A DNA stretch of 64,000 bases, taken from assembly GCA_003248315.1 (NCBI GenBank), contig QKWM01000004.1, positions 4,151,001-4,215,000 of the forward strand, given 5' to 3'. Under the pieces are notes generated by a model that had not been told where the DNA came from, did not search any database, and saw only the letters and a list, made by a program, of their open reading frames with translations. Both the position numbers and the translations under genes were made by a program. The stretch comes from Streptomyces sp. SW4 (GTDB taxonomy: Bacteria; Actinomycetota; Actinomycetes; Streptomycetales; Streptomycetaceae). Every line of letters begins with the position of its first letter. The stretch's first letter is position 1. Below are positions 1 to 64,000 of the stretch, in pieces.

Positions 1-2023
<2,023 letters not shown>

Positions 2024-2455
2024 CCTGAGTCAGGGCTCCTCTCCACATGTCGGTTGCCGGCGCGCGTGCGCGCGGACCGGCTGCCGGCGTTCTGTCCGTG
2101 GGCCGGCCGGTGTCGAGCCTACCCCCGTAAGTACGTGCGTTTTTCCCGAGGAATCCAGACTGCCGGGACTCTTCGGAGTCCGCCTCCCGACTGGGCGAAA
2201 CGGCATTCGGCAAGTGAATACGGGCGCGCTCATCTGACCGCTCAATCGACACCCGGAGCGCACGTCGGAGCGCCGCTCGTCCGGACGTCCGTACGCACAT
2301 CGGAGCACCCCGCGGGACACCCCTGCGAGTGCGCCCGCCAACACGACCCACCCCGGCGAAGGCCGGGGTATGGGCAACGTCTAAAGTGGCGTGGTACGCG
2401 CGAGCCCTTTACCGCTATTTCACACGGGGGGCTTGCTGGGATGTCTCTGTCAGGG
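2024..2455. promoter_or_regulatory. Divergent promoter region between tkt and ctaB
   Basis: Non-coding stretch of about 430 bases serving both outward-facing genes. A TAAAGT hexamer at 2382-2387 is a plausible -10 for ctaB. TAGGCT on the minus strand at 2121-2116 is a plausible -10 for tkt. Neither has a clear -35 partner. A short hairpin, CCCCGGC-GAA-GGCCGGGG, lies at about 2351-2367. Nothing else is recognisable. Confidence 0.4.
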
Positions 2456-3406
2456 GTGTGCGTGACGGCCGTTGAATCCCGTCCTGCGGGGGTTATCGGA
2501 CGAGCCAGGGCCCGAGTCACCGGCCGTTCGGGGCCCGTGTCAAGGCGTTCGTGGCGTTGACCAAGCCGCGGATCATCGAGCTTCTGCTGATCACCACCGT
2601 TCCGGTGATGTTCCTCGCCGAGCAGGGCGTGCCGGACATGAAGCTGGTCCTGCTGACCTGCGTCGGCGGCTACCTCTCCGCGGGCGGCGCCAACGCGCTC
2701 AACATGTACATCGACCGCGACATCGACGCGCTGATGGAACGCACCTCGCAGCGTCCCCTGGTCACCGGCATGGTCAGCCCCGCGAGTGCCTGGTCTTCGG
2801 CATCACCCTCGCGGTCGTCTCGACCCTGCTGTTCGGCCTCACGGTCAACTGGCTGTCGGCCTGGCTGTCCCTCGGCGCGCTCCTGTTCTACGTGGTCGTC
2901 TACACGATGATCCTCAAGCGCCGCACCTCGCAGAACATCGTCTGGGGCGGCATCGCGGGCTGCCTGCCGGTGCTGATCGGCTGGTCCTCGGTGACCAACT
3001 CGATGTCGTGGGCGCCGGTCGTCCTCTTCCTGGTCATGTTCTTCTGGACGCCGCCGCACTACTGGCCGCTGTCCATGAAGGTCAAGGACGACTACGCGCG
3101 CGTGGGCGTGCCGATGCTGCCGGTCATCGCGTCCAACAAGGTGGTCGCCCGGCAGATCGTGATCTACAGCTGGGTCATGGTCGCGGTGTCGCTGCTGCTG
3201 ACCCCGCTCGGCTACACCGGCTGGTTCTACACGGCCGTGGCGCTGCTGGCCGGCGGCATGTGGCTGTGGAGGCGCACGGGCTGCAGAACCGCGCCAAGGC
3301 CGAGGTGACCGGCGCCAAGCTCAAGGAGATGCGGCTGTTCCACTGGTCGATCACCTATGTGTCGGTGCTGTTCCTGGCGGTCGCGGTGGACCCCTTCCTG
3401 CGCTGA
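2456..3406 (+). CDS. ctaB: Protoheme IX farnesyltransferase (heme O synthase)
   Basis: Integral membrane UbiA-family prenyltransferase that farnesylates heme b to heme O for aa3-type cytochrome oxidase. The first Asp-rich motif [12 protein letters not shown], the QRPLVTG segment, the [16 protein letters not shown] block and the second conserved loop [13 protein letters not shown] are all present. Several hydrophobic helices follow, ending in VAVDPFLR. The GTG at 2456 (reading [10 protein letters not shown]) fits the usual streptomycete N-terminus; GTG 2462 and ATG 2441 are alternatives. Three one-base losses break the frame, near 2500 (GGAACG read as GGACG), 2780 (CCCCCGCGAG shortened) and 3268 (TGGGAGGCG shortened). 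Three hits in one respiratory gene argue for base-calling error rather than a pseudogene. Confidence 0.93.
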
Positions 3407-3503
3407 AACCTCTCGGGGACGTTCCGCCGACGGGCGGGGTGGGTGGCCAAGGCCACGCACCCGCCCGTCGCCGTTCGATCTACCCGTCGGTAGCATCCTG
3501 GCC

Positions 3504-3824
3504 ATGGCAGACACGCAGCAGGTAGACGCGAAGGCCGGACGCGAGGCGGCCCGGCTGGCCCGGCGGATCGGTTCCTTCTCCAAGGCCCACGGCGGCGCCG
3601 AGGGCCAGGTGGCCCACATCGGCCGGCGCGGCGCCCGGATCGTGCTCGTCGGCGAGGACGGCGGCTGGGGCGACCTGGTCGCCTCCTCCTACGACGTCGC
3701 CCGGAAGGCGGTGGACGAGGCCGGGATCACCGTCCACGAGGCCCTCGACGGCGACCTGGCGGCGAAGGTGCGCACGGGTTCCTACGAGTGGAAGAGGATG
3801 GCCGGCCTCCAGATCGGCGGCTGA
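3504..3824 (+). CDS. Small conserved protein of unknown function
   Basis: Intact 106-residue soluble protein without signal peptide or membrane segment. The N-terminus is helical and charged (AGREAARLARRIGSF). A glycine-rich alternating stretch follows (GARIVLVGEDGGWGDLV), then a C-terminal helix and SYEWKRMAG. The ATG at 3504 is preceded only by GTAGCATCCTGGCC, with no good ribosome site, so it may be expressed from a short leader. I recognise no catalytic motif. Its place between ctaB and an amidohydrolase appears, from memory, conserved in Streptomyces. Function unknown. Confidence 0.75.
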   Translation: MADTQQVDAKAGREAARLARRIGSFSKAHGGAEGQVAHIGRRGARIVLVGEDGGWGDLVASSYDVARKAVDEAGITVHEALDGDLAAKVRTGSYEWKRMAGLQIGG

Positions 3825-3939
3825 CCAGGGCGCCCGCCGGGGCGCCGAACCGTGGGCGCGGGCCGACCCGGGCCGGACCGCGACCCGAACGCCGTTCACC
3901 CGTTAGGACGGGTAAGACCGCGTCCCACGGGGAGCCCGG

Positions 3940-5043
3940 ATGATCGAAACGCCGTCCCTGGTGGACCAGTACTGCCACGGCGTGCTGAGAACGGAGCTGG
4001 GCCTCGGCACCTTCGAGGCCCAGCTGGCCCGCACCGAGGGCCCGCCCGCGCCGGGCACCACCCTGTTCGACACCCAGACCGGGTTCGCCGTACGCCGCTG
4101 GTGCCCGCCGCTGCTCGGCCTGGAGCCGCACTGCCCGCCCGCCCGCTATCTCGCCCGCCGCCGCGAGCTGGGCGTCATGGAGGCGGACCGCAGGCTGCTG
4201 CGGGGCAGCGGCATCACCACCTACCTGGTCGACACGGGCCTGCCCGGCGACCTCACCGGCCCGCGGAGATGGCCGCCGCCTCGGACGCCGACGCGCACGA
4301 GATCGTCCGCCTGGAACTCCTCGCCGAGCAGGTCGCCGACACCTCCGGCACCGTCGAGTCCTTCCTCGCCAACCTCGCCGAGGCCGTGCACGGCGCCGCG
4401 ACCCATGCCGTCGCCTTCACCTCCGTCGCCGGCGTCCGGCACGGCCTCGCCCTCGCCCCGAACCGCCGGGCCCCGGCGAGGTGCGCGGCGCGGCCGGCCG
4501 CTGGCTCGCCGGACGCGAGGTCGGCGGCGAGCTGAGCGACCCGGTGCTCCTGCGCCACCTGCTGTGGATCGCCGTCGCCTCCGGGCTGCCGCTCCAGCTC
4601 CACGCGGGGCTCGGCGAGCCCGGCCTGCGCATCGACCGCACCGACCCGGTCCTGCTCACCGACTTCGTCCGGGCCACCGCCGGCCTCGGCACCGACCTGA
4701 TCCTGCTGCACGGCTACCCGTACCACCGGCACGCCGCCCACCTCGCCGGCGTCTTCCCGCACGTCTACGCCGACTCCGGGCCGCCCTGGTCCGCACCGGC
4801 GCCCGCGCGGCGACGGTCCTCGCGGAGATCCTGGAGCTGGCCCCGTTCGGCAAGATCCTCTTCTCCAGCGGCGCCCGCGGCCTGCCCGAACTCCACGTCG
4901 TGGGCGCCCGCCTGTTCCGCGAGGCCCTCGGCCGGGTCCTCGGCACCTGGGTCGCCGAGGGAGCCTGGTCCCTGGACGACGCCCAACGGGTGGCCGCCAT
5001 GATCGCCTCGGGCAACGCGAGCAGGGTGTACGGGCTGGACTGA
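3940..5043 (+). CDS. Amidohydrolase-family protein (FluG N-terminal-domain type)
   Basis: About 368 residues once three lost bases are restored. It resembles the metal-dependent TIM-barrel Amidohydro_2 group found alone or fused to glutamine-synthetase-like domains in FluG. Visible signs are DQYCHGVLRTEL at the N-terminus (metal-site region), LPLQLHAGLGEPG in the middle, LILLHGYPYHRHAAHLA, and the C-terminal block KILFSSGARGLPELHV followed by GNASRVYGLD. The start at 3940 has GGGGAG six bases upstream. Frame breaks are near 4255 (GGCCCCGCGGAG), 4460 (GCCCCCGAA) and 4784 (GGGCCCGCC), each one C short. Substrate unknown; hydrolysis of a cyclic amide or a decarboxylation are both possible for the family. 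Confidence 0.75.
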   Translation: MIETPSLVDQYCHGVLRTELGLGTFEAQLARTEGPPAPGTTLFDTQTGFAVRRWCPPLLGLEPHCPPARYLARRRELGVMEADRRLLRGSGITTYLVDTGLPGDLTGPRRWPPPRTPTRTRSSAWNSSPSRSPTPPAPSSPSSPTSPRPCTAPRPMPSPSPPSPASGTASPSPRTAGPRRGARRGRPLARRTRGRRRAERPGAPAPPAVDRRRLRAAAPAPRGARRARPAHRPHRPGPAHRLRPGHRRPRHRPDPAARLPVPPARRPPRRRLPARLRRLRAALVRTGARAATVLAEILELAPFGKILFSSGARGLPELHVVGARLFREALGRVLGTWVAEGAWSLDDAQRVAAMIASGNASRVYGLD

Positions 5044-5062
5044 GGCCCGCAGAATGGGCGGA

Positions 5063-5838
5063 TGCCGACCGACGTGCCGCCCGGCCCCGCCCGTACGCCG
5101 GCGCCGACGACCACGCTGCTCGACCGCTTCCTCGCCGGGCTCGCACCGCTGGAACCCTCGCCGTCTGGGCGCACGGCTCCCTCGCGGGCGGCGACTACCA
5201 GGAGGGCCGAAGCGACCTCGACCTGATCGCCGTCCTGGACGGCCCGTGACGGCGCGCACGGCGTGGCGGGCGGGTCTGCTCCACGCCCGCCTGCGCGGCC
5301 TGCCGCTCGCCGGCCGGCTGCACTGCACCTACCTCGCCCCGGACACCGCGGCCGACGCCGCACGGCGCCACCTCACCTGGGCGCACGAGCGGTTGCTGCG
5401 ACGACCGGTCACCCCGGTCACCCGCCGGGAGCTGCACGCCTTCGGGCGGGTCCTCCACGGAGCACCGCCCGCGCGGCTGCTGCCGGCCGTGCCGGACGCC
5501 GACCTGGCCGGCTTCGTCGTCCGCGACCAGCGCGACTTCTGGCGGCCGGCCGTGCGAAGGCCGGCGCTGTGGCGGCAGGACGTGTGGGTCGACCAGGGCC
5601 TGCTGACCTTCGCCCGTGCCACGGTCACCGTGCGCGAGAACCGGCTGATCACCAAACGGGAGGCGCTGGTGGAGCTGCTGGTGCTGGGGCGCCCGACGTC
5701 GTCGTCGAGGACGTACGGCGGCGCCGGTACGGCAGGAACGGGCCGGTGCCCGACGGGGAGTGGGTCGCCCGCCGGGCCGAGCTGACCAGGGGCTACCTGG
5801 GGCCGGCCATCGACGCGCTGGTGGCGTCGTACGCCTGA
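5063..5838 (+). CDS. Nucleotidyltransferase-domain protein (AadA-like)
   Basis: After correction this reads as a roughly 259-residue protein. The antibiotic-nucleotidyltransferase signature is AHGSLAGG followed by RSDLDLIAVLD, where the two Asp residues would bind metal. A helical domain with RRELHAFGRVLHG and NRLITKREALVELLVLG follows and resembles the C-terminal half of AadA/DUF4111 proteins. Three one-base losses are inferred: near 5152 (CTGGGAACC), 5247 (GGCCCCGTGACG) and 5689 (CTGGGGGCGCCC). The family adenylylates aminoglycosides in some members, but chromosomal homologues are often of unknown role, so resistance is not claimed. The 3' end overlaps the end of the convergent ctaA by about 46 bases. 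Confidence 0.7.
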
Positions 5839-6868
5839 ACGGCGGGTTCCGGGCGCGGGACGGCGGCCTCGGCCACCGGACGCTCCCGCAGCGACAGCAG
5901 GACCCGCAGGGTCCAGATCCACATCACGCACGAGCCGAACATGTGCAGGCCGACGAGGATCTCGGGCAGGTCGGTGAAGTACTGGACGTAGCCGATGGCG
6001 CCCTGGGCGAGCAGGACCAGGAACAGGTCGCGGGTGCGGGACAGCGGTCCCTTCGGCGCGTCGACCGCCTTCAGCACGAACCACAGGGCGAACGTCAGCG
6101 TCACCACGACCCACGCCAGGACGGCGTGCACCTTGCTGATCGTCTCCCAGTCGACCGGCATCCGCGGGACCTCGCTGGAGTCGCCCGCGTGCGGGCCCGC
6201 GCCGGTGACCACGGTGCCGGCCGCGATCAGCAGCACGGACACGGCCACCAGGCACCACACCAGCTGCTGCACGGCCTTGCCGACCAGCGGCCGGGGCGCT
6301 CCGTCGCCCTCCCGGGTGCGGTGCCACATCACCGTCGCCACCGCGATGAGCGCGGAGGAGAGCAGGAAGTGCGCCGCGACCGTGTACGGGTTGAGACCGA
6401 CGAGGACCACGATGCCGCCGAGGACCGCGTTGCCCATCACGATCCAGAACTGCGCCCAGCCCAGCCGGGTCAGGCTCCGCCGGCGCGGCTTCTCCGAGCG
6501 GGCGGCGATGATCGCCCAGCCCACGGCGGCGCACAGCACATAGGTCAGCAGCCGGTTGCCGAACTCGATGTAGCCGTGGATGCCCATCTCGGCGGTGTTG
6601 TGGATCGAGTCCTCGGTGCATTTGGGCCAGGTCGGGCAGCCCAGGCCGGAGCCGGTCAGCCGGACGGCGCCGCCGGTGACGACGATGACCACGGACATGA
6701 CGAGCGCGGCGAGGGCCGCCCGCCGGACCGTCCGGGGATCCGGGTCCAGCGTGCGGCGATGAAGGCGAGGGGGTTGCGCACGGCGGCTGCTGCGCCGGCG
6801 CCGGTCTGGTTCGGCACGCGCTCCATGGTAGGCCCGGGCTTGTGCACGGTTTCACGAGGGTCGTCCAT
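5793..6868 (-). CDS. ctaA: Heme A synthase (COX15/CtaA)
   Basis: Membrane enzyme that oxidises heme O to heme A, the step after CtaB. The diagnostic N-terminal block VTGGAVRLTGSGLGCPTWPKC carries the conserved cysteine pair region. Eight hydrophobic helices follow, with conserved heme-ligand histidines in HGYIEFGNRLLTY, AAHFLLSS, KVHAVLAW and VGLHMFGS. The frame breaks near 6741, where GACCCCGGATCC has lost one C. Upstream of it the reading VRNPLAFIAARW belongs to the same protein. The start is taken as ATG 6868, just after the ABC permease stop; ATG 6826 (MERVPNQ) is the alternative and has no better ribosome site. It is probably co-transcribed with the ABC exporter. Confidence 0.92.
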
Positions 6869-6881
6869 CGTGCGGCCGTCC

Positions 6882-7650
6882 CTACTCCCAGCGGAAGAAC
6901 GCCCCGGCGGCCGCCAGCCCCGCGGCCGCCCAGACGGCGAGCACGCCCAGGTCGCCCCAGGGCATGCCGGCGCCGTGCTGGAGCACGTCCCGCAGGCCGT
7001 CCGACAGCGCCGAGACGGGCAGCAGGCCCAGCACCGACTGCGCCGCGTCCGGGAACTTCTCCAGCGGGACGATCACCCCGCCGCCCACCAGGAGCAGCAG
7101 GAAGACGAGGTTGGCGGCGGCCAGCGTCGCCTCCGCCTTCAGCGTCCCGGCCATGAGCAGTCCGAGGCCGGAGAACGCCGCCGTGCCGAGGAGCAGCAGG
7201 AGCAGGACGGCGAAGGGGCTGCCGTGCGGGGACCACCCCAGGGCGAACGCGATCACCGTGAGCAGCGCGATCTGCAGCACCTCGGTCACCAGCACGGACA
7301 GCGTCTTGGCGGTCATCAGCCCCCAGCGCGGCAGCGGCGACGCCGCCAGCCGCTTCAGCACCCCGTACCGGCGTTCGAAGCCGGTGGCGATGGCCTGCCC
7401 GGTGAACGCGGTCGACATCACCGCGAGCGCCAGGACGCCCGGGGCGAGGAAGTCGACGGGCTCCCCGGCGCCGGTGTCGACGATGTCCACCGAGCTGAAC
7501 AGCACCAGCAGCAGCGTCGGGATGACCACCGTCAGCAGCAGCTGCTCGCCGTTACGCAGCAGCATCCGCGTCTCCAGCGCCGCCTGGGCGGCGATCATGC
7601 GGGTCAGGGGCGCGGCCCCCGGCGCGGGGAGTAGGTCCAGCGGTGGTCAT
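6882..7650 (-). CDS. ABC-2 type transporter permease
   Basis: Membrane subunit of an ABC exporter, about 256 residues with six predicted helices. They include LLLTVVIPTLLLVLF, APGVLALAVMSTAF, the LLGTAAFSGLGLLMAG region and a final AAGLAAAGAFFRW. The pattern GFERRYGVLKRLAASPLPR is typical of DrrB/NodJ-type ABC-2 permeases. The ATG at 7650 overlaps the ATPase stop in an ATGA arrangement, so the two are translationally coupled. The frame breaks near 7611, where GCCCCCTGACC has lost one C. The substrate is unknown. The position directly upstream of ctaA is suggestive of a link with heme or respiration but proves nothing. Confidence 0.85.
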
Positions 7651-8569
7651 GAGCGCAGCTCCTTGCCGGTCAGCTCCAGGAAGACGTCCTCCAGCGTGTG
7701 CCGCTCCACCGAGATCCGGTCCGGCATCACCCGTGCTGGGCGCACCAGGACGTGACCGTCGCGAGCAGCTGCGGGTCCACCTTGCCGACGACCCGGTACG
7801 AGCCCGGGGTCAGCTCGGCCGCCGAGCAGTCGGCGGGCAGCGCCTTGAGGAGCGAGGCGATCTCCAGCCCGGGGCGGCCGGAGAAGCGCAGGGTGTTCTC
7901 GGCGCCGCCGCGGCACAGCTCCTCCGGGGAGCCCTGGGCGATGACCCGGCCCGCGTCGATGACGGCCACGTCGTCGGCGAGCTGCTCGGCCTCGTCCATG
8001 TAGTGCGTGGTGAGGATCACCGAGACCCCGTCGGCGCGCAGGTCGCGCACCAGGTCCCAGGTGGCGCGGCGGGCCTGCGGGTCGAGTCCGGCGGTCGGCT
8101 CGTCCAGGAAGACCAGCTCCGGCCGGCCGACCACGGCCATCGCCAGCGCGAGCCGCTGCTGCTGGCCGCCGGAGAGCCGCCGGTACGTCGTCCGGCCGCA
8201 GGAGCCCAGTCCGAGCCGCTCGATCAGGGCGTCCACGTCCAGCGGACGGGCGTGCAGTCTCGCCACGTGCCGCAGCATCTCGTCGGCCCGGGCCCCGGAG
8301 TACACGCCGCCGGACTGGAGCATCACCCCGATCCGGGGCCGCAGCTCACGGGCCTGGCGCACCGGGTCGAGGCCCAGGACGCGCACGGTGCCGGAGTCCG
8401 GCCGCCGGTATCCCTCGCAGGTCTCGACCGTGGTCGTCTTGCCCGCCCCGTTGGGTCCGAGGACGGCGGTCACGCCCTCCCGGGCCACCAGGTCGAGGCC
8501 GTTCACCGCGGTCTTCGTGCCGTACCGCTTCACCAGGGCCTGGACCTGGACCACGGGCTCGCTTCGCAT
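7647..8569 (-). CDS. ABC transporter ATP-binding protein
   Basis: ATPase partner of the ABC-2 permease. Walker A GPNGAGKTTTVE, the signature LSGGQQQRLALAM, Walker B LVFLDEPTAGLD and the switch histidine in ILTTHYMDEAEQ are all intact. This is the DrrA/CcmA class of ABC exporters. The C-terminal HTLEDVFLELTGKEL is typical of these ATPases. The frame breaks near 7733, where CACGGGGTGATG has lost a G. The start is ATG 8569, with GACTCGTGACCC upstream and no strong ribosome site. The gene starts about 60 bases from the end of the acetyltransferase gene on the same strand, so the group may be an operon from about 9.4 to 5.8 kb. Confidence 0.92.
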
Positions 8570-8631
8570 GGGTCACGAGTCTAGGTAGCCGGGCGGCGGC
8601 CCGGGCGCGGGGGTGCGGGAACGCCCCGCGG

Positions 8632-9388
8632 TCAGTCGCGGGGCCGGTGCAGCGGCAGCCAGCGCTCGGCGTAGGCCACGGCGTCCGCGACCGGGAACAG
8701 CCGCGCGGTGGCCGCGCCGACCGTTCCCCGGACGACCGGCCGGTCCCGTTCGAAGTCGTGGCCCAGCTCGTCGAAGCGCTCGGAGCTGATCGACACCTCG
8801 GTCACCCGTTCCCAGCCGTACGGCCCGGGGCGGCCCACCTCGACCAGGGGAGCGGGGATCCGGTACTCGGCGAGGTGGAAGCTGGTGCAGGCGTCGTAGC
8901 CGGCGCCGAGCAGCAGCACCCGGGCGCCCAGCCGCTCCAGCCGGGCCAGGGGGCTGCGCTCCCGAGCCGGCAGTCGGTGGCGTGCCCGTCGGTGATCTCC
9001 CGGGCGCGGGGCCGACCGCCGCGAACGAGGTCTGCGGGTGGGCGCTGCGCAGGGCGCCCGGCCAGGTGCGCACGGTCTCCGGGATCACGCCGACGCCGCG
9101 GGTGGGCGTGATCCGGGGGTCGTACGGGGGCATGGCGGCGCGGATCGTGTCCCACCACTCCTCGGGCACCGGCGGCCGCTGCCACAGCGCCGGGTCCGAG
9201 AGGTCGCCGCTCTGCGCCGGGACGACCAGGGTGCCGTCCGGTCCGAGGGCGTCGAGCAGGCCCTGGACCACGGCGACGGGCCCGCCGCACACCCATCCGA
9301 GGGAGCGCAGGGAGGAGTGGACCAGCAGGATCTCGCCCGATCGCACGCCGAGGGCGCGCAGCTCGCCGGCGAGCGTGCCGCGGGTCAC
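8632..9388 (-). CDS. AAC(3)-family aminoglycoside N-acetyltransferase homologue
   Basis: Antibiotic_NAT family fold: LLVHSSLRSLGWVCGG, VVQGLLDALGPDGTLVVPAQSGDLSDP and RGVGVIPETVRTWPGALRS, followed by PQTSFAAVGPRA and LLLGAGYDACTSFHLAEY. These cover the conserved acetyl-CoA and His/Asp regions of AAC(3) enzymes, which transfer acetyl groups to the 3-amino group of 2-deoxystreptamine antibiotics. Two lost bases are inferred, near 9014 (GGCCCCCGCGCC) and 8961 (CTCGGGGAGCGC), giving about 252 residues. The GTG start at 9388 is the longest clean start; an upstream ATG at 9417 is out of frame as read. Many Streptomyces carry such genes without resistance, so the substrate stays open. It is divergent from sufR. 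Confidence 0.82.
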
Positions 9389-9464
9389 GAGAGGGCCGGT
9401 GGGAGGGGTGCGGACATGGTCAGGGAGTGTTCCGAAAGAGGCTCCCGGACGCCACCGGTTTGAT

Positions 9465-9477
9465 CGATCAGTGATCG
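9465..9477. promoter_or_regulatory. Perfect palindrome upstream of sufR
   Basis: The 13-base sequence CGATCAGTGATCG is a perfect inverted repeat around a central G. It lies in the 190-base gap between the acetyltransferase and sufR. It looks like a dimer-binding site. SufR itself or another regulator could use it; I cannot assign it. Confidence 0.4.
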
Positions 9478-9487
9478 TTTCCGCAGG

Positions 9488-9506
9488 TCAGATTAGGTTT
9501 ACCTAA
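9488..9506. promoter_or_regulatory. Iron-box-like site (DmdR1/DtxR type) before the suf operon
   Basis: TCAGATTAGGTTTACCTAA matches the 19-base streptomycete iron box TTAGGTTAGGCTCACCTAA at 15 positions by my alignment. The inner TTAGG and CCTAA blocks are exact. It sits about 70 bases before the SufR start codon. A DtxR-family repressor bound here would switch the operon on under iron limitation. Inferred from the sequence match only. Confidence 0.5.
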
Positions 9507-9578
9507 GTGACGCACGGCACCTTCGGGCCGTCCGGACGCGGCTTGCCCGGCTCGAAGGAATTACGCAACAATGGCGTT

Positions 9579-10322
9579 GTGAAAAACGTCGGCGAGGCAC
9601 CCCACGAGGAGCTCGCGACCGGTGAGCGGTCCACCCGCAACCGCGTCGCGCGGTCCATCCTGGACCACGGGCCGTCGACCGTCGCCGAGCTCGCCGGACG
9701 CCTCGGCCTCACCCAGGCCGCCGTCCGCCGGCACCTCGACGCCCTGGTCACCGACGGCGTCGTGGAGGCCCGGGACCGCAGGGTCTACGGCACGCGCACG
9801 CGCGGGCGGCCCGCGAAGGTGTTCGCTCTGACCGACTGCGGCCGGGACGCCTTCGACCAGTCCTACGACAAGCTCGCCGTGGACGCCCTGCGCTGGATCG
9901 CCGAGCGGGAGGGCGGGGAGCAGGCCGTCGCCGCCTTCGCCCGCGCCCGGATCGCCGCCCAGGCGGGCACCTACCGCAAGGCGGTCGAGGGCGTCGCCCC
10001 CGAGCGCCGGACCGAGGCCCTGGCCAGGGCGCTCAGCGCGGACGGGTACGCTGCAACCGCGCGCAGCGCGCCCCGGCCCCAGCAGGGCGAACAGCTCTGC
10101 CAGCACCACTGCCCGGTCGCCCACGTCGCCGAACAGTTCCCGCAGCTGTGCGAGGCCGAGACGGAGTTCTTCGCCGAGCTGCTCGGTACCCATGTGCAGC
10201 GGCTGGCGACCATCGCCCACGGCGACGGCGTCTGCACGACGTTCATCCCCAAGACTTCCACCACCACACCCACGAAGACCCACAACGCTTCTGCAAGCAC
10301 GGCCGGGAGGAACCCCGCATGA
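9579..10322 (+). CDS. sufR: SufR-type Fe-S cluster transcriptional regulator
   Basis: DeoR/ArsR-like winged-helix regulator of about 247 residues. The N-terminal helix-turn-helix is [21 protein letters not shown] followed by a wing with [16 protein letters not shown]. The C-terminal cysteine cluster is at about residues 174, 178, 191 and 219 (CQHHC, QLCEAE, GDGVCTT). It matches the Fe-S ligand pattern of actinobacterial SufR, which represses suf when its cluster is intact. The GTG at 9579 is chosen because the reading upstream (from GTG 9507) runs through the regulatory region. Its stop overlaps the sufB ATG (ATGA), so regulator and assembly proteins are coupled. No frame breaks. Confidence 0.92.
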
Positions 10323-11740
10323 CTCTCCCCACGGAGACTGCCCACCCTGAGCTCGAGGGCCTGGGCAAGTACGAGTACGGCTGGGCCGACTCCGACGAGG
10401 CCGGTGCGTCGGCGCGTCGCGGCCTGGACGAGGACGTCGTCCGGGACATCTCCGCCAAGAAGAGCGAGCCGGAGTGGATGACCAAGCTCCGCCTCAAGGG
10501 CCTGAAGCTCTTCGAGAAGAAGCCCATGCCGAACTGGGGCTCGGACCTGTCGGGCATCGACTTCGACAACATCAAGTACTTCGTGCGCTCCACGGAGAAG
10601 CAGGCGGAGTCCTGGGAGGACCTGCCCGAGGACATCAAGAACACGTACGACAAGCTCGGCATCCCCGAGGCGGAGAAGCAGCGCCTCGTGGCCGGTGTCG
10701 CGGCCCAGTACGAGTCGGAGGTCGTCTACCACCAGATCCGCGAGGACCTGGAGGAGCAGGGCGTCATCTTCCTCGACACCGACACCGCGCTGAAGGAGCA
10801 CCCGGAGCTCTTCAAGGAGTACTTCGGCACGGTCATCCCGGCCGGTGACAACAAGTTCGCCGCGCTGAACACCGCGGTGTGGTCCGGCGGCTCCTTCATC
10901 TACGTGCCGAAGGGCGTGCACGTGGAGATCCCGCTCCAGGCCTACTTCCGGATCAACACCGAGAACATGGGCCAGTTCGAGCGGACCCTGATCATCGTCG
11001 ACGAGGGTGCCTACGTGCACTACGTCGAGGGCTGCACGGCTCCGATCTACAAGTCGGACTCGCTGCACAGCGCCGTGGTCGAGATCATCGTCAAGAAGAA
11101 CGCCCGCTGCCGCTACACGACCATCCAGAACTGGTCGAACAACGTCTACAACCTGGTCACCAAGCGCGCCGTCGCCTACGAGGGCGCGACCATGGAGTGG
11201 ATCGACGGCAACATCGGCTCCAAGGTGACGATGAAGTACCCGGCCGTCTACCTCATGGGCGAGCACGCCAAGGGCGAGACCCTGTCCATCGCCTTCGCCG
11301 GCGAGGGCCAGCACCAGGACGCCGGCGCCAAGATGGTCCACATGGCCCCGAACACCTCGTCCAACATCGTCTCCAAGTCGGTGGCGCGAGGCGGCGGCCG
11401 CACCTCCTACCGCGGCCTGATCGAGATCGGCGAGGGCGCGCCGGGCGCCAAGTCCAACGTGCTCTGCGACGCGCTGCTGGTCGACACGATCTCCCGCTCC
11501 GACACGTACCCCTACGTGGACGTCCGCGAGGACGACGTGTCGATGGGCCACGAGGCGACCGTCTCCAAGGTCTCCGAGGACCAGCTCTTCTACCTGATGA
11601 GCCGCGGCCTCTCCGAGGACGAGGCGATGGCGATGATCGTGCGCGGCTTCGTCGAGCCGATCGCCAAGGAACTGCCGATGGAGTACGCCCTCGAGCTCAA
11701 CCGGCTGATCGAGCTGCAGATGGAGGGCGCGGTCGGCTGA
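10319..11740 (+). CDS. sufB: Fe-S cluster assembly scaffold SufB
   Basis: Intact 473-residue core subunit of the SufBC2D scaffold that builds and transfers Fe-S clusters. Family blocks are clear: [64 protein letters not shown] with the conserved cysteine, [15 protein letters not shown], and the C-terminal [22 protein letters not shown]. The start is the ATG overlapping the SufR stop, preceded by GGGAGGAACCCCGC. It acts in the cytosol with SufC and SufD downstream. The codon use and clean frame contrast with the error-laden genes on both sides. Confidence 0.97.
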
Positions 11741-11821
11741 CCGCCGGCCCGGGGCGGCCCGGGGCCGCCCCACCTTCCCCTCCAGCCCCTTACGTAACGG
11801 AAAGCGAGCACTACGACAGCC

Positions 11822-13012
11822 ATGGCTGAGGCTCAGAACATCCCGGTCGGTTCCACGACCGCCGGTGCGATCGCGGTGGCCGCCGAGGCCGACTCGACCG
11901 TAGCCACGCGCATGAGCGCGCCCCCGTCCTACGACGTGGCGGACTTCCCGGTCCCGCACGGCCGCGAGGAGGAGTGGCGCTTCACCCCGCTGGAGCGGCT
12001 GCGCGGCCTGCACGACGGCACCGCCACCGCCACCGGCGAGGGCGTCAAGGTCGCCGTCGAGGCCCCCGAGGGCGTCACCGTCGAGACCGTCGGCCGCGAC
12101 GACGCGCGCGTCGGCAAGGCCGGCACGCCGGTGGACCGCGTCGCCGCCCAGGCCTACTCGTCCTTCCAGCAGGCCTCGGTCGTGACCGTGCCCAAGGAGA
12201 CCGTCCTCACCGAGCCGATCCGCATCGCGGTGCACGGCGAGGGCGGCACCGCCTACGGCCACCAGGTCATCGAGCTCGGCGCGTTCGCCGAGGCCGTCGT
12301 GGTCATCGACCACACCGGCGACGCGGTGCTCGCCGCCAACGTCGACTACGTCCTCGGCGACGGCGCCAAGCTCACCGTCGTCTCCGTCCAGGACTGGGAC
12401 GACAAGGCCGTGCATGTCGGCCAGCACAACGCCCTCGTCGGCCGCGACGCCACCTTCAAGTCGGTCGTCGTCACCTTCGGCGGCGACCTGGTCCGGCTGC
12501 ACCCGCGCGTGACCTACGCCGGCCCCGGCGGCGAGGCCGAGCTGTTCGGCCTGTACTTCACCGACGCCGGCCAGCACCAGGAGCACCGCCTCCTGGTCGA
12601 CCACAACGTCCCGCACTGCAAGTCCAACGTCGTCTACAAGGGCGCGCTCCAGGGCGACGACGCGCACGCGGTGTGGATCGGTGACGTCCTCATCGAGGCC
12701 AAGGCCGAGGGCACCGACACCTACGAGATGAACCGCAACCTCGTCCTCACGGACGGCGCGCGGGTCGACTCGGTGCCCAACCTGGAGATCGAGACCGGCG
12801 AGATCGTCGGCGCCGGCCACGCCTCCGCGACCGGCCGCTTCGACGACGAGCAGCTCTTCTACCTGATGGCCCGCGGCATCCCGGAGTTCGAGGCCCGCCG
12901 GCTGGTGGTCCGCGGCTTCTTCGCCGAGCTGGTCCAGCAGATCGGTGTCCCGGACATCGAGGAGCGCCTGATCGCCAAGATCGAGCAGGAGCTGGAGGAG
13001 TCGGTCGCATGA
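11822..13012 (+). CDS. sufD: Fe-S cluster assembly protein SufD
   Basis: Intact 396-residue paralogue of SufB and partner in the SufBCD complex. It shows FPVPHGREEEWRFTPLERLRG near the N-terminus and a beta-helix core with FGGDLVRLHPRV and QHQEHRLLVDHNVPHCKSN. The shared C-terminal block is GHASATGRFDDEQLFYLMARGIPEFEARRLVVRGFF. The ATG at 11822 follows GGAAAGCGAG by about 17 bases, so the ribosome site is not ideal, but the reading has no competing start nearby. The 3' end overlaps the ferredoxin ATG by four bases. Confidence 0.95.
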   Translation: MAEAQNIPVGSTTAGAIAVAAEADSTVATRMSAPPSYDVADFPVPHGREEEWRFTPLERLRGLHDGTATATGEGVKVAVEAPEGVTVETVGRDDARVGKAGTPVDRVAAQAYSSFQQASVVTVPKETVLTEPIRIAVHGEGGTAYGHQVIELGAFAEAVVVIDHTGDAVLAANVDYVLGDGAKLTVVSVQDWDDKAVHVGQHNALVGRDATFKSVVVTFGGDLVRLHPRVTYAGPGGEAELFGLYFTDAGQHQEHRLLVDHNVPHCKSNVVYKGALQGDDAHAVWIGDVLIEAKAEGTDTYEMNRNLVLTDGARVDSVPNLEIETGEIVGAGHASATGRFDDEQLFYLMARGIPEFEARRLVVRGFFAELVQQIGVPDIEERLIAKIEQELEESVA

Positions 13013-13326
13013 CCTTCGTACGCGTCTGCGGAGCGGGCGAGCTGGAGGACGACACCCCGAAGCGGGTGGAAGTCGACGGCACGCCGATCTCCGTCGTGCG
13101 GACCGAGGGCGAGGTCTTCGCGATCCACGACATCTGCTCGCACGCGAACGTCTCCCTGTCCGAGGGCGAGGTCGACGACTGCCACATCGAGTGCTGGCTG
13201 CACGGCTCGCGCTTCGACCTCCGCTCGGGCAAGCCCGACAGTCTGCCGGCGACGCGCCCCGTCCCCGTATACCCCGTAAAGATCGAAGGGGACGACGTGC
13301 TCGTCTCCCTCACCCAGGAGTCCTGA
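13009..13326 (+). CDS. Rieske-type ferredoxin within the suf operon
   Basis: Intact 105-residue Rieske-fold protein. The [2Fe-2S] ligands are C43-x-H45 (ICSHANVSL) and C62-x2-H65 (CWLHGSRFDL), the standard two-His two-Cys pair. This subtype is close to the bacterial dioxygenase-type ferredoxin NdoA/BphF. Its start overlaps the SufD stop (ATGA) and it lies eight bases before SufC, so it is produced together with the scaffold. It could supply electrons for cluster assembly or receive a cluster as a client. The first role is an inference from position. Confidence 0.93.
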   Translation: MTFVRVCGAGELEDDTPKRVEVDGTPISVVRTEGEVFAIHDICSHANVSLSEGEVDDCHIECWLHGSRFDLRSGKPDSLPATRPVPVYPVKIEGDDVLVSLTQES

Positions 13327-13333
13327 GGCACCC

Positions 13334-14094
<761 letters not shown>

Positions 14095-14098
<4 letters not shown>

Positions 14099-15351
14099 CA
14101 CAGCTGCCGGGCCTCCTCGACACCGAGGCGATCCGCAAGGACTTCCCGATCCTGGACCGGGTGCTCCACGACGGTAAGAAGCTCGTCTACCTCGACAACG
14201 CCGCGACCTCGCAGACGCCCCGCCAGGTCATCGACGTGCTCGACGAGTACTACGAGCAGCACAACGCCAACGTCCACCGTGGCGTGCACGTCCTCGCCGA
14301 GGAGGCCACGGCGCTGTACGAGGGCGCGCGGGACAAGGTCGCGGAGTTCATCAACGCGCCCTCCCGCGACGAGGTGATCTTCACCAAGAACGCCTCGGAG
14401 TCCCTCAACCTCGTGGCCAACATGCTCGGCTGGGCCGACGAGCCCTACCGCGTGGACCACGAGACCGAGATCGTCATCACGGAGATGGAGCACCACTCCA
14501 ACATCGTGCCGTGGCAGCTGCTGGCGCAGCGCACGGGCGCGAAGCTGAAGTGGTTCGGCCTCACCGACGACGGCCGCCTCGACCTGTCGAACATCGACGA
14601 GGTCATCACCGAGAAGACGAAGATCGTCTCCTTCGTGCTGGTCTCCAACATCCTCGGCACCCAGAACCCGGTCGAGGCGATCGTGCGCCGCGCCCAGGAG
14701 GTCGGTGCGCTCGTGTGCGTCGACGCCTCCCAGGCCGCGCCGCACATGCCGCTGGACGTGCAGGCCCTCCAGGCCGACTTCGTGGCCTTCACCGGCCACA
14801 AGATGTGCGGCCCGACCGGCATCGGCGTCCTGTGGGGCCGCCAGGAGCTGCTGGAGGACCTGCCCCCGTTCCTCGGCGGCGGCGAGATGATCGAGACGGT
14901 CTCGATGCACTCCTCCACGTACGCCCCCGCCCCGCACAAGTTCGAGGCGGGCACGCCCCCGATCGCGCAGGCGGTCGGTCTCGGTGCGGCGATCGACTAC
15001 CTCTCGTCGATCGGCATGGACAAGATCCTCGCCCACGAGCACGCGCTGACCGAGTACGCGGTCAAGCGGCTGCTGGAGGTGCCGGACCTGCGCATCATCG
15101 GCCCGACCACGGCCGAGGAGCGCGGTGCGGCGATCTCCTTCACCCTCGGGGACATCCACCCGCACGACGTGGGCCAGGTCCTCGACGAGCAGGGCATCGC
15201 GGTCCGGGTGGGCCACCACTGCGCCCGTCCCGTCTGCCTCCGGTACGGAATTCCTGCGACCACGCGAGCGTCGTTCTATCTGTACTCCACGCCGGCGGAG
15301 ATCGACGCGCTCGTCGACGGCCTGGAGCACGTACGGAACTTCTTCGGCTGA
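14095..15351 (+). CDS. sufS: Cysteine desulfurase SufS
   Basis: Intact 418-residue class V aminotransferase-fold enzyme that removes sulfur from cysteine as a persulfide for Fe-S assembly. PLP-binding features are the EMEHHSNIVPW block, D210 and Q213 in VCVDASQAAPHM, and the Schiff-base lysine K236 in AFTGHKMCGPTG. The mobile-loop catalytic cysteine is C376 in RVGHHCARPVC. This marks the group II (SufS/CsdA) type that needs an acceptor, here SufU. The GTG start at 14095 overlaps the SufC stop by four bases. Confidence 0.97.
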
Positions 15352-15367
15352 GGGGCGTGCTGAGACG

Positions 15368-15838
15368 GTGAAACTGGATTCCATGTACCAGGAAGTCATC
15401 CTGGACCACTACAAGAACCCGCACGGGCGGGGCTTGCGGGATGGCGACGCCGAGGTGCACCACGTCAACCCGACGTGTGGTGACGAGATCACCCTCCGTG
15501 TGAAGTACGACGGCACGACGATCGAGGACGTCAGCTACGAGGGCCAGGGCTGCTCGATCAGCCAGGCCTCGGCCTCCGTGCTGAACGAACTCCTGGTCGG
15601 CAAGGAGCTGGCCGAGGCGCAGAAGATCCAGGAGACCTTCCTGGAGCTGATGCAGTCCAAGGGCAAGATCGAGCCGGACGACGCGATGGAGGACGTCCTG
15701 GAGGACGCCGTCGCGTTCGCCGGGGTGTCCAAGTACCCGGCCCGGGTCAAGTGCGCCCTGCTGAGCTGGACGGCCTGGAAGGACGCGACGTCCCAGGCGC
15801 TGGACGGCGCCGACGCCGAGAAGGAGACGACGGCATGA
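15368..15838 (+). CDS. sufU: SufU sulfur-transfer protein
   Basis: Intact 156-residue IscU/SufU-family protein that takes persulfide sulfur from SufS through zinc-ligand exchange. The ligands C37 and D39 (NPTCGDE), C62 (GQGCSIS) and C129 (RVKCALLSW) are present. The SufU-specific insertion lies between the second and third cysteines. The GTG at 15368 follows GGGGCGTGCTGAGACG and is in frame with MYQEVILDHYKNP. Its stop overlaps the next ATG. It forms a coupled unit with SufS and the DUF59 protein. Confidence 0.95.
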   Translation: MKLDSMYQEVILDHYKNPHGRGLRDGDAEVHHVNPTCGDEITLRVKYDGTTIEDVSYEGQGCSISQASASVLNELLVGKELAEAQKIQETFLELMQSKGKIEPDDAMEDVLEDAVAFAGVSKYPARVKCALLSWTAWKDATSQALDGADAEKETTA

Positions 15839-16167
15839 GCGAGACCGTGGAAATGAAGCCGGCCTCGGAGGAAGAGCTCCGCGAGGCGCTGATGGACGTC
15901 GTCGACCCCGAGCTGGGCATCGACGTCGTCAACCTGGGCCTGATCTACGGCATCCACGTCGACGACGCGAACATCGCGACCGTCGACATGACCCTGACGT
16001 CGGCGGCGTGTCCGCTGACGGACGTGATCGAGGACCAGGCCAAGTCCGCCACGGAGGGCCTGGTCAGCGAGCTGCGCATCAACTGGGTCTGGATGCCGCC
16101 GTGGGGTCCGGACAAGATCACGGACGACGGACGCGAGCAGCTGAGGGCGCTCGGCTTCAACGTCTGA
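15835..16167 (+). CDS. sufT: SufT/MIP18-family (DUF59) metal-sulfur assembly factor
   Basis: Intact 110-residue protein with the DUF59 signature: VVDPELGIDVVNLGLIY, MTLTSAACPLTDVIEDQ with the conserved cysteine, and WMPPWGPDKITDDGREQLRALGF. Relatives (PaaD, SufT, MIP18) help deliver Fe-S clusters to client proteins. It is the last gene of the operon and overlaps SufU by four bases. A strong hairpin follows 14 bases after the stop. The gene symbol follows common use for this position; maturation rather than de novo assembly is the likely role. Confidence 0.9.
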   Translation: MSETVEMKPASEEELREALMDVVDPELGIDVVNLGLIYGIHVDDANIATVDMTLTSAACPLTDVIEDQAKSATEGLVSELRINWVWMPPWGPDKITDDGREQLRALGFNV

Positions 16168-16180
16168 GCGGCACGTCCCG

Positions 16181-16213
16181 GGAACGGCGGCACCCTGCGG
16201 GTGCCGCCGTTCC
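16181..16213 (+). terminator. suf operon terminator hairpin
   Basis: GGAACGGCGGCACC at 16181-16194 pairs perfectly with GGTGCCGCCGTTCC at 16200-16213 across a five-base loop. It lies 14 bases after the last suf stop codon. There is no T run, as is usual in Streptomyces. Confidence 0.85.
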
Positions 16214-16221
16214 GCCATGTC

Positions 16222-16316
16222 CGGGGGTGTGGCCGCAGAGGAGCCGGGGTGTGGCCGCAGGAGCCGGGAGGTGGCCGACAGCCGGGATGTGGCCGACAGC
16301 CGGGATGTGGCCGAAG
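16222..16316. repeat. Short tandem repeat, five units of about 18-20 bases
   Basis: Imperfect units built on TGTGGCCG followed by CAGGAGCCGGG or ACAGCCGGGA. The two central copies (GTGGCCGACAGCCGGGAT) are identical. It lies between the suf terminator and the SMR promoter and is non-coding as far as I can tell. Confidence 0.7.
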
Positions 16317-16341
16317 AGAAGCGGTGTGCCCGGCCGCGTTA

Positions 16342-16355
16342 TGTACGCTCGTACA
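16342..16355. promoter_or_regulatory. Candidate TetR operator overlapping the SMR start
   Basis: TGTACGCTCGTACA is an inverted repeat (TGTAC, four-base spacer, GTACA) ending two bases before the SMR start codon. No ribosome site separates it from the ATG, so the transcript may be leaderless, with the repeat covering the promoter. The TetR regulator encoded next is the natural candidate to bind it. Confidence 0.5.
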
Positions 16356-16356
16356 C

Positions 16357-16677
16357 ATGGGATATCTGCTCCTGGCCGGAGCCATCGCCGCCGAGGTCGC
16401 CGCGACCACCGCCATGAAGTACAGCGACGGCTTCAGCCGGCTGATCCCGTCCCTGCTGACGGCGCTCGGCTACCTGGTCTCGTTCACGCTGCTCGCCCAG
16501 ACCCTGAAGACGGTCTCGGTGGGCACGGCGTACGCCATCTGGGCGGGCGTCGGCACGGCGGCGATCGCGACGATCGGCGTGGTGTTCCTGGGCGAGGGCA
16601 TGACCGCCGTCAAGGCCGTCGGCATCGCGCTGATCATCCTCGGCGTCGTGGTGCTGAACCTGGGCGGAGCGCACTGA
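16357..16677 (+). CDS. Small multidrug resistance (SMR) efflux protein
   Basis: Intact 106-residue inner-membrane protein with four helices. The essential glutamate is in the first helix (AGAIAAEVAATTAMKYSDGF, E at about 13). SLLTALGYLVSFTLLAQTL and VGTAYAIWAGVGTAAIATIG with the conserved Trp are typical of EmrE/QacE/Ebr dimers, which exchange protons for cationic drugs. The ATG at 16357 directly follows a palindrome. Its stop TGA shares one base with the ATG of the TetR gene, so pump and regulator are coupled. Confidence 0.93.
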   Translation: MGYLLLAGAIAAEVAATTAMKYSDGFSRLIPSLLTALGYLVSFTLLAQTLKTVSVGTAYAIWAGVGTAAIATIGVVFLGEGMTAVKAVGIALIILGVVVLNLGGAH

Positions 16678-17212
16678 TGGCGCGGCGCTACGACCCGGAA
16701 CGCCGGCAGCGCATCATCGACGCGGCGATCCGGGTGGTGGGCGCGAAGGGGATCGCCGGCCTCAGCCACCGCACGGTGGCCGCGGAGGCGGACGTCCCGC
16801 TGGGCTCCACGACCTACCACTTCGCCACCCTCGACGAACTCCTGGTGGCCGCGCTGCGGCAGGCCAACGAGGGCTTCGCGAAGGTCGTCGCCGGCCATCC
16901 CGCGCTGGCCGACCCGGCCGCCGACCTCGCCGGTGAGCTCGCCCGCGTCCTCGGCGCATGGCTGGCCCGCGACCGGGAGGGCGTCGAGCTGGAGTACGAG
17001 CTCTACCTCGCCGCCCTGCGCCGCCCCGCCCTGCGCCCCGTCGCCGCGGAGTGGTGCGAGGCCGTCGCCGACCTCCTCGCCCCCGCACGGACCCCGTGAC
17101 GGCACGGGCGCTGGTCGCGCTGATGGACGGCATCTGTCTCCAGGCACTGCTGACGGACACGGCGTACGACGAGGAGTACGCGCGGGAGATGCTGGCACGG
17201 GTGATCGGCTGA
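16677..17212 (+). CDS. TetR-family regulator of the SMR pump
   Basis: About 179 residues after correction. The N-terminal TetR helix-turn-helix reads [40 protein letters not shown]. The ligand domain ends with [26 protein letters not shown]. The frame breaks near 17084, where a run of C before GCACGG has lost one C; the short in-frame stop seen otherwise would remove only the last helices. It starts on the last base of the SMR stop. It most likely represses the SMR operon through the palindrome at 16342-16355. Confidence 0.87.
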
Positions 17213-17368
17213 CCGGCCGCCGCCCGAGGGGGACACGGCCGCCGCCGCGCCCGGCCGGCTTCCGCCCCTCCCCGCCGGAGGGGGCCGCCGCTGCCGGAAC
17301 CGACCGTCACGTGAGACACCCCGTGACCCGGTTCGCCCGGGGCGGTGCCCGCCGGTTAGGTTGCCCTC

Positions 17369-18357
17369 ATGACCGACACGACTGCTTACCGCACCACCGG
17401 TGCCGTGGCCGCCGGCCTCGCCACCATCGCCTCCGACGGCACCGTCCTGGACACCTGGTTCCCCGCCCCGAGCTGGTCGACGAGCCCGGCCCGTCCGGCA
17501 CCGAGCGGCTCACCGCCGAGCAGGCCGCGGAGCTGATCGGCGGCGGCGCCACCGCGGCGATCGGCCCGGACGCCCGCCGGGGCGTCGAGGTGGTCGCGGT
17601 CCGCACGGTCATCTCCTCCCTCGCGGAGAAGCCGATCGACGCGCACGACGTCTACCTGCGCCTGCACCTGCTCTCCCACCGCCTGGTCCGCCCGCACGGC
17701 CTGAGCCTGGAGGGCCAGTTCGCCTACCTCGCCAACGTCGCCTGGACCTCGCTCGGCCCGGTCGCCGTGGACGACATCGAGAAGGTGCGCCTCAACGCCC
17801 GCGCCGAGGGCCTGCACCTCCAGGTCACCTCGATCGACAAGTTCCCGCGCATGACGGACTACGTCCTGCCCAAGGGCGTCCGCATCGCCGACGCCGACCG
17901 GGTCCGCCTCGGCGCGCACCTCGGTGAGGGCACCACCGTCATGCACGAGGGCTTCGTCAACTTCAACGCCGGCACGCTCGGCACGTCGATGGTCGAGGGC
18001 CGCATCTCCGCGGGCGTCGTCGTCGGCGACGGCTCGGACATCGGCGGCGGCGCCTCCACCATGGGCACCCTCTCCGGCGGCGGCAACGTCGTCATCTCCA
18101 TCGGCGAGCGCTGCCTGGTCGGCGCCGAGGCGGGCGTCGGCATCGCGCTGGGCGACGAGTGCGTGGTCGAGGCCGGCCTGTACGTCACCGCCGGCACGCG
18201 CGTGACGATGCCCGACGGCCAGATCGTCAAGGCGCGCGAGCTGTCCGGCGCCTCCAACATCCTCTACCGCCGCAACTCGGTCACGGGCACCGTCGAGGCC
18301 CGCCCGAACAACGCGGTCTGGGGCGGCCTGAACGAAATCCTGCACAGCCACAACTGA
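17369..18357 (+). CDS. dapD: Tetrahydrodipicolinate N-succinyltransferase
   Basis: Succinyl-CoA-dependent enzyme of the lysine/meso-diaminopimelate pathway, about 329 residues, actinobacterial DapD type. The left-handed beta-helix of hexapeptide repeats is clear in [37 protein letters not shown] and [20 protein letters not shown]. The active-site region [12 protein letters not shown] is present. The frame breaks near 17467, where GCCCCCGAGCTG has lost a C. The ATG at 17369 has TAGGTT seven bases upstream as a possible -10 and no ribosome site, suggesting a leaderless transcript. Read through by a strong terminator downstream. Confidence 0.93.
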
Positions 18358-18367
18358 GCACCCGAAG

Positions 18368-18409
18368 AGAAGCGCCCTCCCGGCCACCTCGGCCGGGGAG
18401 GGCGCTTCT
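18368..18409. terminator. Bidirectional terminator between dapD and the secreted repeat protein
   Basis: AGAAGCGCCCTCCCGGCC at 18368-18385 pairs with GGCCGGGGAGGGCGCTTCT at 18391-18409, with one bulged G and loop ACCTC. It can serve both convergent genes. Confidence 0.85.
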
Positions 18410-18419
18410 GTTCCGGGGG

Positions 18420-19097
18420 TCAGGCCTCCAGGCTGTAGAGGTAGAACTCCTCCCAGGAGCCGGCCGGCTCGGCCGAGCGGGCGCGCAGGGCGTACTGGAG
18501 GGAGCCGGTGTAGTTGTTCTCCATGGCCACGAAGAGGCCGTTCACCGTGGACTGGAGGGCCCAGCGGTCCAGCTCCTCGTTGTAGTACACGATGAACCGC
18601 TCCCAGCCGCCCACGCTCGTGGAGCGGGCGCGCAGGATGTTCTGCGCGCTGCCGGTGTAGTTCTTCTCGACCGCCACGTAGCGGCCGTTCGCCAGGGACT
18701 TGATCGCGTACGTCTCGGTGGTCTCGTCCCACTCGAAGGCGAGAGTCTCCCAGGAGCCGGCGGGCTCCGCGGAACGGGCGCGCAGCACACCGGTGTTGGG
18801 GGCGGGGTAGTTCTTCTCGGCGGCGACGAACCGCTCGTTGCGGACCGACTGCATGGCGATCAGCTCGGGCTCCGCGGCCAGCGCGGAGACGTCGTCACCG
18901 GCGGCGGGGGCCGCCTTCGGGGCACCGTCGGCCTCGGCTATCCGGGCCAGTTCGGTGCCGGTCACCGCCTCCCATCCGGCGGGCGCCGGGGCGGGCCGGT
19001 CGGCCTGCGGCGCGGCGGTGGCCACCGGCGCGGCCAGCGCGGAAGCCGCGACCAGGGCGGTCAGGGAGAGCAGGGCGGAGGTCATGCGTCGTCGCAC
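18420..19097 (-). CDS. Secreted three-repeat protein, probable fascin-like beta-trefoil
   Basis: Intact 225-residue protein. It begins with a signal peptide (MRRRMTSALLSLTALVAASALAAPVATA, cleavage near AAP). After an Ala/Pro-rich linker come three repeats of 45-48 residues from about residue 85. Each has the pattern (I/L)xxxGRYVAxEKNYTG, then LRARS and a Gly-Ser/Gly-Trp-E turn. Three such repeats make one beta-trefoil, as in fascin-like actin-cross-linking folds. The GTG at 19097 has GAGGAAACCCT just upstream. The first and third repeats share RARSAEPAGSWE exactly. No catalytic residues are seen. A carbohydrate- or surface-binding role is a guess. Confidence 0.75.
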   Translation of the reverse strand: MRRRMTSALLSLTALVAASALAAPVATAAPQADRPAPAPAGWEAVTGTELARIAEADGAPKAAPAAGDDVSALAAEPELIAMQSVRNERFVAAEKNYPAPNTGVLRARSAEPAGSWETLAFEWDETTETYAIKSLANGRYVAVEKNYTGSAQNILRARSTSVGGWERFIVYYNEELDRWALQSTVNGLFVAMENNYTGSLQYALRARSAEPAGSWEEFYLYSLEA

Positions 19098-19573
19098 AGG
19101 GTTTCCTCACGTTTCGTCAAAGGGATCGCGGGAGACGGGGCACGGGAGAACGAGGCGGACGCCACCGGCGCGGGCGGCGGAGAACACGGTCGGCCGTCTC
19201 GGCGAGATCACACGACGAGCGGCGTCCGTCGCTTCGGGCACGCCGCTGGATGTGCCATACGCATGGCGATGTCCCCCCTGGATCACCGTCAACCCCCGAC
19301 AGCTGTGGTCGCGCCCCTCCCCGGGCACGTCCCCAGCCGCTGCGCCACTCGGCGAAGCTGCCTAAGAGTAACGGCTGGGGCGGGATTTTCCGCAGTGTTT
19401 TTCCCGTACCGGCGTAAGCCGCGCGGGACGGCCCCCGGCGCCGGTCCGGTGCCGGGCGGAGCGGGGCGGGAGCCGGGGCGGGATCCGTGCGTGACCTTCC
19501 GGTGGTTTTGGCAGATGAACAGGTGGACGCAGGGTCCGATCAGACGCCGAAACGACGAGAACGAGGGCTGGGC
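19098..19573. other. Intergenic region, 476 bases, no gene seen
   Basis: Divergent gap between the secreted repeat protein and the small secreted peptide. It has more A+T than its surroundings near 19240-19400 (GCCTAAGAGTAACGG, GATTTTCCGCAGTGTTTTTCCC), which suits a promoter zone. I find no reading frame with good codon use, no RNA-gene fold and no clear operator. Confidence 0.5.
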
Positions 19574-19813
19574 ATGGCTGGGGCTGGGAACGAGCGGGTG
19601 CGGGCTGTGGTGCGGTGGCTGACCGGGGCGGGGGCGGCGCTGGCCGTCTGCCTGCTGCCCGCCGGTACCGCGCATGCCGACGAGACGCACCACGCCTCGC
19701 ACAACGGGCCCCGGGTGGGCCTGCTCAATCTCCAGGTCGGGCAGATCGACGACCCCGCCGAGGACGTGCTGGAGCACACGCTGCTGCTCGGGGGCGGTCA
19801 CAGCTGGCGGTAG
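19574..19813 (+). CDS. Small secreted peptide, 79 residues, unknown function
   Basis: The start ATG at 19574 follows GAGGGCTGGGC. The reading is a positively charged N-region (NERVRAVVRW), a hydrophobic core (LTGAGAALAVCLLPAGTA) and a cleavage site after HA. The mature peptide of about 44 residues begins DETHHASHNGPRVGLLNLQVGQIDDPAEDVLEH and ends GGGHSWR. The mature part has no cysteines and is rich in His and Asp. It resembles the many small exported peptides of Streptomyces without assigned role. The codon pattern (G/C at third positions) supports that it is real. Confidence 0.6.
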   Translation: MAGAGNERVRAVVRWLTGAGAALAVCLLPAGTAHADETHHASHNGPRVGLLNLQVGQIDDPAEDVLEHTLLLGGGHSWR

Positions 19814-19825
19814 GGCCGGCCGCGG

Positions 19826-20730
19826 TCAGGCGGCCGTCAGCCGGTCGTACACCGCGCGCAGCGCGGCCGTCGTGCGGTGGTCGGCCGGGCGCAGCGGGGC
19901 GCGGACCGGGCCCGCGGGGTGGCCCAGGCCGGCGAGGAGGGCCTTGGCCGTGACCGTCCCCGGCAGGCCCGACGCCGTCATCGCCTCGATCAGCTCGACG
20001 GCGCGCAGCTGGAGCCGGGCCGCCTGCGCGGTGCGGCCCGCCTCGAAGGCGTCCAGGACGGCGCGGACGTGCTCCGGTACGACGTTCGCCACCGTGCTCA
20101 CACAGCCCGCGCCGCCCGTGGCGTACAGCGCGAGCGCGTGCTCGTCGCAGCCGGCGTAGTACGCCAGGTCCGTGCGGGCCAGCACGCGCTGGGCGCCGAG
20201 GGTGTCGTAGGAGCAGTCCTTCACGGCCACGATCCCGGGTGCTCGGCGAGGCGCACCATAGTGTCCGGTGCGATGCGGACGCCGGTGCGGCCCGGGATGT
20301 CGTAGAGCATCAGCGGCAGGCCGGACGCCTCCGCGACCTCCAGGAAGTGCGCCTCCAGGGCGTCCTGCGGGGGCCTGCTGTAGTACGGCGCCACCACCAG
20401 GAGCCCGTCGGCGCCGGACTTCCGCGCGGACAGCGCCAGTTCCACGGTGTGCCGGGTGTCGGCGGTGCCCACGCCGGCCACGAGCGGCGTGCCCTCGCCG
20501 ACCGCGTCGCGCACCGCCGCGATCAGCGCCGCCTTCTCGGTGTCCGTCGTCGTCGGGGACTCGCCCGTCGTGCCGGACAGGACCAGCCCGTCGCAGCCGC
20601 GCCGCACCAGGTCGGCGGCGAGGCGCCGGGCCCCGTCGAGATCCAGGGCTCCCTCCGGGGTGAACGGCGTGATCATCGCGCAGAGGACGCGGCCGAAGGG
20701 GGCGGCGGGCCGGGGGCTGTGTGGGGTCAT
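19826..20730 (-). CDS. dapA: 4-Hydroxy-tetrahydrodipicolinate synthase-type enzyme
   Basis: About 302 residues of the DHDPS/NAL aldolase family. It keeps the canonical DapA residues: LSGTTGESPT (GTTGE loop), Y143 in MLYDIPGRTG and the Schiff-base lysine K171 in VAVKDCS, seen only after correcting one lost G near 20237. True DapA condenses pyruvate with aspartate semialdehyde. The pattern YDIPGRTG with GTTGESPT fits DapA better than sugar-acid lyases. It is one of three DHDPS-fold genes in this window and the only one with these residues. Streptomyces usually have more than one dapA, so this could be the minor copy. Start taken at ATG 20730; GTG 20766 is possible. Confidence 0.82.
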
Positions 20731-20920
20731 GGGAGTAGTGTCGGCAGCTCCACGGTGAAGCACCACTTAATTCTTCTTAGGGTTGTCGTTAAGCGTTGCT
20801 GATCTGCGGTGGTCGGGCGACGGGGCGTCGCCCGGGTCGCGGCCCCCGGCGAGCGGGCAGGGTAGCGCCGGTCCCGCCGGGGTACCCGGGCGTTCCGAAC
20901 CCGAGAGGAGGCGGAACACC

Positions 20921-21342
20921 GTGACCGGGACCATGGACACCAGGCCGCCCGTGCGCGACGAGCACCACTCCGTGGGTGAACTCGTCGGGCAGGCCACCGA
21001 ACAGCTCTCCCGGCTCGTGCGGCAGGAAGTGGCCCTCGCCAAGGCGGAGCTGGCCGCCAAGGGACGGCGCGCGGGGCGCGGCGGCGGGATGCTCGGTGCC
21101 GCGGGCGCCATCGCCTACGTCGGCCTGATCGCCCTCGCCGGAACGGCCACCGCCGCACTCTCGCTGGCGCTGCCCGTCTGGGCCGCGGCACTCATCGTGA
21201 CGGCGGTGCTCTTCCTGGTCGCGGGCCTGCTGGCCCTGGCCGGCCGCTCGCAGTTGCGCCGTGCCGCACCCCCACGCCCGAGGAGACCCTCGGCAGCGTC
21301 AGGGCCGACGTGGAGGAGATCAGGGAAAGGGCGCATCGATGA
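20921..21342 (+). CDS. Actinobacterial holin-X (DUF1469) family membrane protein
   Basis: About 141 residues. A soluble N-terminal helix (VGELVGQATEQLSRLVRQEVALAKAELAAKG) precedes two close transmembrane helices (AAGAIAYVGLIALAGTATAALSLALP and WAAALIVTAVLFLVAGLLALAG). A charged tail ending VRADVEEIRERAHR follows. The GTG at 20921 follows GGAGGCGG. The frame breaks near 21272, where GCACCCCCCACG has lost a C. Despite the family name, this is not phage DNA. The gene pairs with a DUF3618 gene (ATGA overlap) as in many actinobacteria, where the pair is thought to act at the envelope. Confidence 0.82.
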
Positions 21343-21887
21343 CGGACGCGACGAGTGGGGCGAGCGGCGACGGCACGCGGGGTTCCGCCGCGGAGCCGGC
21401 TGCCACCGGCGGGGCCAAGGGCCCCGACGAGCTGCGGCGGCAGATCGAGCAGACCCGCAGCGAGCTCGGCGACACGGTCGAGGAGCTGGCCGGCAAGGCG
21501 GACGTGAAGGGCCGCGCCAAGGCCCGAGCCGCCGACCTCAAGGACAAGGCCGGCGCGCTGACCGTGCAGCTGAGGAGTTCCGCCGCGCACGCCGGGCACA
21601 GTGTGCAGGACCGGGCCGGCCGGGCCGGCCACGTGGTCCAGGAGAAGGCCCACGTGGTCCAGGAGAAGGCCCATGTGCTGCAGGAGAAGGCGGGCCGCTC
21701 GGGACAGGGCGGCCGGCACAAGGCGGGCCGGACGGGGCACGCCGTCGAGCACGACGCGCCCGGCCCGGTGCACAGCGCGGCCCGTCCGGGGCGCGGGCGT
21801 CCCGGCCCGGTGCTCGTCGCCGGCGCCGCCGCGGGCGCCGTCGTCGCGGCCGGGGTGATCTGGCGGCGGCGCCACGGCCACCACTGA
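21339..21887 (+). CDS. DUF3618 family envelope protein
   Basis: Intact 182-residue protein. The DUF3618 motif PDELRRQIEQTRSELGDTVEELAGKADVKGRAKARA begins near residue 27. It forms a long amphipathic helix. A repeat of seven-residue units follows (HVVQEKA twice, then HVLQEKA), then a Gly/His/Arg-rich stretch and one C-terminal membrane helix (VLVAGAAAGAVVAAGVIW) with a basic tail. The start overlaps the holin-X stop. The repeat section is longer than I would expect for the family and its length may vary among strains. Confidence 0.82.
   Translation: MTDATSGASGDGTRGSAAEPAATGGAKGPDELRRQIEQTRSELGDTVEELAGKADVKGRAKARAADLKDKAGALTVQLRSSAAHAGHSVQDRAGRAGHVVQEKAHVVQEKAHVLQEKAGRSGQGGRHKAGRTGHAVEHDAPGPVHSAARPGRGRPGPVLVAGAAAGAVVAAGVIWRRRHGHH
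21630..21692. repeat. Three 21-base tandem repeats inside the DUF3618 gene
   Basis: In-frame units of CACGTGGTCCAGGAGAAGG plus two bases. The first two are identical and the third diverged. They encode the HVVQEKA heptads. Because they are in frame, unit number could change without breaking the gene. Confidence 0.85.
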
Positions 21888-21905
21888 GCCGGGCCGCACG
21901 CCGAC

Positions 21906-21927
21906 GAGGGGCCCCTCGGGGCCCCTC
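21906..21927 (+). terminator. Terminator after the holin-X/DUF3618 pair
   Basis: GAGGGGCCCC at 21906-21915 and GGGGCCCCTC at 21918-21927 form a perfect stem with a two-base spacer, about 20 bases after the stop codon. Confidence 0.75.
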
Positions 21928-21996
21928 TGCCGTGCCGTTCGCCGGGTCGTCGGGGCTGTCGTCCGCCCGTCGTGGCCCTCGCACGGAAAACGGGAC

Positions 21997-22020
21997 TTGA
22001 CCTCAAGCAAGGTCGAGGTC
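21997..22020 (+). promoter_or_regulatory. SoxR/MerR-type promoter box of the monooxygenase gene
   Basis: The -35 element TTGACC (21997-22002) runs into CCTCAAGCAAGGTCGAGG (22001-22018), an inverted repeat (GACCTC/GAGGTC at the ends). It differs little from the SoxR box pattern CCTCAA-n6-TTGAGG. MerR-family activators bind such sites in stretched promoter spacers. The monooxygenase ATG is about 45 bases downstream. Confidence 0.6.
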
Positions 22021-22066
22021 CGAGGGTGGTGCGTGCACCCGACGACCACCGACCGTGGAGGCCGGC

Positions 22067-22753
22067 ATGACCCGCCGTACCGACGCACACCCCGATCTCG
22101 CCCGCCCGGACGCCGAAGCCCCGTTCTTCAGCACCTGGGACGTCGGCACCCCCGAACGGCAGCGGCAGACCGTGGAGGCGATCGCCCGCACCTGGGTGAG
22201 CCGCCCCTGGCCGGCCCGCGGGCTGAAGAGCTACCACGTCTACACCGGGCACGACGGCCGCACGCTCATGCACCACTCGCAGTGGGCCGACGAACAGGCC
22301 TACGAGGCCTTCGTCAAGACCCACCGCCAGGAACGCAACGACGAGATCGACACCGCGGTGCCCGGCATCCGGCGCCTCGGCCTCGACCGCTACCGGTACC
22401 ACCGCAGCCACGAGCGCGCCGCCGGGGACGACCGCACCGCCGGACTGATCGCGGCCGTGCGGATCGACTTCGCCCCCGAGGCGGCCGATCGGCGCGCCGA
22501 CTGGATCGACCTCGTGCTGAAGGGCCTCGCCGAGGACCCGGACGGCCATCGCGAGCTGATCGCCGCCCACTTCCACCTGAGCACCGACGGCGGTCACGTC
22601 CTCAACTACGCCGAGTGGACCGACGCCGGCGCCTACGACCGGGCACTGGCCGCGCCGACGACCGCGGCGTGGGAGCAGGTCCGTGCCTTCCCGGGCCTGC
22701 GGGGCACCGCCGTCGGCCGCTACGAGCACGCCCTCGGCCTCGTGCCCGGATGA
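22067..22753 (+). CDS. Antibiotic biosynthesis monooxygenase (ABM) domain protein
   Basis: Intact 228-residue protein with two ABM/dimeric alpha-beta barrel halves. The first is FFSTWDVGTPERQRQTVEAIARTW ending HSQWADEQAYEAFVKTH. The second is AVRIDFAPEAADRRADWIDLVLKGL ending NYAEWTDAGAYDRALA. The family comprises cofactor-free quinol or polyketide monooxygenases. The ATG at 22067 follows GGAGGCCGGC. The SoxR-like promoter suggests induction by redox-cycling compounds such as quinones. I recall that the S. coelicolor SoxR regulon includes a monooxygenase of this kind. It is transcribed toward the secreted nuclease gene. Confidence 0.85.
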   Translation: MTRRTDAHPDLARPDAEAPFFSTWDVGTPERQRQTVEAIARTWVSRPWPARGLKSYHVYTGHDGRTLMHHSQWADEQAYEAFVKTHRQERNDEIDTAVPGIRRLGLDRYRYHRSHERAAGDDRTAGLIAAVRIDFAPEAADRRADWIDLVLKGLAEDPDGHRELIAAHFHLSTDGGHVLNYAEWTDAGAYDRALAAPTTAAWEQVRAFPGLRGTAVGRYEHALGLVPG

Positions 22754-22775
22754 CCCGCTCCTACGCGGCACCGGG

Positions 22776-24598
22776 TCACGGACGGAACCGGAGCACCTGC
22801 GGGTCGTGGTCGCTGATCTGGTCGTGGAACTCCGCGTTGATGTGCACGCTGTCGTACGAGAGGTCCCCGCCGCGCCGGATCGACGGGCTGACCAGGATCT
22901 GGTCGAGGACCTGGCTGTTGCCCTGGTAGACGTACGAGTACCGCTCGCTCGCCGGCAGCGACCTGACCGCCGACCACAGCGCGCCGCCGTCCTCCAGCAG
23001 CCGCGTCGTCGTGGAGAACTCGAAGTCGTTGATGTCGCCGAGGGCGATGACGTCCGCGTTCTTCTGGACGCCGAGGATCTCCTTGACGAACGCGTTCACG
23101 GACGCCGCCTGGAGGTGCCGCTGTTCCTCCGACGACCGAGCCGGCGGCTGGTACTGGGAGGTCAGGGGCTGGTCGCCGCCCTTGGAGGCGAAGTGGTTGG
23201 CGATCACGATGACCGTCCGGCCGCGGAAGACGAACTCGCCGGCGAGCGGCTTGCGGCTGTTCTCCCAGGCCGCGTTCCCCGGATCCACCCGGCCGGGGGA
23301 GGCCGTCAGGGCCGCCTTGCCGCGCACCTCGGTCACCCCGGTGGCCGTGGTCGCGTCGCCGCCCGGACGGTCGGTGAACGAGACCCGCTCCGGGTCGAAC
23401 AGGAACACGGTGCGGATGTTGCCGCCGGGCTGGCCGCCGTCGGCCTTGTCGGCCGGGTCGATCCCGCGCCAGTCGTAGCGGGGGCCGCCGGCCGCGACGA
23501 TCGCGTCGATCAGCTTGCGCATCGTCTCGTCCGCGGCCACCGTGCCGTCGTCCTTCGCGCCACTGTTGTCCTGGATCTCCTCCAGGGACACGATGTCCGG
23601 CGAGGAGAGGTTGTCCACGATCGCGGCGGCGTGCGCGGCGAAGGTGTCGTCGGACGGGTCGAGGTTCTCGACGTTGTACGTCGCCACCGCCAGTTCGCCG
23701 CGCCGCTGCTCGCGGGTCCGCTCGCGCTCCAGGCCGCCGCTCTCCAGCGTGCCCAGCTCGTTCGCGACCAGCGTGTAGCCGCCGTACTGGTTGAAGTCCA
23801 GCGGGCCGGAGGTGGTGCCGGCGAGGGTGTCGCCGACGTGCGCGTCGGGGAAGTCGGCGGCCTTGCCGAGGGACTGGATCTGCAGCCGGCCGGTGTTCTG
23901 GGAGTCGTAGGCGCCGTAGACGGTGCCGCCGCGGCGGTTGCGGTTCTCCCACGGCTTCACCGTCACCCACAGCTCGGTGTACGGGTCGGTGGCGCCCACC
24001 ACGCGGGTGTCGGCGACCTCGACGGTCATGCCCTCCAGCGACTCGTAGTAGTCCAGGGCGTAGGTGCGGGGGCGCAGCGGCAGGTGGTTGACCGAGCCGT
24101 TCGCGGCCGGGTCCCCGGCGGGGCGTAGGCGGGCGGCACCGACCAGGAGCGCACGGGCGTGGCGGCCGGGACCGGGTTGCCGCTGGAGACCACCGTCACC
24201 GTCGGGCGGGTGATCTCGGTCAGCGACTGGTTCCCGGACGAGGTGCCGCCGGGCACGTACTCGGTCACGGTGCCCGAGACGGTCACCGCGTCACCCACCG
24301 CGACCTTCGGCGTGGAGCCGGTGAACACGAAGACGCCCTCGCTGGTCGCGGGGTCGGCGTCCGGCGCCGGGTCCTGGATCCAGAAGCCCCGGGAGGAGCC
24401 GTAGGTGCGCACGCCGGTGACGATTCCGGCCACGTCCTGGACCTGCCGGCCGGCGTACGGGGATATCCGGGTCGTGCCCTGGATGTCGTGGACGCGCACG
24501 GAGTCCGCGTGCGCGGGCGAGGCGAGGACGACGGTGGACGCGCAGCTGACGGCGGCGACGGTGAGCGCGGCGAGGCGCGCGGAGGACTTGCTCGGCAA
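22776..24598 (-). CDS. Secreted endonuclease/exonuclease/phosphatase-family nuclease
   Basis: About 608 residues, exported. The TTG start at 24598 follows GGAGGGATTTTCCG. A signal peptide (ARLAALTVAAVSCASTVVLASPAHA) precedes an OB-fold-like region (ISPYAGRQVQDVAGIVTGVRTYGSSRGFWIQDP) similar to ExeM-type extracellular nucleases. The EEP catalytic domain has VATYNVENLDP (Asn), SLEEIQDN (metal Glu), ANHFASKGGD (His), ALGDINDFE (Asp/Asn) and the final SDHDPQV (Asp-His pair). One lost C near 24121 (TACGCCCCCGCC) breaks the frame between the two domains. Likely role: degradation of extracellular DNA for nutrients. The substrate range is not proven. Confidence 0.87.
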
Positions 24599-24907
24599 CG
24601 GAAAATCCCTCCGGGGACGTGGCAAGGCGCCGGGACGAGGGTGGGACGCGGTGAGGCGTCCTGGTGCGTGGGGCGCGAGGGGCTGCCGTGCCGACCGAGG
24701 ATCTGAGTGAACACTTGTCCCCCCGCCTTCTACGCGCGTCAATCTCCTGTGCGGCCAGGCCTGTTGTCAAGGTTTCGGCCATGTACGGGGGCTGACGGGG
24801 AGATGAACCGGGCCGCATGGGTGGAAACCCGTCTAGGCTGAGCGGCTGAAGCCGTACGGCGCCCGGATGGCCGTGCGGCGCTCGAGGCGCGCGAGGAGAA
24901 ACAGCCG
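24599..24907. promoter_or_regulatory. Divergent promoter region, nuclease and unknown gene
   Basis: On the minus strand TTGACA (24770-24765) and GAGATT (24746-24741) are spaced by 18 bases, a plausible promoter for the nuclease. On the plus strand TAGGCT at 24834-24839 is a possible -10 for the gene at 24908. Nothing else is visible. Confidence 0.45.
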
Positions 24908-26336
24908 ATGTCAGACAGCTCCACCCTGCCGCCGGCGCGGCTGCACCCCGAAGCGGAGCTGGCCCGCGACGCCCTGTCCACCCCGCTGCTCTCGCGCGCC
25001 GCCCGGCTCGCCCGCTGGGCCGGACCGGACACCCGTGTCGACGCCGGCGGCGGCCTGGCCGAGGAGCAGCTGCCCGCGGCCGCCGAGGCCCTGGGGCTGA
25101 CCGGTGAGGACGCCGCGGCGTACGCGAGCGAGGCCTGGCGGGTCGCGGTGGACAGCGGGCTCGTGGAGATCGTGGACGAGGAGGAGGGCACGGTCACGGC
25201 GGGCGAGGACCTCGCCCTGCTCACCGGCGGCTCCCCGCAGGACGTGCTCGGCGTGTGGCTCGCCGCACTGGACACCGTCATCTCCGACGCGAGCGTCCCC
25301 GACCTCGGCGGCCTGGTCGACGCGATCGCCGAGGGCGACGGCGAGCTGGATCTGTCCGCCCTCGACTGGGACCCCGAGTCCGAGGCCGAGTTCCTCGACG
25401 GCGTGCTCGGCAATCTGTACCTCCTCACCGTCGGCGAGGAGGGCCCCGGCGACACCGCCGTTCCGCTGCCGGCGCTGGCCGCGTCCGTGCTCGTCCCCAG
25501 CGACATGGGCGAGCCCACCAACGACGTGCTGGAGCAGGTGTCCGACGCGATGATGCGGCTCGACGACCAGTTCCGGCTGCTGGAGCCGATCGGGCTCGTC
25601 GACTACCAGCCGGTCGACGAGGCCCTGATGGCGGAGGCCGACGAGGAGCCGGCGGCGCCCGTCGACGACACCGACGTCGCCCGCTACGGCATGGTGCGGC
25701 TGACCCCGCTCGGCCTGTACGGGTTGCGCGCCCGCCTCCAGGACGCCGGTTTCACGGCACCGGTGGTCGGCGAGCTGGCCGACAAGGACGCCGACGCGCT
25801 GCTCGACGGAACGGCCGGCTACCCGCCGGCGGCCGCGCACGCCGAGACCCGGCAGTGGCTGGCCGGCCGCGACCCCTCGGCGCCGCCCGGGACCTGCTGG
25901 CCGCCGCCCGGGGCTCGGACGCCGGGGCACCGCTGCGCCGGCTGCGCTGCCAGCAGGCCCTCGCCCTGGTCGGTGCCGAGGCCGAGCCGGCGCTGCGGGA
26001 GGTGCTCGACGACGCCGAACTGGGCGGGCTGGCCCGCGTCTGGCTCACCGAGCACGGCGCCTCGGACGTCCCGCACCGCCCGAGGCCATGATCTTCTGGC
26101 TGACCATCGACACGGTCGCCGCGCAGCTCGCCGCCGAGGGCAACTCCGAGGAGCTGCGCGCCCTGGTCGAGGGCCTGGCCCGGCAGCACAGCGGCTTCTT
26201 CGACACCGCCTGGCGCGTCGACCACCCGGCCACCGCGGACGTCCTGGAGGCGATGGGCCGGCTCCACCCGGACAAGAAGATCGCGAAGGAGGCCCGCAAG
26301 GCCGCCTTCAAGGCGCGGTCGCAGCAAGGGGGTTGA
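24908..26336 (+). CDS. Acidic uncharacterised protein
   Basis: About 476 residues after correction, rich in Asp and Glu and without signal peptide or membrane helices. The N-terminal half is helical and includes LSRAARLARWAGPDTRVDAGGGL, WRVAVDSGLVEIVDEEEGTV and LLTGGSPQDVLGVWLAALDTV. It resembles winged-helix/helical bundle proteins common in actinobacteria. The C-terminal third reads like HEAT-type helices (RRLRCQQALALVGAEAEPALREVLDDAELGGLARVWLTEHG). Frame breaks are near 25886 and 26069 (GTCCCCGCACC). The ATG at 24908 follows GGAGAAACAGCCG. I do not recognise the family. It could be regulatory or a scaffold. Confidence 0.7.
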
Positions 26337-26344
26337 GCCGGGCG

Positions 26345-26540
26345 CCGGGGCGGCGGTTCACGGGGTCCCGTGCGCTGTCGGTTCGCGGGGTCCCGTGCGG
26401 GGCCGGTTCTCGGGGGCCGGTGCGGTGCCGGTTCGCGGGGGCCGGTGCGGTGCCGGTCCCGGGGTCCCGCGGTGCCAGGTCCCGGGCTCCGGCGGTGCAG
26501 GTTCCGGCTTCTCGCGTGGTGCCGGTCCCGGTGGGCCTGC
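26345..26540. repeat. Degenerate GC-rich tandem repeat, about eight units of 22-25 bases
   Basis: Units follow CGGTTCGCGGGGGCCGGTGCGGTGC with drift. Two adjacent copies near 26403-26452 are nearly identical. The stretch follows the stop of the acidic protein. It gives low-complexity readings in every frame on both strands, so I treat it as non-coding. Confidence 0.75.
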
Positions 26541-26652
26541 GCCGGAGGGGCGGGAGCGTCGCCGTGAGCCGGTGCGAGGCGTCCGGGAAGCGATGCGAGG
26601 CCTCCGGGACGCCGGGTGGTTCACGGAACGGGGACCGGGGGCGTCGACCGGT

Positions 26653-26674
26653 GTTCAACCGGTGTTCAGCGCGA
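26653..26674 (+). promoter_or_regulatory. PHO box (PhoP binding site) upstream of phoX
   Basis: Two 11-base direct repeats in exact register, GTTCAACCGGT and GTTCAGCGCGA. They match the streptomycete PhoP consensus unit that begins GTTCA(C/A)CC. A weaker third unit may precede them (CGTCGACCGGT, 26642-26652). The site is about 70 bases before the PhoX ATG, as expected for phosphate-starvation activation. Confidence 0.7.
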
Positions 26675-26743
26675 GGCGGGACCGTAGCGCCGACCCCGGG
26701 GTCCGCCACCCGCCACGGCCCGCCCACCGTCACAGGAGAACCC

Positions 26744-28216
26744 ATGTCGCTCACCCGCAGGGACTTCGCCAGACGCTCCGCGCTCTCCGGCGCCGGTGTC
26801 GCTCTGGCGGGCAGCGTCGGCGCCCTCGCCTCCGCCCCGAACGCGCTGGCCTCCACGGACACCGAGACCGCGGGGCGGGAGGACGGCGACGGGCCCGGTC
26901 ACGACCACGGCGTCGGCTACGGCCCCCTGATCCCGGACCCGGACGGCGTCCTCGCCCTGCCCGCCGGCTTCTCGTACCGCATCCTCACCTACAGCGGCAG
27001 GACCCGGCTGGAGACCGGCGAGTTCACCCCGGCGGAGCACGACGGGACCGCCGCCTTCGACGGCCCGCGCGGCACCACCCTCCTGGTCAACAACCACGAG
27101 ATGGACGGTCCCCGCTCCGGCCACGACCACCCCGTCCCGCTCGCCGAGGGCCTCGTCTACGACCCGGCCGCCCCCGGCGGCTGCACGGTCGTCGAGGTGC
27201 GCCCCGACGGCCGGGTCGCCGAGTGGGTCGGCATCGCCGGCACCGCCAACAACTGCGCGGGCGGCACCACGCCGTGGGGCACCTGGCTCACCTGCGAGGA
27301 GAACGCCGACCGGGCCGGCGAGAACGGCATGACCAAGGACCACGGCTACGTCTTCGAGGTCGACCCCGCCGACCGGCGGGCCAACCGCGACCCGAAGCCG
27401 CTGAAGTTCTTCGGCCGCTTCGAGCACGAGGCCGTCGTCATCGACCCGCGGCGCGGTCACGCCTACCTCACCGAGGACGCCGACGAGCCCAACGGCCTGT
27501 TCTACCGCTGGACGCCGCCCCACGGCTTCGAGCACGGTCACCGCAGGCTGCGCACCCTCGCCGACGACGCCGGCACCCTCCAGGCGCCCCGCTGCTTCGA
27601 CTCCGGCGGCCGGTACGTCGACGACCTCTCCCGCGCCACGCGGACCGGAACGGTCTACGGCGTCGACTGGGTCGACGTGCCCGACCGGGACGCCCGCACG
27701 GTGGCCGTCCGCGAGCAGTTCCGGCCCGGTGAGGTCACCCGCGCCCGCAAGCTGGAGGGCATGTGGTGGGCGGACGGCGGCGCCTACATCGTCTCCTCCT
27801 ACGCCCGCGAGGAGGACAGCCCCGGCCGGCCGCACGACGGCCAGGTCTGGTTCTACGACCCCGGGCGCCGCACCCTCACCCTCAAGGTCCTCCTCGGCGT
27901 CAACCCGGCCCCCGGCGAGGACGGTGCCTTCGACGGGCCCGACAACATCACCGTCTCCCCGTACGGCGGGCTGGTCATCGCCGAGGACGGCGAGGGCGTC
28001 CAGCACCTGTTCGGCGCGACCGACAGCGGACGCACCTACCCCATCGCCCGCAACGAGGTGAACATCGGCACCGAGGAGGAGCCCGAGTACAGCGAGTTCA
28101 CCGGCGTCACCTTCTCGCCCGACGGCCGCACCCTCTACGCCAACATCCAGGAACCCGGCATCATGCTGGCCATCACCGGGCCCTGGAAGCGGCAGCGGCA
28201 GCGGCGCGAGCGCTGA
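26744..28216 (+). CDS. phoX: PhoX-type alkaline phosphatase, Tat-exported
   Basis: Intact 490-residue DUF839/PhoX enzyme that releases phosphate from organic phosphoesters outside the cell using Ca and Fe. The twin-arginine signal is LTRRDFARRSALSG followed by a hydrophobic region and cleavage near ALA. Family blocks are the LVNNHEMDGPRSGHDH region, GTANNCAGGTTPWGTWLTCEEN (metal-site Cys and Glu), RFEHEAVVIDP, YLTEDADEPNGLFYRWTP, and the GEDGAFDGPDNITVSPYGGLVIAEDG stretch. The ATG at 26744 follows AGGAGAACCC. The PHO box upstream indicates PhoP control. No frame breaks. Confidence 0.93.
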   Translation: MSLTRRDFARRSALSGAGVALAGSVGALASAPNALASTDTETAGREDGDGPGHDHGVGYGPLIPDPDGVLALPAGFSYRILTYSGRTRLETGEFTPAEHDGTAAFDGPRGTTLLVNNHEMDGPRSGHDHPVPLAEGLVYDPAAPGGCTVVEVRPDGRVAEWVGIAGTANNCAGGTTPWGTWLTCEENADRAGENGMTKDHGYVFEVDPADRRANRDPKPLKFFGRFEHEAVVIDPRRGHAYLTEDADEPNGLFYRWTPPHGFEHGHRRLRTLADDAGTLQAPRCFDSGGRYVDDLSRATRTGTVYGVDWVDVPDRDARTVAVREQFRPGEVTRARKLEGMWWADGGAYIVSSYAREEDSPGRPHDGQVWFYDPGRRTLTLKVLLGVNPAPGEDGAFDGPDNITVSPYGGLVIAEDGEGVQHLFGATDSGRTYPIARNEVNIGTEEEPEYSEFTGVTFSPDGRTLYANIQEPGIMLAITGPWKRQRQRRER

Positions 28217-28251
28217 GGGGCCCGCGCACCGGCGCCCCCGGGACCGCCGGC

Positions 28252-28290
28252 CGTCGTGGCCCGCGCCTCCCGAGGGCGCGGGCCACGACG
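28252..28290. terminator. Terminator between phoX and the TerD gene
   Basis: CGTCGTGGCCCGCGCC (28252-28267) pairs perfectly with GGCGCGGGCCACGACG (28275-28290) around a seven-base loop. Both convergent genes end at it. Confidence 0.87.
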
Positions 28291-28293
28291 CGG

Positions 28294-29501
28294 TCACAGC
28301 GCCTGGGCCGCCGGCTTCACCATGCGCGGACCGTGCGCGACTTGACGAAGTCCCCATCGCGGTCATCTCCCACTCGCCGGAGTACTGGCGGATCAGCTTG
28401 GCCATCATCACGCCGGTCTGCGGTTCGGCGCTGGTCAGGTCGAAGCGGACCAGCTCCTCGCCGGTGGCGCCGTCCAGCAGGCGGCAGTAGGCCTTGGCGA
28501 CCTCGGTGAACTTCTGGCCCGAGAAGGAGTTGACCGTGAAGACCAGGCCGGTGACCTCCTGGGGCAGGCGGCCCAGGTCGACCGTGATCACCTCGTCGTC
28601 GCCGCCGCCCTCGCCGGTGAGATTGTCCCCGGAGTGGCGGATGGCGCCGCCGACGATCTGGAGCTTGCCGAAGTAGCAGCTGTCGATGTGGTTGCGCTGC
28701 GGGCCGTAGGCGATGACCGAGGCGTCCAGGTCGATGTCCTTGCCGCGGTAGGCCGGCTCCCAGCCGAGGCCCATCTTCACCGAGGACAGGACCGGGCGGC
28801 CGCCCTTGACCAGGGAGACCGTCTGGTTCTTCTGGAGGCTGACCCGGCCCTTGTCCAGGTTGATCTTCCCGGCGCCGGGGCGGGGGCCGGCGGGGCGGCG
28901 GGGCGGCGGGGGCCGTGGGTGCCGCCGAGGGTGTGGGGCCGTGACCGGCGGGGCGGGCTGCGGGGTGAGGCCGGCTGCGGCGGGCCGCCGGCTGGGCCGG
29001 GGCGGCGGGCTCCTCCTCCACCGAGACGCCGAAGTCCGTGGCGATGCCGGCCAGGCCGTTGGCGTAGCCCTGGCCGACCGCCCTCGCCTTCCAGGCGCCG
29101 TTGCGGAGGTAGATCTCGATGATCACCAGGGCCGTCTCGGTGCCGAGCTGCGGGGGCGTGAAGGTGGCCAGGACGCTGTTGTCGTCCGCGTTGCGGAGGG
29201 TGGCGGTGGGCTCGATGCCCTGGAAGGTCTGGCCGGGGGCGTCCGGGCTGGCGGTGACGACGATCTTTTCGATGCCGGGCGGGACGGCGGTCGTGTCGAC
29301 CGTGATCGCGTCCGGGGCCGTGCCGCCGCCCGAGCGGTACGTCACGCCGGGCCGGTGGGCTGGTTGTAGAAGATGAAGTCGTCGTCGGAGCGCACCTTGC
29401 CGTCGGCGGTGAGCAGCAGGCCCGAAACGTCGAGCCGCACCGGGGCGGTGACGTCCACCGTCACGCGGGGGCGGAGAGGGGATGTTCGAGCCGGGGGTCA
29501 T
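28294..29501 (-). CDS. Tandem TerD-domain tellurium-resistance-family protein
   Basis: Two TerD/CABP domains joined by a Pro/Ala-rich linker. Domain 1 has VSGLLLTADGKVRSDDDFIFYNQP, IEKIVVTASPDAPGQTF and ALVIIEIYLRNGAWKARAVGQGYANGLAGIATDFGV. Domain 2 has INLDKGRVSLQKNQTVSL, KMGLGWEPAY, IDLDASVIAYG, DNLTGEGGGDDEVITVDL and VFTVNSFSGQKFTEV. TerD proteins bind calcium through DDxxGxGGGDDE-like loops and are linked to stress and development in Streptomyces. At least five lost bases are inferred: near 29481, 29468 and 29350 in domain 1, and near 28353 and 28323 in the tail ending VRAMVKPAAQAL. More may lie in the linker. Start ATG 29501 (MTPGSNIPLS); ATG 29510 is possible. Confidence 0.83.
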
Positions 29502-29619
29502 AGCTGTCATGACCGGTGAACGAGCGAGGCCTTTTTGCCGTTCCCTTACCCGAGGGCCATTCGGGTCGCCCCTCCGCCCACGGGGCCCTGCCCCGATTCC
29601 TTCGCCCCCGCCGCCCTTC

Positions 29620-29815
29620 CCTTCCCGACCCGGGGCTCCGCCCCGAACCCCGCTCCTCAAACGCCGGAGGGCTGATCATTCGGGGCTCCGCCCCGGACCC
29701 CCGCTCCTTGACATGCCGGCGGAGATGACTTGCCAGCCCGTCCGGCGTTTGAGGACGAGGCCGTTCAGGCCGGAGCGGGGTCCGGGGCGGCAGCCCCGGG
29801 GTGCGGGGCGGGACG
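29620..29815. repeat. Dispersed Streptomyces intergenic repeat, inverted pair
   Basis: CGCTCCTCAAACGCCGGAGGG at 29651-29671 recurs inverted as TCCGGCGTTTGAGGACGAG at 29741-29759. CGGGGCTCCGCCCC occurs twice in direct orientation (near 29632 and 29681), and its complement-like form ends the block (GGGGTCCGGGGCGGCAGCCCC). I recognise TCCGGCGTTTGAGGA as a widespread intergenic element in Streptomyces genomes. It may act as a transcription end between the divergent-to-convergent units here. This fills the 29502-29818 gap. Confidence 0.75.
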
Positions 29816-29818
29816 GAG

Positions 29819-30806
29819 TTACGGGACCACGATGATTTTCCGGCCCTTGCCTGCTGCGAAGCGGGCGAGGGCTTCGGGGTAGCGGTCCAGGGGATGCGGT
29901 CGCTGATGAAGACGTCCGGGTCCAGAACGCCCCCGGCGAAGAGCTCCGCCGCACGCTCGTAACTGTGCAGGACCGCCATCGACCCGGTGATGGTGATCTC
30001 CTGGTTGTAGATGCGGTAGGGATCGATGGTCACGCGCGTCGCGTAGTCGGCCACCCCGAACTGGAGGAACGTGCCGGCCTTGGCGACCCGCCCCAGGCCG
30101 TCCTGGATCGCCGCCGCGTTGCCGGTCGCGTCGATGACCAGGTCCCAGCCCTGCGGCCGGTCCAGCTCGTCGGCGGAGGCGGCGGCCGCCGAGACGCCGA
30201 GCGTACGGGCGGTCTCCAGACGGGCCGGGTTGATGTCGACCACGTCGACGCCGGCCGCGCCGGTGCGCTTGGCCAGCTCCAGCATCATCAGGCCCATCGT
30301 GCCGGAGCCGTAGATCAGCACGTGCGCGCCGAGGCGCGACTGGAGGACGTCGTAGCCCGGACGGCGCAGGACAGAGGCTCGATGAGGGCGGCGTCCTGGG
30401 TGCGGACGTGCTCGGGGAGCCGCACGCAGTTGGCGACGGGGGCGACCGCGTACCGCGCGGCCCCGCCTGCCGTGGTCACGCCGATCGCCGCCCAGCGTTC
30501 GCACAGGTTGTTGTGGCCGGTGCGGCAGTAGCGGCACTCGTGGCAGTAGAGGGAGGGGTCCACCGCCACCCGGTCGCCGACCGCGACCTCGGTGACCTGT
30601 GTGCCGACGCCCACGACCTCGCCGGCGAACTCGTGGCCGGGGACGACGGGCAGCTCGGGCGCGAACTCGCCCTGGAGGATGTGCAGGTCGGTTCCGCACA
30701 GGCCGCAGGCGGCGACCTCCACGACGACCTCGCGCGGCCCTGGCGTCGGGTCCGGGACCTCGGCGACGACGGCGCGGCCCACGGACTCGATGACGGCGGC
30801 CTTCAT
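29819..30806 (-). CDS. Zinc-dependent polyol/sugar alcohol dehydrogenase
   Basis: About 330-residue medium-chain dehydrogenase. The catalytic zinc site is C37 in CGLCGTDLH and H58-E59 in VPGHEFAGE. Structural-zinc cysteines are in YCHECRYCRTGHNNLC. The NAD motif IYGSGTMGLMMLELAKRTG is followed by VDINPARL, an Asp that favours NAD. Frame breaks are near 30359 (one G lost in CGGGGCTACGAC) and 29894 (one C lost in ATCCCCCTGGAC). The ATG at 30806 overlaps the permease stop (ATGA), making this the last gene of the polyol import operon. The imported sugar alcohol is probably oxidised here; sorbitol, arabitol or galactitol are candidates. Confidence 0.87.
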
Positions 30807-31648
30807 TTCACGGCTCCCAACGACAGGCCCTGGACCAGCTTGTCCTGGGCGGCGAACCCCGCGGCGAGCACCGGCAGGGAGATGACGAGCGACGCGGCGC
30901 ACACCTTGGCCAGGAACAGTCCCTGGCTGGTGATGAAGCCGGTCAGGAAGACGGGCGCGGTGCCGGCGACCACGCCCGTGAGGACCCGGGCGAAGAGCAG
31001 CTCGTTCCAGCTGAAGATGAAGCAGATCAGCGAGGTCGCCGCGATGCCCGGCAGGGCGATCGGGGCGATCACCCGCGCCAGCACGGTCGGCAGGCGGGCG
31101 CCGTCCACCCGGGCCGCCTCGATCACCGCGACCGGGACCTCAGCCAGGAAGGACTGCATCATCCACACGGCGATCGGCAGGTTCATGGAGGTGTAGAGCA
31201 GGACCAGGAGCCAGATGTTGTCCAGCAGGTCCGTGTTCCGGGCGAACAGGTAGACCGGCAGCAGGCCCGCCACCACCGGCAGCATCTTCGTCGACAGGAA
31301 GAAGAACAGGACGTCCGTCCACCGCTTCACCGGCCGGATCGACAGGGCGTACGCGGCCGGCAGGGCCAGCAGGAGGACGAGCGCGGTCGACGTCACCGAC
31401 GCCACCGCCGAGTTGATCAGGGACGGCCAGGGGCTCGCGCCGCCGTCCGCGCCGAAGAACTCGCGGTAGCCGTCCAGGGTGAGGGAGGCGGCGAAGGACG
31501 GCGGGTTGGTCGCGGCGTCCTCCTCGGAGTGGAGGGAGGTCAGCGCCATCCAGGCGATGGGCAGGAAGAACACGATGCCGAGCAGCCAGGCCAGCAGGCC
31601 CAGACCCGCACCCCGCCTGCGGCGCGCTCGTACGGCCACGGTGCTCAT
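30803..31648 (-). CDS. Carbohydrate ABC transporter permease (MalG type)
   Basis: Intact 281-residue inner-membrane protein with six helices. They include LAWLLGIVFFLPIAWMALTSL and SAVASVTSTALVLLLALPAAYAL. The EAA loop IEAARVDGARLPTVLARVIAPIALPG contacts the ATPase. It ends QGLSLGAVK, typical of MalG-like subunits. Its start overlaps the stop of the MalF-type permease and its stop overlaps the dehydrogenase start. Sequence features resemble polyol (SmoG/mannitol) permeases. No ATPase gene lies in the operon, so a shared MsiK-type ATPase elsewhere is expected. Confidence 0.92.
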   Translation of the reverse strand: MSTVAVRARRRRGAGLGLLAWLLGIVFFLPIAWMALTSLHSEEDAATNPPSFAASLTLDGYREFFGADGGASPWPSLINSAVASVTSTALVLLLALPAAYALSIRPVKRWTDVLFFFLSTKMLPVVAGLLPVYLFARNTDLLDNIWLLVLLYTSMNLPIAVWMMQSFLAEVPVAVIEAARVDGARLPTVLARVIAPIALPGIAATSLICFIFSWNELLFARVLTGVVAGTAPVFLTGFITSQGLFLAKVCAASLVISLPVLAAGFAAQDKLVQGLSLGAVK

Positions 31649-32589
31649 GCGCGGGACACCTCCTCGCGGAACAGGGACGACACCACGCGCAGGGCGAAGG
31701 TCGCGATGACGATCGAGCCGATGACGACCAGGACGCCCGCGGCCGAGGCGAGGCCGTTCTCATGGGCCTGGTAGAAGGTCTGGTAGACGGTGTAGGGCAG
31801 GTTGGCGGTGCCGAGTCCGCCGGACGTGATCGTGAAGACCGCGTCGAAGTTCTGCACGATGTGGATCGAGCCCAGCAGGGCGCCCAGTTCGAGGTAGCGG
31901 CGCAGGTGCGGCAGGGTGAGGTGGACGAAGATCTGCCGGTCGCTCGCGCCGTCCACCCGGGCGGCCTCGATCTGCTGCTGGTCCCGGCTCTGCAGCCCGG
32001 CCAGCACGATGAGCATCATGAACGGGGTCCACTGCCACACCAGGGCCGCCTCGACCGCCAGGAGCGGGGTGCCGGAGACCCAGTCGGGCTGGGGGCCGCC
32101 CACGTAGCTCAGCAGTCCGTTCAGCAGCCCGTACTCGGGGTTGTAGAGGACGTGCTTCCACAGCAGCGCCGCCGCCACCGGCACGATCAGGAACGGGGCG
32201 ATCAGCAGGGTGCGGACCACGCCCCGGCCGGCGAACCGCCGGTCCAGGAGCAGCGCCAGCAGCAGGCCGAGGACGAGGCTGGCCCCCACGACCGCCACGG
32301 TCAGCAGGATCGTCGTCCACACCGACCGGCGCAGGTCGGGATCGGAGAGCACCTCGCCGTAGTTGGCGAGGCCGGTGAAGTGCCGGGCGTCGGGGTAGAG
32401 CGCGTTCCAGTCGAAGAAGGAGATCACCAGCGTGGCCACGAACGGCAGCTGGGTGATCACCACCATGAAGACCAGGGCGGGCAGGAGCGGTGCCCGGGTG
32501 GCCCAGGCGCGCAGGCGGTGCGAGGGCCGGCGGACGGGCGGGCGGACTGCGGGGGTGCCGGCCACGGGGGCCGTCGTCGTGGTGGTCAT
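31645..32589 (-). CDS. Carbohydrate ABC transporter permease (MalF type)
   Basis: Intact 314-residue membrane subunit. The N-terminal cytoplasmic arm is followed by LLPALVFMVVITQLPFVATLVISFFDW. Several more helices and the EAA loop IEAARVDGASDRQIFVHLTLPHLRRYL follow. YEYGLLNGLLS-like and LAVEAALVWQWTPFMMLIVLAGL segments are typical of polyol and sugar importers. It is coupled by four-base overlaps to the binding protein before it and the second permease after it. It forms the translocation pore with the MalG-type partner. Confidence 0.92.
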   Translation of the reverse strand: MTTTTTAPVAGTPAVRPPVRRPSHRLRAWATRAPLLPALVFMVVITQLPFVATLVISFFDWNALYPDARHFTGLANYGEVLSDPDLRRSVWTTILLTVAVVGASLVLGLLLALLLDRRFAGRGVVRTLLIAPFLIVPVAAALLWKHVLYNPEYGLLNGLLSYVGGPQPDWVSGTPLLAVEAALVWQWTPFMMLIVLAGLQSRDQQQIEAARVDGASDRQIFVHLTLPHLRRYLELGALLGSIHIVQNFDAVFTITSGGLGTANLPYTVYQTFYQAHENGLASAAGVLVVIGSIVIATFALRVVSSLFREEVSRA

Positions 32590-33954
32590 CGTCCCTCGTA
32601 CTCCTCGGAGATCTGCTCGGCGAGCTGCTGGGACTTGTCCAGGGCCGACTCCACGGACTGGCGTCCGGCGACGGCCGCGCTGATCTCCCGGGAGACCCGG
32701 GTGCCGAGGTCGGTGAACTCCGGGATGCCGACGAACTGGATGCCGGGGGCGGGGCGCGGCTGGACGCCGGGGTCGTTCGGGCGGGCGCTCTCGATGGCCT
32801 CGCGGGTCATCTCCTGGAAGGCGGCGGCCTCCTCGCGGTAGGCCGGGTTCTCGTAGGTGGAGGCGCGCTTGCCGGCCGGTACGTTCGACCAGCCGATCTC
32901 CTCGCCGACCAGTTCCTCGTACTCCTTGCCGGACGCCCAGGAGACGAACTTCCAGGCCTTGTCGGGGTTGCGGGAGGCCTTCTGGATGCCCCAGGCCCAG
33001 GTGTAGAGCCAGCCGGAGGACTCGGTCTTCTCCACGGGGGCGGGGGCGTAGCCGATCTTTCCCTTGACGGGGAGTTCGCCGACTCCAGGGAGCCGGCGGC
33101 GGAGGTGGCGTCGTACCACATGGCGACCTTGCCCTGGGTCATGTTGTTCAGGCACTCGGCGAAACCGGACTGGGCGGCGCCGGACTGGCCGTGCTCGCGG
33201 ACCAGGTCGACATAGAACGTCGTCGCCTTCTTCCACTCGGGGAGTCGAGCCGGGCCTTCCAGTCCTGGTCGAACCAGGTGCCGCCGAAGGTGTTGACGAC
33301 CGTGGTCAGCGGGGCGGTCAGTTCGCCCCAGCCGGGCAGTCCGCGCAGGCAGATGCCGTTCATGCCGGGCTCGGCGCCGTCGACCCGCGCGGCGAGGCCG
33401 GCGACCTCGGTCCAGGTGGGGTGCTCGGGCATGGTCAGGCCCTCGCGCTCGAAGACGTCCTTGCGGTACATCAGGAAGGACGACTCGCCGTAGAAGGGCT
33501 GGCCGTAGAGCTTGCCGTCGTCGCCGGTGAGGGAGTCGCGCATCGGCTTCAGGACGTCCTGCTGGTCGTACTCCGGGTCCTTCGCGACGTAGGAGTCCAT
33601 CTCGTGCAGCCAGTCGTTGCGGGCGTAGATCGGTATCTCGTAGTTGGACAGGGTCGCGACGTCGTACTGGCCGGCCTGGTTGGCGAAGTCCTGGCTGATC
33701 TTGTCGCGGACGTCGTTCTCCGGCAGGACGGTGAAGTTCACCTTGATGCCGGTCTTTGCCGTGAAGTGCTCGGCGGTGAGCTTCTGCAGTTCGGCCATCT
33801 GCGGGTTGTTGACCATCAGGACGTTGATGGCGTCGCCGCCGGAGCCCGCCCCGCCGGCCCCGACCCAGCAGCCGGAGAGCAGCGGGGCGAGCAGCGTCCC
33901 TGCGGCGGCCGCGGCGAGCGCGGCTCGCGGCCTCGGTCGGCTCTGGGTTCGCAT
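32586..33954 (-). CDS. Polyol ABC transporter substrate-binding lipoprotein
   Basis: About 456 residues after correction. The lipoprotein signal peptide ends LLAPLLSGC (lipobox Cys near residue 29). The mature fold has INVLMVNNPQMAELQKLTAEHFTAKTGIKVNF, TLSNYEIPIYARNDWLHEMD and YGQPFYGESSFLMYRKDVFE, which matches family 1 binding proteins for mannitol and sorbitol. Frame breaks are near 33241 (CTCCCCCGAGTGG, one C lost) and 33080. The ATG at 33954 follows AGGAGCGATCC. The protein delivers the sugar alcohol to the two permeases downstream. The DeoR regulator gene lies 88 bases upstream on the same strand. Confidence 0.88.
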
Positions 33955-34042
33955 GGATCGCTCCTGAAGAGTGCGGTCGTATGGGAGGTATCGGGCGTAC
34001 GGGGGTGTGGCCGGCCGGCCGGGGAGGGGAGGGCCGGGGCCG

Positions 34043-34814
34043 TCAGACGCGGACGACCTGGGGGCCCAGCAGCGAGTAGCGGTGGGCCTCGGCGGCGGGC
34101 AGCTGGGTGCTGGTGACGATCGCCTCCAGGGCGCCGACCTCGGCGAACCGGCAGAAGCTGACGGCCCCGAACTTGGTGTGCACGCCCGCGAAGACGGTGC
34201 GGCGGGCGGCCCGGATCGCCTGCGTCTTGACCTCGCCGACCGCCGGGTCGGGCGTGGTCAGGCCGTGCTCGCGGGAGATGCCGTTGGCGCCGATGTAGGC
34301 CAGGTCGACGACGAAGCCGGCCAGCATCTTCGTCGTCCAGTGGTCGACGGTGGCGAGCGTGCCCGAGCGGACCCGGCCGCCGAGCAGCAGGACGGAGACG
34401 TCGCGGGCCTCGGCGAGGGCGCCGGCGACCGGCAGGGAGGCCGTGACCACGGTCAGCCGCCGGTCGCGGGGAGGGCCTCGGCGATGAGCTGCGGGGTGAA
34501 GCCCTCGTCGACGAAGACGGTCTCGGCGTCGCCGAGCAGATCGGCCGCCGCGGCGGCGATCCGGCGCTTGTCGGGCACGTGGCTGGTGGCCCGGAAGGCG
34601 AGCGTCGTCTCGAACCCGGCGCTCTCCACGGGTAGGCGCCGCCGTGGGTGCGGCGCACCAGGCCGTGGTCCTCCAGGACGCGCAGATCGCGCCGGACGGT
34701 CTCCTTGGCGACCCCCAGGTCCGCCGCGAGCGCGGTGACGTCGACCGAGCCGGCGGCGCGCGCGAGCCGCACGATCTCCCGCTGGCGGTCTTCCGCCGTT
34801 CTCGGTGCCCTCAC
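34043..34814 (-). CDS. DeoR/GlpR-family regulator of the polyol operon
   Basis: About 257 residues. The N-terminal DeoR helix-turn-helix is RQREIVRLARAAGSVDVTALAADLGVAKETVRRDLRVLEDHGLVRRTHGGAY. The sugar-phosphate sensor domain (DeoRC) has VFVDEGFTPQLIAEAL, VVTASLPVAGALAE, VLLLGGRVRSGTLATVDHWTTKML and IGANGISREHGLTTPDPAVGEVKTQAI. Frame breaks are near 34632 (TACCCCGTGGAG, one C lost) and 34456. The GTG at 34814 is the outermost start. As first gene of the unit it probably represses the operon until a phosphorylated sugar binds. Confidence 0.88.
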
Positions 34815-35121
34815 CGCACCCGCCCTCCGTCCGCGTGCCCGTTCGGGCCCCGTCCGGGCCCTGGGGAAGTTCTACAGCGGGGATGCGGCGCCGACCAGGT
34901 CTGTTGCGGAGCTGATGGTGCCCGTTCGGGCCCGTTCCGGAGGGCGGGTGACCGCCGCGGACCTGGGGCGCGGCGGCGCGGGGCGTGGGATCGGGCGGTG
35001 CCGGTGCCCGGGGAGGGCGGAGGCGTGCCCGTTCCGTGCCCGTTCACCTCCGCGGAGGGGCGAGATCCGGCCTCGGCGAGCGGACGGGATCCGGCCGGTC
35101 CTGCGCGCGGGGCGGGGCCGG
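34815..35121. other. Intergenic region, 307 bases, no gene seen
   Basis: The sequence between the DeoR start and the uronate dehydrogenase stop holds three copies of a short word, GTGCCCGTTCGGGCCC or close variants (near 34837, 34918 and 35030). I see no coding frame. A DeoR operon promoter should lie at its left end but no clear hexamers stand out. Confidence 0.45.
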
Positions 35122-35930
35122 TCAGTACGGCCAGATCGGTGGGTCGGTCACGAAGTGGCCGCCGAGCCGGGCGTGCGCCGGGTCGTCGGGGTCCAGCTCG
35201 CCCTGTTCGGCGACGAGCTTCGCGGCGAACGGCTCGGAGTCGTCCTGCGGTTCGTAGCCGAGCGCCCGCGCGGAGGTGAGGTCCCACCAGAGCCTGGTGT
35301 TGGCGGAGGAGCCGTAGACGACGGTGTGGCCGACGTTCTCGGCGGTCAGGGCGGCGTGGAAGAGCCGGGCGCCGTCGGCGGGGCTCATCCAGATCGACAG
35401 CATCCGCACGCTGGTCGGCTCGGGGAAGCAGGAGCCGATGCGGACGGAGACGGTCTCCAGTCCGTGTCTGTCCCAGTAGAGCTGGGCGAGGTCCTCGCCG
35501 AAGGACTTGGACAGGCCGTAGAAGGTGTCGGGGCGGCGCGGGGTGTCGACCGGGATCAGGGGGTCGTCGCCCTGCGGGCGGGGGGTGTAGCCGACCGCGT
35601 GGTTGGAGGAGGCGAAGACGATCCGCCGGACGCCCTCCTCGCGGGCGGCCTCGTAGAGGTGGTAGGTCCCCTCGATGTTCGCCTTGAGGATCTTCTCGAA
35701 GGGGCTTCCAGGGAGATGCCCGCGAGGTGGATGATCGCGTCGACGCCCCGGACCGCCTCGCGCACGGCGGCCGGGTCGGCGAGGTCCGCGGTGATCGCGT
35801 CCGGTTCGCCCTCGACCGGGCGCACGTCGAACAGGCGCAGGTCGTATCCGAAGGCGGGGAGCAGGTTCCGCATCAGGCCGCCGAGACCGCCGGCGGCGCC
35901 GGTGAGCAGAACGGTGCGGGGAGCGGGCAT
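35122..35930 (-). CDS. udh: NAD-dependent uronate dehydrogenase
   Basis: About 269-residue short-chain (extended-like) dehydrogenase. The Rossmann motif is TGAAGGLGGLMRNLL, followed by LFDVRP with the NAD-selecting Asp. IIHLAGIS and the catalytic Tyr138/Lys142 in DTFYGLSKSFGEDL follow, with SNHAVGYTP and IGSCFPEP also present. These match bacterial Udh, which oxidises galacturonate and glucuronate to aldarolactones, the first step of the oxidative pectin route. One lost C near 35704 (GAAGCCCCCTTC) breaks the frame. The ATG at 35930 follows AGGAGACCCGAGG. It is divergent from kdgD, the gene for a later step of the same path. Confidence 0.87.
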
Positions 35931-36011
35931 CCTCGGGTCTCCTTGACTCGCCGGCCGTGCCACGGTGCGGACGTCCGTCCGCGGGCGCCCGCCGGGCGTC
36001 CATGAGTACGG

Positions 36012-36061
36012 ACGTCATTCATATGCGTGGACACGGTAGGAGGGGTGGGGGTGCCCGTCAA
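36012..36061 (-). promoter_or_regulatory. udh promoter with ACGTCAT element
   Basis: On the minus strand TTGACG (36061-36056), a 17-base spacer and TACCGT (36038-36033) form a good housekeeping promoter. Fifteen bases beyond the -10 lies the element ATGACGT (36018-36012), set in GACGTCATTCATATG on the plus strand. This places it at or just after the start site, a repressor position. Confidence 0.6.
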
Positions 36062-36110
36062 GTGTCCCGCGGAAAGGCATACCGCGCATGCCGACCGGGG
36101 GTGGGTGCGC

Positions 36111-36171
36111 TTGACCGGCCGCCGGGCGCGGCCTAGCGTGAGCGGCGTTCAGAAATGTGGACGCACGTCAT
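36111..36171 (+). promoter_or_regulatory. kdgD promoter with ACGTCAT element
   Basis: TTGACC (36111-36116), a 17-base spacer and TAGCGT (36134-36139) form the promoter. ACGTCAT (36165-36171), within GCACGTCATGATGTGG, follows downstream of the expected start site. It is the second copy of the element found at the udh and gntR promoters. Confidence 0.6.
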
Positions 36172-36192
36172 GATGTGGAACAGGGAGAGTCC

Positions 36193-37139
36193 GTGACGCC
36201 AGCCTCGTCAGCCCCTCTCGCCGCCCGGCTCACCGCGGCCGGCGGACCGCTGTTCTTCCCCGTCACGGCCTACGGCCCCGGCGGCGGCGTCGACCTCGGC
36301 GTCTACCGCGCGCACGTGCGCCGCGGGGTGGACGCGGGCGCCGCCGCCGTCTTCGCGTGCTGCGGCACCGGGGAGTTCCACGCGCTCACGCCCGAGGAGT
36401 TCCAGGCGTGCGTCGCCGCCGCCGTCGAGGAGAGCGCCGGGCGCGTGCCCGTCCTCGCGGGCACCGGCTACGGCACCGCGCTCGCCGTCCGCTACGCCCG
36501 GCTGGCCGAGGAAGCCGGCGCGGACGGGCTGCTCGCCCTGCCGCCCTACCTCGTCGTCGCCGGCCAGGAGGGGCTGCTGCGGCACTACCGGGAGGTCGCC
36601 GCGGCCACCGCGCTGCCGGTGATCGTCTACCAGCGCGACAACGCCGTGTTCACCCCGAGACGGTCGTCCGCCTCGCGCGCACCGACGGGATCGCGGGCCT
36701 GAAGGACGGGCTCGGCGACCTCGGCCTGATGCAGCGGATCGTCAGCGCCGTGCGCACCGGGGCCCCGGCGGCTTCCTGTACTTCAACGGGCTGCCGACCG
36801 CCGAGCAGACCCAGCTCGCCTACCGCGCCCTCGGCGTCCCGCTCTACTCCTCCGCCGTGTTCTGCTTCGCCCCCGAGATCGCCCTCGCCTTCCACCGGGC
36901 GCTGCGCGACGGCGACGCGACGACCGCCGAGCGCCTGCTGGACGGCTTCTACGGCCCGTTCGCCGACCTGCGGGCCCAGGGCCCGGCTACGCCGTCTCGC
37001 TCGTCAAGGCCGGGGTACGGCTGCGGGGCCTGGACGTGGGCGAAGTGCGCCCCCGCTGCACGAACCGGCCGGGGAGCACGTCCAGCGGCTCGCACGGCTC
37101 ATCGAGCGAGGCCACGCGCTGATCGAGGAGGCCGCGTGA
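36193..37139 (+). CDS. kdgD: 5-Dehydro-4-deoxyglucarate dehydratase
   Basis: DHDPS-fold lyase that dehydrates and decarboxylates 5-keto-4-deoxyglucarate to alpha-ketoglutarate semialdehyde. Family signs are GGPLFFPVTAY, CCGTGEFHAL (GTGE at 58-61), Y146 in VIVYQRDNAVF and the Schiff-base lysine K171 in GIAGLKDGLGDL. The QRDNAVF and FPVT strings separate it from DapA. About 316 residues. Four lost bases are inferred, near 36657 (ACCCCCGAGACG), 36765, 36985 and 37054. The GTG at 36193 follows GGGAGAGTCC. It is divergent from udh and overlaps the next gene by four bases. Confidence 0.88.
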
Positions 37140-38296
37140 AGGCGTCGGCGTTCGTCTACCCCTGGGACGTCGACGGGGACCCCCGGGCGCCCGCCGTCCT
37201 CGCCGCGACCGGCGTCCGGCAGGCGACGCTCGCCGCCGCCTACCACTCCACCCGCGCCCTCACCCCCCGCCATCCGCGCCACCGCGTCGTCACCGCGGGG
37301 CACGCCGCCGTCCTCTACCCGCCCGGCGCCCGCTGGGAGGGCCGCGCGCTGCGCCCGTACCCGGCGGGCGACTGGGCGCCCGGCGACGCCTACGGCCGGG
37401 CCGCCGCCGCGCTCGCCGACGCCGGTCTGGAGGTGCACACCTGGGTGGTGCTCGCGCACAACTCCCGCCTGGGCACCGAGCACCCGCACACCAGCGTCGT
37501 CAACGCCTACGGCGACCGCTACCCCTGGGCGCCCTGCATCGCGCAGCCCGCCACGCGCGCGTACCTCACCGACCTGGCCGCCGAGGCGGCGGTCCGGCCC
37601 GGCGCGCACGGCACCGAACTGGAGTCGCTCGGCTGGTACGGGCTCGCCCACCTGCACGCCCACGACAAGACCGGCGGCGTGGCACTCGGCGACGCCGGGC
37701 AGTACCTGATGTCGCTGTGCTTCTGCCCCCGCTGCCGCACGGGCTACGGGAGCGGGGCCTGGACGCCGGGGAACTGGCCGCCGCCGTACGCGGGGCGCTG
37801 GAGCCGGTGTGGCGCGGGGCGCCGTCCGGCGGGGCTGGCCCGCGGTGGAGAAACTGCTCGGCGAGGAGCGGGCGAACGCCACGCGCGCGTGGCGGGACGC
37901 CACCGCCCGCTCGCTCCAGGAGGAGGCCGTCGCGGCGGTGCGCGCCGCCGCGCCCGAGGGCTTCCAGGTCCTGCTGCACGCCGACCCCGTCTCCTACCAC
38001 TGCGGGGCCAACGCCGGGTCGACCCCGCGCACATCCTGTCCGTCGCCGACGGCGTCGTCGTGCCCTGCACCGGGGACCCCGGCCCGCTCGCCCCGTTCGC
38101 CGGGCAGGGCCGCGAAGGCGCCGTCCTCGCCGCCAACCTCACGATCGTCTCCGGGATGGGCGGCAGCCCCGGCACGCTCGCCGCGGACGCGGCACGCGCG
38201 CGTGCGCTGGGCGCCACGGAGCTGCGGCTGTATCACGCCGGGCTGGCGTCGGACGACGACCTCGCGGCGGTCCGCTCGGCGCTCGCCGGCGGCTGA
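37136..38296 (+). CDS. Uncharacterised protein coupled to kdgD
   Basis: About 387 residues, starting at a GTG that overlaps the kdgD stop. It has no signal peptide. The reading suggests a TIM-barrel, glycoside-hydrolase-like protein: FVYPWDVDGDP, TLAAAYHSTRALTPRHPRHR, GLEVHTWVVLAHNSRLG, VNAYGDRYPWAPCIAQP, LESLGWYGLAHLHAHDKTG and VVPCTGDP. A CFCPRC motif near residue 200 could bind metal. Three lost bases are inferred, near 37747, 37833 and 38022. I do not recognise the family. Tight coupling with a galacturonate-pathway enzyme points to uronate metabolism, but no reaction can be assigned. Confidence 0.7.
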   Translation: MKASAFVYPWDVDGDPRAPAVLAATGVRQATLAAAYHSTRALTPRHPRHRVVTAGHAAVLYPPGARWEGRALRPYPAGDWAPGDAYGRAAAALADAGLEVHTWVVLAHNSRLGTEHPHTSVVNAYGDRYPWAPCIAQPATRAYLTDLAAEAAVRPGAHGTELESLGWYGLAHLHAHDKTGGVALGDAGQYLMSLCFCPRCRTGYGSGAWTPGNWPPPYAGRWSRCGAGRRPAGLARGGETARRGAGERHARVAGRHRPLAPGGGRRGGARRRARGLPGPAARRPRLLPLRGQRRVDPAHILSVADGVVVPCTGDPGPLAPFAGQGREGAVLAANLTIVSGMGGSPGTLAADAARARALGATELRLYHAGLASDDDLAAVRSALAGG

Positions 38297-39476
38297 CCCG
38301 GCCGCCCCGCCGTCACCACGGCCGTCACCAGCAGGACCACGCCCGTGGCGGGCAGCAGCAGCGGCAGGGCGACCGTCTCCACCAGGGCGGCGCCGGCGGC
38401 CAGACCCAGCACGTTCGGCGTGAACACCAGGGTGTTGGCCGTGGCGGTGACCCGCCCCAGCAGCGGACCCGGCGTCCGGTGCTGCAGGGCGGTCAGCGTG
38501 GCGATCAGCACCGCCGGCAGCCCGGCGCCGACGGCCGCGCTGCTCGCCAGCGCCACCGCCTCCGAGGGCACGGCCCGCACCGCCACCGCCACCGCGAACA
38601 GGGCGGTCCCGGCCGCCGCGAACCGCCGCCCGCCCAGCCGCCGCAGCGCCGGCCCGGACAGCAGCCCGACCGCCACCGACCCGGCGCCCTGGACGGCGTA
38701 CAGCACGCCCGCGTAGGCGGGGAGCGGCCGACGGCCTCCACCACGGCGTAGGCCGTGGCCCCGCTGACGCCCGCGCCGAGCATCGTCACACCGCCCGCGA
38801 GGACGAGCGGGCGCAGCCCCGGGTCGCCCCACAGGCGGCGGGCGCCCTCGGCGGTGCGGGCCCGCCAGTGCGCCGTGGGCCGCTCCGGCCGCTCCTCCCG
38901 GACGCGCAGGGCCGCGTACAGCCCCGTGGCCAGCACGAAGGTGGCCGCGTCGAGCAGCGCCACGCCCGGGCCGCCGTACGCCGCGTAGAGCCCGGCCCCG
39001 GCGAGCGGCGCCAGCAGCTTCATGCCCTCGTTGGCGGTGGTGCGCAGTCCGTTGAAATCGCCGAGGAGCCTTCCGTCGACGGCGCCGGCGACCAGCGCCG
39101 ACTCGGCAGCGTCGTGGACGACGCCGGCGGCGCCGTAGACGAACAGCACCGCGAACAGCAGCCACAGCCGGCCCGCGGAGTCCACGGTGAGGAGCGTCAG
39201 CAGGAGCCCGGCCAGCAGCAGGTTCAGGGTGATCAGCAGCGGCCTGCGGCGCACCCGGTCGGCGATCGTGCCCAGCGCCGGCCCGGCGAGGGCCGGCGCC
39301 CACATGGCGAGCATGCACAGCGCGGCCAGCCCGTCCGAACCGGTCAGGTCCTTCACCCACACCCCCGACGCCAGCCACAGCGCCGACGTGCCGAAACCGG
39401 AGACCACCACCCCGGCGAGATACAGGCCCGCGTCGCGGTCGCGCAGCACGCGGGCCACCGTCCATGTCGTCGTCAT
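38233..39476 (-). CDS. MFS transporter
   Basis: About 415-residue membrane protein with ten to twelve helices in MFS order. The conserved loop after helix 2 is ADRVRRRPLLITLNLLLAG. LYLAGVVVSGFGTSALWLASGVWVKDL at the N-terminus and NTLVFTPNVLGLAAGAALVE near the C-terminus resemble the MFS_3/enterobactin-exporter-like drug exporters of actinobacteria. One lost base near 38729 breaks the frame. The 3' end overlaps the end of the convergent unknown gene by 64 bases. Export substrate unknown. It is not obviously part of the pectin system. Confidence 0.83.
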
Positions 39477-39645
39477 GCCCGGTCATCGTGGCGCTAAGGA
39501 GGGGGCCGGGGCATCGGGAAGACGCCTTAGGAAATGCGCGGCCCGCCGATGACTTCCGCCCGCGCACCCGGTCCACCTCCCAGGTGGCCCGTGCGGCCGC
39601 CCGGCGCCCCCGAGGAGCGCCGATCCCGTCCGGCGAGGAGCAGCG

Positions 39646-40241
39646 ATGACCGACCAGCCCTACGACACCCTCGACCTCGGCCCGCAGGCGCGCGTCGTCG
39701 CCCGCCTCGCCGACGGCGTCACCGACGACCGGCTCGCCGGTCCCACGCCCTGTCCCGGCATGGCGGTGCGCCATCTGCTCGGCCACCTCATCGGCCTGGC
39801 CGTCGCCTTCCGCGACGCCGGCCGCAAGGACCTGGGCGCCACCACCGACACCGATCCGGAGACGGTGGTGCCCGACATCGGTCCCGGCTGGCGCACGGAG
39901 CTGCCCGCGGTGCTGGACGAGCTCGCCGACGCCTGGCGCGACCCGGCGGCCTGGTCCGGCGCCACCCGGGCGGGCGGCGTGGACCTGCCCGGCGAGGTCG
40001 CCGGGATCGTCGCCGCCGACGAACTGGTCATCCACGGCTGGGACCTGGCCCGCGCGACCGGCCAGGACTACACCCCCGACCCGGCCGCCCTGCGGGCCGC
40101 CTACGGCCTCCTGCGCGCCTCGGCCGAGGAACCGGAGCGGGACGGCGGCATGTTCGGCCCCGTCGTCCCCGTCCCCGACGACGCGCCGCTGCTGGACCGT
40201 GCGGTGGGGCTGAGCGGCCGGGACCCCGGCTGGACCCCTGA
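39646..40241 (+). CDS. TIGR03086-type, mycothiol-dependent-isomerase-fold protein
   Basis: About 198 residues of the DinB/MDMPI-like four-helix fold common in actinobacteria. It has ARLADGVTDDRLAGPTPCPGMAVRHLLGHLIGLAVAF with the metal-site His, and the C-terminal motif AADELVIHGWDLARATGQ. The reading ends GLSGRDPGWTP. A stop follows only if one C is restored in GACCCCCTGACG at about 40237; uncorrected, the frame runs into the regulatory region. The ATG at 39646 follows GAGGAGCAGCG. Members may use mycothiol as cofactor. The specific reaction is unknown. Confidence 0.8.
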
Positions 40242-40300
40242 CGCGGCCCAGCGGGAGGCCCCACGGCAGAAAGCCCTTTCACCTTTCTCTGTCCGAACCA

Positions 40301-40354
40301 TTGACGAACCGTCGCGCCGCTCCTACGTTCATCGCGTCGTACTCCGTACGTCAT
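40301..40354 (+). promoter_or_regulatory. gntR operon promoter with ACGTCAT element
   Basis: TTGACG (40301-40306), a 17-base spacer and TACGTT (40324-40329) make a strong promoter. ACGTCAT (40348-40354) begins the palindromic stretch ACGTCATATATGAGACG around TCATATATGA. The position just after the expected start site suits repression by the GntR protein encoded next. Confidence 0.65.
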
Positions 40355-40390
40355 ATATGAGACGCGATACGCGAGATCCGAGAGGCGCGC

Positions 40391-41068
40391 ATGACCTCTG
40401 TGCCCACGCCGATCCCCTCCCGCACGCAGTACGTGCTGCAGGAGATCAAACGCCGCATCCTCACCGGGCAGCTGCCACCCGGTCAGGCCCTGGTCGAGAC
40501 CGAACTCGCCGCGCAGTTCGGGGTCTCCAAGACCCCGGTGCGCGAGGCGCTGAAGACCCTGGCCGGCACCGGACTGGTCGTCATGAGCCAGTACAAGGGC
40601 GTCACGGTGCGCATGGTGGACGCGGACATGGCGCGCGAGGTCTACGACGTGCGGCTGCTGCTGGAACCCGAGGCCCTGCGGCGCGCCGTGCGCCGGGGCG
40701 CCCCGCTGGACGCGGCCCGCGACGCCCTCACCCGGGCCGAGGAGGCCGCCGACGCCGCCGAACGCTCCCTGGCCAACCGCGAGTTCCACCGCGCCCTGTA
40801 CCTGCCGTGCGGCAACCCGCTGCTCGGCCGGATGCTCGACGAGGTCCGTGACCAGGCGGCCCTCGTCTCCGCCGTCGCCTGGGCCGCCGACCCCTCCTGG
40901 CAGCGCGAGGCCCGCGAACACCAGGAGATCCTGCGCCTGGCCCTCGCCGGCGACGCGGACGGCGCCGCACGCGCCCTCCACGCGCACATCGCGTCCTTCG
41001 TCGAGCGGGCCTTCCCGGAAGCGGACACCGCCGCCGGGCAGGCCCAGGAAGAGGACGGTCCGGCATGA
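40391..41068 (+). CDS. GntR-family (FadR/FCD subgroup) regulator
   Basis: Intact 225-residue regulator. The winged helix reads YVLQEIKRRILTGQLPPGQALVETELAAQFGVSKTPVREALKTLAGTGLV. The FCD effector domain follows with YDVRLLLEPEALRRAV, NREFHRALYLPCGNPLL, REHQEILRLALAGDADGAARALHAHI; its Asp/His residues bind metal and an organic acid in this group. The ATG at 40391 follows GAGAGGCGCGC. It overlaps the next gene by four bases, so it leads the operon of the two sugar-acid enzymes. A sugar-acid or keto-acid intermediate is the expected inducer. Confidence 0.92.
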   Translation: MTSVPTPIPSRTQYVLQEIKRRILTGQLPPGQALVETELAAQFGVSKTPVREALKTLAGTGLVVMSQYKGVTVRMVDADMAREVYDVRLLLEPEALRRAVRRGAPLDAARDALTRAEEAADAAERSLANREFHRALYLPCGNPLLGRMLDEVRDQAALVSAVAWAADPSWQREAREHQEILRLALAGDADGAARALHAHIASFVERAFPEADTAAGQAQEEDGPA

Positions 41069-41971
41069 CAACGACGTTCGAGTCCCAGCGGGCGGCCCTC
41101 GCCGACGTGGTGGCGATCCCGGTCACCCCGTTCGCCGCGGACGGCTCCGTCGACCCGCCACCTACCGGGCCCTGCTGCGCCGCCTGCTCGACGGGGGCAT
41201 CACCACCCTCACCCCGAACGGCAACACCGGCGAGTTCTACGCCCTCACCCGGCCGAGCGGCGCCAGGTCACCGAACTCACCGTCGAGGAGGCCGGCGGCC
41301 GGGCGGCCGTCCTGGTCGGCGTCGGCCACGACGTGCCGACCGCCGTCGCCTCCGCGCGCCACGCCCGCGACCTGGGTGCGCAGATGGTGATGGTCCACCA
41401 GCCGGTCCACCCCTACGTCTCCCAGGACGGCTGGGTCGACTACCACCGGGCCATCGCCGAGGCCGTCCCGGAGCTGGGCGTCGTCCCCTACCTGCGCAAC
41501 CCGCGGCTGGCGGGCGCCCGCCTCGCCGAACTCGCCGACGCCTGCCCCAACGTCATCGGCGTCAAGTACGCCGTCCCGGACGCGGCACGGTTCGCCGCCT
41601 TCGCCCGGGACGCGGGGCTCGACCGGTTCGTGTGGGTGGCCGGGCTCGCCGAGCCGTACGCCCCCTCGTACTTCTCCGCCGGGGCCACCGGCTTCACCTC
41701 CGGGCTGGTGAACGTCGCCCCGGCCGTCTCGCTGAACATGATCGAGGCGCTGCGGGCCGGCGACTACCCGGCCGCCATGAAGGTCTGGGAGCAGATCCGC
41801 CGCTTCGAGGAGCTGCGCGCCGCGGACGGCTCCGCGAACAACGTCACGGTCGTCAAGGAGGCCCTGGCCGCACTCGGCCTGTGCCGCCGGGAGGTCCGCC
41901 CGCCCAGCAAGCCCCTGCCCGAGGAAGCGCGCGCCGAGGTCGCCGCCATCGCCGCCGGGTGGTCCATATGA
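41065..41971 (+). CDS. DHDPS-fold lyase, probable 2-keto-3-deoxy-sugar-acid dehydratase
   Basis: About 303 residues after two corrections (near 41157 and 41250, each one C lost). It has TLTPNGNTGEFYALTPAERR (NTGE in place of GTTGE), Y143 in VVPYLRNPRL aligned with the catalytic Tyr, and lysine K168 in VIGVKYAVPDA. Residues around the Tyr differ from both DapA and KdgD, so the substrate differs. Between a sugar-acid dehydratase and a GntR regulator, and coupled to both by four-base overlaps, the best guess is L-2-keto-3-deoxyarabonate dehydratase giving alpha-ketoglutarate semialdehyde. An aldolase activity is the main alternative. Confidence 0.72.
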
Positions 41972-43698
41972 CCGAGCAGCCAAAGCGCCCCGAGCACCTG
42001 CGCAGCCACCAGTGGTACGGCACGGACGGCCTGCGCTCCTTCAGCCACCGCGCCCGCACCCGCCAGCTCGGCTACCTGCCCGAGGAGCACCTCGGCAAGC
42101 CCGTCGTCGCCGTCCTCAACACCTGGTCCGACATCAACCCCTGCCACGTCCACCTCCGCGACCGCGCCCAGGCCGTCAAGCGGGGCGTGTGGCAGGCGGG
42201 CGGCTTCCCGCTGGAGTTCCCGGTCTCCACTCTCAGCGAGACCTTCCAGAAGCCGACCCCATGCTCTACCGCAACATGCTCGCCATGGAGACCGAGGAGC
42301 TGCTGCGCTCCTACCCGGTCGACGGTGCCGTCCTGATGGGCGGCTGCGACAAGACCACGCCCGCCCTGCTGATGGGCGCGGCCAGCGCCGGCCTGCCCAC
42401 CGTGTTCGTGCCCGCCGGGCCCATGCTCCCCGGCCACTGGCGCGGCGAGACCCTCGGCTCCGGCACCGACATGTGGAAGTACTGGGACGACCGGCGGGCC
42501 GGCCTGATCGGCGACTGCGAGATGCAGGAGCTGGAGAGCGGACTGGCCCGCTCGCCCGGGCACTGCATGACGATGGGCACGGCCTCCACCCTGACCGCCG
42601 CAGCCGAGGCCCTCGGCATCACGGTGCCGGGCGCCTCCAGCATCCCGGCCGTCGACTCCGGGCACGACCGGATGGCCGCGAAGGCGGGCATGGCGATCGT
42701 CGACCTGATCCACCGCGACCGGAGGATCGGCGACATCCTCACCGCTGACGCGTTCGAGGACGCCGTCACCACCGTCCTCGGCCTCGGCGGCTCCACCAAC
42801 GCCGTCATCCACCTGATCGCCATGGCCGGCCGGGCGGGGTCACGCTCACCCTGGACGACTTCGACCGCATCGCCCGGACCGTGCCGGTGCTGGCCAACGT
42901 GCGGCCGGGCGGACAGACGTACCTGATGGAGGACTTCCACTTCGCCGGCGGACTGCCCGGGTTCCTCTCCCGCATCCCCGACCTGCTCCACCTGGACCGG
43001 CCCACCGTCTGCCACGACACCCTGCGCGAGCAGATCGCCGGCGCCCGGGTGCACGACGACGACGTCATCCGGCCCCGCGACAACCCGGTCGCCGCCGAGG
43101 GCGGGGTCGCCGTCCTGCGCGGCAACCTCTGCCCGGACGGCGCGGTCATCAAGCACATCGCCGCCGAGCCGCACCTGCTCGAGCACACCGGCCGCGCGGT
43201 CGTCTTCGACGACTACCGCACGATGCAGCGCACCATCGACGACCCGTCCCTGGGCATCACCGCCGACAGCGTGCTGGTGCTGCGGGGCGCCGGCCCCAAG
43301 GGCGGCCCGGGCATGCCCGAGTACGGCATGCTGCCCATCCCGGCCACCTGCTCAAGCAGGGCGTGCGGGACATGGTGCGGATCTCCGACGCCCGGATGAG
43401 CGGCACCAGTTACGGCACCTGCGTGCTGCACGTGGCGCCCGAGTCCTTCGTCGGCGGCCCGCTCGCCCTGGTCCGCACCGGCGACCTGATCACCCTCGAC
43501 GTCGCCGCCCGCTCCCTGCACCTGCACGTGGACGACGCCGAACTGGAGCGCCGCCGCGCCGCCTGGACACCGCCGCCCGCGCCCTACGAACGCGGCTACG
43601 GCGCCCTGTACCTCGACCAGATCACCCAGGCCGACACCGGCTGCGACTTCGACTTCCTCGCCCGCCCGGGCCGGGTGCGGGACCCGTACGCCGGCTGA
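41968..43698 (+). CDS. araD: IlvD/EDD-family sugar-acid dehydratase, probable L-arabinonate dehydratase
   Basis: About 577 residues, normal for sugar-acid dehydratases. The three cysteines that bind the [2Fe-2S] cluster are C59 (SDINPCHVH), C127 (MGGCDKTTPA) and C200 (PGHCMTMGT). These are, as I recall, the same positions as in Rhizobium L-arabinonate dehydratase. LNTWSDINPCHVHLRDRAQAVKRG and GGFPLEFPV also fit that group rather than IlvD. Frame breaks are near 42258, 42838 and 43349. It overlaps the lyase upstream by four bases. The product would be 2-keto-3-deoxyarabonate. Galactonate or xylonate use cannot be excluded. Symbol used in the arabinonate-dehydratase sense. Confidence 0.8.
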
Positions 43699-43737
43699 AC
43701 CCTCCGGTAGTGGCGGCCCGGACACCCGCACATCCCG

Positions 43738-43755
43738 TGGAAAGCGCTTCCTGCC
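43738..43755. promoter_or_regulatory. LacI-type operator before the pectin-region importer
   Basis: TGGAAAGCGCTTCCTG has the core AAGCGCTT of LacI-family operators. One more T would make GGAAAGCGCTTTCC, a perfect palindrome. A base may have been lost here as in the genes around it. It lies about 110 bases before the permease ATG. No LacI regulator gene is in the window. Confidence 0.5.
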
Positions 43756-43861
43756 CGGGACCCGCACCCCGCAAGCCCCTGCTTCCTCCCGGCGGCGCGC
43801 GCACCCCGCGCCGTAGGGAAGGCACCCCGCACCGCACGACGTACGAGAACGGAGAACAGTC

Positions 43862-44797
43862 ATGGCCCAAGCCGCAGCCGTGGCGAAACCGCCCGCGCCG
43901 GACCGGCCGCGCCGTGCCTCCGCCACCCCGCGCAGGCTGCCGTACCTGCTGATCGCCCCGGCGGGCCTGCTGATGCTGGGGTTCATCGCCTACCCGGTCA
44001 TCAGCGTCTTCTACTACAGCCTCCAGGACTACAACCCCACCAAGCCGTGGCGGAACGGCTTCGCGGGCCTGGAGAACTTCACCCGCATCTTCACCGACGA
44101 CCCGCTGTTCTGGGACACCCTGGTGTTCAGCGCCAAGTGGGTCGTCGTCGAGGTCGGGCTCCAGCTGCTGTTCGGGCTCGCCCTGGCCCTGATCGTCAAC
44201 CAGACCTTCGTGGGCCGGGCGCTGGGCCGCGCCCTGGTCTTCTCCCCGTGGGCCGTCTCCGGCGTGCTGACCTCCGCCATCTGGGTCCTGCTCTACAACT
44301 CCCAGACCGGCATCACCCGTTACCTCGCCGACCTCGGCATCGGCTCCTACGGCACCAGCTGGCTGTCGGACCCCTCCACCGTGTTCCCGGCGGCGATCGT
44401 CGCCGACCTGTGGCGGGGCGTGCCCTTCTTCGCGATCCTCATCCTCGCCGACCTCCAGTCCGTCTCGAAGGACCTGTACGAGGCCGCGGAGGTGGACGGG
44501 GCGAGCCGCCTCAAGCAGTTCTGGCACATCACCCTGCCCCATCTGAAGGACGCCATCATCCTGTCCACGCTGCTGCGCGCGGTGTGGGAGTTCAACAACG
44601 TCGACCTGCTCTACACCCTCACCGGCGGCGGGCCCGCGGGCGAGACGACGACGCTGCCGCTGTACGTCGCCCACACCAGCGTCGACGCCCACGACTTCGG
44701 CTACGCGTCGGCCCTGACCACGGTCGCGTTCGTGATCCTGCTCTTCTGCTCGATCGTCTACCTGCGGCTGAGCAAGTTCGGAGGCGAGTCCAAGTGA
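43862..44797 (+). CDS. Sugar ABC transporter permease (MalF type)
   Basis: Intact 311-residue membrane protein with six helices: LPYLLIAPAGLLMLGFIAYPVISVFYYSLQDY, AKWVVVEVGLQLLFGLALALIV, LGRALVFSPWAVSGVLTSAIWVLL and others. The EAA loop is LYEAAEVDGASRLKQFWHITLPHL, followed by EFNNVDLLYTLTGGGPAG. The ATG follows GGAGAACAGTC. It overlaps the second permease by four bases and leads a six-gene run to the GH43 gene and pectate lyase. The matching binding protein is probably the one at 50.3-51.7 kb. Import of pectin-derived oligosaccharides is inferred from context. Confidence 0.92.
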   Translation: MAQAAAVAKPPAPDRPRRASATPRRLPYLLIAPAGLLMLGFIAYPVISVFYYSLQDYNPTKPWRNGFAGLENFTRIFTDDPLFWDTLVFSAKWVVVEVGLQLLFGLALALIVNQTFVGRALGRALVFSPWAVSGVLTSAIWVLLYNSQTGITRYLADLGIGSYGTSWLSDPSTVFPAAIVADLWRGVPFFAILILADLQSVSKDLYEAAEVDGASRLKQFWHITLPHLKDAIILSTLLRAVWEFNNVDLLYTLTGGGPAGETTTLPLYVAHTSVDAHDFGYASALTTVAFVILLFCSIVYLRLSKFGGESK

Positions 44798-45687
44798 TCA
44801 CCAAGGAGGCCGTCGAGGCCGCCCCGGCCCCGCGCCCGCCGACCCGCGGCCACCGCGGCCGGCCGCGAAGCACCGCGCCTGGGACGAGGTCCCCGCTGGC
44901 AGATCTACCTGCCGCTCGGGTCTACCTGGTCTTCACCCTCGTCCCGTTCTACTGGATCCTGCTCTTCTCCTTGCGCCCCGCCGGCTCGACCTCGCTGGTG
45001 CCCTGGCCGATGACCTTCGAGCACTTCGAGAAGGTCTGGACGGAGCGGAGCTTCGGCACCTACTTCGGCAACAGCGTGCTCGTCGGCCTCGCCACCCTGG
45101 TGATGACGACGATCGTCGCGCTGGCCGGCGGCTACGCCCTCGCCCGGTTCGACTTCCGGATCAAGCGGGCCTTCATGCTGGCGCTGCTGTGCTCGCAGTT
45201 CGTGCCGGGCGCCCTGCTGCTGGTCCCGCTGTTCGAGATCTTCGCCGAACTGCGGCTGATCAACTCGCTCGGCAGCGTCATCCTCGCCGAGACGGTCTTC
45301 CAGCTGCCGCTGTCGATGATCCTCATCAGCAACTTCATCAAGAACGTGCCCTACTCCCTGGAGGAGGCCGCCTGGGTGGACGGCTGCGGCCGGCTGCGGG
45401 CCTTCCGGGTGATCGTGCTGCCGCTGCTGCGGCCCGGCCTGATCGCCGTCGGCTCCTTCGCCTTCGTGCACTCCTGGAACCACTTCCTGTTCGCCCTGAT
45501 GTTCCTCAACAACCAGAGCAAGCAGACCATCCCGGTCGGCCTCAACAGCCTGATGAGCGCGGACAGCGTCGACCTCGGCGCGCTCGCCGCCGGCGGCATC
45601 ATCGCCGCGGTGCCCGTGGTGATCGTCTTCGCCTTCATCCAGAAGTGGCTGATCACCGGCTTCAGCGCGGGGGCGGTGAAGGGATGA
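44794..45687 (+). CDS. Sugar ABC transporter permease (MalG type)
   Basis: About 299 residues after correction. Six helices include VYLVFTLVPFYWILLFSLRP, VGLATLVMTTIVALAGGYALARF, LALLCSQFVPGALLLVPLFEI and ALAAGGIIAAVPVVIVFAFI. The EAA loop is LEEAAWVDGCGRLRAFRVIVLPLLRPG and the end is GFSAGAVKG, typical for MalG. Three lost bases are inferred in the N-terminal arm, near 44865, 44894 and 44920, which restore the reading KHRAWDEVPRWQIYLPLGVY. The GTG start overlaps the first permease stop. Its own stop overlaps the oxidoreductase ATG. Confidence 0.9.
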   Translation: MITKEAVEAAPAPRPPTRGHRGRPRSTAPGTRSPLADLPAARVYLVFTLVPFYWILLFSLRPAGSTSLVPWPMTFEHFEKVWTERSFGTYFGNSVLVGLATLVMTTIVALAGGYALARFDFRIKRAFMLALLCSQFVPGALLLVPLFEIFAELRLINSLGSVILAETVFQLPLSMILISNFIKNVPYSLEEAAWVDGCGRLRAFRVIVLPLLRPGLIAVGSFAFVHSWNHFLFALMFLNNQSKQTIPVGLNSLMSADSVDLGALAAGGIIAAVPVVIVFAFIQKWLITGFSAGAVKG

Positions 45688-46839
45688 GCCCGGTTCCCGT
45701 CGTCCTCGCCGGCGCCCGTGGCCACGGCCGCTGGCACGTCGCCAACATCCGCCGCCTGGAGGCCATGGGCGTCGTACGGCTCGTCGGCATCTGCGAACTG
45801 AGCCCGCTCACCGAGGAGGAGTCCGGCGGCGAACTTCCCCGCCAGTCCGCCGACTTCGGTGAACTGCTCGACAGCACCGGCGCCCGTGCCGCGGTGATCT
45901 GCACGCCGATCCCCACCCACACCCCCTCGCGCTGACCGCCGCACGCCGGGGCGTGCACCTGCTGCTGGAGAAGCCGCCGGCACCGTCGTACGCCGAGTTC
46001 CGGCGGATGGCCGACGCCGTCGCCGAGGCCGGTGTCGCCTGCCAGGTCGGGTTCCAGTCGCTGGGCTCGCACGCCGTGCCGGCCGTCCGGGAGCTGGTCG
46101 CCGACGGCGCGATCGGCGAGGTCACCGGCGTCGGCGCGGCCGGCGCATGGGTGCGCGACGAGGCGTACTTCCGGCGGGCCCCGTGGGCGGGCCGGCGGCG
46201 CCTGGACGGCACCGACGTGGTCGACGGCGCCCTGACCAACCCCTCGCGCACGCCGTCGCCACCGCCCTCGCCCTCGCCGGCGCCACCCGCGCCGAGGACG
46301 TCACCGGCGTCGCGACCGAGCTGGCCCACGCCAACGACATCGAGGCCGACGACACCTCCTGCGTCCGGATCTCCACCGCCCGGGACCTGCGGGTGACCGT
46401 GGCCGCGACGCTGTGCGCCGAACGGGCCGGCGAACCGTACGTCGTCGTGCACGGCAGCAGCGGACGGATCACCTTCTGGTACAAGCAGGACCGCGTCCTG
46501 CTCCAGCGCGCCGGCCACGGCCCCGAGGAGTACGAGTACGGCCGCACCGACCTGCTGGAGAACCTCCTCGGCCACCTGGCGACGGGCGCCGCCCTGCTGG
46601 TCCCGCCCGAGGAGACCGGTGCCTTCATGCGGGTGGTGGAGGCGGTCCGCCGGGCCCCCGACCCCGAGCCGCTGCCCGACTCCGCGTGGCGCCGCGTCCC
46701 CGGCGAGGGCCGCCGCCTGGTCCCCGGCATCGACGCCCTCGTGGCCGCCGCCGCCGACACCCTGTCCCTCTACTCCGAACTGGGTGCGCCCTGGGCGCCG
46801 CGCACCGCGCACCCGCTGAACGAGGTGAGCACCCGATGA
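45684..46839 (+). CDS. Gfo/Idh/MocA-family oxidoreductase
   Basis: About 386 residues. The N-terminal NAD(P)-binding part is VVLAGARGHGRWHVANIRRLE, with VGICELSPLT and AAVICTPIPTH. The Gfo/Idh lysine-proline signature is HLLLEKPPAPSYAEF, followed by QVGFQSLGSHAVPAV. The C-terminal sheet domain has HANDIEADDTSCVRISTARDL and VVVHGSSGRITFWYKQD. Frame breaks are near 45926 and 46242. It sits between permease and DUF6807 genes with four-base overlaps on both sides. These enzymes oxidise or epimerise sugars. The actual substrate, perhaps a sugar released from pectin side chains, is not known. Confidence 0.87.
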
Positions 46840-47677
46840 CCGGCGACGACCTGCTGCTGCGCGTGGCCGGCCGGCCCGTCGGCCGGTACGTGGTCCGGCC
46901 CGAGCTGCCCGGCCGGCTCTCGCCGCGCCCGTACCTGCATCCCGTCACCACCCTGGCCGGCACCGTGGTCACCGAGCTGAGCCCCGCCGACCACGCACAC
47001 CACCTCGGCGTCGGTGTCGCCGTTCCCGACGTCGAGGGGCACAACTTCTGGGCGGGCGCACGTACGTCCGCGGGCAGGGCCCGACGGAGCTGGACAACCA
47101 CGGCGCCCAGCGGCACACCGCCCTCCCGGCGCGCGGCCCCGACGGGTTCGAGGCGGAGCTGCGCTGGGTCGCCGCCGGCACCGAGCTGCTGCGCGAGCGC
47201 CGCACGGTCGCGGCGACGGTGCTCACCGACGCCGCCTGGGCGCTGGACCTCACCTTCGCCCTGACCAACGTCACCGCCGGCCCGCTCACCCTCGGCAGCC
47301 CCGCCACCAACGGGCGCCCCGGCGCGGCCTACGGCGGCTTCTTCTGGCGGGCCCGCAAGGAGAGCGCGGCGCCGGACGTCTTCACCGCCGACCGGCAGGG
47401 CGAGGCGGGGGTGCACGGCAGCCGCGCCGACTGGCTCGCGCTGACCGGCGCCACCTGGTCGCTGGTGTTCGCCGGGGCCACCGAAGCCACCCGGCGCGAC
47501 CCCTGGTTCGTGCGGACCGCCGAGTATCCGGGCGTCGGTTCCTCCCTCGCCCACGACACACGGACACCGATCGCCCCCGGCGCCACCCTGGTCCGCCGGA
47601 TCGTCACCGTCGTCGCCGACGGCCGCCTGGACGCCGACGGCGCCGCCACCCTCGTACGAAAGGCGGTCGGCACGTGA
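46836..47677 (+). CDS. DUF6807 (PmoA-like) family protein
   Basis: About 281 residues. Features are YLHPVTTLAGTVVTE, SPADHAHHLGVGVAVPDVEGHNFWAG with a His-rich HAHH motif, TELDNHGAQRH, and NGRPGAAYGGFFWRARK. Proteins of this type are often next to Gfo/Idh oxidoreductases in actinobacterial sugar operons and are labelled PmoA without a proven role. The HAHHLG and NHG histidines could form a metal or catalytic site. One lost base near 47058 breaks the frame. It is coupled by four-base overlaps to the oxidoreductase before and the GH43 gene after it. Confidence 0.8.
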
Positions 47678-49187
47678 CCCCCGAGGCCGCGCGGACCTAC
47701 ACCAACCCCGTCCTGAACGCCGACTGGTCCGACCCCGACGTCGTCCGCGTCGGCGACGACTTCTACCTGACCGCCTCCAGCTTCGGCCGCGCCCCCGGCC
47801 TGCCCCTGCTGCACTCCCGGGACCTGGTGAACTGGACCCTCGTCGGCCACGCCCTGGAACGGCTGGAGCCCGAGGACGCGTTCGCCGTGCCCCGGCACGA
47901 CTGCGGCGTCTGGGCCCCCTCCCTGCGCCGTCACGCCGGCCGCTTCTGGATCTTCTGGGGCGACCCCGACCACGGGATCTTCCAGGTCAACGCCCCGAGA
48001 TCCGGGGCCCGTGGACCCGCCCGCACCGGGTGAAGGAGGGCAAGGGGCTGATCGACCCGTGCCCGCTGTGGGACGAGGAGACCGGCGAGGCCTACCTGGT
48101 GCACGCCTGGGCGAGGTCCCGCTCCGGGATCAAGAACCGTCTCACCGGCCACCGGATGCGCCCCGACGGCACGGGGCTCCTGGACGAGGGGAAGGTGATC
48201 GTCGACGCCGACCTGATCCCCGGCTGGTTCACCCTGGAGGGCCCAAGCTGTACCGGCACGACGGCTGGTTCTGGATCCTGGCGCCCGCCGGGGGAGTGGA
48301 GACCGGCTGGCAGGGCGCCTTCCGCGCACGGGACTTCTTCGGGCCGTACGAGGAGCGGGTCGTCCTGGAGCAGAAGGACACCGACGTCAACGGCCCCCAC
48401 CAGGGCGGCTGGGTGCGCACGGCGTCCGGCGAGGACTGGTTCCTGCACTTCCAGCAGCGCGGCGCCTACGGCCGGGTGGTCCACCTCCAGCCGATGCGCT
48501 GGGGCCCGGACGGCTGGCCGGTGCTGGGCGACGACGGCGCCCCGGTCGCCGGGCACCGCCGGCCCGCGCTGCCGCCGCAGCCGCCGGCGGCGCCCGCCAC
48601 CGACGACGACTTCCCCGGCGGGCGGTACGGCCGCCAGTGGTCGTGGACGGCCAACCCCGGGACGGCTGGGCCGTCCGGCACTCCGGGGACGGGCTGCGGC
48701 TGGCCTGCGTCCGCTCGGCCGACGCGCACGACCTGCGCAGGGTGCCGAACGTGCTCACTCAGCGGCTGCCCGGCACGCCGTGCGCGGTCGAGGTGGAGCT
48801 GCGGCTCGACAGCGAGGAACCCGGGGCGCGGGCGGGGCTCGCGGTGCTCGGCGACGCGTTCGGCTGGATCGGGCTCCAGCGGGGCGCCGACGGCAGCGCG
48901 CACCTGGTGCACCGGTTCGCCGAGGCGGTCGCGGGGACGGAACGGGACGCCGCCCACGCCCGGCCCGCGCCCGGCGGACGGGTCCGGCTGCGCGTGGAGA
49001 TCACCGCCGGCGCCCGCTGCCGCTTCTTCCACGACCTCGGCGACGGCCCGCGCCCCTCCGGCCAGGTCTTCGCCGCCACCCCGTGGCGCTGGGTCGGCGC
49101 GCTGCTCGGCCTGTTCGCGCTGGCCCCGGCCGGCCGGGCGCCGCCGGCACCGCCACCTTCACGCACTTCCGGATCACCGGCCTGTAA
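47674..49187 (+). CDS. Glycoside hydrolase family 43 (arabinofuranosidase/xylosidase type)
   Basis: About 506 residues without signal peptide, so cytosolic. The five-bladed GH43 domain starts YTNPVLNADWSDPDVVRVGDDFYLTASSF, with the general-base Asp near residue 20. It continues with CGVWAPSLRRH, GLIDPCPLWDEETGEAYLVHAW (pKa-tuning Asp) and QKDTDVNGPHQGGWV (acid-Glu region nearby). A C-terminal beta-sandwich, typical of GH43 beta-xylosidases, covers the last 190 residues (DDDFPGGRYGRQWSW onward). Frame breaks are near 47997, 48244, 48660 and about 49130. The GTG overlaps the DUF6807 stop. Likely role: trimming imported arabino- or xylo-oligosaccharides from pectin side chains. Confidence 0.87.
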
Positions 49188-49221
49188 CCCGATCTCACCC
49201 GTACGCCCGTGGGGAGCCGCC

Positions 49222-50279
49222 ATGACGCCCTTCCGCAGCAAGCGCTTGCCGGGTTCCGGCAGAACCCTGGCCGCCGTCCTCGGCCTGGTCGCCGCCCTGG
49301 CCCTCGGCACGGCGGGGAGACGCACGCCGCCGTCCCGCCGGACGACCGGGCGGCGGACGCCTCCCGCTTCGCCGACCGGCCGCACGGCTTCGCCTCCCTC
49401 GCCGGCGGCACCACCGGCGGCGCGGGCGGGAAGGTCGTCACCGTCACCGACCAGGCCGCGCTGGAGAGGTACGCGGCGGCCGAGGGGCCGTACGTGATCC
49501 GGGTGGCGGGCACGATCGCCGTGGAGCCGTTCGGCAAGGAGATCGTGGTCGGCTCGGACAAGACGGTCGTCGGCGTCGGCACCACCGGCGAGATCGTCCA
49601 CGGCGAGCTGCATCTGAACCCCGGCACGCACAACGTGATCATCCGCAACCTGACGATCCGCGACTCGGCGGTCGAGGGCGACTGGGACTGCAAGAGCACC
49701 GACTTCGACGGCATCCAGATGGACACGGTCCACCACGTGTGGGTCGACCACAACCGCTTCTCGCGGATCTGCGACGGGCAGCTCGACGTCCGCAAGGACA
49801 GCGAGTACGTCACCGTCTCCTACAACCGGTTCGAGAACAACAACAAGACCTTCGGGCTGGGCTGGACGGACCACGTCCGCACCCAGATCACCATCGACCA
49901 CAACTGGTTCGCGCACACCAAGCAGCGCAACCCGTCCGTGGACAACGCCGCCTACGCGCACCTCTACAACAACTACCTGACCGCCCAGGCCGACCCGGGC
50001 GACCCCGTGTGGACGTACGGGAACTGGTCGCGCGGCGCCACGAAGATGGTCATCGAGAACAGCTACTACCGGGACGTCCAGCACCCCTACCAGGCGGACG
50101 CGACCGCCGAACTGGTGCAGCGCGGCTCGGTCCTGAGGAACACCACGGGCCGCCACGACACCCGCGGCACCGCCTTCGACCCGCGGGACTTCTACGCCTA
50201 CCGGCTAGACCCGGCGGCGGCCGTACCGGCGCTGGTCGAGCGCTTCTCCGGGCCGCAGGAGCGGCTCGGCGCCTCCTGA
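49222..50279 (+). CDS. Secreted pectate lyase (PL1)
   Basis: About 353 residues with an N-terminal signal peptide (RTLAAVLGLVAALALGTAG, cleavage near HAA). The parallel beta-helix of PL1 shows VIIRNLTIRDS, DFDGIQMDTVHHVWVDHNRFS (the vWiDHn calcium-site motif), DGQLDVRKDSEYVTVSYNRFENNNKTFGLGW and KQRNPSVDNAAYAHLYNNYL with the catalytic Arg. It cleaves polygalacturonate by beta-elimination outside the cell. One lost G near 49316 breaks the frame in the signal region. The ATG at 49222 follows GGGGAGCCGCC. It lies 34 bases after the GH43 stop on the same strand. Confidence 0.9.
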
Positions 50280-50338
50280 CCCCCACGCGTTCAGCACGTT
50301 CACCCCGTTCGTTGGATCCAGAAGAAGAGAGCCGACCG

Positions 50339-51687
50339 ATGAAGACCAGCATTCGCAGAAGCAGGCGTGCCGTGCTCGCCGTCGCCCTGGGGTCCGTCCT
50401 CGCCCTGACCGCCACCGCCTGCGGCGACGACGGCAGCGGTGTGGGCGGTGACAAGGGCGCCGAGGGCAGCGGCAAGGGGAAGATCGTCTTCTGGGACAAC
50501 AACGGTGGCGTCCGCACCGACGTCTGGAAGGAGATCATCGCCGACTTCGAGAAGGTCCACCCGGACATCGACGTCGAGTACGTCGGGATCGCCGCCACCG
50601 AGTACCAGTCCAAGGTGGACACCGCCATCCAGGCCGGCGGCCTGCCCGACGTCGGCGGTGTCGGCGCGGCGATGCTGGCCGGGTTCGCCGCCCAGGGCGC
50701 GCTGGAGCCGCTGGACGGGCGGGTGGCGAAGTCGTCGCTGAACGGCAGGCTCAACAAGGACATGGTCGCGTCGCTGAAGGCCGCCGGCGGCGGCGACGGC
50801 ACCCTGTACTCGGTGCCGACCTCCGCCAACAACGGCGTCCTGTACTACCGCACCGACCTGTTCGAGAAGGCGGGGCTGGAGGCGCCGACCACGTGGGAGG
50901 CGTTCTTCGAGGCCGCGGAGAAGCTCACGAACAAGGGCAGGAACGAGTTCGGGTACACCATCCGGGGCGGCGCCGGGTCCATCGCCCAGGCCCTCGACGC
51001 GATGTACGGGCAGTCCGGCATCACCTCGTTCTGGACGAGAGCGGCAAGAAGACCACGCTCAACGACCCGAAGAACGTCGAGGCGCTGGAGAAGTACGCCG
51101 GTCTGTTCAAGAAGGTCACGCCGGCCGCCGACCTCAACAACGACTTCACCAAGATGGTCGCCCAGTGGGACTCCGGCCAGATCGGCATGCTCAACCACAA
51201 CCTGGGCTCCTACCAGGATCACGTCAAGGCGCTCGGGACGGAGAAGTTCCGCGGCATTCCGCAGCCGACCGGGCCCGGCGGCAAGCGGGTGCAGGTGTCC
51301 AACCCGGTCGACGGGCTCGGGCTGTTCAAGACCTCGAAGAACAAGGAGGCCGCCTGGACGTTCGTCGAGTTCGCCGTCTCGCACGAGGCGAACTCGAAGT
51401 TCAACGAGTCGGCGGGGCAGGTGCCGGCCAACAACGACGCGGCGAAGGACGCCTGGGTGTCGAAGGCGGAGCCCACGAAGCTGGCGGCCCAGGCGCTGTC
51501 GGACGGCTCGACGACGATCGTGCAGCTGCCGTACTACCTGCCGGACTGGAACACGATCTCCAAGGCCGACAACGAGCCGAACTTCCAGAAGGTGCTGCTC
51601 GGGAAGTTGAGCGCGAAGGCGTTCCTGGACGGCATGGCCGAGCAGCTGAACGAGGCGCAGGCCGAGTGGGACGAGCAGAAGGGCTGA
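50339..51687 (+). CDS. Sugar ABC transporter substrate-binding lipoprotein
   Basis: About 449 residues. The lipoprotein signal ends LALTATACGDD with the lipobox Cys near residue 29. The family 1 binding-protein fold reads KIVFWDNNGGVRTDVWKEIIADFEKVHPDIDVEYVGI, YSVPTSANNGVLYYRTDLFEKAGLEAPTTWEAF and NPVDGLGLFKTSKNKEAAWTFVEFAVS. One lost G near 51034 (TGGGACGAG) breaks the frame. The ATG at 50339 follows AGAAGAGAGCCGACC. Of the two importers here this one fits the permeases at 43.9-45.7 kb, which have no binding protein beside them. A hairpin follows the gene. Confidence 0.9.
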
Positions 51688-51697
51688 CCGCTTCCCG

Positions 51698-51740
51698 CCC
51701 GGGGCGGTCCGCGGCCCGGCGCGCCGCCGACCGCCCCGGG
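51698..51740 (+). terminator. Hairpin after the binding-protein gene
   Basis: CCCGGGGCGGTC (51698-51709) pairs with GACCGCCCCGGG (51729-51740). The 19-base loop contains its own GC palindrome. It may reduce transcription into the esterase gene. Confidence 0.65.
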
Positions 51741-51805
51741 GCCGGGCGCGCGGCCGCGCGCCCCTGGCCATGACTCCTCCCTCCACCACGGAAAGGTGTG
51801 CTCGC

Positions 51806-52591
51806 GTGTCCGTCAGCAGACGACAGATCGCCGCCGTCGCCGCCGCCGTCCCGGTCGCCCTCGCGGCCGGGGGCACGGCCCATGCCGGCAGGTCCCGCAC
51901 GCTCTACCTCGCCGGCGACTCCACCGCCGCGCAGAAATACGCCGACGCCGCGCCGGAAACGGGGTGGGGCATGGCCCTCCCGTTCTTCCTGAGCGACCGG
52001 CTCCGCGTCGCCAACCACGCCGTGAACGGGCGGAGTTCGAAGAGCTTCGCCGACGAAGGGCGGCTGGAGGCGATCCTCGGGGAGATCCGGGCCGGGGACC
52101 TGCTCGTCGTCCAGTTCGCGCACAACGACGAGAAGAAGGAGGACCCCGCCCGGTACACCGAGCCCTGGACGACGTACCAGGCGTATCTGCGGAGGTACGT
52201 CGACGGGGCCAGGGCGCGCGGCGCACGGCCCGTGCTGGCGACGCCCGTGGAGCGGCGCCGGTTCGACGCGGCCGGGACCGCGCTGCCGAGCCACGGGGAG
52301 TATCCGGCGGCGATGCGGGCGCTCGCCGCCGAGGAGGGCGTGGCGCTGCTGGACGTGCAGACGCTGTCGCTGGCGCTGTGGCAGCGGCTCGGTCCGGAGG
52401 CGACCAAGGCGTACTTCAACTGGACGCCCACCGAGCAGGACAACACCCACTTCAACCCGCCCGGCGCGATCGAGGCGGCCCGGCTCGTCGCACGGGAGCT
52501 GCTGCGCACCGGGGTGCTGGAGCGCCGGGACGTGCGCCGGCTGGACGAGGAGATCCCCGGGGACCGGATCACCTGGCCCGCACCTTCGTGA
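51806..52591 (+). CDS. Secreted rhamnogalacturonan acetylesterase (CE12, SGNH hydrolase)
   Basis: Intact 261-residue protein. The GTG at 51806 follows GGAAAGGTGTGCTCGC. The short signal peptide is SRRQIAAVAAAVPVALAAGGTAHA. SGNH blocks are LYLAGDSTAAQ (catalytic Ser39), the glycine region GWGMALPFFL, VQFAHNDEKKE (oxyanion Asn) and TEQDNTHFNPPGA (catalytic Asp-His). This arrangement, with KYFNWTP-like spacing before the Asp, is that of rhamnogalacturonan acetylesterases such as YesT/RhgT. It removes acetyl esters from pectin backbones so lyases can act. A pectate lyase gene follows 25 bases later. Confidence 0.9.
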   Translation: MSVSRRQIAAVAAAVPVALAAGGTAHAGRSRTLYLAGDSTAAQKYADAAPETGWGMALPFFLSDRLRVANHAVNGRSSKSFADEGRLEAILGEIRAGDLLVVQFAHNDEKKEDPARYTEPWTTYQAYLRRYVDGARARGARPVLATPVERRRFDAAGTALPSHGEYPAAMRALAAEEGVALLDVQTLSLALWQRLGPEATKAYFNWTPTEQDNTHFNPPGAIEAARLVARELLRTGVLERRDVRRLDEEIPGDRITWPAPS

Positions 52592-52616
52592 CACCCCTCG
52601 GAAGGAGAGCCGCACC

Positions 52617-53960
52617 ATGAACAGACGTGACAGAAGAGACGGACAGGGATGGCATGGGCATGCCATGAAGAGAGCCGGGGTGCTCGCCGGCTGCACCGCC
52701 CTCGTCCTGGCCCTCACCGGGACCACCGCCCAGGCACGCCCCGCGCACGGGGACCCCGCCCGGGCGACCCTGCCGGCCGGCGACGGCTGGGGATCGTACG
52801 GGTCCGGGACCACCGGCGGGGCCGCCGCCGACCGGGAGCACGTGTTCACCGTCCGCACCTGGGCCGAGTTCCGGGCCGCGCTGACCGCCGGCGGCAGCGG
52901 GCCCAGGATCATCAAGGTCAAGGGCATGATCGACGCCGTCCCCGACGGCTGCGACGCCTTCGCCGTGCCCGGATACGACTTCGGCGCCTACCTGGAGAAG
53001 TACGCCCCCGAGACCTGGGGGCTCGACACCGACCTGAGCGCCGAGCCCGACGACAGCCCCGAGGGGCTGCGCCGCGCCTCCGCCGCCCGCCAGGACCGGG
53101 CCGTCAAGGCGGACGTGCCCGCGAACACCACGATCATCGGCGTCGGCCGGAACGCCGGATTCAAGGGCGCCTCCCTCCAGCTGAGGGGCGTGGACAACGT
53201 CATCGTCCGCAACCTGACCCTCGAGAGCCCCGTGGACTGCTTCCCGCAGTGGGACCCCACCGACGGGGCGAAGGGCAACTGGAACTCCGAGTACGACAGC
53301 GTGGTCGTGCACGGCTCCGCACACGTCTGGCTGGACCACAACACCTTCACCGACGGCGAGCACCCCGACAGCGCGGCGCCCACCCACTTCGGCATGCTCT
53401 ACCAGCAGCACGACGGCCAGCTCGACATCGTGCGCGGCGCCGACCACGTCACCGCCTCCTGGAACGTCTTCACCGAACACGACAAGACGATCCTCATCGG
53501 CAACAGCGACGGCGAGTCGGCCGCCGCCGTCGACCGCGGCCGCCTGAAGGTGACGTTCCACCACAACCTGTTCCACGACCTCGTCGAGCGCGCACCCCGG
53601 GTCCGCTTCGGGCAGGTCGACGTCTACAACAACCACTTCGTGGCCGGAAAGACGTACTCCTACAGCTTCGGCATCGGCAAGGAGTCCCAGCTCGTCGCCG
53701 AGCACAACGCGTTCACGCTGCCCGAGGGCACGAGCCCCGCGAAGATCCTCAAGCGGTGGAACGACGCGCCGGTCACCGCCGCCCACAACCGGGTCGACGG
53801 CCGCGCCACCGACCTGATCGCCGCCCACAACGCCGAGAACCCGGCCACGCCCCTCAGGTCCGGCGCGGGCTGGACGCCCACCCTGCGCACCACGGTCCAC
53901 CCGGCGTGGGCCGTGCCGGCGGTCGTCGCCCACGGCGCCGGCGCCGGCCGCCTGCGCTGA
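52617..53960 (+). CDS. Secreted pectate lyase (PL1, larger form)
   Basis: Intact 447-residue enzyme with a signal peptide (KRAGVLAGCTALVLALTGTTAQA). The PL1 core has VRTWAEFRAALTAGGSGPRIIKVKG, TTIIGVGRNAGFKGASLQLRG, VIVRNLTLESP, EYDSVVVHGSAHVWLDHNTF and the ERAPRVRFGQVDVYNNHF block with the catalytic Arg. It is longer than the PL1 at 49.2 kb and shares little outside the core, so they may prefer different degrees of methylation. The ATG follows GGAAGGAGAGCCGCACC. It lies between CE12 and CE8 esterase genes, all on one strand. Confidence 0.92.
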   Translation: MNRRDRRDGQGWHGHAMKRAGVLAGCTALVLALTGTTAQARPAHGDPARATLPAGDGWGSYGSGTTGGAAADREHVFTVRTWAEFRAALTAGGSGPRIIKVKGMIDAVPDGCDAFAVPGYDFGAYLEKYAPETWGLDTDLSAEPDDSPEGLRRASAARQDRAVKADVPANTTIIGVGRNAGFKGASLQLRGVDNVIVRNLTLESPVDCFPQWDPTDGAKGNWNSEYDSVVVHGSAHVWLDHNTFTDGEHPDSAAPTHFGMLYQQHDGQLDIVRGADHVTASWNVFTEHDKTILIGNSDGESAAAVDRGRLKVTFHHNLFHDLVERAPRVRFGQVDVYNNHFVAGKTYSYSFGIGKESQLVAEHNAFTLPEGTSPAKILKRWNDAPVTAAHNRVDGRATDLIAAHNAENPATPLRSGAGWTPTLRTTVHPAWAVPAVVAHGAGAGRLR

Positions 53961-53961
53961 C

Positions 53962-53988
53962 CACCGCCCGGCCCCGGGCCGGGCGGTG
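53962..53988 (+). terminator. Hairpin between pectate lyase and pectinesterase genes
   Basis: CACCGCCCGGCCC (53962-53974) and GGGCCGGGCGGTG (53976-53988) pair completely around one base. It starts two bases after the pectate lyase stop and may act as a partial terminator. Confidence 0.7.
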
Positions 53989-54031
53989 CGCACCGCCCCG
54001 GCCCGGCACCCCACCGTCAAGGAGCACCCGC

Positions 54032-55146
54032 ATGCACCGACCCGCCCCTCGCGCCGCGGCTTCCTCCGGGCGACCGCCGGCGCGGGCACCGCCCTCGCCC
54101 TCACCGCGGGGCCCGCCTCGGCCGCGGCCGACGCGCACCCCTTCGGCCGGCTCGGCTCACCGGCCGCCCGCCGCACGGCGCGGACCCTGTACGTCGACCC
54201 GCACGGCCGGGGCGACTTCACCTCCGTCCAGGCCGCGGTCACCGCCGCCGACGGCAGCGGCTGGACCCTGGTGCTGGCACCCGGCGTCTACCGGGAGACG
54301 GTCGTCGTCGACACCGGCCGCACGGACATGACCTGGATCGGCGCCGGCGGGGACCCGCGCGACGTCGTCGTCGTGTACGACAACGCGGCCGGCACCCCCA
54401 GGCCCGGCGGAGGCACCTACGGCACCAGCGGCTCGGCCACCACCACCCTGCGCGCCGACGGCTTCACCGCCCGCCGCGTCACCTTCGCCAACGACTGGCT
54501 GCGCGCCGACCACCCCGGCTTCAGCGGCACCCAGGCCGTGGCCGTCAAGGTGATGGGGGACCGCTCGGCCTTCCACCACTGCCGCTTCCTCGGCCACCAG
54601 GACACCCTGTACGCCGACAGCCGCGACGCGAGCCTCTTCGCCCGCCAGTACTACGGCCACTGCTACGTCGAAGGGGACGTCGACTTCGTCTTCGGGCGGG
54701 CGACCGCGGTCTACGAGCACTGCCACTTCCGCACCCTGACCCGCACCGACCTCTCCGGCGCCCCGTACGGCTTCGTGTTCGCGCCGTCCACCGTGGGCCC
54801 CAACCCGCGCGGCTACCTGGTCACCCGCGGCCGCGTCACCAGCGAGGCCCCCGACGGCCACTACAAACTGGCCCGTCCCTGGGTGCCCAGCTCCGACCCC
54901 ACCGCCCGGCCCATGCTCACCGTGCGCGACACCCACCTGGGCCCGGGCATCGACGCGGTCGCGCCCTACGCCGACATGCGCGACGCCCACCCCTGGCAGG
55001 ACCAGCGCTTCCGGGAGTACCGCAACACCGGCCCCGGCGCCGCCGTCACCGTCCCCGCGAACCGGCCCCAGCTCACCCGCGCCGAGGCGGCCTCCCACAC
55101 CAGGGAGGCGTACCTCGGCGACTGGCGGCCGTACGACCGCCGGTGA
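54032..55146 (+). CDS. Secreted pectinesterase (CE8), Tat signal
   Basis: About 371 residues. Family landmarks are all present: GDFTSVQAAVTAA, PGVYRETVVVD, FSGTQAVAVKVMGD (first Gln), FLGHQDTLYADS (QD with catalytic Asp), GDVDFVFGRA (second catalytic Asp) and KLARPW (Arg). It de-esterifies methylated pectin, which prepares it for pectate lyases. The N-terminus RPSRRGFLRATAGAG is a twin-arginine signal. It joins the ATG at 54032 (after AAGGAGCACCCGC) only if one C is restored near 54042. It ends eight bases from the convergent PBP gene. Confidence 0.9.
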
Positions 55147-55153
55147 CCGGCGG

Positions 55154-56608
55154 CTACCCGGCGAGCGCCGCCTCCATCATCGCCTTGGCCACGGGCGCGG
55201 CCAGGCCGTTGCCGCTGACCTCGGAGCGGGCCGCGTCGGACTGCTCGATGATGACCGCCACGGCCACCTCCCGGTCCGACGAACCGGACGCGGCGTAGGA
55301 CGTGAACCAGGCGTAGGGCGTCTTGCTGTTGTTCTCGCCGTGCTGGGCCGTGCCCGTCTTGCCGCCCACGGTCGCGCCGGGGATCTGCGCGTTCGACCCG
55401 GTGCCCTTCTGGACCACCGTCTGCATCGCCGACTGCAGCTGGCGGGCCGTGTCGGCGCCGACGATCCGCTTCGCGTCCGCGTCGGAGTAGTCCTGAAGGA
55501 CGTCGCCGCCGCTGTCGGTGATCTGCGAGACCATGTGCGGGGAGACCAGCTCGCCGCCGTTGGCGATCGCCGCCGACACCATGGCCATCTGCAGCGGGGT
55601 CGCCGTCACGTCGAACTGGCCGATGCCCGTCAGGGCCGTCGACGGCCGGTTCATGTCCTTCGGGTAGACGCTGGTGTAGGCCCGCACCGGCACGTCCTGC
55701 GTCTCGTCGTTGAACCCGAACTTCTCGGCCATCGCCCGGACCTTGTCCTGGCCGAGGTCGACGGCCATCTTGGCGAAGACGTTGTTGCAGGAGTACTGGA
55801 GCGCGGTGCGGATCGTGGCGTTCTCGCAGGGCGCGGCGGGGTTCTCGTTGGTCAGGTCCGTCACCGTGTCCGGCAGCGTGTACGGGTCCGGGCTGTCGGT
55901 CCGCTCGTCCACCGAGCCGTACAGCCCGTCCTCCAGCGCGGCGGCCGCGACGACCAGCTTGAACGTCGAGCCGGGCGGCAGCGGCTGGCGCAGCGCGCGG
56001 TTGGTCAGCGGCTTGTCCGGGTCCTCGGTGAGCCGCTCCCAGGCCTCACCGGCGGTGTTGGCGCCGGCCAGCGACCCGGGGTCGTACGACGGGGTCGACA
56101 CCACGGCGAGGATCCGGCCGGTCTTCGGGTCGATCGCGACGGCCGCGCCCTTGGTGTCGCCGAGCGCCTCGTAACCGGCCTTCTGCACCGCCGGGTCGAT
56201 CGTGGTGACCACGTTGCCCGGCTCGGCCCGGCGGTTGGTGATCGTGTCCATCACGGTCTTCAGCCGGGGGTCGGTGCCGTTGAGCACGTCCTCGTAGATG
56301 CCCTCCAGCTGGGTCGGTGCGTACGCCTGCGAGGCGAAGCCCGTCACCGCCGCGTACAGCTCGCCGTTCTTGTACGTGCGCTTGTACGCGAGGTCGCCCC
56401 CTTCCGTGCGTGCCGAGCCGGTGATCGACTCACCGGCCACGATGATGTTCCCCAGCGGCTCCGCGTACGTCTCGATCGCGTTGCGCCGGTTCTCCTTGTC
56501 GTCCGCGAGCGCCTGGCCGTCGTAGAACTGCACCCAGGTCGCCCTGACCAGCAGAGCGAACACCAGGAGCAGGGTGAAGACCGAGGCGCGCCTGATCGTC
56601 TTGTTCAT
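55154..56608 (-). CDS. pbpA: Class B penicillin-binding protein (PBP2/PbpA type)
   Basis: Intact 484-residue membrane-anchored transpeptidase for peptidoglycan cross-linking. One N-terminal helix (SVFTLLLVFALLVRATWVQF) precedes a short dimerisation domain. The catalytic triad motifs are S214-T-F-K217 (PPGSTFKLV), S273-C-N275 (QYSCNNVF) and K417-T-G419 (GGKTGTAQHG). The small size and the lack of PASTA domains match actinobacterial PbpA. As streptomycetes have several copies, this is probably a paralogue rather than the pbpA next to rodA. Start ATG 56608. No frame breaks. The two-component system lies upstream on the same strand. Confidence 0.92.
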   Translation of the reverse strand: MNKTIRRASVFTLLLVFALLVRATWVQFYDGQALADDKENRRNAIETYAEPLGNIIVAGESITGSARTEGGDLAYKRTYKNGELYAAVTGFASQAYAPTQLEGIYEDVLNGTDPRLKTVMDTITNRRAEPGNVVTTIDPAVQKAGYEALGDTKGAAVAIDPKTGRILAVVSTPSYDPGSLAGANTAGEAWERLTEDPDKPLTNRALRQPLPPGSTFKLVVAAAALEDGLYGSVDERTDSPDPYTLPDTVTDLTNENPAAPCENATIRTALQYSCNNVFAKMAVDLGQDKVRAMAEKFGFNDETQDVPVRAYTSVYPKDMNRPSTALTGIGQFDVTATPLQMAMVSAAIANGGELVSPHMVSQITDSGGDVLQDYSDADAKRIVGADTARQLQSAMQTVVQKGTGSNAQIPGATVGGKTGTAQHGENNSKTPYAWFTSYAASGSSDREVAVAVIIEQSDAARSEVSGNGLAAPVAKAMMEAALAG

Positions 56609-56672
56609 CCCGATGACTGGACGAACGGACGGTGGCGATTCGTTCCCTTCCCTCCGGATCCCGCCGGATTTC

Positions 56673-57329
56673 TCATGCTCCGTTCATGAAGCCCGCCTCG
56701 TAGGCGCGGATCACCGCCTGGGTGCGGTCCCGGCTGCCGGTCTTCGCCAGCACCGACGCCACGTGCGTCTTCACGGTGGCCGGGCCGACGCCCATCCGCT
56801 CCGCGATCTCCGCGTTGGTCAGCCCCGTCGCCATCAGGCGCAGCACCTCGGCCTCGCGCCCCGTCAGCCGCGCCGCCCACGGCGGCGGCGCCGGGTGGGC
56901 GCGCGCGTGCTCGGCCGCCAGGGTCCGTACGGCCGACGGGAACAGCAGGGTGTCGCTGCGCGCCACCAGCCGCACGGCCTGCACGAGGGTGTCGGCGTCG
57001 GCGCGCTTGAGCAGGAAGCCGGCGGCGCCGGCGCGCAGCGCGTCGTACACGTAGGCGTCGTTCTCGAACGTGGTCACGACGACGATCCGGGGCGGGTCGG
57101 GGAGCGTGGCGAGGATCTGCTCGGTGGCGCGGATGCCGTCGATGCCGGGCATCCGCACGTCCATCAGGACGACGTCGGGCCGCGTCCGGCGGACCACGGA
57201 CACCGCCTCGGCACCGGAGGCGGCCTCGCCGGCGACCTCCAGGCCGGGCTCGGCGGACAGGATGGCGCGCAGGGCGGTGCGCACCATGCGCTCGTCGTCG
57301 GCGAGGACGATCCTGATCGGCGTGGTCAT
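56673..57329 (-). CDS. NarL/FixJ-family response regulator
   Basis: Intact 218-residue regulator. The receiver domain begins IRIVLADDERMVRTALRAIL, has the phospho-acceptor Asp in PDVVLMDVRMPGIDG and the conserved Lys in GFLLKRAD. The LuxR-type helix-turn-helix is LTGREAEVLRLMATGLTNAEIAERMGVGPATVKTHVASVLAKTG. The ATG overlaps the kinase stop by four bases, fixing it as the partner of that kinase. Targets unknown. The PBP gene 64 bases downstream on the same strand could be one, or simply a neighbour. Confidence 0.93.
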   Translation of the reverse strand: MTTPIRIVLADDERMVRTALRAILSAEPGLEVAGEAASGAEAVSVVRRTRPDVVLMDVRMPGIDGIRATEQILATLPDPPRIVVVTTFENDAYVYDALRAGAAGFLLKRADADTLVQAVRLVARSDTLLFPSAVRTLAAEHARAHPAPPPWAARLTGREAEVLRLMATGLTNAEIAERMGVGPATVKTHVASVLAKTGSRDRTQAVIRAYEAGFMNGA

Positions 57330-58633
57330 GCGGGTCCCTTCCCGAGGGGGTCCTCGGCCGCGCCGGCGGCCCGGTGGGCGGCGCCCGGCCACGGCAGGCG
57401 GACGTGCAGCCGCCACGTCCCCGCCGCGGCGCCCGCCCGCGCCTCGCCGCCCAGCAGCCGGGCGCGGTCGGCGATGCCGCGCAGCCCGTGGCCGCCGCCG
57501 GGCCGGGAGGCGGGGGCGTCGCCGACCGGGTTCTCCACGGTGATCTCCAGGTGGGTGCCCGTGGCCGCGATCCGCAGGGTCACGGCGGTGCGCCCGCCGC
57601 CGTGCCGGAGCGCGTTGCTCAGCCCCTCCTGCACGATCCGGTAGGCCTCCCGGGAGATCAGCGGCGCGAGCGCGCCGGGGTCCGCCGTCACGGTCGCCGT
57701 CACCCGCGCACCGGCCGCCCGGGTGCGGCGCAGCAGGCCGTCCAGGTCGTCGGCGAGGGTGGGCGCGGGAGCCGTCCCCGGGGCGCTCCCGGCGTCGCCC
57801 TCGCGCAGCACGCCCAGCACGGCGTCGAGTTCGCCGACCGTGCGCCGGGTGGTGTCCTCGATCGCGGCGAGGGCCTCGCGCACGAACTCCGGGTCGGTGT
57901 CGAGCAGCCGCCGCGCCGCGCCCGCCTGGAGCGTGACCGCGCTCAGCGCGTGCCCGACGGAGTCGTGCAGTTCCCGCGCGAGCCGGTTGCGCACGGCCAG
58001 GTCGGCGGCGCGCGCCTCGGCCGCGGCGAGCCGGTCCTCGGGACAGGGACCGAGCAGCGCGGGCGCCCATCGCGCCAGCAGCGCCCCGCAGCCCGCGGCG
58101 CACCCGGCGAGCGCGACCAGCACGGCCACGCCCGCGACCGGGGCCAGGGCGAGCGCCCAGGGCCGGCCGAAGGCCTCCGGCAGGCCGATCACGCTGTCGC
58201 GCAGACCGGCGAAGAACGGCAGCACGATCAGCACCCCGGCGAACGGCGGCACGGCCAGCGACATCCCCGCGACGATCCCGCCGACGCCCAGGTGCAGGGT
58301 GTACCAGGCCGCCGTCCTGCCCTTCTCGCCCCGGGTCCGGGCCGGCCCGTAGGCCAGCCGGTCCGCGTCGACCCCGCACAGCCAGCGCACCGCCGCGGCC
58401 TCCAGCGGCCGGGTCAGCGGGAACAGCGAGGTCAGCGCGGCCAGCGGCAATCCCACGGCGAACGCGGCCAGTTGCACCGGGAACGAGCCGAAGGCGACCG
58501 GGTCGCCGACGAGCGGCCCGATGACGACCTCGCCGACGAGGACGTACGGCATGGCCAGCGCGCCGCCCAGGACCAGATGGACCCAGCGCAGCCGGGCCCG
58601 CCGGCCGAACAGCGCCCGGGCGGACGCCCTCAC
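57326..58633 (-). CDS. Sensor histidine kinase (HisKA_3 type)
   Basis: Intact 435-residue membrane kinase. Five or six helices in the first 230 residues include WVHLVLGGALAMPYVLVGEVVIGPLV, LAAFAVGLPLAALTSLF, GGIVAGMSLAVPPFAGVLIVLPFF and VAVLVALAGCAAGCGALLA. The phospho-accepting His lies in RNRLARELHDSVGHALSAVTLQAGAARRLL. The ATPase domain has ISREAYRIVQEGLSNALRHGGG and GGGHGLRGIADRARLLGG. The sensor sheds no large extracellular domain, so it may detect membrane state. The GTG at 58633 overlaps the stop of the membrane-protein gene. Confidence 0.92.
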   Translation of the reverse strand: MRASARALFGRRARLRWVHLVLGGALAMPYVLVGEVVIGPLVGDPVAFGSFPVQLAAFAVGLPLAALTSLFPLTRPLEAAAVRWLCGVDADRLAYGPARTRGEKGRTAAWYTLHLGVGGIVAGMSLAVPPFAGVLIVLPFFAGLRDSVIGLPEAFGRPWALALAPVAGVAVLVALAGCAAGCGALLARWAPALLGPCPEDRLAAAEARAADLAVRNRLARELHDSVGHALSAVTLQAGAARRLLDTDPEFVREALAAIEDTTRRTVGELDAVLGVLREGDAGSAPGTAPAPTLADDLDGLLRRTRAAGARVTATVTADPGALAPLISREAYRIVQEGLSNALRHGGGRTAVTLRIAATGTHLEITVENPVGDAPASRPGGGHGLRGIADRARLLGGEARAGAAAGTWRLHVRLPWPGAAHRAAGAAEDPLGKGPA

Positions 58634-59662
58634 GGCCGTCGCGGGGTGGCCCGGGCCGCCCGTTCCGCCAGCCAGTGGGCGCACACCGCGGCGATCAGGA
58701 AGCCGACGATCATCTGGCCAGCGTAGGTGAGGTTCATCAGCTGTGTCGGCCGGTCGGCCGGATCGTCCACGCCGGGGACCGAGGCGAGCATCATCCAGCC
58801 GCCCCAGCAGGCCACGGCGCCGGACCCCACCCACGCCAGGCCGAGCGGCACGGACGCGGGCAGCACCCTGCCCCGGCGGAACGCGAGCAGCAGACCCCCG
58901 GCGGCGGCCACCAGCAGGAACCCGACGTACAGGGCCTCCAGGACGTGGAAGTCGCTCGTGCGGTCCGCCGCCGCGCCCTCGGCCAGCCCGGCGGTGCCGC
59001 CGCAGGCCCATACCAGCCGGACGGCGAGGGGCGGCAGCGCGAGCAGGGCCGCGGCGGCGGCGACCGTCCGCTGGGCCGCGTCCGTCGCCCCGGACGGCAG
59101 CTCCCACACCCGGCCCCGCCACAGATGCCCCCAGCGGTCCCGGGCGTACAGCACGAACAGCGCGCCGAGGGCGACGCCCTGGGCGATGAACCCGGTGTAG
59201 ACGACGCCGAACACCCACTCGTCGAGGAAGGGCTCCCGCCGGGATCGGACGCCGTGGCGACACCGCCCGTGACCAGCCGCGCCAGCAGTTGCAGCGGGTA
59301 TCCGGCCATGATCGGGGCCAGCAGTCCGGTGGCGAGCCAGACCGGCACCGCGAGCAGCCAGGCCGGCACCCGCAGCCCCCAGGGCCGGGTCAGCAGCAGC
59401 GCCAGCACGATCACACAGCCGTCCATCAGGACGGTCAGGCCGTTGGCGACGGCCGTCTGCGCCGGGTGGTCCAGCAGCGCACTGCCCTCGGGGATCCCGA
59501 TCGTGCTGCCGGCGACCCAGGCGGTCTTGAGCGCCAGGTAGGGCACGCAGGCGAGGACGGCGACGGCCCGCAGCACCCGCCGGCCGCGGAAGGGCCGACG
59601 GAGGCGGACCGGCCGGCGGCGGACCGTCCGCCGGCGGGGGAGACGAGCGAGCGTTGTGTCAT
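58630..59662 (-). CDS. Multi-pass membrane protein upstream of the two-component system
   Basis: About 344 residues with eight or more predicted helices, including VLRAVAVLACVPYLALKTAWVAG, LTVLMDGCVIVLALLLTRPWGL, FGVVYTGFIAQGVALGALFVLYARD, LYVGFLLVAAAGGLLLAF and GQMIVGFLIAAVCAHWLA. The N-terminal cytoplasmic arm is Arg-rich. Frame breaks are near 59641 (TCCCCCCGCCGG) and 59238 (GGCGGGGAGCCC). The ATG at 59662 follows GGGAGCC. It overlaps the kinase start by four bases and may be an accessory sensor or be regulated by the pair. I do not recognise the family. Confidence 0.78.
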
Positions 59663-59762
59663 GGCTCCCACGCTGTCGCACCCGGCTGCCGCGCACCTCG
59701 TGCCCGGCGACGATCCCGCTCCGCCGCGCGGCGGAGGCGCGGCTCGGCCCGGGGAGGGCGGC

Positions 59763-60232
59763 TCAGCCGGTCAGCACCAGGACGAACTCGTCGATCTCCC
59801 GCCCCGCGCCTGCGCGAAGCCGCCGGCCCGCGCGGTGATCCGGAATCCGCACTTCTCCAGCACCCGCAGCGACCCCGCGTTGTCGGCCGCGGCGCGCGCG
59901 TACAGCGGACGCTCCGGCACCTCCGTGAGCAGCGCCCGCAGCGCGGCCGTCGCCACGCCCCGCCCCCAGTAGGCGCGGTCCACCCAGTACGTGACCTCGC
60001 GCTCGCCCGGCTCCCCGTACACCGCCGCGCTGCCCACGACGTCGCCGTCGGCGAGGATCGCCCGCACCACGTCGTCCGAGGCCCGGATCCGCGCCCAGTG
60101 GGCGTCGAAGGCGTCCCGGTCGGCCGGGTCCTTCGGGGTGAAGGCCGCCATGTGCAGCGCCTCCGGGTCGTTCATCTGCCGGTAGAACACGGGCAGATCG
60201 CTGTCGTGGACCGCGCGCAGTGCGATGTGCAT
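59763..60232 (-). CDS. GNAT-family N-acetyltransferase (RimJ/RimL-like)
   Basis: About 156 residues. It reads LRAVHDSDLPVFYRQMNDPEALHMAAFTPKDP, then GSAAVYGEPGEREVTYWVDRAYWGRGVATAALRALL with the acetyl-CoA pyrophosphate loop (Y/WGRGVATAAL), and ADNAGSLRVLEKCGF, the typical end of motif B. One lost G near 59798 (GGCGGGGAGATC) restores the end EIDEFVLVLTG. Substrate unknown; the RimJ/RimL group acetylates protein N-termini or small amines. The ATG at 60232 follows CTCCGGGGC. Confidence 0.83.
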
Positions 60233-60273
60233 GCCCCGGAGCCTAGGTTCTCCCCGCCCGCGGGGCCAGGAGT

Positions 60274-61045
60274 TCAGAGTCTGCGGGTGGCCAGCGTCAG
60301 CCGGTCCCGGGCGTCGAACAGGGCGTCCTTGACCATCTGTTCGTGCGCCGGTGTCAGCCGCGCCACCGGGACCGAGCAGCTGATCGCGTCCCGCGCGGGC
60401 GTGCGGTAGGGGATCGCGACGCCGAAGCAGCGCAGCCCGAGCGTGTTCTCCTCGCGGTCCACGGCGAAGCCCTGCTCCGGACCTGGTGCAGCTCCTCGAT
60501 CAGCTTCTCCCGGTCGGTGATGGTGTTCTCGGTCAGCGCCGGCAGGGTCTCCGGCAGCATCTTGCGGACCTGCTCGTCGGAGTACGTGCTCAGCAGCGCC
60601 TTGCGAGCGAGGTGGAGTGGGCGGGCAGCCGCCGGCCGACCCGGGTGAAGGGCCGCAGATAGTGCTGGGACTGGCGGGTGGCCAGGTACACGACGTTGGT
60701 CCCGTCCAGGCGGGCGAGGTGGATGGTCTCGGTGGTGTCGTCCGAGAGCCGGTCCAGCGTCGGCCGGGCCGCGGCGACCACCTCGTCGCCGTCGATGTAC
60801 GAGGTGCCGACCAGCAGCGCCCGTACGCCGATGCCGTACCGGGTGCCGGTCGCGTCGGTCTCCACCCAGCCCAGCTCGACCAGGGTGCGCAGCAGCATGT
60901 ACAGGCTGGACTTGGGGTAGCCGACGGCCTCCTGGACCGCGGCGAGGGAGTGCATGCCGGGACTTCCGGCGAAGTACTCGAGCAGTTCCACGGTCCGCAC
61001 CGCGGACTTGACCTGCGCCCCGCCGCCTGTCTCGCCTGCCGACAT
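60274..61045 (-). CDS. IclR-family regulator
   Basis: About 257 residues. The N-terminal winged helix is VKSAVRTVELLEYFAGSPGMHSLAAVQEAVGYPKSSLYMLLRTLVELGWVE. The IclR effector domain has TIHLARLDGTNVVYLATRQSQH, the LGKALL motif (seen after restoring a lost G near 60607), GFAVDREENTLGLRCFGVAIP and the C-terminal PVARLTP. A second break is near 60480. Start ATG 61045 follows GAGGG; ATG 61102 is possible. It is divergent from the dehydrogenase gene and separated by a palindrome, so it is likely the local regulator. The ligand is probably a sugar acid or keto acid. Confidence 0.88.
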
Positions 61046-61111
61046 CGCCCTCGACCCCTTCGTTCGACGAGTAGCTGGAGTTATAGTCTCCACGTTCATC
61101 ATCAGAGACAG

Positions 61112-61129
61112 CGTTCAGTATATCGAACG
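61112..61129. promoter_or_regulatory. Candidate IclR operator between iclR and the dehydrogenase gene
   Basis: CGTTCAGTATATCGAACG is an 18-base inverted repeat (CGTTC and GAACG arms exact; 14 of 18 positions symmetric). It lies in the 119-base divergent gap, 35 bases before the dehydrogenase start. Its form suits IclR-type dimers. Confidence 0.55.
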
Positions 61130-61164
61130 ATGCTGGATGTGCCCCAGATGTGGAGGGACCCGCG

Positions 61165-62692
61165 GTGGCAGCAGCACCAGTCTGGAGTGTCGACCCCCGT
61201 ACCGGGAAGCAGCGGGAACAGGTTGCGGTGGAGGCCACAGCCCAGGAGGTGGACGCCGCCGTCCGGGCCGCGCACGCGGCGCGCGAGGCGCTCGCCGACC
61301 GCACCGTCCGCGCCGCCTTCCTGCGCACCGCCGCCGACGAACTCCAGGCCGCCGAGAGCAGCCTGGTCGAGGTCGCGGACGCCGAGACGGCCCTCGGCCC
61401 GGTCCGGCTCACCGGCGAACTCGCCCGCACCTGCTACCAGCTGAGGGCGTTCGCGGACATCGTCGACGAGGGCGCCTTCCTCGACGTCGTCATCGACCAC
61501 CCCGACGACACCGCCACGCCGCCCGTCCCCGACCTGCGCCGCTACAAGGTGCCCCTCGGCGTCGTCGCCGTCTACGCCGCCTCCAACTTCCCCTTCGCCT
61601 TCTCCGTGCCCGGCGGCGACACCGCCAGCGCGCTCGCGGCCGGCTGCCCGGTCGTGGTCAAGGCCCACCCCGACCACCCGGCGCTGTCCGAGCTGGTCGC
61701 GGCGGTGCTGCGGCGGGCCGCCGCCCGGCACGGCCTGCCCGACGGCGTCGTCGGCCTGGTCCACGGCTTCGACGCGGGCATCGAGCTGATCCGGCACCCG
61801 CTGGTCGCCGCGGCCGGCTTCACCGGTTCCGTCCGGGGCGGCCGGGCGCTGTTCGACGCGGCGGCGGCCCGCCCCGTCCCCATCCCCTTCCACGGCGAAC
61901 TGGGCTCCCTGAACCCCGTCGTCGTCACCGAGGCCGCGGCGGCCGAGCGGGCCGAGGCCATCGGCACCGGGCTGGCCGGCTCGATGACGCTCGGCGTCGG
62001 CCAGTTCTGCGTCAAGCCGGGCCTGGTGCTGGTGCCGTCCGGCACGGCCGGCGACGGCCTGGTCGAGTCCCTCACCAAGGCCGTCAGCGACACCGGCGCC
62101 GGGGTGCTGCTGGACCACCGGATGCGGGACAACTTCGTCGCGGGCGTGGCCGAGCGGGCCGCGCTGCCGGACGTGGACAGCCCGGTCACGCCGGGCGCGG
62201 CCGGGAACACGCCGTCAGCGCCGGGTTCCTGACCGTGCCGGCGGCGCGGCTGGCCGCCGGCGGCGAGCACGACCTGCTGCTGGAGGAGTGCTTCGGACCG
62301 GTCACCGTCGTGGCCCGCTACCGGGACGAGACGGAGGTGCGGGGGTGCTGTCGCGGCTGCCGGGCAACCTGACGGCGACGGTGCACCTGTCGGAGGAGGA
62401 GGCCGCGGGCCGGGGCCGGGGCACCGAACTGCTCGCCGAACTGACGCCGCTCGCGGGACGCGTCCTGGTGAACGGCTGGCCCACGGGCGTGGCCGTGGCA
62501 CCGGCCCAGCACCACGGCGGGCCGTACCCGGCGACGACGTCGACGTCCACGTCGGTGGGCGGGACGGCGATCGAGCGGTGGCTGCGGCCGGTCGTGTACC
62601 AGGGGACGCCGCAGGCGCTGCTCCCGGCCGAGCTGCGGGACGACAACCCGCTGGGGCTGCCGCGGCGGTTCAACGGGCGCCTGGAGCGGTAG
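61165..62692 (+). CDS. Alpha-ketoglutarate semialdehyde (2,5-dioxovalerate) dehydrogenase
   Basis: About 509-residue aldehyde dehydrogenase giving 2-oxoglutarate. Family residues are N141 in AASNFPFAFSVPGGDTASALAAG, K166 in VVVKAHPDHP, E245 in PFHGELGSLNPVVV and the catalytic C282 in GVGQFCVKPG. The NFPFAFSVPGGDTASALAAGCPVVVKAH run is characteristic of KGSA dehydrogenases. Frame breaks are near 62204 (GCCGGGGAACAC) and 62342 (CGGGGGGTGCTG). The GTG at 61165 follows GGAGGGACCCGCG. This is the shared last step for both the hexuronate and pentonate branches encoded at 35-44 kb. Confidence 0.88.
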
Positions 62693-62780
62693 CGCTCCGA
62701 GGCTTGCATAAGCGTTCCTTGGAGGAACCGCGCCGGAATACCCGATGGACGGGAGGTCGCCTCGCCTCCAGAGTGGGGGC

Positions 62781-63829
62781 ATGGAGAGCTTCGAGAATCT
62801 CGTCCGCGCCGAGTTCGCCCCGGTGACCACCTATCTGAACACCGCCAGTACCGGGCTGCTGCCCGCGCGGACGGTCGCCGCGATGCGGGACGCCGTGGCG
62901 TCGTCCGCGACCGGCCGGCCGGCCGACATGTTCGACGACGTGGAGGCCTGCCGGGCGTCGTTCGCCCGGATCACCGGGGTCCCCGTCTCCCGGGTCGCCG
63001 CGGGGGCCTCGGTCGCCACCTACAGCGGGCTCGTCGCGGCGTCGCTGCCCCGCGGGTCCGAAGTCCTCACCGCCGAAGGGGACTTCAGCTCGCTGGTGAA
63101 CCCCTTCCACGTCCGCGGGGACCTCAAGGTGCGCAGCGTGCCGCTGGAGCGGCTGGCGGAGTCGGTCGGCCCGGACACCGCGCTCGTCGCCGTCAGCTCG
63201 GTGCAGTCCGCCGACGGCCGGATCGCCGATCTGGCCGCCCTGCGCGACGCGGCCCGGGCGCACGGCGCGCGGACCCTGATCGACGTCTCGCAGTCCGCGG
63301 GGTGGCTGCCCCTGGACGCCGACGACTTCGACTACCTCGCCGCCGTCGCCTACAAGTGGGTGCTCTGCCCGCGCGGCGTCGCCTTCCTGGTCGTCCCGAG
63401 GACCTCGGCGGCCTGACGCCGCTGTTCGCCGGCTGGGCGGCGGGGGAGCACCCGTGGGACAGCACCTACGGCCGGGTGGAGGAACTCGCCCGCTCGGCCC
63501 GGCGGTTCGACGAGAGCCCGGCGGTGCTGGCGTACGCCGGCGGCCGGCACTCCCTCGCGCTGATCGAGGAGCTGGGCGTGGACGCCGTGCGCGCGCACGA
63601 CCTCGGGCTCGCCGACCGGTTCCGCGCCGGGCTGCGCTCCCTGGGGCACGAGCCGGTGCCCGCGCCGGGGTCCGCGATCGTGTCCGTGCCCGGACTGGGC
63701 CACCGGCAGCCGGAGGTGAGCCGGGCCGGTGTCGAGGTCTCCGACCGCGCGGGCAACCTGCGGGCGGCGTTCCACCTCTACAACACCGCGGAGGACGTCG
63801 ACCGGCTGCTGGACGTGCTGTCCGGCTGA
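62781..63829 (+). CDS. Class V aminotransferase-fold protein
   Basis: About 350 residues, PLP fold type I. Signs are TTYLNTASTGLLPARTVAAM near the N-terminus, the GARTLIDVSQSAGWLPLD block with the PLP-ring Asp, and the Schiff-base lysine in LAAVAYKWVLCPRGVAFL. The pattern is of cysteine-desulfurase/isopenicillin-epimerase-like proteins, without the mobile-loop cysteine of SufS, so a desulfurase role is unlikely. One lost C near 63399 (GTCCCCGAGGAC) breaks the frame. The ATG at 62781 follows GTGGGGGC. Function and substrate unknown. Confidence 0.82.
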
Positions 63830-63846
63830 CGCACCGCCGACGCACG

Positions 63847-63891
63847 ACCGGGCCGGTGCCCCCGTCCCACACGAGGAGGCACCGGCCCGGT
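63847..63891. terminator. Terminator after the aminotransferase gene
   Basis: ACCGGGCCGGTGCC (63847-63860) pairs perfectly with GGCACCGGCCCGGT (63878-63891) over a 17-base loop. It lies between convergent genes. Confidence 0.85.
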
Positions 63892-63915
63892 GGTCCTGTC
63901 ACCGCCGGCGGGCGG

Positions 63916-64000
63916 TCACTTCACCGGGGTGAAGTCCCGCGCGCCGATGAACTCCGGCCGGCGGATCGGCGCCGCGAACGGCTCCACGGCCGCGTTCTCC
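63916..64000 (-). CDS. C-terminal end of an unidentified gene (cut by window edge)
   Basis: On the minus strand a frame open to the window edge ends with AAPIRRPEFIGARDFTPVK and TGA at 63918-63916. About 27 residues are visible with good codon use. The terminator just beyond supports a true gene end. Too little is visible to name it. Confidence 0.55.
   Translation of the reverse strand, partial: ENAAVEPFAAPIRRPEFIGARDFTPVK

Follow-up and report, generated by a model that had tools for sequence, protein, structure and literature searches.

A very likely SoxR-activated promoter upstream of a two-domain ABM-family monooxygenase gene in Streptomyces sp. SW4

In Streptomyces sp. SW4, a gene coding for a two-domain monooxygenase of the ABM family is very likely driven by a SoxR-activated promoter, and would thus represent the counterpart of the SoxR-ecaB (SCO1909) system of S. 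coelicolor (PMC4146615). The sequence basis of this reading consists of the box, its spacing and conservation, the presence of SoxR and the companion genes, from which we infer SoxR binding, activation and the substrate of the enzyme in SW4. The first-pass annotation had proposed the gene as a distal member of the SoxR regulon. This is borne out, since the genome encodes a SoxR scoring above the profile cut-off and carries six boxes of the same type, four of them on kinds of genes that are known as SoxR targets (PMC4146615), and since the homologues of the gene keep the box and in three acidobacterial loci lie beside soxR itself.

The window, i.e. the whole stretch of 64,000 nucleotides that was analysed, corresponds to G000:C1:4151001-4215000 of a 7.5 Mb genome assembled in 4 contigs with 83.4% completeness. 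The elements of the promoter and the gene behind it are as follows.

21997..22002, plus strand: -35 element TTGACC, from the sequence; among the 73 homologous loci, 65 have TTGA abutting the best box
22001..22018, plus strand: SoxR box CCTCAAGCAAGGTCGAGG, left arm perfect, right arm with 2 changes, from the sequence and its conservation
22022..22027, plus strand: -10-like element GAGGGT, 19 nt after the -35 element (overlong spacer of the MerR type), from the sequence
22057..22061, plus strand: Shine-Dalgarno-like GGAGG, from the sequence
22067..22753, plus strand: two-domain ABM (PF03992) monooxygenase of 228 aa with the ATG at 22067, a putative ecaB-type SoxR target

The sequence and coordinates of the box and of TTGACC, as well as the overlap of the two, stand as they were first noted. 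The box had also been described as differing by a single base from the arms of the SoxR consensus, which has to be corrected: in comparison with the standard consensus CCTCAAG-N4-CTTGAGG, 2 of the 14 arm positions of CCTCAAGCAAGGTCGAGG differ, and a single difference results only if the right arm is scored without its innermost position (pattern CCTCAAGN5TTGAGG). The box is asymmetric, its right arm being GTCGAGG. Together with the 19-nt spacer between TTGACC and GAGGGT, which is as in promoters of the MerR family, this gives a SoxR box overlapping the -35/-10 region of a promoter with an overlong spacer. A sigma-70 scan of positions 21880-22100 with spacers of 16-18 nt detected no promoter, and none was found in shuffled sequences either.

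Activators of the MerR family, SoxR among them, work by underwinding the spacer: with the protein oxidised, both promoter elements become usable by the polymerase. In SW4, a SoxR dimer would sit on the box between the -35 and -10 elements, whose spacing of 19 nt would be too long for normal use by the polymerase. A redox-active metabolite, either endogenous or supplied by neighbours, would oxidise the [2Fe-2S] cluster of SoxR; the oxidised protein would distort the DNA and align the -35 with the -10 element, and the ABM gene would be switched on. The enzyme would then probably oxidise or otherwise modify the quinone-like inducer.

The start of the ABM ORF is best placed at ATG 22067, five nucleotides past GGAGG, and the same start methionine is found in several homologues (e.g. 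L163, L164, L165, L167). The nearest named homologous loci belong to Streptomyces. The PF03992 profile matches the deduced protein with 32.9 bits (cut-off 23.1) in two stretches, in agreement with the two-domain architecture proposed at first, and the search against NCBIfam assigned no family to it. The C-terminal half shows similarity to ActVA-Orf6 (PDB 1lq9, E 6.1e-5). In the C-terminal domain, the candidate motif N180-x3-W184-x5-Y190 is conserved to different degrees (N in 71/73, W in 72/72 and Y in 49/73 rows of the alignment), and so is H69-x3-W73-x5-Y79 of the N-terminal domain (H in 68/73, W in 72/73 and Y in 65/73 rows). The N-x3-W-x5-Y stretch presumably comprises the catalytic, or active-site, residues of ActVA-Orf6. 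On the grounds of kinship to this protein it is plausible that the ABM enzyme acts on redox-active metabolites. As to its surroundings (window 20221-24029), the gene is preceded by a DapA-like and a DUF3618-like gene and followed by a nuclease gene, DUF3618 being what we take to be the family name of the upstream neighbour protein. These neighbours are recurrent in Streptomyces, a nuclease match being present in 51, DapA in 39 and the DUF3618-like protein in 39 of the 73 loci, and the same order of genes is presumably found in S. coelicolor at SCO1908-SCO1912.

A single SoxR scores above the curated cut-off in the genome (TIGR01950, 235.5 bits, cut-off 116.9). It carries the C-x2-C-x-C-x5-C motif (CIGCGCLSLDTC) of [2Fe-2S] cysteines and is encoded at G000:C1:4405348-4405767, about 190 kb beyond the window. 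Hence the remark of the first-pass annotation that no soxR lies within the window holds true. The search for MerR domains, in which 150 of 303 candidates were scored, listed 20 matches in the genome, none of them inside the window, and a local regulator of the MerR family was rejected on this ground and because the MerR-family genes found near the homologues are all soxR.

The pattern TTGACCTCRASNNNNSTYGAGGT, which comprises the box, the -35 element and outer bases, has 6 exact matches in the 7.5 Mb genome, as opposed to 0 for its reversed control, the pattern having been drawn up after five of its six sites were known. The sites precede the following genes.

Exact box 1, C1:2520015: zinc-type oxidoreductase, PF00107/PF08240
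Exact box 2, C1:3497052: FMN reductase, PF03358 in a second frame
Exact box 3: the ABM gene of the window
Exact box 4, C2:295442: transketolase N-terminal protein, PF00456
Exact box 5, C2:398808: ABC transporter, PF00664, which exceeds its cut-off in a second frame
Exact box 6, C1:3564465: 136-aa protein

Four of the six boxes (L022-L025) have one perfect arm, CCTCAAG, and one degenerate arm, CCTCGAC or CCTCAAC, in either orientation. The ABM monooxygenase, the zinc-type oxidoreductase, the FMN reductase and the ABC transporter are all of the kinds known as SoxR targets in S. coelicolor, where the regulon includes an ABC transporter (SCO7008), a monooxygenase (SCO1909, ecaB), a flavoprotein reductase (SCO2478), an oxidoreductase (SCO4266), an epimerase (SCO1178) and a quinone oxidoreductase (SCO0320ext) (PMC4146615). 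According to the same source, SoxR binds the five targets described earlier and its binding to the sixth was demonstrated, with values near 5-10 nM for S. coelicolor targets. A transketolase of S. avermitilis also carries a SoxR box, and the regulon was surveyed in 55 Streptomyces species (PMC4146615). Because of its box and of companion genes of the S. coelicolor kinds (PMC4146615), together with the type of the enzyme, the ABM gene of the window is very probably the ecaB of SW4.

Two of the genes behind these boxes, those for the FMN reductase and the ABC transporter (L022, L118), switch reading frame, and the DapA-like gene of the window (19826-20766) is apparently split over two ORFs. Given an assembly of 83.4% completeness in 4 contigs, all three look like assembly indels, real pseudogenes being a conceivable alternative.

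Upstream of the homologues of the ABM gene, a box scoring at least 11 of 14 arm positions was found in 57 of 73 loci versus 2 of 811 control stretches taken from the same loci, the scored stretch beginning 300 nt upstream of the gene and ending 30 nt within it. The second set, drawn from 19 other whole genomes and partly overlapping the first, comprises 23 matches, of which nine scored below 11 and 14 at least 11, a score reached by 0 of 136 controls; at least three of its promoter stretches (L164, L166, L174) recur from the first set, where they are listed as L047, L090 and L096. Since homologous loci are related by descent, one must bear in mind that these counts are not independent trials. 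In the 65 loci of the first set that have TTGA immediately 5' of the best box, aligned with the window (66 promoters in all), the mean information amounts to 1.47 bits per column from TTGA through the box, in comparison with 0.23 bits upstream and 0.31 bits beyond +32, and the second base A and the sixth base T of the -10-like hexamer are invariant (66/66). The 16 loci of the first set with a score below 11 fall into eight with TTGA before a weaker box (L055, L092, L096, L099, L101, L103, L104, L107) and eight without TTGA. The latter include L068, which is cut short, L089, which is masked, L108, L111 and L112, which are partial protein matches, and L093, L106 and L109, where the scored upstream stretch contains no box.

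In three of three acidobacterial metagenome-assembled loci (L105, L107 and L110, around 3430-4030), soxR divergently adjoins a relative of the ABM gene. The SoxR proteins score above the cut-off (190.9-194.4 bits), the ABM relatives exhibit 33-37% identity, and the box-like sequence between the two genes reaches arm scores of 11, 9 and 11 of 14, respectively. In Streptomyces cacaoi (L106), soxR is located about 2.6 kb from the ABM relative, yet the ABM gene has no box. In one Streptomyces genome, a partial ABM match has a second SoxR-family gene above the cut-off at a distance of about 0.9 kb (G023:C2:449562-451299).

Among 61 genomes, an exact box occurs in 31 of the 40 with SoxR above the cut-off (the remaining nine have no exact box pattern) versus 0 of the 21 without, and an ABM match (E <=1e-10) in 20 of 40 versus 0 of 21, co-occurrence being confounded by genus, as 20 of the 21 SoxR-negative genomes come from outside it. 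Inside the genus, G008 is the only one of 37 genomes with no SoxR above the cut-off, and box and ABM match are absent from it as well.

The gene behind the sixth exact box encodes a protein that has no match in Pfam, in NCBIfam (over the cut-off) or in PDB.

G000:C1:3564043-3564450, minus strand: 136-aa protein, with a SoxR-type box 15 nt before the ATG (L115/L186, 3564043-3564487)

Of 120 further Streptomyces genomes that were sampled, 5 have homologues of this protein. In all six of the genes, that of SW4 included, the best box is located exactly 15 nt before the ATG and scores 10-13 of 14, two of the six scoring only 10, a value also attained by 2 of 30 control stretches. As the box lies 15 nt before the ATG, which places AUG at the expected start of transcription, the sequence suggests that the message is leaderless. 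Titles and the opening lines of abstracts yielded no report of a leaderless SoxR target in Streptomyces. The 136-aa protein is missing from the six-gene list of S. coelicolor targets given in the accessible text of PMC4146615. It is fairly probable that the SoxR regulon of this Streptomyces group extends beyond this list to a 136-aa member with a leaderless transcript, and that the pairing of SoxR with ABM enzymes is old, reaching Acidobacteria in the form of a divergent pair.

Could the box be no more than a chance palindrome lying on an ordinary promoter? In the window alone, the loose SoxR consensus with up to 3 mismatches occurs once versus 2.04 matches expected, which is not significant, and a match would thus be expected by chance. 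Nor does the loose pattern, when up to 2 mismatches are allowed, show any excess genome-wide, where 14 forward and 16 reverse sites face 25 and 24 of the control. The genomic sites with 0 or 1 mismatch are the site of the window and four sites before genes of the SoxR-target kind. What speaks against a chance palindrome is that the box is kept upstream of the homologues far above the level of the control stretches, with sharp limits towards weakly conserved flanks, and with the 19-nt spacing to the A-x3-T of the -10-like element constant in 66 of 66 aligned promoters. Conservation at the homologues outweighs loose-pattern counts at the control level; a chance box was accordingly rejected and is considered extremely improbable.

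Activation through the same box by another member of the MerR family would account for the overlong spacer and the palindromic arms, which are common to promoters of this family, and the genome offers candidates among its 20 listed MerR-domain matches; moreover, the two deviating positions set the box apart from the symmetric SoxR consensus. The company that the box keeps points to SoxR instead. Boxes of the same type stand before four genes, ABM included, whose kinds figure among the SoxR targets of S. coelicolor, and before a transketolase, the S. avermitilis counterpart of which has a box too (PMC4146615). In addition, four MerR-family genes were found in the DNA available for the 73 ABM loci, and all of them are soxR (three acidobacterial and that of S. 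cacaoi L106). A different MerR-family activator thus seems quite unlikely, and SoxR is retained as the preferred regulator.

These results provide comparative support for a distal monooxygenase within the SoxR response of Streptomyces to redox-active metabolites. The gene set (ABM monooxygenase, oxidoreductase, FMN reductase, ABC transporter, transketolase and 136-aa protein) may help to find enzymes by which such metabolites are modified or exported. Two items, the 136-aa gene and the soxR-ABM pair of Acidobacteria, extend the known regulon in a small way. SoxR control of an ABM monooxygenase is already known, SCO1909/ecaB of S. coelicolor being the published case (PMC4146615), and the promoter in the window is a further instance of the published regulon, real but ordinary.

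The closest known system is ecaB (SCO1909) of S. coelicolor, which likewise encodes an ActVA-Orf6-like monooxygenase and has a SoxR box in its promoter; the resemblance extends to the ABC transporter, FMN reductase and oxidoreductase that accompany it in the SW4 genome (PMC4146615). Unlike the S. coelicolor regulon as described in the accessible text of that source, SW4 has boxes on the transketolase and the 136-aa protein as well, whereas an epimerase of the ecaC kind is absent behind the six exact boxes. PA2274 of Pseudomonas aeruginosa is also a SoxR-regulated monooxygenase and has been described as resembling SCO1909 (PMC4146615), but it belongs to another phylum and has phenazines as inducers. 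ActVA-Orf6 itself is an enzyme of the actinorhodin pathway (PMC4146615). Its alignment with the C-terminal half of the SW4 protein spans the N-x3-W-x5-Y stretch; however, 1lq9 is a chain of 112 residues whereas the SW4 protein has two ABM stretches, the N-terminal one with H in place of N.
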